Part shown: one piece after another, positions 1 through 35,056 of the stretch
How positions within the stretch are numbered: position 1 is the first letter of the stretch
Layout: each line of letters begins with the position of its first letter
NCBI GenBank assembly: GCA_024641735.1
Contig: JAHECN010000011.1
Coordinates: 1 to 35,056 of the forward strand
Source: Gemmatimonadota bacterium
GTDB taxonomy: Bacteria > Gemmatimonadota > Gemmatimonadetes > Gemmatimonadales > GWC2-71-9
Reading direction: 5' to 3'
Length of the DNA: 35,056 bases
The notes under the pieces: model-generated
Databases searched by the model: none
Seen by the model: only the letters and a program-made list of their open reading frames with translations
What the model was told of the DNA's origin: nothing
Program-made: the position numbers and the translations under genes

Positions 1-2250
1 CCCCATCGTCGCGATCACGATGTCGTCATCGCGCAACGCGATGTCGTGGACCGGAACCGGAGGCAAGTTGAGCGTCATCGGCTGCCAGTGCTCTCCGGCG
101 TCGTAGGAGATGTAGATGCTGCGCTCGGTGGCGGCGTAGAGCATCCCAGGGCGCTGGAGGTCCTCACGGATCGCGCGGGTGAACTCTGTCGCGGGAATCC
201 CCGACACGATCTTGTGCCACGTGACGCCGTAGTCGGTCGTCTTGTAGAGGTACGGGGTGAAGTCGTCGAGCTGATAGCGATTGGCGGCGAAGTACATCGT
301 CCCCGGCTTGGTGCGCGACGGCTCCACGATCGAGATCCGGCTCCACTTCGGCAGATCCTTCGGGGTGACGTTGACCCACACCGGCTTCACCGCGTTCGCG
401 TTGCGTGAGAGGTGAATCAGGCCGTCGTCGGAACCCGTCCACACCAACCCCGGTGTCACGGGGGACTCTTGCACCGCGAAGATGGTGGCGTAGTACTCGA
501 CGGAGGTCTGGTCCTTGGTCAGTGGCCCACCTGACGGGCCGAGCGTCGCCGGATCGTTGCGCGTCAGGTCTGGCGAGACGATGGTCCAATTCTGTCCCAG
601 ATCCTTCGACTTGAAGAGGACATTTGATCCGACCCACAACGTCTTGGGGTCATGCGTGGAGTTCATGATCGGGAAAGTCCACTGCATCCGGTACTTGGAA
701 TCGATCGCGTCGTGGCCCATGGGGTTGAGCGGCCACGGATCGAGCCGCATCGATTCACCGGTGCGCTTGTTCTGCATCTGGAGGACGCCACTGTAGTTGC
801 CTCCAAACGTGACGTCAGGATCCAAGGGGTCCGACGCGACATAGCCGGACTCGCCACCAGCGCCGCCATAGCGGGTCGTGAAATTCCATTGACTCGCTGG
901 TGCAGCAGGCGTCGCCGCGCCGCCACGTCCGCCCGCGCCTCCTCCACCGAAGCCGCCGCGCCCGCCACCACCAGCCGCACGGATCGGGAAGCAGTCGACT
1001 CCACCGTCCTGTGCCGCGCCGCACACGTCATACGGATTCGCGTTGGTCAAATGGACGTGGTAGTACTGGCCGGTGGGCAGGTTGGCGCGCGTGAGGGTGC
1101 CGTCGAGTGAGATCGTAATCCCGGGATCTCCAGCGACCGCGATCCGCTTCGGATTGGTCGGGTCGATCCAATACTGGTGGGTGTCGCCGTTGCCGAGGCC
1201 ACTCTGGAAGGTGATGCCACCATCCTTCGAGATGTAGCCGCCCACGTTGCCGGCGTAGACCACGTTGGTGTCAAGCGGGTCAGCGGTCAGCTTGGTGTAG
1301 TACCAGGCACGTTGCCGAAGGTTGCGATCCTTGTTGAGGTACTTCCAGTTCGCGCCGCCGTCATCGGAGCGATAGACGCCACCATCCTCCGCCTCGATGA
1401 TCGCCCAGATCCGCTGCGAGTTCGCCGGCGAGACGGCCAGCCCGATGTTGCCCCAGATCCCGCTCGGCAAGCCTGGCGCCCGCGTCAACTCGGTCCAGTG
1501 ATCGCCGCCGTCGGTGCTCTTCCAGAGCCCGCTCCCGGCACCGCCGCTCACCAGCATCCACGGCGTCCGACCCGCCTGCCAGAAGCCGGCGTACAAGACG
1601 TTGGGATCCTTCGGATCCATCACCAGATCTGCGACGCCAGTCGAGTCATTCTTGAAAAGGACGTTCTGCCAACTCTTCCCACCGTCCCGCGTGCGAAAGA
1701 CACCGCGCTCCGCATTGGGACCAAAGACATGGCCCAAGGCTCCGACATACGCGATGTCAGGATTGGTCGGGTGCGTCGCGATGCGGGAGATGTATTGCGT
1801 CTCACGCAGGCCCATGTACTGCCAGGTCTTGCCGGCGTCCAACGACTTCCAGACGCCATCGCCATGCGAGACGTTGCCACGAATCGGTGTTTCACCGCCG
1901 CCGGCCCAGACAATGTCCGGATTCCCGCGGAACACGTCGACCGCACCGATCGTCCCCCCGAAATACGCGTCGGTCATCGGGTTCCACGTCTTGCCCCCAT
2001 CGGCCGTCTTCCATACTCCGCCACCCGTCGTGCCGACATAGTACTCGTCCGGCCGCTGGGTGGAGCCAACCACCGACGTCATCCGCCCGGTGCGAGCGGG
2101 TCCCAGCATGCGCCACTCCAAGCCACGCCACGCCGCGGTGTCAACCGGCCCTGCGGTGGGGCCAGCCGTGGCACGGGTCTGCCCCAAAGCAGGGGATGAC
2201 GCCAGGGCGGCAATGACGACAAAAGACAGCAGCCGGACCGGTGGGAACAC
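1..2250 (-). CDS. Exported BNR/VPS10-type beta-propeller protein, partial (3' end beyond window)
   Basis: The frame is open from a GTG at 2250 to base 1 with no stop, which is why the ORF track missed it; 750 residues are visible. The N-terminus VFPPVRLLSFVVIAALASSPALGQ is a typical signal peptide, and GGAGG lies 5 bases upstream of the GTG. Asp-box motifs (S/TxDxGxxW) recur, for example KTADGGKTW, KSLDAGKTW, RTRDGGKSW, KSTDGGDHW, RSDDGGANW, KSKDLGQNW, KTTDYGVTW and ISYDAGEHW. This indicates a seven- to ten-bladed propeller of the sialidase/sortilin (VPS10) type. Such proteins are often annotated as glycosyl hydrolases, but no catalytic residues are evident, so binding or an unknown extracytoplasmic role is as likely. 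A Gly/Arg-rich insert (about residues 420-447) interrupts the propeller. Family members usually reach about 1000 residues, so roughly a quarter is missing. The fold is fairly certain and the function is not. Confidence 0.88.
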   Translation of the reverse strand, partial: MFPPVRLLSFVVIAALASSPALGQTRATAGPTAGPVDTAAWRGLEWRMLGPARTGRMTSVVGSTQRPDEYYVGTTGGGVWKTADGGKTWNPMTDAYFGGTIGAVDVFRGNPDIVWAGGGETPIRGNVSHGDGVWKSLDAGKTWQYMGLRETQYISRIATHPTNPDIAYVGALGHVFGPNAERGVFRTRDGGKSWQNVLFKNDSTGVADLVMDPKDPNVLYAGFWQAGRTPWMLVSGGAGSGLWKSTDGGDHWTELTRAPGLPSGIWGNIGLAVSPANSQRIWAIIEAEDGGVYRSDDGGANWKYLNKDRNLRQRAWYYTKLTADPLDTNVVYAGNVGGYISKDGGITFQSGLGNGDTHQYWIDPTNPKRIAVAGDPGITISLDGTLTRANLPTGQYYHVHLTNANPYDVCGAAQDGGVDCFPIRAAGGGGRGGFGGGGAGGRGGAATPAAPASQWNFTTRYGGAGGESGYVASDPLDPDVTFGGNYSGVLQMQNKRTGESMRLDPWPLNPMGHDAIDSKYRMQWTFPIMNSTHDPKTLWVGSNVLFKSKDLGQNWTIVSPDLTRNDPATLGPSGGPLTKDQTSVEYYATIFAVQESPVTPGLVWTGSDDGLIHLSRNANAVKPVWVNVTPKDLPKWSRISIVEPSRTKPGTMYFAANRYQLDDFTPYLYKTTDYGVTWHKIVSGIPATEFTRAIREDLQRPGMLYAATERSIYISYDAGEHWQPMTLNLPPVPVHDIALRDDDIVIATMG

Positions 2251-2343
2251 GCGAACCTCCGCGGGGTGGCAACAGGATGGGGTGGGGATCCGAGAAATCT
2301 AGCCTTTTTCAGGCAGGGCGGGAGATCGGGGTGTCCTGATCTC

Positions 2344-2365
2344 GCTGCGGCCTGACGGCCGCAGC
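2344..2365. repeat. Palindromic intergenic repeat, copy 1
   Basis: This is a perfect inverted repeat: 9-base arms GCTGCGGCC and GGCCGCAGC around the loop TGAC. The identical 22 bases recur at 9104-9125. It lies in the 196-bp gap between the FAD oxidase stop and the start of the propeller gene, both on the minus strand. It could form a strong hairpin in the transcript (terminator or mRNA-stabilising role) or be a REP-like dispersed element. No T-tract follows on either strand. Confidence 0.8.
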
Positions 2366-2376
2366 TGAATAGAGCT

Positions 2377-2449
2377 TACGACCTACGACCCCTACGACTT
2401 CATGACTCTACGACGCTCTCACGACTCGCTTCTCACGACTCACGACTCA
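2377..2449. repeat. Degenerate 7-bp tandem repeat (TACGACC / TCACGAC)
   Basis: TACGACC occurs twice back to back (2377-2390), followed by TACGACT, TACGACG and three copies of CACGACTC, two of them in tandem at a 7-base period near the end. The tract runs into the stop codon of the FAD oxidase (TGA, complement of 2447-2449). No coding potential is seen. It belongs to a set of heptanucleotide repeats in intergenic positions of this window. Confidence 0.7.
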
Positions 2450-3832
2450 AAAAATATTTCCCGGCGCCATCAACCCGTCCGGATCCAACGCTGCCTTGAT
2501 TCCCAGCATTACGGCGCGCTGCTGGGCGCTCAACTGCATGCTCATCCACCGATGCTTGATTTTGCCGATGCCATGCTCCGCCGCGACGGTGCCTCCCATG
2601 GCGAGAATCGGTCGCAGGATGGCAGCAATCGTCTCCTCGATCGCATGAACCTCGTCCGCGTTCCGGGCAACGAAATCCATATGCGGATGTCCATTGCCGG
2701 CATGCCCGTAGATCGTCGGGGTTACGACGCCGTGCTCCGCGACTGCCGCGCGCGCGATCCCGATTGCCTCGGCGAGTCTGGGATACGGCACCGCCCAATC
2801 GGTGGCGAGGCGCCGGCCGCCATCGGCCATGAACGCATGCCCGCGTTCGAGCATCGTGGCGGGCACCGCATGCCGGAGCAGACGCGCGGTGCGGATCGTG
2901 GCGTCGTTGTCGAAGACCAGCACGTCCTCGGCCATTGCGCCATGGGCTTCCGCCAGCGCCAACCAGCGATCGAAGTCGAGTTCTGCGTCCCCGGGAGACT
3001 CCTCCTCCGTATACACGAAGGCCTGGCCCAGCCAATTGCTTCCTCCTTCCTGCGATCGGACGACCGCCAATGCTTCCGCGTCCAGAAACTCAAGACACCG
3101 TGGCGCGATGACCCCGCGCGTCATCGCTTCACGGGCGGCGACTACAAAGGCCAGCGCCTCGGCGTCGCCGGGGAAGGGGAGGCCGAGGCCGGTGACCCGC
3201 TCCGGCAAGGGAAGCAGGGAAAGCTCCGCGGCAACCACGACGCCAAGTGTCCCCTCGCTGCCAATGAACCAATCGATCGGGTCGTGGATTGCGGCGTAGC
3301 CGACGGTGTTCTTCTCGAGGCGCGTGCGGGAGAGCTCGACCTGCTCACCGGAGGCGAGTACGACGCTCAAACCGGTGATGTGCCGACGCGTGGCACCATA
3401 ACGAAGCGAGCGGGCCCCCGACGCGTTGCACGCGATCGCCCCACCGAGGGCGGCCTCCTCTTCGCTCGTCGGATCGGGAGCGAAGAGCAGGCCCTCCGCG
3501 GCCAACGCGCGCTTGAGGTCACCAACGAGAATGCCGGGTTCGACGCGCGCCGTGCGGCGGACGGGATCGATGTCCAGAATCCGAGCCATGCCACGCAGCG
3601 ACAGCAGTGTCCCCTGGTCGGTGATCGACCCTCCCGTCATGCTGCTCTGCCCGCCGGCGGCGGTGACTGGCGTCTTGGTGGCGGCGGCCTGCTGCATGAG
3701 CGCGACCACCTCCGGCGCAGAGGTCGGTCGGGCGACGGCCTCGGGGAGCAGGGCGAGCCCGGAGGCATCGGCCGCATAGGCCTGCCGCACGGCAGGGTCG
3801 CGAGTCAGGAAAGTGAGCTCTGGGGCAGTCAC
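2447..3832 (-). CDS. FAD-binding oxidase, GlcD / D-lactate dehydrogenase type
   Basis: This 461-residue flavoprotein is of the vanillyl-alcohol-oxidase fold and probably oxidises a 2-hydroxy acid (glycolate or D-lactate). The N-terminal PCMH FAD domain shows TSAPEVVALMQQAAATKTPV, then GGQSSMTGGS and PDPTSEEEAALGGAIACNASG with the RYGATRRHITG segment. The C-terminal cap domain shows GHAGNGHPH (family GHxGDGNxH) and the hallmark EHGIGKIK. The ORF track starts at 4006, inside the divergent SDR gene. The GTG at 3832 is preferred because GAGG lies just upstream, a possible -10 GATACT is further up, and it leaves an intergenic region. An ATG at 3916 would overlap the SDR start codon. No FeS (GlcF-like) partner is visible nearby. 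Substrate is not decidable from sequence. Confidence 0.9.
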   Translation of the reverse strand: MTAPELTFLTRDPAVRQAYAADASGLALLPEAVARPTSAPEVVALMQQAAATKTPVTAAGGQSSMTGGSITDQGTLLSLRGMARILDIDPVRRTARVEPGILVGDLKRALAAEGLLFAPDPTSEEEAALGGAIACNASGARSLRYGATRRHITGLSVVLASGEQVELSRTRLEKNTVGYAAIHDPIDWFIGSEGTLGVVVAAELSLLPLPERVTGLGLPFPGDAEALAFVVAAREAMTRGVIAPRCLEFLDAEALAVVRSQEGGSNWLGQAFVYTEEESPGDAELDFDRWLALAEAHGAMAEDVLVFDNDATIRTARLLRHAVPATMLERGHAFMADGGRRLATDWAVPYPRLAEAIGIARAAVAEHGVVTPTIYGHAGNGHPHMDFVARNADEVHAIEETIAAILRPILAMGGTVAAEHGIGKIKHRWMSMQLSAQQRAVMLGIKAALDPDGLMAPGNIF

Positions 3833-3879
3833 GACGCCTCGGAATGGGAGGTATTGCTTCAATAGTATCGCCGATCCCT

Positions 3880-3907
3880 TTGCCTCGCCCGCCCGGTCTG
3901 TTAGTCT
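3880..3907 (+). promoter_or_regulatory. Candidate promoter giving a leaderless SDR mRNA
   Basis: TTGCCT (3880-3885), a 16-bp spacer and TAGTCT (3902-3907) resemble -35 and -10 boxes. Only seven bases separate the -10 from the ATG at 3915 and no Shine-Dalgarno is present, so transcription would begin at or next to the start codon. This is inferred from spacing only. Confidence 0.45.
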
Positions 3908-3914
3908 GTCCCCC

Positions 3915-5480
3915 ATGACGACCCCCGACTTTGTCTCTCCCGAGGCCCCCAGCCCGGAAGAATTGGAACGTATTGCCGACGCGGCGCGCCTCCTTGAAGC
4001 GATCATCGAGGATCGCGGGATCTTGGTGCATCTCAGCGACGATGTCCGCCACCGCTTGTTGAACGCTGCCGGGAAGGTCTATGCCCCGGACGCCTTCGCT
4101 CGGCGGCAACTGGTCAAGGCCGCCGCGCGGAAGCGCAAGGCGGAGAAGGTGCACGTGGAGGAGAGCGTGCTGTCGAACACCGGGATTCGGCAGAGCCGGA
4201 CCCGCGCCGGGGTGGCAACGCCGAACTACTTCCTCGCGAATCCGGTGACGCCTCAGGAAGTGGAGGACGATCCCGACTTCCGTGAGGCAGTGGATCCGCA
4301 GAACTGCTACGTCTGCAAGCAGGACTTCAACGCGGTCCACCATTTCTACGATCAGCTTTGCCCGAGTTGCGCTGAGTTCAACTTCACGAAGCGCACGGAA
4401 CTCGCCGATCTGAGTGGGCGCGTCGCGCTGCTCACCGGTGGTCGCGTCAAGATCGGTTACCAGGCTGGATTGAAGTTGTTGCGCGCTGGCGCACGACTCA
4501 TCGTGACGACGCGCTTTCCGCGGGACTCGGCCGTTCGGTACTCCCGCGAGCCGGATTTTGCGGAGTGGTCGAATCGGTTGGAGATTGTGGGACTCGATCT
4601 TCGGCACACACCGAGCATCGAAGCGCTCTGTCACCGGCTCTCGACGGAATGTGATCGCCTCGACTTCATCATCAGCAACGCCTGCCAGACGGTTCGGCGT
4701 CCGCCGGACTTCTATCGTCACATGATGGCGCAGGAACTCTCTTCGCTGAATGAGATGCCCTCACCCGCACGCAAGCTCCTGCACCCGTTGGAAGGGATGC
4801 GCGAGGCGAAGCAGCTCTCGGCCAGCAATGACGGGATGCCCGTGCTGGACGATCTGGTGAGCGAGATTCCGGGGCTGACGCACGCCGCGGCGCTCTCCCA
4901 GGTGCCGCTCCTCGCCGAGGAACTGCTGGGGCAAGCACACCTCTTCCCGGAAGGGGAGCTCGACCTCGACATGCAGCAAGTGGATCTTCGCGGACGCAAT
5001 TCGTGGCGCCTCCACCTGCATGAAGTCTCGACTGTCGAACTGCTCGAGGTCCAGCTCGTCAACGCGGTTGCACCATTCGTGCTGAACGCTCGGTTGCGTC
5101 CGTTGATGAATCGGACTCCCAATCGGGACAAGCACATCGTCAACGTCTCGGCCGTGGAAGGACAGTTCTATCGCCGATTCAAGACCACGCGCCATCCGCA
5201 CACCAACATGGCCAAGGCCGCGTTGAACATGATGACGCGCACATCGGCGGCGGACTACTACAAGGACGGCATCCACATGAACTCAGTCGACACCGGCTGG
5301 GTGACGGACGAGGACCCGTTCGAGATTGCGGCTGCGAAGACTGCGGAGCATCGCTTCCACCCGCCGCTCGACATCATCGACGGCGCAGCTCGGATCGTTG
5401 ATCCGATCATCGATGGCATCAACACGGGCACGCACGTCTGGGGACAATTTCTCAAGGACTACCGCTCGGTCGACTGGTAG
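3915..5480 (+). CDS. Atypical SDR-family oxidoreductase with a four-Cys cluster
   Basis: The protein has 521 residues from the ATG at 3915; the upstream part of the ORF-track frame (from 3813) overlaps the divergent FAD oxidase and is unlikely to be coding. Residues 1-120 are helical and charged. C131xxC134 and C149xxC152 form a probable zinc site (CYVCKQDF ... CPSC). A Rossmann domain follows, with the nucleotide loop TGGRVKIGYQ at about 174 and the family segment DLR. S412 sits in NVSAVEG. In the active-site helix, HPHTNMAKAALNMMTRTSA, the usual YxxxK reads TxxxK (T430/K434), although a separate Y419RRFK is nearby. About 110 residues separate the NNAG-like ISNACQT from the active site, longer than in classical SDRs (about 250 residues in total). 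NAD(P) binding is likely; the reaction is unknown. The downstream membrane protein is 79 bp away and has its own SD. Confidence 0.85.
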   Translation: MTTPDFVSPEAPSPEELERIADAARLLEAIIEDRGILVHLSDDVRHRLLNAAGKVYAPDAFARRQLVKAAARKRKAEKVHVEESVLSNTGIRQSRTRAGVATPNYFLANPVTPQEVEDDPDFREAVDPQNCYVCKQDFNAVHHFYDQLCPSCAEFNFTKRTELADLSGRVALLTGGRVKIGYQAGLKLLRAGARLIVTTRFPRDSAVRYSREPDFAEWSNRLEIVGLDLRHTPSIEALCHRLSTECDRLDFIISNACQTVRRPPDFYRHMMAQELSSLNEMPSPARKLLHPLEGMREAKQLSASNDGMPVLDDLVSEIPGLTHAAALSQVPLLAEELLGQAHLFPEGELDLDMQQVDLRGRNSWRLHLHEVSTVELLEVQLVNAVAPFVLNARLRPLMNRTPNRDKHIVNVSAVEGQFYRRFKTTRHPHTNMAKAALNMMTRTSAADYYKDGIHMNSVDTGWVTDEDPFEIAAAKTAEHRFHPPLDIIDGAARIVDPIIDGINTGTHVWGQFLKDYRSVDW

Positions 5481-5559
5481 CACCTTCCGCACGCGCCCCT
5501 CTGTTCCGTTTCGGCGGCGCGCGTTATCGTCAAGGGTCCCCCCTCTCAGGAGCCCTTCT

Positions 5560-6123
5560 ATGGTGACCATCACGTCGCTCTGGCTGCCGATCGTTGTGTC
5601 GGCGGTGGCCGTCTTCCTGACCAGCAGCCTCGTCCACATGGTCCTCCCCTGGCACAAGGGAGACTATCCGCCTGTGCCTAATCAGGACCGGGTTCAGGAG
5701 GCGCTCCGGCCGTTCGCGATTCCCCCGGGTGATTACATGCTGCCACGTTCCTTCGACATGAAGGAGATGGAGACCCCGGAATTCAAAGAAAAGCTGGCCA
5801 ACGGGCCCGTGATGACGATGACGGTGATGCCGAACGGCCCTTTCCTCATGGGAACAACGTTCGTGCATTGGTTCATCTTCCTGCTCGCAGTTGGGGTGGC
5901 CTGCGCGTACATGGCGTCCCGCGCACTGGCGCCCGGCGTCGAGTACCTGGAGGCGTTCCGTTTTGCGGGGACGACGGCCTTCCTCTGCTACGGCATGGGA
6001 GCATGGCCCCTCACGATCTGGTACAAGCGGGGGGCCGGATTGGCGCTCAAGGGGACCTTCGATGCCCTCCTGTACGGCGCCGTCACCGGTGGTGTCTTCG
6101 GATGGCTCTGGCCGGTCGCCTAG
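5560..6123 (+). CDS. Small four-helix membrane protein, function unknown
   Basis: The protein has 187 residues. The ATG at 5560 has AGGAG seven bases upstream; the longer ORF in the track overlaps the SDR gene. Hydrophobic helices are visible at about residues 7-29 (LWLPIVVSAVAVFLTSSLVH), 95-117 (FVHWFIFLLAVGVACAYMAS), 125-147 and 162-184. Between helix 1 and 2 is a soluble loop with HKGDYPPVPNQDRVQEALRPF and a Met-rich stretch (MTMTVMPNGPFLMGT). I do not recognise a named family. An inner-membrane location is inferred from the absence of a cleavable signal peptide. A hairpin follows the stop codon. Confidence 0.82.
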   Translation: MVTITSLWLPIVVSAVAVFLTSSLVHMVLPWHKGDYPPVPNQDRVQEALRPFAIPPGDYMLPRSFDMKEMETPEFKEKLANGPVMTMTVMPNGPFLMGTTFVHWFIFLLAVGVACAYMASRALAPGVEYLEAFRFAGTTAFLCYGMGAWPLTIWYKRGAGLALKGTFDALLYGAVTGGVFGWLWPVA

Positions 6124-6145
6124 GTGGGCGGGCGGGGTAGATGAC

Positions 6146-6173
6146 GCGGCCACTCCGATTCCGGGGTGGCCGC
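6146..6173 (+). terminator. Hairpin after the membrane-protein gene
   Basis: GCGGCCACTCC pairs with GGGGTGGCCGC (one T-G wobble) around a six-base loop. No T-run follows, so it is either a weak or Rho-assisted terminator or a 3'-end stabilising hairpin. It separates the membrane-protein gene from the rex promoter. Confidence 0.5.
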
Positions 6174-6187
6174 GCTCGCGTTCGGGG

Positions 6188-6222
6188 TTGCCCCACCCAA
6201 CCGCTCGTGAAACATTTCACAA
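6188..6222 (+). promoter_or_regulatory. rex promoter with overlapping Rex operator
   Basis: TCGTGAAACATTTCACAA (6205-6222) matches the known Rex operator consensus TTGTGAAnnnnTTCACAA with one mismatch. It ends on the base before the rex ATG. TTGCCC (6188-6193), 17 bp and AACATT (6211-6216) can serve as -35 and -10, putting the -10 inside the operator and the transcript start at about the ATG. No SD is present. The arrangement predicts negative autoregulation of rex and the downstream genes, relieved when NADH is high. Confidence 0.75.
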
Positions 6223-6873
6223 ATGCTCCCCCGCAAGATCGCCGACTCGACCGTGCGCCGCCTCGCGATCTACCTCCGCTTTCTCGAGGAATTCGAGGCA
6301 CAAGGCGCCGACACCCTTTCCTCAAAGGCCTTGGCGCACCGGGCAGGGACCACCTCGGCCCAGGTCCGGAAGGATTTGTCCTTTTTCGGGTCCTTCGGGA
6401 AGCGAGGGCTCGGCTATGACGTCCATGCGCTGGCGAGGGAACTTCGTGATATCCTTGGCCTGAATCGCCGCTACCGGGTGATCATGGTCGGGGCGGGTCG
6501 ACTCGCCGGCGCCTTGGTGCAGTTCTCCGGATTCAATGAGCGCGGCTTCGACGTGGTCGCCGTCCTCGAGAAGGATCCGGCGAAAATCGGTCAGCGCTGG
6601 GGTGGATTGGTGGTGGAGGACGTCCGTCATCTGGAGAAGGTGGTGAAGCAGCAGCGGGTCGATCTGGCGATTCTCGTCACCCCCGCCGACCCGGCGCAGG
6701 GGCTCGTCGATCGACTGGTCGCTGCCGGTGTCACCGCCGTCCTGAATTTCGCGCCTGTCCAGTTGCAGGTCCCCGAAGGAGTCGAAGTGAAGAACGTGAA
6801 CCTCGCCGTCGAGCTCGAAACGCTCTCCTACGCTATCAAACACCGCTCCGACAACCGCGCGGAATCAGCGTGA
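6223..6873 (+). CDS. rex: Redox-sensing transcriptional repressor Rex
   Basis: The protein has 216 residues, normal for Rex. The N-terminal winged helix begins with the signature KIADSTVRRLAIYLRFLEEF and contains the recognition region TTSAQVRKDLSFFGSFGKRG. The Rossmann domain has VGAGRLAGAL (family GxGxLGxAL) and ends in the domain-swapped helix NVNLAVELETLSYAIKH. Rex dimers bind DNA when NAD+ predominates and release it when NADH rises, controlling fermentation and respiration genes. The ATG immediately follows a Rex operator. The exonuclease gene starts within the rex stop (GTGA overlap), so the three genes 6223-8575 are probably one operon. Confidence 0.96.
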   Translation: MLPRKIADSTVRRLAIYLRFLEEFEAQGADTLSSKALAHRAGTTSAQVRKDLSFFGSFGKRGLGYDVHALARELRDILGLNRRYRVIMVGAGRLAGALVQFSGFNERGFDVVAVLEKDPAKIGQRWGGLVVEDVRHLEKVVKQQRVDLAILVTPADPAQGLVDRLVAAGVTAVLNFAPVQLQVPEGVEVKNVNLAVELETLSYAIKHRSDNRAESA

Positions 6874-7688
6874 CCGGCCTCTCGGCCGTTCCCTCGGGTA
6901 CGCTGATCGATCGAGCGCTCACGCTCCTGCTCGACGGACCGCTGGACGCCGAGGGAGTGGCGACTCAGGTGCTTGGCCTCCCGAATGCCCCGCGTGCAGT
7001 GGCGGATCGGCTCGCCGTGGCCTTGCTCGGCTCGGATCCGCGGGTGCGTCAACAGTCGGACGGACGCTGGGCGCTGGCCGCCGCGGCGCAGGGATCCCCG
7101 CTGCTCGGCGAATGCGCGTTCGCCGTGGTCGACGTGGAGACCACCGGAATGCAACCGACGGTGGACGATCGGATCACCGAGATCGCCGTCGTGGTGGTGC
7201 ATGGAACACGTCGTGAGGTGGTGTTCGATTCGCTGGTGAATCCGGGTCGCCCGATCCCCGGACGTATCCAAGAACTGACCGGTATCAGTGACGCGATGGT
7301 GAAGACCGCGCCAACCTTTGCGGACATTGCGGACGGCGTGGTGGACGCACTGGCTGGTCGAGTCTTCGTGGCGCACAACGCCCGATTCGATTGGGGCTTC
7401 GTGGGCGCGGAGGTCAAGCGTGCAAAGGGTCTGGTGCTGGATGGCCCGCGGCTCTGCACGGTCCGCTTGGCACGCCGCCTCTATCGCGGAGAGCAGTCGT
7501 ACTCACTCGGCGCCTTGGCAGAACGCTTTGGGCTGGAGAACGCGGCACGCCACCGCGCGGCCGGCGACGCGGTGGTGACCGGCATGCTGCTCGAACGGCT
7601 CCTGAGCGTGGCGGCCGAGAAGGAGATCCGCACGCTGCAGGATCTCGAGACGATGCACCGGACCCCCGTCGCGGAGTTGCCGGTATGA
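6870..7688 (+). CDS. DnaQ/epsilon-type 3'-5' exonuclease
   Basis: The protein has 272 residues from a GTG overlapping the rex stop by 4 bp. An N-terminal region of about 85 residues, possibly a winged-helix module (VADRLAVALLGSDPRVRQQSDGRWAL), precedes the exonuclease domain. The DEDDh motifs are complete: ExoI VVDVETTG, ExoII HNARFDWGFV and ExoIII HRAAGDA. It also has the family segment NPGRPIPGRIQELTGISDAMV. This is the epsilon/PolC-exonuclease group and could act in proofreading or as a stand-alone exonuclease. It is not fused to GIY-YIG or helicase domains as in some relatives. Co-transcription with rex is inferred from the overlap, and a functional link to redox is not evident. Confidence 0.9.
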   Translation: MTGLSAVPSGTLIDRALTLLLDGPLDAEGVATQVLGLPNAPRAVADRLAVALLGSDPRVRQQSDGRWALAAAAQGSPLLGECAFAVVDVETTGMQPTVDDRITEIAVVVVHGTRREVVFDSLVNPGRPIPGRIQELTGISDAMVKTAPTFADIADGVVDALAGRVFVAHNARFDWGFVGAEVKRAKGLVLDGPRLCTVRLARRLYRGEQSYSLGALAERFGLENAARHRAAGDAVVTGMLLERLLSVAAEKEIRTLQDLETMHRTPVAELPV

Positions 7689-8575
7689 GTCGTGTCACGA
7701 CGCTGCAAGTCGGCAAACTCACTGTGCACGCACTCGATGCGGGAATGCAGCAGCTCGATGGCGGCGCGATGTTCGGCGTCGTGCCGAAGCCGCTCTGGGA
7801 ACGTCGAATTGGGGCTGACGCGCGGAATCGGATTCCGCTCACCATGCGACCGTTGTTGATCGAGCACGATGACGGTTTGGTATTGGTCGATACCGGACTC
7901 GGCAACAAGGACTCGGCCAAGTTCCACGACATCTACGGTGTCGAGAACGCCGGCGCCAATGGCCGGACCGCGCTCGAGGATGCGCTCGCGGAACTGGGAC
8001 ATTCGCCGGCTGACATCGCCATCGTGCTCGATACCCATCTCCACTTCGATCATGCCGGCGGCAACACCTTCATCGCGGCCGACGACGCCGAGCGGCGGGT
8101 GCAACTCGCCTTCCCGAACGCGCGCTACATCGCGCACCGACGCGAGTTCGACTGGGCCAACACCGCCAATGAGCGCACCTCGGCCAGTTACCTCCCCGAC
8201 AACTACCACCCGCTCATGAACGCCGGGAAGCTCGAACTGATCGACGGTCCCGCCGGCACGATCGTGCCGGGCATCGGTGTCATCGTCACACCAGGGCACA
8301 CTCCTTGGCACATGTCGGTGTTGATCGAGAGTGCAGGGGAGGGGCTCCTCTACCCGGCCGACACCATCCCGACGGCCCACCATCTCCCGCTCCCCTGGAT
8401 CATGGGGTACGATGTCGAGCCGCTCCGGACGCTGGAGAGCAAGCGGGCGCTCTACACCCGCGGGATCGCGGAGGGTTGGCGGATCGTCTTTGAGCATGAC
8501 GCCGAGACGGTGGGGGGGAGATTGGTGCAGGGGGAGCGAGGCGTGGAGTTGGGCGAACGCTTGACGGGGAAGTGA
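7685..8575 (+). CDS. MBL-fold metallo-hydrolase
   Basis: The protein has 296 residues from the ATG at 7685, which overlaps the exonuclease stop (ATGA). The earlier start in the ORF track lies inside the exonuclease gene. Metal-binding motif 1 is THLHFDHAGG (HxHxDH), followed by TPGHTPWHMSVLI, YPADTIPTAHH and a late FEHDAE. The core resembles AHL-lactonase-like or quinolone-type MBL hydrolases that bind two zinc ions. Substrate is unknown. It is the last gene of the rex operon; a 7-bp tandem repeat begins in its stop codon and a perfect palindrome follows 40 bases later. Confidence 0.9.
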   Translation: MSRVTTLQVGKLTVHALDAGMQQLDGGAMFGVVPKPLWERRIGADARNRIPLTMRPLLIEHDDGLVLVDTGLGNKDSAKFHDIYGVENAGANGRTALEDALAELGHSPADIAIVLDTHLHFDHAGGNTFIAADDAERRVQLAFPNARYIAHRREFDWANTANERTSASYLPDNYHPLMNAGKLELIDGPAGTIVPGIGVIVTPGHTPWHMSVLIESAGEGLLYPADTIPTAHHLPLPWIMGYDVEPLRTLESKRALYTRGIAEGWRIVFEHDAETVGGRLVQGERGVELGERLTGK

Positions 8576-8598
8576 GGGAACAGGGAACAGGGAACAGG
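8575..8598. repeat. 7-bp tandem repeat AGGGAAC, three copies plus 3 bases
   Basis: AGGGAAC occurs exactly three times in a row (8575-8595) and is followed by AGG. It starts on the last base of the MBL hydrolase stop codon. Slippage would alter only the non-coding spacer. Confidence 0.85.
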
Positions 8599-8615
8599 AC
8601 AACGAATCCTTCTAG

Positions 8616-8635
8616 GGGCGAGGCATGCCTCGCCC
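8616..8635. repeat. Perfect 20-bp palindrome, possible terminator or dispersed element
   Basis: GGGCGAGGCATGCCTCGCCC is fully self-complementary. As RNA it could form a stem after the rex operon, but no T-run follows (GTTCT). Very similar GGCGAGGCATGCCTCGCC elements are, from memory, common dispersed repeats in several bacterial phyla. A mobile or REP-like origin is therefore plausible. Confidence 0.6.
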
Positions 8636-8646
8636 GTTCTGTGAAC

Positions 8647-8663
8647 GGGTGAGGGGTGAGGGG
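8647..8663. repeat. 7-bp tandem repeat GGGTGAG, two copies plus GGG
   Basis: GGGTGAG occurs twice in tandem (8647-8660) and is continued by GGG. It lies directly upstream of a candidate -10 (TATCTT, 8664-8669), so copy number would change the -35/-10 surroundings of the next gene. Confidence 0.55.
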
Positions 8664-8669
8664 TATCTT
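8664..8669 (+). promoter_or_regulatory. Candidate -10 element for the small exported protein
   Basis: TATCTT sits within GTATCTTTC, the same nine bases found on the minus strand upstream of the pilus ATPase operon. It lies 38 bases before the ATG at 8708, leaving room for a leader with AGGTGG as SD. No convincing -35 is visible. Confidence 0.4.
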
Positions 8670-8707
8670 TCTGGTCCCCCGAACGACCGCCCGACAGGTG
8701 GTACCCG

Positions 8708-9094
8708 ATGTCTCGAATTGCTGCCGTTCTTCTGCTGCTCCTGGTCTCTGCATCAGGCGCCGGCGCCCAGCAGGCGAACTCGCCCTCCCTCCGCATTCAG
8801 CCGACCTCAGCGGCCCTGAGGCTGGTGATCCCGGCTCCGTCCGCGATCTCACAGAAGAACCTGGAGCGGCTCCAGTTCGCGGACTCCACGAGGCAGCCGA
8901 CGTACTGGCAGAATGGGCTGTGGATGGGGGTGGGTACCGGGGTCGTCCTCGGGACTTTGCTCGGCTTCAGCAACGGTGGGGAGCCCGCCGTCTCTACCAA
9001 GGAGAAGTTCACGAACTCCTTCCTGCTCAGCGGTGTTATTGGGATGCCACTTGGCGTCATCGGAGCCCTGATTGGCGATACGATGAAGCGGTAG
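8708..9094 (+). CDS. Small exported protein of unknown function
   Basis: The protein has 128 residues. MSRIAAVLLLLLVSASGAGAQ is a clear signal peptide with cleavage near AGAQ. AGGTGG lies six bases upstream of the ATG. The mature part is Pro/Ser-rich at first, then has two Gly-rich hydrophobic stretches, LWMGVGTGVVLGTLLGFS and LLSGVIGMPLGVIGALIGD, the latter glycine-zipper-like. This suggests a small envelope or membrane-embedded protein. I do not recognise a family. It is isolated between repeat-rich spacers and ends 100 bp before the infC promoter. Confidence 0.75.
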   Translation: MSRIAAVLLLLLVSASGAGAQQANSPSLRIQPTSAALRLVIPAPSAISQKNLERLQFADSTRQPTYWQNGLWMGVGTGVVLGTLLGFSNGGEPAVSTKEKFTNSFLLSGVIGMPLGVIGALIGDTMKR

Positions 9095-9103
9095 GTTCAG
9101 ACC

Positions 9104-9125
9104 GCTGCGGCCTGACGGCCGCAGC
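9104..9125. repeat. Palindromic intergenic repeat, copy 2
   Basis: The 22 bases are identical to 2344-2365: arms GCTGCGGCC and GGCCGCAGC around TGAC. A partial third occurrence, GCGGCCGCAGCGGAAGG, follows at about 9143-9159. It lies just downstream of the small exported protein gene, where it may act as a 3'-end hairpin. Confidence 0.8.
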
Positions 9126-9157
9126 CGAAGGGCCAGGGATGGGCGGCCGCAGCGGAA

Positions 9158-9174
9158 GGTCCCCGGTCCCCGGT
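9158..9174. repeat. 7-bp tandem repeat GGTCCCC, two copies plus GGT
   Basis: GGTCCCC occurs twice in tandem, followed by GGT. It sits about 25 bases upstream of the -35 box of the infC promoter, in the non-coding spacer after the palindrome. Confidence 0.6.
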
Positions 9175-9196
9175 TCTCCTCTCTCCTGCTCCCCCC

Positions 9197-9225
9197 TTGA
9201 CGTCCCCACCACCACCCCCTATACT
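9197..9225 (+). promoter_or_regulatory. Strong sigma-70-type promoter of the infC superoperon
   Basis: TTGACG (9197-9202), exactly 17 bp, then TATACT (9220-9225) is the best consensus promoter in the window. The predicted start of transcription is near 9232, giving a leader of about 160 nt before infC. It is the only strong promoter seen for the 15 following plus-strand genes. Confidence 0.85.
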
Positions 9226-9231
9226 CCGCCT

Positions 9232-9391
9232 GTTACAAGAGGACGGGAAAGCCGTCCCACCCCAAGCCGAAGGACGTGGCAAAGGCGGTCTGAGAGTCAT
9301 AAGCATCCGGTCCCATGGGACCGCGGTGCACCTCTTTTGACACCCTGCCAAACGCGGGGTGTCTTTTTTTGCTCGAACGGAGGAACTGCCA
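9232..9391 (+). promoter_or_regulatory. infC leader, probable attenuator
   Basis: The transcribed leader holds three structures: a hairpin GGACGG/CCGTCC (9241-9257), the palindrome GGTCCCATGGGACC (9309-9322) and an intrinsic terminator (9339-9370) only 22 bases before the infC start. CACCCC at 9258-9263 could pair with GGGGTG at 9356-9361 and so act as an antiterminator. A terminator inside the leader of infC-rpmI-rplT is reminiscent of L20-controlled attenuation known in Firmicutes. Whether L20, Phe-tRNA or another signal acts here cannot be told from sequence. Confidence 0.6.
9339..9370 (+). terminator. Intrinsic terminator in the infC leader
   Basis: GACACCC (9339-9345) pairs with GGGTGTC (9357-9363) and is followed directly by seven T. 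This is the only textbook Rho-independent terminator in the window. It is oriented so that it would stop transcription before infC, which suggests conditional read-through. Confidence 0.85.
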
Positions 9392-9913
9392 CTGTCCAGC
9401 TTTGATCGAGATCGTCGCGTGCGGGTCAACCGGCAAATCCGAATCTCGCCTGTGCGAGTCGTGACCGGTGAGGGTGAGCAGCTCGGTGTCCTTCCGCTTG
9501 AGGAAGCGCTGGCGGCTGCAGCGGAGCGGGGCCTCGATTTGGTTGAGGTTGCTCCGATGGCCCGACCCCCCGTGGTCAAGATCATGGACTACGGCAAGTA
9601 CAAGTTCGAGGAAGCGAAGGCGGCGCGTGCAGCCAAGAAGAAGCAGCATGTGATCCACCTGAAGGAAGTGAAGTATCGTCCGGGGATCGACGATCACGAT
9701 TTTGACTTCAAGACCCGCCACGCCCGGGAGTTCCTGGGTGAAGGGAACAAGGTCAAGGTCACGATGATGTTCCGTGGGCGTCAGATGGCCCACACCGAGC
9801 TCGGCAAGGCCGTGCTCGATCGCGTGGCCGCTGCCCTGGTCGATGTCGGCAAGGTCGAGCAGGACGCCAAGCTGGATGGACGCAACATGATCATGGTCCT
9901 CGCGCCGAAATAA
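9392..9913 (+). CDS. infC: Translation initiation factor IF-3
   Basis: The protein has 173 residues when started at CTG 9392. IF-3 features are present: the N-terminal [14 protein letters not shown], the linker region [29 protein letters not shown], and the C-terminal domain with [47 protein letters not shown] (9379-9384) is spaced ideally for the in-frame CTG at 9392. No in-frame ATG, GTG or TTG lies near it: the ORF-track GTG at 9359 is inside the terminator stem and the GTG at 9419 lacks an SD and would cut into the domain. Non-AUG starts on infC are known from other bacteria (AUU in E. coli), where IF-3 represses its own synthesis by rejecting them. It acts on the 30S subunit. Confidence 0.95.
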
Positions 9914-9948
9914 CGCGTCGGACCCTGATAGCAACTTTGGAGAACGTT

Positions 9949-10143
9949 ATGCCGAAGCAGAAGACCAAGCGCGCCGCCATGAAGCGGTTCACGATTACGG
10001 GCACCGGCAAGATCAAGCGGTCCCAAGCGAACAAGCGGCACATTCTGACCAAGAAGACGCAGAAGCGGAAGAATCAGCTCGGCAAGTCCGCGCTGGTGTC
10101 GTCGGCCGACTATCCGCGTACCATCAAGCTGCTTCAGGCCTGA
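9949..10143 (+). CDS. rpmI: Ribosomal protein bL35
   Basis: The protein has 64 residues, starts [20 protein letters not shown] and is very rich in Lys and Arg, as expected for bL35. The ATG at 9949 has TGGAG upstream; the ORF-track start at 9937 adds four residues not found in the family. It binds 23S rRNA in the large subunit. The position between infC and rplT is the classical order. Confidence 0.97.
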
Positions 10144-10155
10144 GGAGATTAGACC

Positions 10156-10515
10156 ATGTCACGCGTCAAGAACGGTCCCGCGCACCACGCGCGCAAAAAG
10201 AAGATCATGGCGGCAGCGAAGGGTGGCTTCGGCGCCCGGAGCAAGCTCTACAAGGCTGCCAAGGAAAATGTCGAACGCGGAATGGCGTATGCCTATCGCG
10301 ACCGGAAGAAGAAGAAGGGCGATTTCCGTCGCCTCTGGATCGTCCGGATCGGCGCTGCGGCGCGAATGCACGAGATCTCGTATTCGCGGATGATGGCGGG
10401 CCTCAAGGCTGCCGGCGTCGAGATCAACCGGAAGGTCCTCGCTGACCTGGCCGTCAACGACGCGGATGCGTTCGCGGCGCTGGCCGAGGTGGCGAAGGCG
10501 CACCAGGCGGCCTGA
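10156..10515 (+). CDS. rplT: Ribosomal protein bL20
   Basis: The protein has 119 residues. It begins SRVKNGPAHHARKKKIMAAAKG and contains the family blocks AYRDRKKKKGDFRRLWIVRI, AAARMHEISYSRMM and LADLAVND. AGGAG precedes the ATG. bL20 is an early 50S assembly protein and, in several bacteria, a repressor of its own operon; the structured leader before infC would be a logical target. A strong hairpin lies between this gene and pheS. Confidence 0.97.
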   Translation: MSRVKNGPAHHARKKKIMAAAKGGFGARSKLYKAAKENVERGMAYAYRDRKKKKGDFRRLWIVRIGAAARMHEISYSRMMAGLKAAGVEINRKVLADLAVNDADAFAALAEVAKAHQAA

Positions 10516-10537
10516 TCGGTCGCTGTGCTGTGCTCGT

Positions 10538-10567
10538 GGGGCCGTCCGTCGTTGCACGGCCGGCCCC
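10538..10567 (+). terminator. Strong hairpin between rplT and pheS
   Basis: GGGGCCG (10538-10544) pairs with CGGCCCC (10561-10567), and within it CCGT pairs with ACGG around CGTTGC. Only two T follow, so it could be a partial terminator, an RNA-processing site or a stabiliser that separates expression of ribosomal proteins from PheRS. Confidence 0.5.
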
Positions 10568-10599
10568 TTGTGCTTCCCGCCGTACTTGCCGGAGCCGTC

Positions 10600-11667
10600 G
10601 TGTCCGAGTCGCCTGATCATTCGTCGCTCGCGCCGTTGCGCGCGCGACTTGCCGCCATCCCCACCCTTGATGCCGAGGCGCTTGAAGCCGAGGCGGTCGC
10701 ACTGCTTGGTCGCAAGCAGGGCGAACTGACCATGCGCCTCAAGGGGCTCGCCGCGCTGCCCATCGAGGAGAAGCGCGCCATGGGGGGCGCCCTCAACGTC
10801 CTGAAGAATGAATTGGAAGCCGCCGTCGAGGCGCGTCGCGCCGAGCTCGCGCAGGCCACCAGTGCCAATGCGAACCGGGACGTCGACTTCTCGATGCCCG
10901 GCCGCGCGCAGTGGCCCGGGACGCTGCATCCCGTCACGGTCGTCGTGGATGAGATCGTCGAGATCTTCCGCGGGCTCGGCTTCGCCGTCGCCCTCGGCCC
11001 GGAGGCAGAGGATGAGCAGCACAATTTCATCGCGCTGAACTTCCCGCCCGACCATCCGGCGATGGATATGCACGACACGCTCTACCTCGACCCGGAAGGC
11101 GCATCGCGTCCGGTCGGCGAGCGGATGCTGCTGCGCACCCATACGTCACCGGTGCAGATTCGCGTGATGCGTGACGGCCCGCCGCCGTACCGTGTGGTGA
11201 TTCCGGGCACGGTCTATCGCAATGATGCGTTCGATCCGTCGCACGCGCCCGCCTTCTCGCAGATCGAAGGACTCGCGGTCGACGAGGGCATCACCTTCGT
11301 CGACCTCAAGGCGACCCTGACGCACTTCGCGCAACGCTTCCTCGGCGCCGACACGCGCGTCCGCTTCCGGCCGTCGTTCTTCCCATTCACGGAACCGTCG
11401 GCGGAGATGGATGTCGGTTGCCGGCTCTGTGATGGGGCAGGATGCGCGGCATGCAAGGGCACGGGATGGATGGAAATTCTCGGCTGCGGCATGGTGCACG
11501 AGAACGTGCTGCGTGACGCCGGCCTCGATCCGGAACGGTGGACTGGCTTCGCGTTCGGAATGGGCCCGCAACGGATCGCGATGCAGCGCTACGGATTGCA
11601 CGATATCCGATTGCTCTACGGCGGCGACATGCGCGTACTGACGCAGTTCGGTGGAGTGGGCCGATGA
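10600..11667 (+). CDS. pheS: Phenylalanyl-tRNA synthetase alpha subunit
   Basis: The protein has 355 residues from the GTG at 10600, which has GGAG five bases upstream. The ORF-track extension to 10525 reads through a hairpin and lacks homology. It has an N-terminal coiled-coil (residues 1-90) and then the class II catalytic domain: GTLHPVTVVVDEIVEIFRGLGF, LLRTHTSPVQIRVM (motif 2 region), HAPAFSQIEGL and GFAFGMGPQRIAMQRYGL (motif 3). A CxxC...CxxC insert (CRLCDGAGCAACKGTGW) occurs, as in many bacterial PheS proteins. It forms the (alpha-beta)2 enzyme that charges tRNA-Phe. The stop overlaps the pheT start (ATGA). Confidence 0.96.
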   Translation: MSESPDHSSLAPLRARLAAIPTLDAEALEAEAVALLGRKQGELTMRLKGLAALPIEEKRAMGGALNVLKNELEAAVEARRAELAQATSANANRDVDFSMPGRAQWPGTLHPVTVVVDEIVEIFRGLGFAVALGPEAEDEQHNFIALNFPPDHPAMDMHDTLYLDPEGASRPVGERMLLRTHTSPVQIRVMRDGPPPYRVVIPGTVYRNDAFDPSHAPAFSQIEGLAVDEGITFVDLKATLTHFAQRFLGADTRVRFRPSFFPFTEPSAEMDVGCRLCDGAGCAACKGTGWMEILGCGMVHENVLRDAGLDPERWTGFAFGMGPQRIAMQRYGLHDIRLLYGGDMRVLTQFGGVGR

Positions 11668-14039
11668 AGATCTCGCGCGAATGGCTCGAGGGATTCCTCC
11701 GCCGCCCCTTGCAGTCCGCCGACGTCTCCGCGCGCCTCGGCATGCTCGGTGCGCCCGTTGATGGCATCGAATCGCTCGGCGGTGATCTGTCGCCGTTTGT
11801 GGTTGGCCTCGTGACCGAAGTCCGGCCGCACCCGAATGCCGACAAGCTGCGTGTCACCAGCGTTGACGATGGCACCGGTACGCTGTCGCAAGTCGTCTGC
11901 GGCGCGCCGAATGTCACGGCCGGGCACAAGTATCCGTTCGCCAGACTCGGCACCGTGATGCCGGGCGGATTGGTGATTGAGAAGCGGAAGCTCCGCGGCG
12001 AGGCGTCCGAAGGGATGCTCTGTTCCGCACGGGAACTCGGCCTCGGCCAGGAGCACGATGGCATCCTGACGCTCGAGACGGATGCCGCACCCGGCACGCC
12101 GTTGCTGGAGATCATGGACGCACCGGATGAACGGCTCGACGTCGACGTGACGCCGAATCGCCCCGATCTGATGTGCCACAAGGGTGTCGCGCGCGAGCTG
12201 GCGCACGCCTATGGCATCGCGTATCGCTTGCCGGAGATTCCGGAGCTTGTCGAGATCGACCTGCCGCCGCCCGTCCGTTACGGGGATGAGGCCATCGTGG
12301 GTGGCGTACGTCTCGCGATCGCCGACAGTGGCTGCGGCCGATTCCTTGGCGCGACGATTCGCGGTGTGAAGATCGGCCCATCGCCGGCCTGGTTGGTGCG
12401 CCGACTCGAAGGGGCAGGGGTTCGCTCCATCAACAACGTGGTTGACGTCACGAACTATGTCATGCTCGAGCTCAATCAGCCGATGCACGCGTACGACGCG
12501 GCGACGCTGCGTGGTCCTGCCGTGATTGTCCGTGCCGCGCGTGAGGGTGAGGCGTTGGTAACGCTCGATGGCGTGACACGCAAGCTCGCTGCCGGCACGT
12601 TGGTGATTGCCGATGCGGAGCGGGTCATTGGCATCGCCGGCGTGATGGGCGGTGAGGAGACCGAGGTCAGCGGGACGACCACCGATCTCTTTCTCGAGTG
12701 CGCCTGGTTCGAACCGTCGCGAGTGCGTTCGGCGCGTCGCGCTGCCAATCTGTCGACCGATGCCTCACAGCGATTCGAGCGTGGCACGGATCGGTGGGGT
12801 GCAGTGGATGCTTTCCGTCGCGCGATTCGGATCGTGCTGACGGTGGCCGGTGGCGCCGTGGACAATGCGACGGTGGATTGCTTTCCGGCCCCGAGCTTCC
12901 CGCCGCGGATCTTCCTCCGTCCATCGCGGGTGTCGCAGGTGCTCGGTGTGGCACTGCCATGGATCGAGATCGAGAAGCAACTCGTCGCGCTCGGTGCCAC
13001 GGTGGTCTCCAAGCCGGATGACGGCCGGATGGCGGTCGACGTTCCGGGCTGGCGTCCCGATATCCAGACGGAGATCGATCTCGTCGAGGAAATTGCCCGG
13101 CTGTACGGCTACGACAAGATCCCGACGGATCTTCGTGGCTTCCGTCCGGGCGCCAGACAGGACGACGCAGCTTGGGGCGCCATGGCGCGGATCCGGCTCG
13201 GGCTGGCGTCGCAGGGGCTTTCCGAAGTGATGACGCTTCCGATGGTGGCCACAGGAGGTCCGGGAGCCCCCCGCCTGCTGAACCCTCTCTCGGCGGATCA
13301 CAGCGTGCTTCGGGATGCCCTGCTGCCCTCGCTCGTGGGAGAGATCGAGGCCAACTGGGCGCTCCACACGGCTGATATCAGGCTTTTCGAGGTGGGGACG
13401 ATATTCGCCAAGGGTGAGCCTGGCGGACGCCCCACGGAGGCGCTGCAGGCCGGGTTTGTCGTGACTGGGGCGCGGGCTCCGATGCACTGGTCCGATGGTG
13501 GCAAGCCCGCACTCTGGGACCGCTGGGACGCGCGGGCCCTCTTCGAGCGGCTCGTTGCTCTGGCGAATCCCTCCGCGGCGGTCCAAGTTGAGGAGGGCGG
13601 CTGGGTTGCCCGTCTTGGGGATGGCACCGTGGTGGGCCACTGCAGGCAGCTTTCGGCCGATGCCCCACCGTGGGCGGCACCACTCTTCGGTGGTGAAGTC
13701 GCGGTGGCAATGACCCCAGCGCCTGTCGTGCCATTCGTTCCGGTGCCGGCGTATCCCGCTGCGACACGCGACCTCGCGTTGCTGTTGCCGATGGGCACTG
13801 CGGTGGAGCAGGTCACCGCGCTGCTGATGCAACGTGGACAGCGGCATGAATTGCGGTCGGTTACGGTGGTGGATGAGTACCGAGGCAAGAATCTTCCTGA
13901 GGGCCGTCGGAGCGTGGCCATTCGCCTCGTCTTCCGCGCCTCGGATCGGACCCTGACGGATGCCGAGGTTGAGCAGGGCCTCGGCCGGCTGATGACCTCT
14001 TTGGAGCGCGAGCTTGACGTCACCCTACGTTCGTCCTGA
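11664..14039 (+). CDS. pheT: Phenylalanyl-tRNA synthetase beta subunit
   Basis: The protein has 791 residues from the ATG at 11664 overlapping the pheS stop; the longer ORF start at 11538 lies within pheS. Domains in order: a B1/EMAP-type tRNA-binding domain (about 40-150; VGLVTEVRPHPNADKLRV), B3/B4 editing region (NNVVDVTNYVMLELNQPMHAYD; GVMGGEETEVS), B5 (about 410-480), the catalytic-like core, and a C-terminal ferredoxin-fold anticodon-binding domain (YPAATRDLALLLP ... DEYRGKNLPEGRRSVAIRLVFR). The length is normal. The coiled-coil gene begins 26 bases before its stop. Confidence 0.97.
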   Translation: MKISREWLEGFLRRPLQSADVSARLGMLGAPVDGIESLGGDLSPFVVGLVTEVRPHPNADKLRVTSVDDGTGTLSQVVCGAPNVTAGHKYPFARLGTVMPGGLVIEKRKLRGEASEGMLCSARELGLGQEHDGILTLETDAAPGTPLLEIMDAPDERLDVDVTPNRPDLMCHKGVARELAHAYGIAYRLPEIPELVEIDLPPPVRYGDEAIVGGVRLAIADSGCGRFLGATIRGVKIGPSPAWLVRRLEGAGVRSINNVVDVTNYVMLELNQPMHAYDAATLRGPAVIVRAAREGEALVTLDGVTRKLAAGTLVIADAERVIGIAGVMGGEETEVSGTTTDLFLECAWFEPSRVRSARRAANLSTDASQRFERGTDRWGAVDAFRRAIRIVLTVAGGAVDNATVDCFPAPSFPPRIFLRPSRVSQVLGVALPWIEIEKQLVALGATVVSKPDDGRMAVDVPGWRPDIQTEIDLVEEIARLYGYDKIPTDLRGFRPGARQDDAAWGAMARIRLGLASQGLSEVMTLPMVATGGPGAPRLLNPLSADHSVLRDALLPSLVGEIEANWALHTADIRLFEVGTIFAKGEPGGRPTEALQAGFVVTGARAPMHWSDGGKPALWDRWDARALFERLVALANPSAAVQVEEGGWVARLGDGTVVGHCRQLSADAPPWAAPLFGGEVAVAMTPAPVVPFVPVPAYPAATRDLALLLPMGTAVEQVTALLMQRGQRHELRSVTVVDEYRGKNLPEGRRSVAIRLVFRASDRTLTDAEVEQGLGRLMTSLERELDVTLRSS

Positions 14040-14328
14040 CCTCCCGGCACTGCAAGAACTCGAGCGGGTGCTTCGGCACCTGACCGATGAGCTTGCAGGG
14101 TGGCGCCGGCGCTGTCTGAAGGCAGAGACGGAGCTGCAGGGACTCAAGGCGCAGGATGGCATGGTGCCGGGTCAGCAGGTCGTGGGGATGCAGGCGCGGA
14201 CGCTCGATCTCCAACGGGAGAACTTGGAGTTGCGGGCTCGGGTGGATCGTGCACGCGAAATGGTCGTGCGCTTGCAGCAGCGGCTGGCATTCCTCGAAGA
14301 GGAGTATGGGGCGGAGGTGCGCTCATGA
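14014..14328 (+). CDS. Small coiled-coil protein encoded between pheT and zapA
   Basis: The protein has 104 residues from a TTG at 14014, inside the pheT 3' end, with GGAG seven bases upstream. Residues 13-100 are almost continuously heptad-like (LERVLRHLTDELAGWRRRCLKAETELQGL; LDLQRENLELRARVDRAREMVVRLQQRLAFLEEEY). The stop overlaps the zapA ATG (ATGA). No enzymatic motif is seen. Translational coupling to zapA and the coiled-coil make a role as a ZapA/FtsZ-ring partner (ZapB-like in concept) plausible, but this is inference from context only. Confidence 0.78.
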   Translation: MTSPYVRPDLPALQELERVLRHLTDELAGWRRRCLKAETELQGLKAQDGMVPGQQVVGMQARTLDLQRENLELRARVDRAREMVVRLQQRLAFLEEEYGAEVRS

Positions 14329-14642
14329 GTGAGGCACCGAAGCATTCCGTCCGGGTGCACGTGGGTGGTGAGGACTTGGTGGTTCGCTCCGAACTGCCGG
14401 TGGAATACACTCGAGATGTTGCTGCCTATCTCGATGATAAACTTCGGGGGATCCGGGCGATGTTGCCGACCCTCGAGGCACACAAGGCAGCGATTCTGGC
14501 GGGCCTGGCCGTGACCGATGAGCTCTTTCGTGCTCGTCGGGCGGATGGGGAAGTGGCGACCCGCTTGACCGCATTGTCGGATGATCTGAGTCGCCTCCTG
14601 CCGCCTGCCAAGCGCGGCCCCCGTGGAGGCGTGAGCGAGTGA
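14325..14642 (+). CDS. zapA: Cell division protein ZapA
   Basis: The protein has 105 residues. The pattern HSVRVHVGGEDLVVRSELPVEYTRDVAAYLDDKLRGIR matches ZapA, whose N-terminal domain starts with a modified I/V-x-I-x-G strand and the Y-x-x-x-V-A-x-y-v-d motif. A helical tail follows (HKAAILAGLAVTDELFRARR), forming the tetramerising coiled-coil. GCGGAGG precedes the ATG. ZapA bundles FtsZ filaments at the division site. The pheT-zapA-rny neighbourhood is known in other phyla and supports the call. Confidence 0.88.
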   Translation: MSEAPKHSVRVHVGGEDLVVRSELPVEYTRDVAAYLDDKLRGIRAMLPTLEAHKAAILAGLAVTDELFRARRADGEVATRLTALSDDLSRLLPPAKRGPRGGVSE

Positions 14643-14680
14643 CCCATGCTGGCGCCGCCAGGCGCTGGTCGAGGACATAA

Positions 14681-16264
14681 ATGATTGACTTGAACCTCTT
14701 GATCGCCCTCGGCACCGGTGTGGTGGTGGGCGTCCCCATCGGCATGTTGTTGTGGAATCTCGTCCTTGCACGGAGCGCGCGGAACCTCCGCGCGCTCGGG
14801 GATCAGTCGCGGCGCGAAGCATCCGAGATGATCGCCGCAGCGGAACGTGATGCGGCGGTGCTGCGTGAAGGCACCATCGTCACCGCCCGTGCTGAGGCCC
14901 TCGCACTCAAGGAAGAGGCTGCGCGCGAGGTTGAACGTCGCCGCGAAGAAATTGAGAAGGTCGAACGACGGCTTGGGGATCGCGAGGAACAACTCTCCGA
15001 GCGGAAGGATCGCGTGCGCGCGGAAGAGCGGGCGGTCGAACAGCAGCAGGCCGCGGTTGCTGACCGGGAAAAGGCGCTGGTCCAGGCACGGCTCGACCTC
15101 GGCCAGCTGGAGGGAGAACTGCAGCAGCGCCTAGAACGCGTCGCTGGGCTCACCGCCGAGGATGCCGCGCGGGAAGTGCGCCAGCAGGTGGAAGATGAGG
15201 CTCGCACCCAGGCTGCTGCCGGGGCACGGGACATCAAGGAGCGGGCGCGCCGGGATGCCGATCGGGAGGCGCGCCGCCTCCTTGCCATGACCACGCAACG
15301 CCTCGCCGCAGAGTACACCGCCGAGACGACGGTCTCCGCCGTCTCGCTGCCCAACGATGAAATGAAGGGACGCATCATCGGGCGCGAGGGGCGCAACATT
15401 CGTGCATTCGAATTGGCGACCGGGGTCGATGTCATCATCGACGACACACCGGATACCGTGGTGATTTCCTGTTTCGACCCGGTGCGTCGCGAGATCGCCA
15501 GACGGGCGCTCGATGCGCTCGTCACCGATGGCCGCATTCATCCAGGCCGCATCGAAGAAGTGGTCGCCAAGGCCCAGAAAGAACTCGATGCCCAGCTGAC
15601 CGAACTGGGCGAGCGGGCGGCGTATGATGTTGGGGTCAATGGTCTGCATCCGGAATTGATCCGCTTGGTCGGTCGGATGCGGTATCGCAGCTCCTACGGG
15701 CAGAACCTCTACGAACACTCCAAGGAAGTCTCGTGGTTGGCCGGCATGATGGCCGCCGAACTGCACCTTGATGTGGCGCTCGCCCGGCGCGCGGGTCTCC
15801 TGCATGATATTGGCAAGGTGCTGACGCACGAGCACGAAGGGACGCATGTCCAGCTCGGCGTGGAGGTCTGTCGTCGGCATGGGGAGTCCGAGGCGGTGCT
15901 GAACTGCATCGAGGCCCACCACGACGATGTCCCTCACGAGAGCAGTGAGTCCGTTCTGGTGCAGGCGTCCGACAGCGTCAGCGGCTCACGGCCCGGCGCA
16001 CGCCGCGAAGCGTTCGAGACATACGTCAAGCGGCTGACGAAGTTGGAGGAAATCGCCGGAGGGTATCCCGGCGTCGAGAAGACGACGGTGATTCAAGCGG
16101 GAAGGGAAGTGCGCGTCATCGTCCGCCCGGAGAAAGTGGACGACGCGGCGGCGCAGGAGCTCTCGGAGACGATTGCCCGGCGCATCGAACAAGAGCTGCA
16201 GTACCCCGGACAGATCCGGGTGACTGTCATTCGTGAGACTCGAGCAACGGACGTGGCAAAATGA
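14681..16264 (+). CDS. rny: Ribonuclease Y
   Basis: The protein has 527 residues. It has an N-terminal membrane anchor (about 5-28; [20 protein letters not shown]), a long Glu/Arg-rich coiled-coil to about residue 205, a KH domain with [21 protein letters not shown] (about 230), an HD domain with LLHDIGK (about 373) and HHDD, and a C-terminal segment [20 protein letters not shown] ending in [13 protein letters not shown]. RNase Y is the membrane-bound endonuclease initiating mRNA decay in bacteria lacking RNase E. The length and all motifs are standard. Its stop overlaps folD (ATGA). Confidence 0.97.
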
Positions 16265-17151
16265 GTGCGACAATCATTGATGGGGTGGCGATCGCGAAGA
16301 CAATCCGGGCGGAAGTCGCCGAGCAGGTGGCTGCCCTCAGCGCGCACGGCATCGTGCCTGGACTGGCGGTCATTCTGGTCGGCGAGGATCCCGCCTCCTC
16401 CATCTACGTCCGCTCGAAGGGGAAGGCATGCAAGGAAGCCGGCATGCACTCCGAGACCATCATTCTCCCCGCGGATACGACGGAGGCAGACCTGCTGGCC
16501 ACCATCGATCGCGTCAATGCCGATCCGCTGATTCACGGTCTGCTCGTCCAGTTGCCGGTCCCGGCGCATATCGACACCGACAAGGTGCTGCGTCGCATCG
16601 ATCCCGCGAAGGACGTCGATGGATTCCATCCGGTAAATGTCGGCAAGCTGGTGCTCGGCGATCCAACCGCCTTCAAGCCCGCGACGCCCGCCGGCATTCA
16701 ACAGATGTTGCTCCGTTCGGGTGTGGAGACTCGAGGCGCCCATGCGGTGATTGTCGGGCGTTCCACCATCGTCGGTCGACCGATGGCAAACCTGTTGATT
16801 CAATCCGGCCCTGGCGGCGATGCCACCGTGACCGTGACACACTCGCGCACCCGCGACCTCGCGGGCATGTGCCGCAGCGCCGATATTCTCGTCGTCGCCA
16901 TCGGCCGCGCGGAGATGATCGGGGCGGACGCCGTGAAGCCCGGCGCGACGGTGATCGACGTCGGCATCAATCGCGTGGACGATGCCTCGCTGCCGAAGGG
17001 GTATCGGGTCTGCGGTGATGTCGCCTTCGACGAGGTGTCGAAGGTCGCTGGGGCGATCACGCCGGTGCCCGGCGGCGTCGGACCAATGACCATCGCGATG
17101 CTCCTCAGCAACACGCTGCAAGCGGCGACGCTGCGGCAGCAGGGTAGGTGA
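16261..17151 (+). CDS. folD: Bifunctional methylene-THF dehydrogenase / methenyl-THF cyclohydrolase
   Basis: The protein has 296 residues. Catalytic [14 protein letters not shown] carries the conserved Lys of the YxxxK-like site. It is followed by [38 protein letters not shown], the NADP loop [17 protein letters not shown], and the C-terminal [15 protein letters not shown]. It interconverts 5,10-methylene-THF and 10-formyl-THF for purine and formyl-Met-tRNA synthesis. It overlaps both neighbours by 4 bp. Confidence 0.97.
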
Positions 17152-18410
17152 CTTCTCCCGACGAGGCGTGGTCCGTTTCTCGGCTGGCGCGCGCGATCAA
17201 GCGCACCGTCGAGGAGGGGGCGGAGCCCGTCTGGGTCCGAGGCGAGCTGGTCGGGGTGAAGCGCTATCCGAGTGGGCATTGGTACTTCGGCCTGCGGGAT
17301 GAATCGGCGAAGGTCGACTGCACCCTCTGGAAATTCTCGGCCGCGCGGCTCCCCGCGCCCCTGGAGGAAGGGCAGGAAGTCTTCGCCTTCGGCACGCCCA
17401 ACGTGTGGGAGGAACGGACAGCGCTCCGCTTCAACGTGACGCGTGTGGTCAGCGCGGCCGGAGTCGGCGCGGCGGCCCAAGCCATCGAACGCGCCAAGCA
17501 GGCACTGCTCGCGGATGGCCTGCTCGATCCCGCGCGCAAGCGACCGCTTCCCCCCTTTCCACTTCGTATCGCCGTGATCACCTCGATCGCCGGTGCCGCC
17601 GTGCATGACATCATCACGGTGGCGAAGCGGCGGTGGCCCGGGATCGAATTGCTGGTGATCAACAGCACGGTGCAGGGCGAGGGCGCCCCCGCCGAACTCG
17701 TCGCCGCGCTTGGGCGCGTGGCCCGACTCGACGCGATCGATTGCTGCATCATCGGGCGCGGCGGCGGAGCACGCGAGGATCTCGCCGCCTTCAATACCGA
17801 AGCGGTCTGCCGCGCCATTGCGGCGTGCCCGGTCCCCGTGATCAGCGCCGTGGGGCACGAGGTCGACGTGACCCTGGCGGACCTGGTTGCCGACGTGCGT
17901 GCTGCCACACCATCGCAGGCTGCCGAGTTTGCGTTGCCGGATCGTCGCGAGGTGGAGGCTCGCGTTGCGGCACTGCGCGACGCTCTCGGCTCCCGTACCC
18001 TGGCACAGGTGGCCGGGATGCAGTCCCGACTTGTTCGGACACGCGATCGGCTCGGCAATGCCCTCCTGGAACAGGTCCGCACCGCCGAGCGTCGGTTGTT
18101 GCGCGTGGAGGCACGATTGCCGCTCGCGCTGGAACGCCATGCCCGGGCGCCGCGCGAACGGCTCGCACGCGTGCAGGGGCGCCTCGCCCCGGCGATGCGG
18201 CGGCGGGTCGCGGAGACCCACGCCGATCTCGGTCGCCTCGCGGCGCAACTCGATGCGCTCTCGCCGCTCGCCGTGCTCGGGCGTGGTTATGCCATGGCAC
18301 GCGGCGAAGAAGGCAGACTGTTGCGACGGCGCGCCGACTTCGTTCCCGGAACCCCATTCACTCTGACTCTTGCGGACGGATCGATCACGGCCCGCACGGA
18401 GGCATCATGA
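17148..18410 (+). CDS. xseA: Exodeoxyribonuclease VII large subunit
   Basis: The protein has 420 residues from a GTG within the folD stop. An N-terminal OB domain ([25 protein letters not shown]) precedes the catalytic domain: [35 protein letters not shown] (usual GGGSxEDL; here Ser is Ala), [33 protein letters not shown] coiled-coil follows, then the C-terminal [13 protein letters not shown]. With XseB it degrades single-stranded DNA from both ends. Confidence 0.96.
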
Positions 18411-18637
18411 GCAGCACCCCGACCTTGGGTGAGGACCTCACACGACTCGAGGAAATTGTCCGTCGCCTCGAAGATGACGATCTGGCACTCGAGTCTGCCT
18501 TGCAGCTCTTCGAGGAGGGCGTGACACGGCTCAAGGCCGCCCAGGCGCGCCTCTCGGTGGCCGAAGCGCGGGTCCTGCAAGTGCTTGAGGAATCCGGTGA
18601 CACGGGCGCACTCCGCCTCGAACCCATGGATGGCTGA
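18407..18637 (+). CDS. xseB: Exodeoxyribonuclease VII small subunit
   Basis: The protein has 76 residues from the ATG at 18407, which overlaps the xseA stop and has GGAGG upstream. The signature LTRLEEIVRRLEDDDLALESALQLFEEGVTRLK is typical of XseB. The ORF-track frame extends far upstream only because no stop interrupts it inside xseA. Several XseB chains bind one XseA. Confidence 0.95.
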   Translation: MSSTPTLGEDLTRLEEIVRRLEDDDLALESALQLFEEGVTRLKAAQARLSVAEARVLQVLEESGDTGALRLEPMDG

Positions 18638-19541
18638 TCACCCGAGTGGTCACGCTCTCCGGTTGGTTGAGGAGGCACGCGAGCTCGTCGACGCTCGATT
18701 GGAGGCGTGGGCCCAGCGGATGTCGCACGAGGTCCCCGGACAACTCGGGGAAGCCTTGGCGTATGCCCTCCGGAGCCCCGGCAAGCGGGTGCGCCCCGCA
18801 CTCGTTCTTGCCGCAGTGCGAGCCGTCGGCGGCGATCCCCTGACCGCAGTGGATGTCGCCACCGCCGTTGAGATCGTCCATACCTACTCGCTCGTGCATG
18901 ACGATCTCCCGTGCATGGATGACGACAAGCTGCGGCGTGGGCGGCCGACCACCCACTGTGCCTTTGACGTCGCGACGGCGACCCGGGTCGGGTTTCTCCT
19001 CGTCCCCCTCGCCGCGGAAGTCCTCTCCAAGGCTGGCAATTCCCTGGGGCTCTCCGCCGAGGAACAGCAGAGTCTGGCAGTCGAGCTGCTCGAGGCGGGC
19101 GGGATCCGGGGCATGGTCGGCGGACAGTGGCTCGATCTGGAGGCGGAGGGGGCCCACCTCGATCTTCCGGGCTTGGTGGCCGTCCATCAAGGCAAGACCG
19201 GCGCACTGATCCGTGCCGCGGTCGTTATCGGAGGGATCGCCGCCCGCGCCACGCCGGAGCAGGTATTTGCCCTGCGGGCGTATGGCGAGGAAATTGGGCT
19301 GGCCTTCCAGGTGGCGGACGATGTCCTGGACGCAACGGCCACCTCGGAGACCCTGGGAAAGACCGCTGGGCGCGACGCGGCGCTCGCGAAATCCACCTAC
19401 GTCGGCCTCCTGGGAGTGGAGGGTGCGCGGGCAGAGGCGGCGCGCCACGAGCAGTTGGCGATCCGGGCACTCGAGGTGTCGGGTGTCCAGACTGAATCTT
19501 TGGCCGCCCTGGCGCGGTATATTGTGACAAGAGCCTCATGA
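18630..19541 (+). CDS. ispA: Polyprenyl (farnesyl/geranylgeranyl) diphosphate synthase
   Basis: The protein has 303 residues from the ATG at 18630, overlapping the xseB stop by 8 bp; the ORF-track start at 18585 lies deeper inside xseB. The first Asp-rich motif DDLPCMDDDKLRRGRPTTH (about residue 91) and the second, FQVADDVLDATA (about 230), are intact. KRVRPALVLAA, GGQWLDLEAE and HQGKTGALIRAA are also typical. It condenses IPP with allylic diphosphates; chain length is probably C15 to C20 but not certain. It precedes dxs with a 4-bp overlap, the common xseB-ispA-dxs order. Confidence 0.95.
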   Translation: MADHPSGHALRLVEEARELVDARLEAWAQRMSHEVPGQLGEALAYALRSPGKRVRPALVLAAVRAVGGDPLTAVDVATAVEIVHTYSLVHDDLPCMDDDKLRRGRPTTHCAFDVATATRVGFLLVPLAAEVLSKAGNSLGLSAEEQQSLAVELLEAGGIRGMVGGQWLDLEAEGAHLDLPGLVAVHQGKTGALIRAAVVIGGIAARATPEQVFALRAYGEEIGLAFQVADDVLDATATSETLGKTAGRDAALAKSTYVGLLGVEGARAEAARHEQLAIRALEVSGVQTESLAALARYIVTRAS

Positions 19542-21454
19542 CTACTCATTCTCCGGGAGCACACGTGTCCCTCCTGTCGCGCATCGAGGGCCCTGCCGAC
19601 CTGAAGCAGCTCTCCCGAGACCAGCTGCCGCAGCTGGCTCAGGAAATTCGTGACAGGCTGATCGAGCGCTGTTCGATCACGGGCGGCCATATCGGCGCGT
19701 CCCTAGGTGTGGTGGAGCTCACGATCGCCCTCCTCTACGAGTTCGATTCGCCCACGGACAAGGTCCTCTGGGATGTCGGACATCAGGCGTATGCGTGGAA
19801 GCTGCTGACGGGTCGCAACGTGGCGTTCCCGACCCTGCGGTCCGCTGGAGGGATTTCAGGCTTCCTGAAACGCGATGAGAGCGAGCACGACCAGTTCGGT
19901 GCCGGTCACGCCGGAACGGCAATGTCGGCTGCCCTCGGGATGGCGACCGCGCGCGACTTGAAGGGAGAGAAGAACAAGGTGATCGCGGTCGTCGGGGACG
20001 GCGCCCTCACCTGCGGCCTCTCCTATGAGGGGATGAATAACGCCGGGCATTCGGATCGTGACATCATCCTGATCGTGAATGACAACGGGATGAGCATCTC
20101 GCCCAATGTCGGGGGCATCTCGAAGATGCTCGGTGGTATTGTCGCGAATCCGCGCACCAACAAGCTGCGCGATCATATCAAGCGCGTGACCCACAAGCTC
20201 GGCCATGTCTTCGGCGACGGCGTCGTCGAGTTCGCCAAGAATGTCGAAGAGTCCGCCAAGAATCTCTTTTCGGAAGGCATGCTCTTCGAAGAGCTCGGGT
20301 TCCGGTACTTCGGCCCGATTGACGGACACGATCTCGAGAAGCTGACCGACACGCTGGCGTTTGTCCGAGACCTGGAAGGCCCCCGTGTGATCCACGTGAT
20401 CACCGAGAAGGGGAAGGGGTTCTCCTTCGCCGAGGCAAACCGCGAAAAGTGGCACGGGCTCGCGGCGTACGATCCCATCACCGGCGAAGCACGCAAGAAG
20501 GCGAGCGGTCCGCCGACTTGGACCCAGGTGTTCGGCGACACCCTTGTCGCGCTCGGCAACGAACACGAGGACCTCGTCGTGATCACCGCGGCCATGCCAA
20601 GTGGGACCGGGACCAACGTCTTTCAGAAGGCGCACCCGGACCGCTTCTTCGATGTCGGCATCGCGGAAGGCCACGCCGTCACTTTCGCCGGCGGCCTCGC
20701 GACGCAGGGGATCAAGCCGATCGTCGCGATCTACTCGACCTTCTTGCAGCGTGCATACGACAACATCATTCACGACATCGCGGTGCAGCATTTGCCGGTC
20801 GTGTTCGCGATGGATCGCGCCGGCTTGGTGGGCGAGGATGGCCAGACGCATATGGGCTTGTACGACATCGCCTACATGCTGGCGGTGCCGGGCATGACCG
20901 TGATGGCGCCGAAGGACGGCGACGAACTCGTTGGACTGTTGCGGACCGGCCTCGAGCACGACGGCCCCTCCTGTGTGCGGTACCCGCGTGACAAGGCACC
21001 GTCTGACCCCAACCCGGTCGGGTCGGTCCCGGCGGTACCGTATGGGACGTGGGAAGTGCTGACCCCTGGCCGCGATGTGGCCATTCTCGGGGTCGGCACC
21101 ATGGCACTCCCTGCGCAGGCCGCTGCCGAATTGCTGCATACCCAGGGCATCGAGGCGACGGCCATCAATGCGCGCTTCGTGAAGCCGATGGACGAGGCCA
21201 TGCTCGAGACCCTGACGCGCGACTGCCGGCTTCTGGTAACGGTGGAAGAGGGAACGGTCGTCAATGGCTTCGGGGCCTCCCTCGCCGAGCGGATGCAACG
21301 GACCAATCCGGAAGTTCGCGTGATCGCCATGGGAATCGCGGACGAATTGATTCTCCAGGCACCGCGTGCCGAACAGCTTGCCGCGTATGGGCTGACGGCC
21401 GATGGCATTGCCACGCGCGCCGCAGCAGTTTGGCGCACCCTCGCGGTCCGCTGA
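19538..21454 (+). CDS. dxs: 1-deoxy-D-xylulose-5-phosphate synthase
   Basis: The protein has 638 residues, normal for Dxs. N-terminal GGHIGASLGVVELTIALLYEF and DKVLWDVGHQAYAWKLLTGR; TPP/Mg motif GDGALTCGLSYEGMNNA ... NDNGMSISPNVG; transketolase segment DRAGLVGEDGQTHMGLYDIAYM; C-terminal KPMDEAMLETLTRDCRLLVTVEEG. It condenses pyruvate and glyceraldehyde-3-phosphate, the first step of the MEP isoprenoid pathway. GHAGTAMSAALG replaces the commoner GHSSTSIS. It overlaps ispA (ATGA) and nadK (53 bp). Confidence 0.97.
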   Translation: MTTHSPGAHVSLLSRIEGPADLKQLSRDQLPQLAQEIRDRLIERCSITGGHIGASLGVVELTIALLYEFDSPTDKVLWDVGHQAYAWKLLTGRNVAFPTLRSAGGISGFLKRDESEHDQFGAGHAGTAMSAALGMATARDLKGEKNKVIAVVGDGALTCGLSYEGMNNAGHSDRDIILIVNDNGMSISPNVGGISKMLGGIVANPRTNKLRDHIKRVTHKLGHVFGDGVVEFAKNVEESAKNLFSEGMLFEELGFRYFGPIDGHDLEKLTDTLAFVRDLEGPRVIHVITEKGKGFSFAEANREKWHGLAAYDPITGEARKKASGPPTWTQVFGDTLVALGNEHEDLVVITAAMPSGTGTNVFQKAHPDRFFDVGIAEGHAVTFAGGLATQGIKPIVAIYSTFLQRAYDNIIHDIAVQHLPVVFAMDRAGLVGEDGQTHMGLYDIAYMLAVPGMTVMAPKDGDELVGLLRTGLEHDGPSCVRYPRDKAPSDPNPVGSVPAVPYGTWEVLTPGRDVAILGVGTMALPAQAAAELLHTQGIEATAINARFVKPMDEAMLETLTRDCRLLVTVEEGTVVNGFGASLAERMQRTNPEVRVIAMGIADELILQAPRAEQLAAYGLTADGIATRAAAVWRTLAVR

Positions 21455-22325
21455 GGCTCCCCTGCGGATCGGAATCGTCGGGAACACGCGCTACGCCGAC
21501 CTGCGAGGAGCCCTCGCAGAAACGGCTCGCTTGGCCGCCGCCCATGGCTGGAGCCTCGCCGGTGGCGAGGCGCTGGCCGAGCTCTCTCCCGTGCCATTGC
21601 TTCCCTTCGACCCGACACAGATCGACCTGCTCCTGACACTGGGTGGCGACGGCACGCTGTTGCGAGGCGCGCGTCAACTCAATCACCACGAAGTCCCGAT
21701 TCTTGGCGTCAATTTCGGACGGGTGGGATTCCTGACCGCGATTGCGCGTGATGGCGTCGCCGAGGCGCTGACTACCGTGGCCGCCGGAGGGCACCGACTC
21801 TCCCCGCGCTCCGTGCTGCTGGCCTCCGTGCGTGATCAGGCTGGCGTGCGCCTCAGCGAACGCTCGGCCCTCAACGACGTCGTCCTGCACAAGGGTGGCG
21901 TCGCCCGCGTCGTGCGGTTCCAAGTGATGGTCGATGGCGAGCCGATGGGGCCGGTCTCCGCCGATGGATTGGTCGTCGCATCGCCGACGGGATCGACGGC
22001 GTATTCGCTCTCTGCAGGCGGTCCCGTGGTCGTCCCCACGATAGACGCCATGGTGGTCACGCCGATCTGTCCGCACTCGCTGGGTATGCGACCGATCGTG
22101 ACGCGTGGCGACAGCGTGATTCGCGTGGAACCGCTCGAGCCGCGCGCCGCCGATCTGCTCGTCTCCTTCGATGGCCAGGACACTGCACCGCTTGGCGCAG
22201 GATGCGCCCTCGAAGTCCGACCCGCGCCGTGGCGCGTGATCCTCGTGCGCTTCGGTGAGCCCGCGTTCTTCCCGAGACTCCGCGAGAAATTGCACTGGGG
22301 CGACCTCTCCGATCGAGGAGTGTGA
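21402..22325 (+). CDS. nadK: NAD kinase
   Basis: The protein has 307 residues from the ATG at 21402. Catalytic GGDGTLLRGAR (about 81), NFGRVGFLTAIA, the Asn-Asp motif ALNDVVLHKG, and DGLVVASPTGSTAYSLSAGGP identify NadK. It makes NADP from NAD and ATP; Dxr and other MEP enzymes consume NADPH. The start is uncertain: the first conserved segment is LRIGIVGN at about residue 21, no clear SD precedes the ATG, and a TTG at 21408 is possible. The overlap with dxs is therefore 53 bp or a little less. Confidence 0.93.
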   Translation: MALPRAPQQFGAPSRSAEAPLRIGIVGNTRYADLRGALAETARLAAAHGWSLAGGEALAELSPVPLLPFDPTQIDLLLTLGGDGTLLRGARQLNHHEVPILGVNFGRVGFLTAIARDGVAEALTTVAAGGHRLSPRSVLLASVRDQAGVRLSERSALNDVVLHKGGVARVVRFQVMVDGEPMGPVSADGLVVASPTGSTAYSLSAGGPVVVPTIDAMVVTPICPHSLGMRPIVTRGDSVIRVEPLEPRAADLLVSFDGQDTAPLGAGCALEVRPAPWRVILVRFGEPAFFPRLREKLHWGDLSDRGV

Positions 22326-23986
22326 TGCTCAGCTCACTCCGCGTGCGAGACCTCACCACGATTGCCGACGTCACGCTCGAGCTCGCGGACGGGTTGAACA
22401 TCCTGACCGGTGAGACCGGCGCAGGGAAGTCGATGTTGGTCGACGCGCTCGCGCTCCTGCTCGGCGATCGTGCCGATCGAGCCGCTGTGCGACCCGGTGC
22501 CACGAAGGCCATTGTCGAGGGCGTAATCTCGCCGGTACCTCGCGCGACACGAGACGCGCTCGATGCCTCAGGCCTCGATGCCGAAGACCCATTGGTGATC
22601 CGACGCGAAGTCACCGCCGAAGGTCGGTCACGGGCATGGATCAACGGCTCTCCGACAACGGCCGGTGTCCTGGCAACAATCGGTGCGACACTCGTCGATC
22701 TCCACGGACAGCACCAGACGCTGCAGTTGTTGGAGGGTGGCGCCCAGCGGGACCTCCTCGACGCCTTCGGTGATACCGCTCCCGCCGCCAAGGCCGTCGC
22801 CGATGCCTGGCGCGATCTCGGCCTCCTCCGTGCGGAGCGCGATGCGTTGGCCGCGCGGCGTGACGCCGCCGAACGGCGCGCCGATTGGTTGCGCCATGTC
22901 GTGGATGAAGTGGATGGCGCCAAGGTGATCGCGGGAGAAGACGATCAGCTGGATGCGGAGGTCGTCCGGCTCTCGCATGCTGGCGTACTGGGCGAAGAAG
23001 CCCGCCGATTGGCGGAGGCGCTGGACGGGGACGAGGGCAGCGCGCGCCGAGCGCTCGGACAGGCAGAACGCGCCCTCAACGCGTTGGAGCGGCATGATCC
23101 CGCCCTCGGCGCGTGGCGCGAGTTGCTCGACGGCGCCTACGCACAGTTGGACGAATTGGCGCGGCTCGCGAGTCAGTACGCCGGGACACTCGCGGAGGAG
23201 CCGACGCGATTGGGTGAGCTGGAGTCACGCCGAGATCTGCTCTATACGCTCAAGCGAAAGCACGGCGGGACCCTCGACGCGGTGCTTGCCACTCGCGACG
23301 CGGCGCGCGCCGAACTCGACTTGATCGACTCCGCCGAATTTGATCTTCGGGCGTTGGAAGCACGTCTCGGTGCGGCCAACTCGGGGCTCGCGAGCCTCGC
23401 TGCGGCGCTCACCGCAGGGCGCGAGGTCGCGGGTACTCGGCTTGGCCGGGAGGTGACGCGGTTGCTCCCCGAATTGGGATTGGTCGGCGGCCGGTTCGAC
23501 GTAGAGCTTCAGCAGAATGCTGCGGTTGGCGAGCACGGAGCGGAGGAGATCGTCTTCCTCGTGCAGCTCAATGCGGGGATGGAGCCGCGACCGTTGGCGC
23601 GGGTTGCCTCTGGTGGCGAACTCTCACGATTGATGCTCGCGCTGAAGGTCGTGCTGGCGCGTGAGGATGCGGTGCCGACGCTGGTCTTCGACGAGATCGA
23701 TCAAGGGATTGGCGGTGAAGTGGGTGGACGCGTCGGTGCGGCACTGGCTCAGGTCGCGGCACAGCATCAAGTGTTGGTGATCACGCACCTTCCCCAGATT
23801 GCGGCGCAGGGCGATCGCCATCTCCGGATCGCCAAGGCCACGCGGGACGGTGTCGCAACCTCCGATGTGGAGCGCCTCCACGGTGAGGACCGTGTGTTGG
23901 AGTTAGCGCGCATGTTGGGTGGTGCGGGGGACGCGGCGATTGGACTCGCGCGTGCGCTGCTGGATGGCGGGGTCAGCGCCCGCTGA
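22325..23986 (+). CDS. recN: DNA repair protein RecN
   Basis: The protein has 553 residues from the ATG at 22325. GAGGAG lies just upstream, and the GTG at 22322 given by the track would be too close to it. Walker A GETGAGKSMLVDAL is at about 29, LHGQHQTLQLL at about 125, a central coiled-coil follows, then the ABC signature ASGGELSRLMLALK (about 428) and Walker B TLVFDEIDQGIGG. RecN is an SMC-like ATPase acting in double-strand-break repair. The start overlaps the nadK stop (TGATG). The last 14 bases overlap the 3' end of the convergent outer-membrane gene. Confidence 0.96.
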   Translation: MLSSLRVRDLTTIADVTLELADGLNILTGETGAGKSMLVDALALLLGDRADRAAVRPGATKAIVEGVISPVPRATRDALDASGLDAEDPLVIRREVTAEGRSRAWINGSPTTAGVLATIGATLVDLHGQHQTLQLLEGGAQRDLLDAFGDTAPAAKAVADAWRDLGLLRAERDALAARRDAAERRADWLRHVVDEVDGAKVIAGEDDQLDAEVVRLSHAGVLGEEARRLAEALDGDEGSARRALGQAERALNALERHDPALGAWRELLDGAYAQLDELARLASQYAGTLAEEPTRLGELESRRDLLYTLKRKHGGTLDAVLATRDAARAELDLIDSAEFDLRALEARLGAANSGLASLAAALTAGREVAGTRLGREVTRLLPELGLVGGRFDVELQQNAAVGEHGAEEIVFLVQLNAGMEPRPLARVASGGELSRLMLALKVVLAREDAVPTLVFDEIDQGIGGEVGGRVGAALAQVAAQHQVLVITHLPQIAAQGDRHLRIAKATRDGVATSDVERLHGEDRVLELARMLGGAGDAAIGLARALLDGGVSAR

Positions 23987-25535
23987 CTGGCTTGTAGACC
24001 CGAAAGACAATCCGACTCGTCAACGGCAGCGCGACGACGCCGGAACTACTGGAGATGGTGCGTTCGATGGCGAACCCCGCCTCGACTGGCATCTTCAGGA
24101 TCCCTTCCCGATTCAGTCCGTCGTGAGCGTAGCTGAGTCCGATCCCAATGCGGGTCGCGTTTGCGCCAGTGCCAGCAACGAACGATTGCAGATCGATGCT
24201 CTCACCGGTGTTGAGGGGGTCTGCCAGCGTCAGTGCGTCGGTGCCCCGACGTTGGTGCTGCAGCATTCCGGTCAGCGCAAAGTGCGGCGCGATCCGCATG
24301 AACGGTTCCGCGGTGATGGTGATCAGGTCCCCAGGGTTTCGACTGAGCAGTGTGACGGAGCGTGCGGGCCGCAGCAGTTGGTCTCGGCTGCCGAGGCGTT
24401 CCAGTGCAGTGCCGGCGAGCTGTGTGGTCAACAGCGCACTCGCGCGGAGCCCGAACGACCCTCGCCCGAATTCCCCCGTCGCACCGAACTCAATATCGGG
24501 TTGGCCCTCGCCGCTCCCTTGGTCGAGCAGCAGGGTGGCTCGCGGGAGTTTGCCGGTGGAGAGCCGGGCACCGACATGCGCCCAGAGACCAAGCCACCGC
24601 GGATCGCCGACCGCACCCCGCCGTAACAACTCCGCGGTCATCCCGAGTTCGATGTCACCGAGCGAGACGAGTGGCAAGTCCTCAGGCGCCGTGAGATCAA
24701 AGCCTGTCGGCGCGCGGAGCAGCGCATCGAGCGCGCTCGATGACAGGGGGACTGCCGGGAGGGCAGGGCTCGCGTTGATGCGGGTGCCGTTGAGGTCGGT
24801 CCCCAAGATGCCGTCCAGCGCGGCGATCCGTTCGAGCAGGGCGGCGCCGTCGGTGCTGGCGAGTGTTGGCAACACCGCGCTGCTGCGCACCGGATCCGCG
24901 AGCAGTGCAAACAGTCCGTTCCGGAGCGCGGTGCCCTCGGCGAGCGTCTGGTCGGCAAGCGCACGGGCAGTGGGCGTCGTGAATGCGCCGTCGGTGATCC
25001 GGCTGTTCAGGCTCGTCAGGGCTGCATCGAAGGAGGTGAAGAACGCGGTGGTCTGGTCTCTGCCGCCGGCGGTTCCCAACGACTGATCGGCGGGATTGAT
25101 GCCGACATTTGCCCCAGTACCGGAGGTGGTGAGGCGGAGCTGGGTGCGGGTAGAAACGAACGGAATCCGTGCGGACAGGGTCACGCGGCGAGAAATGCCC
25201 AACCCGAGCCCGATACTTGCGACTCCTCGCTGCTGCTCGGCCTCGGCCTGGATTCCCCCGAGGGAATATCCGGACACGGGGCGGCCGAGGAGGGAGCCCA
25301 TCCCGGCCTCCAGCGCGCTGACGAGCGGGGTGGCGGTGGCATCCAGCGTCGCCGTGCTGAGGCGTTCCCCGAGCCGCATGCGTGCACCATCGACGCGGAG
25401 CATATCGGTCGGATGGAATGCCCCGCCGAGTTCAATACGGAGGGTGCCGCTGGGGGCGGTCAGCAGCGGGAGCTGGGCTGACACCACTCCAACCGGGGCG
25501 AGGATCAGCAGGGCAGGGACGAGGCGAGCGATCAT
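23973..25535 (-). CDS. Outer-membrane-type protein of unknown function
   Basis: The protein has 520 residues. MIARLVPALLILAPVGVVSAQ is a signal peptide. Alternating amphipathic strands with Gly and aromatic residues (VASIGLGLGISRRVTLSARIPFVST; LGLWAHVGARLSTGKL; GSFGLRASALLTTQL; ATRIGIGLSYAHDGLNREG; PLTSRIVFRVYKPVSGR) indicate a beta-barrel. A region of about 100 residues (roughly 165-275; FDAALTSLNSRITDGAF ... AALDGILGTDL) is Ala/Leu-rich and looks helical or loop-like, unusual inside a barrel. The C-terminus lacks the classical final Phe. No family is recognised. It is monocistronic and convergent with recN. Confidence 0.83.
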   Translation of the reverse strand: MIARLVPALLILAPVGVVSAQLPLLTAPSGTLRIELGGAFHPTDMLRVDGARMRLGERLSTATLDATATPLVSALEAGMGSLLGRPVSGYSLGGIQAEAEQQRGVASIGLGLGISRRVTLSARIPFVSTRTQLRLTTSGTGANVGINPADQSLGTAGGRDQTTAFFTSFDAALTSLNSRITDGAFTTPTARALADQTLAEGTALRNGLFALLADPVRSSAVLPTLASTDGAALLERIAALDGILGTDLNGTRINASPALPAVPLSSSALDALLRAPTGFDLTAPEDLPLVSLGDIELGMTAELLRRGAVGDPRWLGLWAHVGARLSTGKLPRATLLLDQGSGEGQPDIEFGATGEFGRGSFGLRASALLTTQLAGTALERLGSRDQLLRPARSVTLLSRNPGDLITITAEPFMRIAPHFALTGMLQHQRRGTDALTLADPLNTGESIDLQSFVAGTGANATRIGIGLSYAHDGLNREGILKMPVEAGFAIERTISSSSGVVALPLTSRIVFRVYKPVSGR

Positions 25536-25595
25536 GGCCGTTCAAGATAGCGCACTCGGCAGGGGCGGGTGACCTGCCCATATTGAAGTCAGCTG

Positions 25596-25678
25596 GCTCG
25601 GGTGGCGAAATGGCAGACGCAGGGGACTTAAAATCCCCAGGGGGCAACCCCGTCCGGGTTCGAGTCCCGGCCCGAGTA
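25596..25678 (+). tRNA. tRNA-Leu (anticodon UAA)
   Basis: This 83-base class II tRNA has acceptor GCTCGGG/CCCGAGT, D-arm GCG...CGC, anticodon stem GGGGA/TCCCC with loop CTTAAAA (anticodon TAA), a long variable arm GGGG-GCAA-CCCC, and T-stem CCGGG/CCCGG with loop TTCGAGT. Discriminator A is at 25678; CCA is not encoded. The first acceptor pair is G-U rather than G-C. A CATATT -10-like box lies 11 bases upstream. The pilin gene starts 22 bases after it. Confidence 0.95.
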
Positions 25679-25700
25679 TCGGCCCTACCACGGAGACGCG

Positions 25701-26141
25701 ATGCGACAGAGGACGCAGGGGTTCACGATCATCGAGCTGCTGGTGGTCATGGTCATCATCGGCATCCTCGCGCTACTGGCGATTCCACGACTGAGTCAGA
25801 CGCGTGGACGTGCCCTGCGTGCTTCAATGATCAGTGACCTCAAGAATGTGGTGACGAGTCAAGAAGGATTCTATTCGGTCACGAACGACTTTGCGGGGGG
25901 CTTCGCCAGTGGCCCGGAAATCCAGGCGACCGGAGGAGCTGGTCGACTCGCCTTTACCCCGAGTCCGGGAAATGTGCTCGTCATTACCTATCACTCCAGC
26001 ACCGGTCCGGGGTGGTCTGCGGTGGTGACCAATCCCCTCGTGACGCAGTCCGGTGCGTCGACTTGTGGAGTGTTCGTTGGGAGCCCTGGATACTCACCTG
26101 ACGTGAAGGTCACCAATCCGGGCACACCCACCTGCTATTGA
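25701..26141 (+). CDS. Type IV pilin / pseudopilin
   Basis: The protein has 146 residues. The class III prepilin signal is textbook: MRQRTQG|FTIIELLVVMVIIGILALLAIP, with cleavage after G7, N-methylatable F8 and E12 at +5. A variable C-terminal domain follows, with a Cys pair C122/C145 enclosing the probable D-region loop. GGAG is upstream of the ATG. It would be processed by PilD and assembled into a pilus or pseudopilus. Separation of only 22 bases from the tRNA suggests shared transcription. The downstream paralogue and the nearby ATPase operon fit a type IV pilus locus. No PilD, PilC or secretin is in the window. Confidence 0.93.
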   Translation: MRQRTQGFTIIELLVVMVIIGILALLAIPRLSQTRGRALRASMISDLKNVVTSQEGFYSVTNDFAGGFASGPEIQATGGAGRLAFTPSPGNVLVITYHSSTGPGWSAVVTNPLVTQSGASTCGVFVGSPGYSPDVKVTNPGTPTCY

Positions 26142-26187
26142 TCAAGGGGGATTGTCCCATGCTCGTCGCGGGGTGACTATGTAGGCC

Positions 26188-26616
26188 ATGGGCATTTCTT
26201 CTCCCACCGCCGCTCGACCCTGGACCTTCCGCCTGCGGGTGCTCACGATCGCCGGCCTGCTGAGCGTGGTCGGCCTCATCGGGAGCGCTGCGTTAGCACG
26301 GCGTGCGGACACGGATGCTCGCGCAACGCTGAAGTCCGACTTGCAACGATTTGACGCGGCGCAGCGCGCCTGGCAGGCCCGGTATGGTGACTTCGCCCAG
26401 TCCTTCGACGCGAAAGGGTCGCCGACAGCGATCGCCTTCACACCATCTCCTGGGGTCACCTTCAAGTTCGAGAGTTTCTCCCCGCAGGCCTGGTCCGCGA
26501 CGGTCACCGGCGGCAGCGACATGGTGGCGCCTCGGATGTGCGGGATCTTTCGTGGTGAGGGCCCCATCGCCCCGCATCGTGCCCTGATCACCGAGGGCGC
26601 CATCGCTTGCTGGTAA
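26188..26616 (+). CDS. Pilin-derived membrane protein lacking a prepilin cleavage site
   Basis: The protein has 142 residues. The C-terminal two thirds match the preceding pilin: KSDLQRFDAAQRAWQARYGDFA against ISDLKNVVTSQEGFYSVTNDFA, the shared AFTPSPG, WSAxVT and CGxFxG, and a terminal Cys-aromatic. The Cys pair C118/C141 has the same 23-residue spacing as C122/C145 in the pilin. The N-terminus, however, is MGISSPTAARPWTFRLRVLTIAGLLSVVG: a helix without GFTxxE, so PilD processing is not expected. It probably stays as a single-pass inner-membrane protein with a pilin-like periplasmic domain. SD is weak. Confidence 0.82.
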   Translation: MGISSPTAARPWTFRLRVLTIAGLLSVVGLIGSAALARRADTDARATLKSDLQRFDAAQRAWQARYGDFAQSFDAKGSPTAIAFTPSPGVTFKFESFSPQAWSATVTGGSDMVAPRMCGIFRGEGPIAPHRALITEGAIACW

Positions 26617-26623
26617 GGAGCGG

Positions 26624-27280
26624 TTACTTCCCGCGGAGTTGATCGCGGCTCGCGCCCAGAAAGCTGTCCGCTGCCATGCTGCTCGCGAGTTCGAGCTCGA
26701 GTGGGCCATCGCGCCCCTCAAGGCGGTATTGCGTCCTCAGTTCCACGACAAGCGCCAAGGAAGTGTCCGCCACGCCGGCCTCGGCCAGGAAGGAGGGCAT
26801 CCGACCACGGCTCCGCAGAAACTCCTGCACACGGCCATCCGCCAACCACAGCCCATAGCGAAGCGACGCTTCGGCGTTCTCCGGTTTCGGTGACCAGGGG
26901 TGATCCACGGGTCCCTGCACGATGGCGGGACGAATGAGCAGCAGCGCCGCGACGACGAGCCACACTGACAAGGCACCCGCAAGGAGAGGGGAGGAGGCAC
27001 GGCGCGGGGCGGCAGGGAGCGCGACCCGCTCTGCCGCGCGCCGTCCAGCTTCCGCGATGACCTGATCCTGCGCCGCGGCCAGGGACGGTGACGCGAAATG
27101 CTTTTCGATGTCGATTTCGTAAACCGGCACCGCCAAACTTTCTGGGGGAGGCACGAACGCTGTGGTTGGCTCTGGCTGCTTCGCAATCAGGGGTGATGCG
27201 TCGGTCGGTGTCGGCGGAGCGGGTGGGGCGGGGACCTGTGGCGCAGCGGCCTTCTTCGACCTCGTGCGCTTTTTAGCCAT
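26624..27280 (-). CDS. Single-pass membrane protein of the pilus ATPase operon, unknown function
   Basis: The protein has 218 residues from the ATG at 27280, overlapping the cheY-like stop by 8 bp; the ORF-track start is inside the response-regulator gene. A Lys-rich start (MAKKRTRSKKAA) precedes a Pro-rich linker (to about 50), a helical segment and one transmembrane helix (about 98-120; LLAGALSVWLVVAALLLIRP). The periplasmic domain contains ENAEASLRYGLWLADGRVQEFLRSRGRMPSFLAEAGV and ends in FLGASRDQLRGK. No known family. Its position makes a role in pilus assembly or signalling likely. It converges on the pilin-like gene with a 7-bp gap. Confidence 0.78.
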   Translation of the reverse strand: MAKKRTRSKKAAAPQVPAPPAPPTPTDASPLIAKQPEPTTAFVPPPESLAVPVYEIDIEKHFASPSLAAAQDQVIAEAGRRAAERVALPAAPRRASSPLLAGALSVWLVVAALLLIRPAIVQGPVDHPWSPKPENAEASLRYGLWLADGRVQEFLRSRGRMPSFLAEAGVADTSLALVVELRTQYRLEGRDGPLELELASSMAADSFLGASRDQLRGK

Positions 27281-27647
27281 TCTGTGGCGCCTCGCCCGCC
27301 AGGGCGCGGGCGACCTGCTCGGGAAAGTTCCGGATGTCGATCGGCTTGGTGATGTAGCCGTCGAAGCCCGCCTCCATGGCACGCTCGCGGTCACCCTGCA
27401 TCGCATGCGCCGTCAGTGCCACGACGTGCAGGTCCCGGTATTCCGAGGCACGGATTTCGGCGAGCAACTCAAATCCATCCTTGCCCGGCATTTGGATGTC
27501 CATGAGCACCAGATCAGGGAGCTTTGCTGCCAGTGTCTCGAACAGTTCTTCACCACCCGGGATTCCCACGACCTCATGCCCCTTCATCGTGAGCAAGGTG
27601 CGAAACAGCTTCATGTTGTCTGGGCTGTCTTCGACAATCAGAATCAT
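27273..27647 (-). CDS. CheY-like single-domain response regulator
   Basis: The protein has 124 residues, a complete receiver domain. Acidic pair VEDSPD, phosphoacceptor Asp in LVLMDIQMPGKDG, Thr in VVALTAHAM and Lys in YITKP. There is no output domain. The start overlaps the stop of the ATPase-receiver fusion (ATGA), so both receivers are co-translated. It may signal to the pilus motor. The cognate kinase is not in the window. It resembles the DivK/CheY group of stand-alone receivers (AHAM segment). Confidence 0.93.
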   Translation of the reverse strand: MILIVEDSPDNMKLFRTLLTMKGHEVVGIPGGEELFETLAAKLPDLVLMDIQMPGKDGFELLAEIRASEYRDLHVVALTAHAMQGDRERAMEAGFDGYITKPIDIRNFPEQVARALAGEAPQNG

Positions 27648-29818
27648 CCGTCGGACTCCATACGAGTACGCTTGAGAACGGCCCGCACTCTCGCGACGAG
27701 GGAGCGGGGTTGGACTGGCTTGGTGAGGTAATCCTGTGCGCCGAGCTCGAGGGCATGCATTTCCGTGTCGTCGGTTCGCGCCGTGAGCATGATGACGGGA
27801 ATGGATGCGGTGCCAACCGCGGCACGCATCTCTTCCAAGACGCCGAGGCCCGTCAGGCGAGGCATGTCGTGGTCGAGCAGGACCAAGTCGATGGCCTTGG
27901 TCTCGATCGCCTCGAGGGTGTCGAGGCCATCGGCCGCTTCGATAACCAGAAAACCATCCCGTTCCAGCACCGTCTTCACCAGCCGGCGCATCTGCGCATC
28001 GTCGTCCGCGAGGAGGATCGTCGCACCCGTGCCGTCCGCCGCCGCCGTCCCGCGCGTGGCTCGAGCCCCTGATTCCGCCACGAGTGCTGGGGTTGCCGAC
28101 CGGGCCGTGGCTGCATTCGTCTGATCAAGCGTCTCACCGAGGACACGGTGGATCTCGGCAAAGGAGGTCTGCCCATTCCAGAATCGGATCAGGCCACTCT
28201 CCCACAGCGTTCGCATGCCATGCGGACGCGCTGCGTCCAGGATGGCCTGCTGCGGGGCCCCTGCTTCGATGAGTCCGGAAACAGCACCCTCGATCGGCAG
28301 CAACTCAATCACGGCGAGGCGCCCCTTGAATCCGCTTCCGCCGCAGGCCTTGCAGCCAGCCCCCAACTGTGGGGTGAAGGTTCCCGTGTACCCCTCAGGG
28401 GGGCGTGCGTGCTCGGGAATGTCCTCCAGCGCGACCGGCGCCGCGCATCCTGGACAGATGCGTCGCACGAGTCGCTGGGCGACAACTCCCCGCAAGACCG
28501 TCCCGATCTTGAAGGAGTCGACACCCATGTCGCGCAGCCGCACGATGGCGGAGACGGCATCGTTCGTGTGCAGCGTGGAAAAGACGAAGTGCCCTGTCAA
28601 GCCGGCCTGGATGGCGATGGTGGCGGTTTCGCCATCACGAATTTCGCCGACCAGAACGATGTCCGGGTCCTGCCGAAGCACAGAGCGCAGCGCGGTCGCG
28701 AAGGTGAAGCCCTGCGCCTCGTTGACCTGCATCTGCGAGATGCCGTCGACGTCGTACTCGACGGGGTCCTCGACGGTGACGATGTTCACCTTGCCGGTGC
28801 GCAAGTGATTCAGCACCGCGTACAGCGTCGTGGTCTTGCCGGATCCCGTCGGGCCGGTGACAAGGACCATCCCCTCGCGGTGGCCAAGCATGCGCATCAA
28901 CACTTCCTCTTCCTCGATCGGCAGTGCCAAATCGGGGATGGAAGCGCGGAGATTGGACTTGTTCAGAATGCGGATCACCAGCTTCTCGCCGCGCCGCGCG
29001 ACCGGGGCGGTCGCGACCCGCATGTCCACCTCATGACCGGCCACGCGAATGGAGCTCCGTCCATCCTGCGGCGTCATCGAGTTGGTCACGTCGAGGCCAG
29101 CAATGATTTTCACGCGCCGGACCAAGGAAGGCCCCGCGGCCTCGGGAAGGCGCATGACCTCCTTGAGGATGCCATCCACGCGGTACCGCACGATGACGTG
29201 CACCCCTTCCATTTCGGAGTGGATATCACTCGCGCCAGCCTGCACGGCGTCTGCGATCATCGCATCGACGAGCTTCGACATCGGCGCGTCGAGCGCAGGA
29301 TCACGCTCCTCAGCCTCCTCCTGTCGCTCGATCTCGATTGCCGAAGGCGCCAATCCCAGGAGAAGGCGATTGATCGAGTTCTCCGGCCGATAGAACTCGT
29401 CCAGTTTCTCACTGATCGCGCTCGGGGACGCCACTTCCAGCGTGACATCCCGGCCAGTGAGAAAGCCGAGTTCTTGTTCCGCGTTCATGTCGCGCGGGTC
29501 GGCCGTCGCGATGCGCACGCTCTTCTCGTCCATCGCGATCGCGACCACGTGATACTTCCGGGCTGCCACTTCGGGCAAGACGGCCGTCGCGCGCGCCTCC
29601 GCGGTGCTCAAGTCTGCGATCGGGACGCGGAAGCGCCTGGCCAATTCCGCACAGATGACGGCGTCGGTCGCGAGCCCGGTCTCCACGACCGAACGCCACA
29701 TCCGCTGGTTGCGCATCGAGGCGAGCACCGAGACTCGCTCTGCCGGGACGATTCCGGCTTCGACCAGATAGGGGCCGAGCCAGGCATCGGGAGCAGTCGC
29801 GGAGTCAGGAGCGGTCAT
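27644..29818 (-). CDS. PilB/GspE-type assembly ATPase fused to a C-terminal receiver domain
   Basis: The protein has 724 residues. An N-terminal MshEN-type domain (about 10-150; IADLSTAEARATAVLPEVAA) is followed by an NTD (ASDIHSEMEGVHVIVRYRVDGIL) and the ATPase core: Walker A GPTGSGKTTT (about 322), Asp box TVEDPVEYDVDGISQMQVN, Walker B DIVLVGEIRD (about 383), His box LTGHFVFSTLHTNDA. A CPGC...CKAC zinc knuckle lies at about 454-490. After a linker, residues about 597-717 form a receiver domain: ILLADDDAQMRR, phosphoacceptor Asp in LVLLDHDMP (about 648), Thr in VIMLTART and Lys in YLTKP. Such ATPases normally end near residue 570. The fusion suggests pilus extension or secretion controlled by phosphorylation. 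No frameshift is seen. Confidence 0.94.
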   Translation of the reverse strand: MTAPDSATAPDAWLGPYLVEAGIVPAERVSVLASMRNQRMWRSVVETGLATDAVICAELARRFRVPIADLSTAEARATAVLPEVAARKYHVVAIAMDEKSVRIATADPRDMNAEQELGFLTGRDVTLEVASPSAISEKLDEFYRPENSINRLLLGLAPSAIEIERQEEAEERDPALDAPMSKLVDAMIADAVQAGASDIHSEMEGVHVIVRYRVDGILKEVMRLPEAAGPSLVRRVKIIAGLDVTNSMTPQDGRSSIRVAGHEVDMRVATAPVARRGEKLVIRILNKSNLRASIPDLALPIEEEEVLMRMLGHREGMVLVTGPTGSGKTTTLYAVLNHLRTGKVNIVTVEDPVEYDVDGISQMQVNEAQGFTFATALRSVLRQDPDIVLVGEIRDGETATIAIQAGLTGHFVFSTLHTNDAVSAIVRLRDMGVDSFKIGTVLRGVVAQRLVRRICPGCAAPVALEDIPEHARPPEGYTGTFTPQLGAGCKACGGSGFKGRLAVIELLPIEGAVSGLIEAGAPQQAILDAARPHGMRTLWESGLIRFWNGQTSFAEIHRVLGETLDQTNAATARSATPALVAESGARATRGTAAADGTGATILLADDDAQMRRLVKTVLERDGFLVIEAADGLDTLEAIETKAIDLVLLDHDMPRLTGLGVLEEMRAAVGTASIPVIMLTARTDDTEMHALELGAQDYLTKPVQPRSLVARVRAVLKRTRMESDG

Positions 29819-29861
29819 GGCGTTCCGAGGTCAATGGCGGTGAGGGGAGGCAGCGGCGCTG

Positions 29862-31217
29862 TTGTTCCACGCGTCCCGGAAAGATACGATTCTTGTTCGT
29901 CAAGTTGGACCCCCCGGCTTTCTGGAGTCCCCTCTGTCTTCTGGTCACTCGTTCGTCGTACGCGGTTCACATCGGGTCCCTGGGGACAAGAGTGTGACGC
30001 ATCGCGCATTGATGTTTGCGGCGCTTGCCCCCGGTGCATCCATTATCGGCGGGGCTCTGACCTCGCTCGATGCCAAGTCCTCAGCCCGCGTGCTCCGGGC
30101 CTTGGGAGCCCAAATTGGCCCCCTTCGACCCGATTCCGTGATCAATGTGACCGGGAAGCCGCGCCTTGTCTCTCCGCGTGTTGCGCTCAATTGTGGCAAT
30201 TCCGGGACCACGGCCCGCCTGATGCTCGGAATCCTGGCCGGACACCCCGTTTCCGCAACCCTCACCGGGGATCAATCCCTGCGGAAGCGTCCCATGCGCC
30301 GGGTGACAGCGCCCCTTTCGGCTATGGGCGCCATGGTGACCGAGGGGGACCGAGACGGGCTCCCCCTCACCATCCGTGGCGGTAAGCTCCGCCCATTGCG
30401 CTCCGAACTGCCGATCGCCTCGGCTCAGGTCAAGAGCGCGCTCCTCTTGGCTGGTGCGGTGGGAGGGGTCGAAGTTGCCCTCAGAGAGGTCGCGGTGACC
30501 CGGGACCACACGGAGCGGATGCTGGGTGCCCACGGATTCACGGTCTCTCGGAGTCGGGGATGGCTCCAATTTGCTCCGACCGGCGCGTTCCGCCCCTTTG
30601 CGCTGCAGGTTCCCGGGGATCCCTCCTCGGCCGCTTTCCTGCTCGCCGCGGCCTGTCTGGCGGAGGGTGGGGAGATCTGCGTTCATGCGGTCGGCCTAAA
30701 CCCGACTCGCACGGGATACCTCAATCTGCTGACCCGGATGGGTGCGACAATCGAGGTGTTCGACGAGGAAGAGCCCTTTGGGGAGCCGACGGGGAATCTT
30801 GTGACCCGCCCCGCAGCCCTAAAGGCCATCGACGTCCAACCGGCGGAGATCCCCGGTGTCATTGATGAAATCCCGATGCTCGCCTGCCTTGCCGCCCGAG
30901 CGGAGGGGACGACGCGCTTCCGGGGTGTCGCGGAGCTGCGGGTCAAAGAGAGCGATCGCTTTGCCTTGATCGTCCAGAACCTGCGGGCTGTTGGCGTCGA
31001 AGCGGCCGCAGAGGGGGATGATTTGCTGGTGACTGGGCAGGAAGGGCCATTCCGGGGAAAGGTCGTCACGGCCGGGGATCACCGGATCGCGATGGCGTTC
31101 GCCGTCCTTGGGACGACCCGCGGCTCCCGAATCATCGTCGATGACCCGGCGTGCGCCGATGTCTCGTTCCCGGGCTTTGCGGACGCTCTCGGGGCGCTCT
31201 TCGGGAGGCAGGGATGA
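29862..31217 (+). CDS. aroA: 3-phosphoshikimate 1-carboxyvinyltransferase (EPSP synthase)
   Basis: The protein has up to 451 residues. Motifs: VPGDKSVTHRALMFAAL, LNCGNSGTTARLMLGILAG, SLRKRPMRRV, PIASAQVKSALLLAG, VTRDHTERMLGAHGF, VPGDPSSAAFLLAAA, DEIPMLACLAARAEGTTRF, ELRVKESDRF and DHRIAMAFAVLG. The pattern is closest, from memory, to the Bacillus-type enzyme; Gly is kept in GNSGT, where the CP4 enzyme has Ala. It makes EPSP in the shikimate pathway. The start is uncertain: TTG 29862 has GGGGAGG 11 bases upstream, and the conserved region begins about residue 30. Divergent from the ATPase operon and overlapping cmk (ATGA). Confidence 0.95.
   Translation: MFHASRKDTILVRQVGPPGFLESPLSSGHSFVVRGSHRVPGDKSVTHRALMFAALAPGASIIGGALTSLDAKSSARVLRALGAQIGPLRPDSVINVTGKPRLVSPRVALNCGNSGTTARLMLGILAGHPVSATLTGDQSLRKRPMRRVTAPLSAMGAMVTEGDRDGLPLTIRGGKLRPLRSELPIASAQVKSALLLAGAVGGVEVALREVAVTRDHTERMLGAHGFTVSRSRGWLQFAPTGAFRPFALQVPGDPSSAAFLLAAACLAEGGEICVHAVGLNPTRTGYLNLLTRMGATIEVFDEEEPFGEPTGNLVTRPAALKAIDVQPAEIPGVIDEIPMLACLAARAEGTTRFRGVAELRVKESDRFALIVQNLRAVGVEAAAEGDDLLVTGQEGPFRGKVVTAGDHRIAMAFAVLGTTRGSRIIVDDPACADVSFPGFADALGALFGRQG
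29878..29887 (-). promoter_or_regulatory. Candidate -10 element for the pilus ATPase operon
   Basis: Read on the minus strand this is GTATCTTTCC, sharing nine bases with the element before the small exported protein at 8663-8671. It lies about 60 bases upstream of the ATPase ATG. A good -35 at 17 bp is not visible, so support is limited to recurrence and position. Confidence 0.4.
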
Positions 31218-31891
31218 CGCGACGGATCGTGGCGATTGATGGTCCCGCCGCCTCCGGGAAGTCCAGCACCGCCGCGGCCGTGGCAGCCCATCTCGGGCTG
31301 CGACACGTCGACTCCGGGGCGCTCTACCGGGCCATGACGTGGCTCGCGCTCCGGCATCGTCTCACAGACGCGGCAGCCATCGTCTCGGCTGCCGACGCCG
31401 CCGAGGTCGTGCTGTCCCCGATCGACCACGGGTTCGTGGTACTGGCGTCAGGAAATGATATCGAAAACGCAATTCGAACCGAGGAAGTGACCGCGGAGGT
31501 GTCCCGGATTGCCGCGCTTCCCGAGGTTCGGGACTGGGTCAATCGGCGGTTGCGTGATGCTCTGGCCCATGCGGGAGGGGGGGTCATGGACGGCCGTGAC
31601 ATCGGGACCGTGGTCTTTCCGGATGCGGCGCTGAAAGTCTTTCTGACGGCCTCTCCCGAGGCGCGGGCACGACGACGCCTCCTGCAGCGTGGGGAGGCGG
31701 TCGCCCCGGGGGTCCTTCGGGCGGAAGCGGCGCAGCTCGCCGAACGGGACCGCTTGGACGCTGGGCGAGCGGTCGCCCCGCTCCGGCAAGCGGAGGATGC
31801 GATCTACCTCGACACCAGCGAGATGGCGTTCGAGGCGCAAGTGGCCCAAATCGTCCGGTGGGCCGCGGAGAAAGGGTTGCTGCCGGGGTGA
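31214..31891 (+). CDS. cmk: Cytidylate kinase
   Basis: The protein has 225 residues from the ATG at 31214, overlapping the aroA stop. Walker A IDGPAASGKSSTAAAVA; substrate segment HVDSGALYRAMTWLAL; GRDIGTVVFPDAALKVFLTASPEARARRR; the C-terminal RQAEDAIYLDTSEM. It phosphorylates CMP and dCMP. The order aroA-cmk-rpsA is conserved in many bacteria. A promoter for rpsA lies in and just after its 3' end. Confidence 0.96.
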   Translation: MTRRIVAIDGPAASGKSSTAAAVAAHLGLRHVDSGALYRAMTWLALRHRLTDAAAIVSAADAAEVVLSPIDHGFVVLASGNDIENAIRTEEVTAEVSRIAALPEVRDWVNRRLRDALAHAGGGVMDGRDIGTVVFPDAALKVFLTASPEARARRRLLQRGEAVAPGVLRAEAAQLAERDRLDAGRAVAPLRQAEDAIYLDTSEMAFEAQVAQIVRWAAEKGLLPG

Positions 31892-31905
31892 CGGGCACGT
31901 ATCCT
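31877..31905 (+). promoter_or_regulatory. Candidate rpsA promoter in the cmk 3' end
   Basis: TTGCTG (31877-31882), 17 bp and TATCCT (31900-31905), inside GTATCCTTC. The predicted transcript would carry a leader of about 70 nt before rpsA, which has no SD. The -35 overlaps the last codons of cmk. Confidence 0.5.
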
Positions 31906-31984
31906 TCTTGGCTGGCCCGAGATCGGGTCTGCTGAGGAATTACCCTCATCCCGCGGCACAGTCGCCCCGGCCTCTCGCAGTCGT

Positions 31985-33856
31985 ATGGATCCCCTCCGAA
32001 TGTCTGAAACCGAAACCCCGACCGAAGCGACCCTCGACGAAACCCCGGCTGTCGCGGTGATCGACGAGACTCCCGCCGCGCCCACCTACGAATCGACGCC
32101 CACGATGCCATTCGTCGGCTCGACCGGCATGCGCGTCCGCGAAGATTTCTACGACGACGAGTACACCTCTGAGGAATACGAGGACATGCTCACCCTCTAC
32201 GAGGGGACGATGTCCCAGATCGTCGAGGGCGAGATCGTCAAGTCGAAGATTCTCCGCATCACGGACAACGCGGTCATCCTCGATGTCGGGTTCAAGTCGG
32301 AAGGATCCGTTCCACTCGACGAGTTCAAGGAGCCGCAGAACCTCCAGGTCGGCGATGAGGTCGAGGTCTTCCTCGAGCACCTCGAGGACTCGGAAGGCGC
32401 TGTCGTGCTGTCGAAGAAGAAGGCCGACTTCATGCGCGTCTGGGAGAAGATCCGCGTCGCGCACGAGTCGGATCAGCCGGTCGAAGGCACGCTGATGAAG
32501 AAGATCAAGGGCGGCGTGGTCGTGAACCTGATGGGCGTCGATGCCTTCCTCCCCGGGTCGCAGATCGCGCTCCGTCGGGTGCCGAACATCGACGAGCTCC
32601 TCGGCTCGACCTACGAGTTCAAGATCATCAAGCTCAACAAGCGTCGGCGGAACATCGTCGTCTCGCGTCGCGTGATCCTCGAGAACGAGCGGGCGCACAA
32701 GCGCGAGCACCTGATGAAGGAGCTCGAGGTCGGTCAGGTCCGGAAGGGCATCGTCAAGAACATCACCGACTTCGGCGCATTCATCGATCTTGGCGGCGTC
32801 GACGGCCTGTTGCACATCACGGACATGTCGTACGGCCGCGTCTCGCATCCGAGCGAGCTGGTCGGCATCGGCCGCGAAGTCGACGTCAAGATCCTCGACA
32901 TCGATTGGCAGCGTGAGCGGATCTCGCTCGGCATGAAGCAGCTCCAGTCCTACCCGTGGCAGAACGTCGCCGAGAAGTATCCGGTCGGCGGCCGCGTGCA
33001 GGGCAAGGTCGTCTCGATCACCAACTACGGCGCTTTCGTGGAGCTGGAGCCGGGAATCGAAGGCCTGGTGCACATCTCCGAGATGAGCTGGACGCGGAAC
33101 GTGCGTCACCCGAGCAAGATTGTGTCGATCGGCGAGACGATCGAGGCGGTGGTGCTCAAGGTCGACGAGTCGGAGGAGAAGATCTCCCTCGGCATGAAGC
33201 AGACCGAGCAGGATCCGTGGATGGTGTTGCCGGTGCGCTACCCGATCGGCACCCGCATCACCGGCAAGGTCCGCAACCTCACCTCCTTCGGCGCGTTCGT
33301 CGAAATCGAGGCCGGGATCGACGGCTTGATCCACATCTCGGACATGTCGTGGACCAAGCGCGTGCAGCATCCGTCGGAAGTCGTCAAGAAGGGCGACACG
33401 GTGGATGTGGTGATCCTGAACATCGATGCCGACAACAAGCGCATCTCGCTCGGCCTCAAGCAGGCCACCGATGACCCGTGGCTCACGATCGGCGAGAAGT
33501 TGCCGGTCGGTACGGAGCTTCGCGCCAAGGTGCTCCGCCCGGTCGACAAGGGGATCGTCCTCGATCTCGGCAACGACATCGAAGGCTTCGCGCCGGTGTC
33601 CCAGATGGGTATCGGGCACGACCAAAATCCTGAGGATGCGGTCGTCCTCAGCCAGGAAGTGATCGTCAAGATCCTCGAAGTCGATCCGATCCATCACCGG
33701 GTCGTCGTCGCCATCATCGAGTATCCGGAAGACGGCATCCCGGAGCCGGGTACCGCGCCGCGCCTCTCCGAAATGGCGAAGCTCCCCGAGCACACCGACG
33801 ACGTCGAGATCGACATGTCGGAAGTCGATATGGACGAGGACGAAGACGACAGCTGA
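31985..33856 (+). CDS. rpsA: Ribosomal protein bS1
   Basis: The protein has 623 residues with six S1/OB repeats: VEGEIVKSKILRITDNAVIL, EGTLMKKIKGGVVVNLMGV, GQVRKGIVKNITDFGAFIDL, GGRVQGKVVSITNYGAFVEL, GTRITGKVRNLTSFGAFVEI and GTELRAKVLRPVDKGIVLDL. The acidic N-terminal extension of about 75 residues (ETPTEATLDETPAV ... EDFYDDEYTSEEYEDM) and the acidic tail EVDMDEDEDDS are features of this protein. bS1 helps mRNA binding to the 30S subunit. No SD precedes ATG 31985 or the alternative ATG 32000, as is also true of E. coli rpsA, where S1 controls its own translation. Confidence 0.95.
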   Translation: MDPLRMSETETPTEATLDETPAVAVIDETPAAPTYESTPTMPFVGSTGMRVREDFYDDEYTSEEYEDMLTLYEGTMSQIVEGEIVKSKILRITDNAVILDVGFKSEGSVPLDEFKEPQNLQVGDEVEVFLEHLEDSEGAVVLSKKKADFMRVWEKIRVAHESDQPVEGTLMKKIKGGVVVNLMGVDAFLPGSQIALRRVPNIDELLGSTYEFKIIKLNKRRRNIVVSRRVILENERAHKREHLMKELEVGQVRKGIVKNITDFGAFIDLGGVDGLLHITDMSYGRVSHPSELVGIGREVDVKILDIDWQRERISLGMKQLQSYPWQNVAEKYPVGGRVQGKVVSITNYGAFVELEPGIEGLVHISEMSWTRNVRHPSKIVSIGETIEAVVLKVDESEEKISLGMKQTEQDPWMVLPVRYPIGTRITGKVRNLTSFGAFVEIEAGIDGLIHISDMSWTKRVQHPSEVVKKGDTVDVVILNIDADNKRISLGLKQATDDPWLTIGEKLPVGTELRAKVLRPVDKGIVLDLGNDIEGFAPVSQMGIGHDQNPEDAVVLSQEVIVKILEVDPIHHRVVVAIIEYPEDGIPEPGTAPRLSEMAKLPEHTDDVEIDMSEVDMDEDEDDS

Positions 33857-33871
33857 GTCGATTCTCGACTC
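33855..33871 (+). terminator. Inverted repeat over the rpsA stop codon
   Basis: GAGTCGA (33855-33861), loop TTC and TCGACTC (33865-33871) form a perfect 7-bp stem that includes two bases of the TGA stop. It may stabilise the 3' end and acts together with the larger hairpin 20 bases downstream. Confidence 0.5.
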
Positions 33872-33892
33872 GGAGGTCTGCACAAAACAGGC

Positions 33893-33916
33893 GGGGCGTC
33901 ACTGCGGTGGCGCCCC
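33893..33916 (+). terminator. Hairpin terminator after rpsA
   Basis: GGGGCGTCAC pairs with GTGGCGCCCC (10 bp with one T-G wobble) around TGCG, preceded by AAAACA and followed by GTTCGTGTGTCT. The stem is strong but the T-tract is poor. It is the likely end of the aroA-cmk-rpsA transcript. Confidence 0.65.
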
Positions 33917-33988
33917 GTTCGTGTGTCTCAGGGAGCATCGCTGTCGCCCACTCAGGCCCCGTCACTTTCCCCGTTCCCTCATCCCCCG

Positions 33989-33994
33989 TACCTT
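33989..33994 (+). promoter_or_regulatory. Candidate -10 for a leaderless carboxyltransferase mRNA
   Basis: TACCTT within GTACCTTCC lies five bases before the ATG at 34000 with no SD between, so transcription would begin at about the start codon. The -35 region (CTTTCC) is weak. The inference rests on spacing and on the same layout at the rex and SDR starts. Confidence 0.4.
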
Positions 33995-33999
33995 CCAGC

Positions 34000-35056
<1,057 letters not shown>

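What the first reader, a model, noticed from the sequence alone, without database searches (positions are those of the whole stretch)
27644..29818. Type IV pilus/secretion ATPase fused to a response-regulator receiver, with a co-translated CheY
The ORF is continuous from a MshEN domain through a complete PilB/GspE ATPase with zinc knuckle to a receiver domain with an intact phosphoacceptor Asp, Thr and Lys. A second receiver starts within its stop codon. Assembly ATPases of this class normally end after the ATPase domain (established knowledge), so direct phospho-control of the motor, with the second receiver as competitor or partner, is a reasonable hypothesis. This is the best candidate here for a little-described system.
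Basis: partly seen in the sequence, partly recalled or inferred. Interest (0 to 1): 0.6.

Follow-up and report, generated by a model that had tools for sequence, protein, structure and literature searches.

The report
Pilus motor with built-in phosphorylation switch
A PilB-type ATPase, the kind of enzyme that builds type IV pili, here carries a conserved, intact phosphorylation switch as its tail, an arrangement found across the bacterial group Gemmatimonadota, so sensor kinases could turn a pilus motor up or down directly.

Summary
The 724-aa ORF at 27644-29818 (-) is MshEN + complete PilB/GspE ATPase + flexible linker + intact receiver (REC). A single-domain receiver starts inside its stop codon (ATGA). 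It is no artefact: the fusion was verified in 39 Gemmatimonadota loci, which form one clade apart from the ordinary PilB of the pilB-pilT-pilC operon. The REC catalytic residues are kept in all 39, and REC is under purifying selection like the ATPase. The genome has a second fused paralogue.

(1) The c-di-GMP motif of MshEN is destroyed in the fused clade but largely kept in the ordinary PilB, so phosphorylation seems to replace c-di-GMP as input. (2) In a sister subfamily the fused ATPase directly follows PAS-HisKA-HATPase-REC-REC-Hpt kinases in six loci.

The co-translated CheY as a dedicated partner or competitor is weakened: it persists where the ATPase-REC gene is gone, and elsewhere pairs with a sensor kinase.

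Most likely this is an auxiliary, phospho-gated extension motor for the genome's single type IV pilus machine. That function is inferred, not shown. New variant of a known kind.

The parts
27644..29818 (-). PilB-class ATPase with C-terminal receiver, 724 aa
29381..29632 (-). MshEN domain as matched by Pfam (residues 63-146); the four-helix N-terminal half lies upstream (residues 14-63) and has lost the c-di-GMP motif
28145..29290 (-). T2SSE ATPase core (residues 177-558) with Walker, Asp-box, His-box and tetracysteine motifs
28019..28144 (-). Variable, mostly disordered linker (residues 559-600)
27683..28018 (-). Receiver domain (residues 601-712), phospho-acceptor D649 at 27872-27874
27273..27647 (-). 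Single-domain CheY/DivK-like receiver, 124 aa, start codon inside the ATPase stop codon (ATGA)
26624..27280 (-). 218-aa predicted bitopic membrane protein of unknown family; overlaps the CheY stop by 8 nt
26188..26616 (+). Pilin-like protein lacking a recognisable prepilin cleavage motif, homologous over its C-terminal part to the pilin at 25701
25701..26141 (+). Type IV pilin with N-terminal methylation motif

Best explanation
The gene encodes an auxiliary PilB-class pilus-extension ATPase gated in cis by a tethered, phosphorylatable receiver. A histidine kinase, probably through an Hpt phosphotransfer domain, phosphorylates D649. The receiver, on a flexible leash of some 30-90 residues at the edge of the hexamer, then changes how it contacts the ATPase (or the receivers of neighbouring subunits) and so raises or lowers ATP turnover or docking on the cell's single PilC platform. 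The MshEN module keeps its fold but has lost the c-di-GMP site, so in this paralogue phospho-input replaces the second-messenger input that the ordinary PilB appears to use. Shown here: architecture, conservation, common ancestry, selection, loss of the c-di-GMP motif, single platform and secretin, kinase-Hpt linkage in the sister subfamily, pilin linkage. Inferred: phosphorylation, the sign of the effect, docking on the shared platform, and a pilus phenotype.
For: Intact ATPase and REC residues. One clade of 39 fused proteins, 100/99. Receiver as constrained as the ATPase. c-di-GMP motif lost in the fused clade, largely kept in tail-less PilB. Six sister-subfamily loci encode a PAS-HisKA-HATPase-REC-REC-Hpt kinase directly upstream of the ATPase-REC gene. 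Pilin genes lie next to the window-type gene and next to the sister type in two loci. One PilC protein and one secretin per genome in genus-mates against two to four PilB-class ATPases. Precedents: EmvR, a single-domain regulator, binds PilB and lowers its ATPase activity in an Asp-dependent way (PMC11973254); two extension ATPases serve one pilus in A. baylyi (PMC11656802).
Against: No kinase gene next to the window copy or the own-genome R1 copy. The fused gene is never in the pilBTC operon in the loci examined. No phosphorylation, binding or phenotype data exist. Window-type genes are lost in some congeners, and receivers have decayed or been replaced by NUDIX in other lineages, so the arrangement is dispensable.
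Confidence: 0.55

Rival explanations
1. The fused protein is mainly a signalling protein, not a pilus motor: the ATPase hexamer acts as sensor or scaffold whose nucleotide state, read together with REC phosphorylation, controls other outputs such as exopolysaccharide or c-di-GMP enzymes.
For: M. xanthus PilB regulates exopolysaccharide independently of pilus assembly, and an ATPase-deficient variant still signals (PMC5544727). R1 genes are orphans among housekeeping genes. R3 genes often sit with GGDEF, HD-GYP and REC genes.
Against: All catalytic residues are invariant in the fused clade, which a pure scaffold would not need. Pilins are linked to the window type and to some R3 loci.
Confidence: 0.22
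2. The receiver mainly controls where the motor sits (pole or membrane site) through protein-protein contacts, not its catalytic rate.
For: REC domains can act in localisation: deleting the FimX REC domain mislocalises FimX and pilus assembly (PMC11656802). A long flexible tether fits a recruitment handle.
Against: The FimX REC lacks the phospho-acceptor, whereas this one keeps every catalytic residue in 39 of 39, so phosphorylation is expected to matter. This does not exclude phospho-controlled localisation.
Confidence: 0.13
3. One reading: the co-translated CheY is a dedicated competitor or partner of the fused receiver.
For: ATGA overlap and a CheY gene directly downstream in all 13 window-type loci examined.
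Against: The CheY orthologue stays at the same site in G001, G006 and G009, which lack the ATPase-REC gene, and beside a 48-codon REC remnant in G022. In G036 and G058 it overlaps a HAMP-GAF-HisKA-HATPase kinase gene. So it is not dedicated, though it may share a kinase.
Confidence: 0.1

Closest known systems
PilB, type IVa pilus extension ATPase (Geobacter PilB 5zfr/5tsg; M. xanthus PilB 3jc8; Thermus PilF)
   Same: MshEN plus T2SSE core, tetracysteine, about 43% identity over the core; best sequence and fold match
   Different: C-terminal receiver added; c-di-GMP motif lost; encoded outside the pilBTC operon; scores below the NCBIfam PilB (477 against 675.65) and GspE (491 against 630.25) cut-offs
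EmvR-PilB pair of Xanthomonas oryzae (PMC11973254)
   Same: A receiver acts directly on PilB; Asp-dependent repression of ATPase activity
   Different: EmvR is a separate protein; here the receiver is covalently attached, and the sign of its effect is unknown
PixE (PATAN-CheY-like) and PilB1 of Synechocystis (PMC7690835)
   Same: CheY-like regulator binding a pilus extension motor
   Different: Acts in trans and has a PATAN domain
PilB/TfpB two-ATPase system of Acinetobacter baylyi (PMC11656802)
   Same: More than one extension ATPase for one pilus machine
   Different: No receiver is described for TfpB in that text; the window protein scores 397 bits against the TfpB cut-off of 850
MshEN-REC proteins noted in the 2016 MshEN survey (PMC5013675)
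   Same: MshEN in the same chain as a receiver
   Different: Mentioned in one sentence as a general domain association; no study of an MshEN-ATPase-REC protein is described there

Membership tests
PilB/GspE/PulE assembly ATPase superfamily (T2SSE) | Complete T2SSE domain with Walker A, Asp box, Walker B, His box | tested here: met
   395 bits against a 24.9 cut-off; invariant residues; fold
PilB/GspE/PulE assembly ATPase superfamily (T2SSE) | MshEN-type N-terminal domain and C-terminal tetracysteine | tested here: met
   MshEN 60 bits against 23.1; C455, C458, C489, C492
Type IVa PilB equivalog (TIGR02538) | Score above the curated cut-off | tested here: not met
   477 against 675.65 bits; GspE TIGR02533 491 against 630.25. 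The protein is PilB-like, not a member of either equivalog.
Type IVa PilB | Encoded with pilT and pilC | tested here: not met
   pilBTC holds the tail-less PilB in relatives; the fused gene lies elsewhere
Type IVa PilB | Powers pilus extension | not testable with these tools
   needs genetics; only pilin linkage and intact catalysis seen
c-di-GMP-binding MshEN ATPase | Two RLG...Q 24-residue motifs | tested here: not met
   Motif-I Arg is Trp in 37 of 39, Gln in 1 of 39; motif-II Gly is Trp in 36 of 39. Binding itself not measured.
Phosphorylatable response regulator (REC) | Acidic pair, phospho-acceptor Asp, Thr/Ser, Lys | tested here: met
   D606, D649, K700 in 39 of 39; T or S at 679 in 39 of 39
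Phosphorylatable response regulator (REC) | Is phosphorylated by a cognate kinase | not testable with these tools
   needs phosphotransfer assay
Phosphorylatable response regulator (REC) | Genetic link to a histidine kinase | tested here: inconclusive
   Not at the window locus or at R1 of the own genome; met in six R3 loci

The most novel reading that the evidence does not exclude
Gemmatimonadota evolved a whole family of pilus motors with exchangeable C-terminal signal modules (REC, decayed REC, REC-GAF, NUDIX), in which c-di-GMP gating was given up for direct phosphorelay gating; cells would choose between a c-di-GMP-driven PilB and one or two phospho-driven motors on a single pilus machine.
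Probability: 0.35. Interest if true: 0.72.

Novelty: new variant of a known kind. Interest (0 to 1): 0.52.

Why it matters
Two-component control of pilus motors is known through separate, trans-acting regulators. A covalent, intact receiver on the motor gives a one-protein system in which phosphorylation, ATP turnover and hexamer state can be measured together, and it predicts which sensor kinases steer pili. The presence in one lineage of a PilB with the c-di-GMP motif beside PilB paralogues without it but with a receiver makes the open question of why bacteria keep several extension ATPases directly testable.

Tried and rejected
Sequencing artefact or frameshift fusion: rejected (39 loci, variable linker always in frame, REC under purifying selection). 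Fusion unique to this strain: rejected. Degenerate ATPase or pseudo-receiver: rejected for the window gene. Dedicated CheY partner: weakened. An apparent 480-residue N-terminal extension in L036 is probably a spurious GC-rich open frame: it overlaps the upstream kinase gene, and Pfam finds no domain in that stretch. A plasmid search gave ordinary GspE/PilB only, with a separate regulator gene next to it in Acinetobacter. Distribution outside Gemmatimonadota could not be surveyed: whole-genome search accepts only its own genome handles as centres, and the one genome-contig scan returned a congener and a receiver-only hit. Fold of the third gene: the top three hits are type IV pilins but not significant (E 0.29 and above).

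Full report
Observation. The ORF at 27644-29818 (-) is 724 aa and reads MshEN, a complete T2SSE ATPase and a complete receiver. Walker, Asp-box, His-box and zinc cysteines are invariant among 28 homologues. The 124-aa CheY-like gene begins inside the stop codon, and a third, 218-aa gene overlaps the CheY stop by 8 nt, so the three genes look like one translationally linked operon. The predicted structure has a four-helix N-terminal bundle, the second MshEN half, the ATPase, a disordered tether at residues 564-593 and a compact receiver. Its nearest solved folds are PilB and GspE. None of the 60 best-matching solved chains listed is matched over both the ATPase and a receiver.

Origin and spread. 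The nearest named record, 72% identical, is a Gemmatimonadetes MAG. A search of 101 genomes found the same fusion in genus, family and order. In 39 loci the ORF runs unbroken into a receiver. In a phylum sample of 249 high-quality genomes at least 90 (counted from the listed matches, so a lower bound) have a match spanning ATPase and receiver, including 46 of 50 in the own family. The own genome has a second fused paralogue, 754 aa, alone next to a hisC-like gene.

Phylogeny. The fused proteins form one clade (100/99) apart from the ordinary tail-less PilB. There are three subfamilies, named here: R1, nearly universal in the own family and orphan; R2, the window type, beside aroA-cmk-rpsA with pilins; R3, often in signalling gene clusters. 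Within the wider superclade (99/99) the receiver has decayed in some lineages (L093 first gene, L095, L096), is followed by GAF in L098, and is replaced by a NUDIX domain in five genomes of family f2, in at least two lineages. NUDIX was confirmed by Pfam for L080 and L082; for L081, L083 and L089 it is read from the aligned C-terminus. In R1 loci L054 and L055 a separate NUDIX gene follows the ATPase gene.

The receiver is functional by sequence. D606, D649, K700 and P701 are invariant and T/S679 is kept in 39 of 39. dN is nearly equal for ATPase and receiver at similar dS (window against L010: 0.145 and 0.120, dS 1.3 and 1.2; L028 against L029: 0.007 and 0.012, dS about 0.37), while the linker is loose. 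dS values above 1 are near saturation and rough.

Lost c-di-GMP input. The MshEN c-di-GMP motif is two 24-residue RLG...Q units (PMC5013675). In the fused clade the motif-I Arg is Trp in 37 of 39 and never Arg, the motif-I Gln is present once, and the motif-II Gly is Trp in 36 of 39. In the ten tail-less ATPases compared, the four motif Gly are kept in 10 of 10, the Arg in 8 and 10 of 10, the Gln in 6 and 8 of 10. The fold persists. Binding was not measured, and imperfect motifs can still bind (PMC5013675).

Phospho-input. In six R3 loci (L056, L102, L103, L109, L114, L115) a PAS-HisKA-HATPase-REC-REC-Hpt protein is encoded directly upstream, in several overlapping the ATPase-REC start. That is a phosphorelay lacking only a final receiver. 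In L106 and L107 a REC-GGDEF gene takes that place. At R1 of G036 and G064 a hybrid kinase gene lies one gene away, on the opposite strand. The window gene itself has no adjacent kinase; the genome has three Hpt and seven GGDEF matches.

The CheY. A CheY gene follows the ATPase-REC gene in all 13 window-type loci examined. But in G001, G006 and G009 the block ATPase-REC, membrane protein, pilin2, pilin1 is missing between the 520-aa gene and aroA while CheY remains. G022 keeps CheY, with only the last 48 codons of the receiver recognisable. In G036 and G058 CheY follows, and in G036 overlaps, a HAMP-GAF-HisKA-HATPase kinase gene. So CheY has a life of its own. A shared kinase is the likely link, which is inference.

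Machine. Genus-mates carry one PilC protein and one secretin but two to four PilB-class ATPases. In the window genome the pilBTC locus is missing except for a PilC fragment at a contig end, probably an assembly gap. The fused motors therefore either share the single machine, as PilB and TfpB do in A. baylyi (PMC11656802), or serve signalling, as shown for M. xanthus PilB (PMC5544727). Pilins next to R2, and next to R3-type genes in L092 and L112, and intact catalysis favour the former.

Known precedents. The single-domain regulator EmvR binds PilB and lowers its ATPase activity in an Asp-dependent way (PMC11973254), and PixE is reported to interact with PilB1 (PMC7690835). A 2024 review of PilB control does not use the word receiver at all (PMC11656802). 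The 2016 MshEN paper notes MshEN with REC in general terms. I found no functional study of a receiver-tailed PilB in the literature held here; most subscription papers are not covered.

Verdict. The fusion is real, ancient within the phylum and under selection. It most likely works as a phosphorylation-gated auxiliary extension motor. The wiring is inferred, not shown.

Noticed in passing
L080, L081, L082, L083, L089 (G138, G173, G071, G063, G263): PilB-like ATPases of the same superclade carry a C-terminal NUDIX domain instead of the receiver; in R1 loci of other families (L054, L055) a separate NUDIX gene follows the ATPase-REC gene.
   Followed up: partly
L098:626-3343 (G063): A 905-aa relative has MshEN, ATPase, a weak degenerate receiver and a GAF domain in one chain.
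   Followed up: partly
L093:854-5425 (G234): Two ATPase-REC genes in tandem; the first has a badly degraded receiver.
   Followed up: partly
window 26188-26616 and 26624-27280; L044, L045: A pilin-like protein without a recognisable prepilin motif faces a bitopic membrane protein; in G004 and G007 a second copy of the membrane protein gene pairs with the true pilin in the same way.
   Followed up: partly
L119 about 9367-9510 (G022): Only the last 48 codons of the window-type receiver are recognisable, next to intact CheY, membrane-protein and pilin genes: the ATPase-REC gene is decaying there.
   Followed up: partly
L094:2-601 (G161): An ORF with partial MshEN plus receiver but no ATPase lies just upstream of an ATPase-REC gene.
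   Followed up: no
all fused loci; window residues W13 and W41: Two tryptophans replace c-di-GMP motif residues and are almost invariant (37 and 36 of 39), suggesting that the old nucleotide site was reused for something else.
   Followed up: no
window 25596-25678 (+): tRNA-Leu (taa) gene just upstream of the pilin gene at 25701.
   Followed up: no
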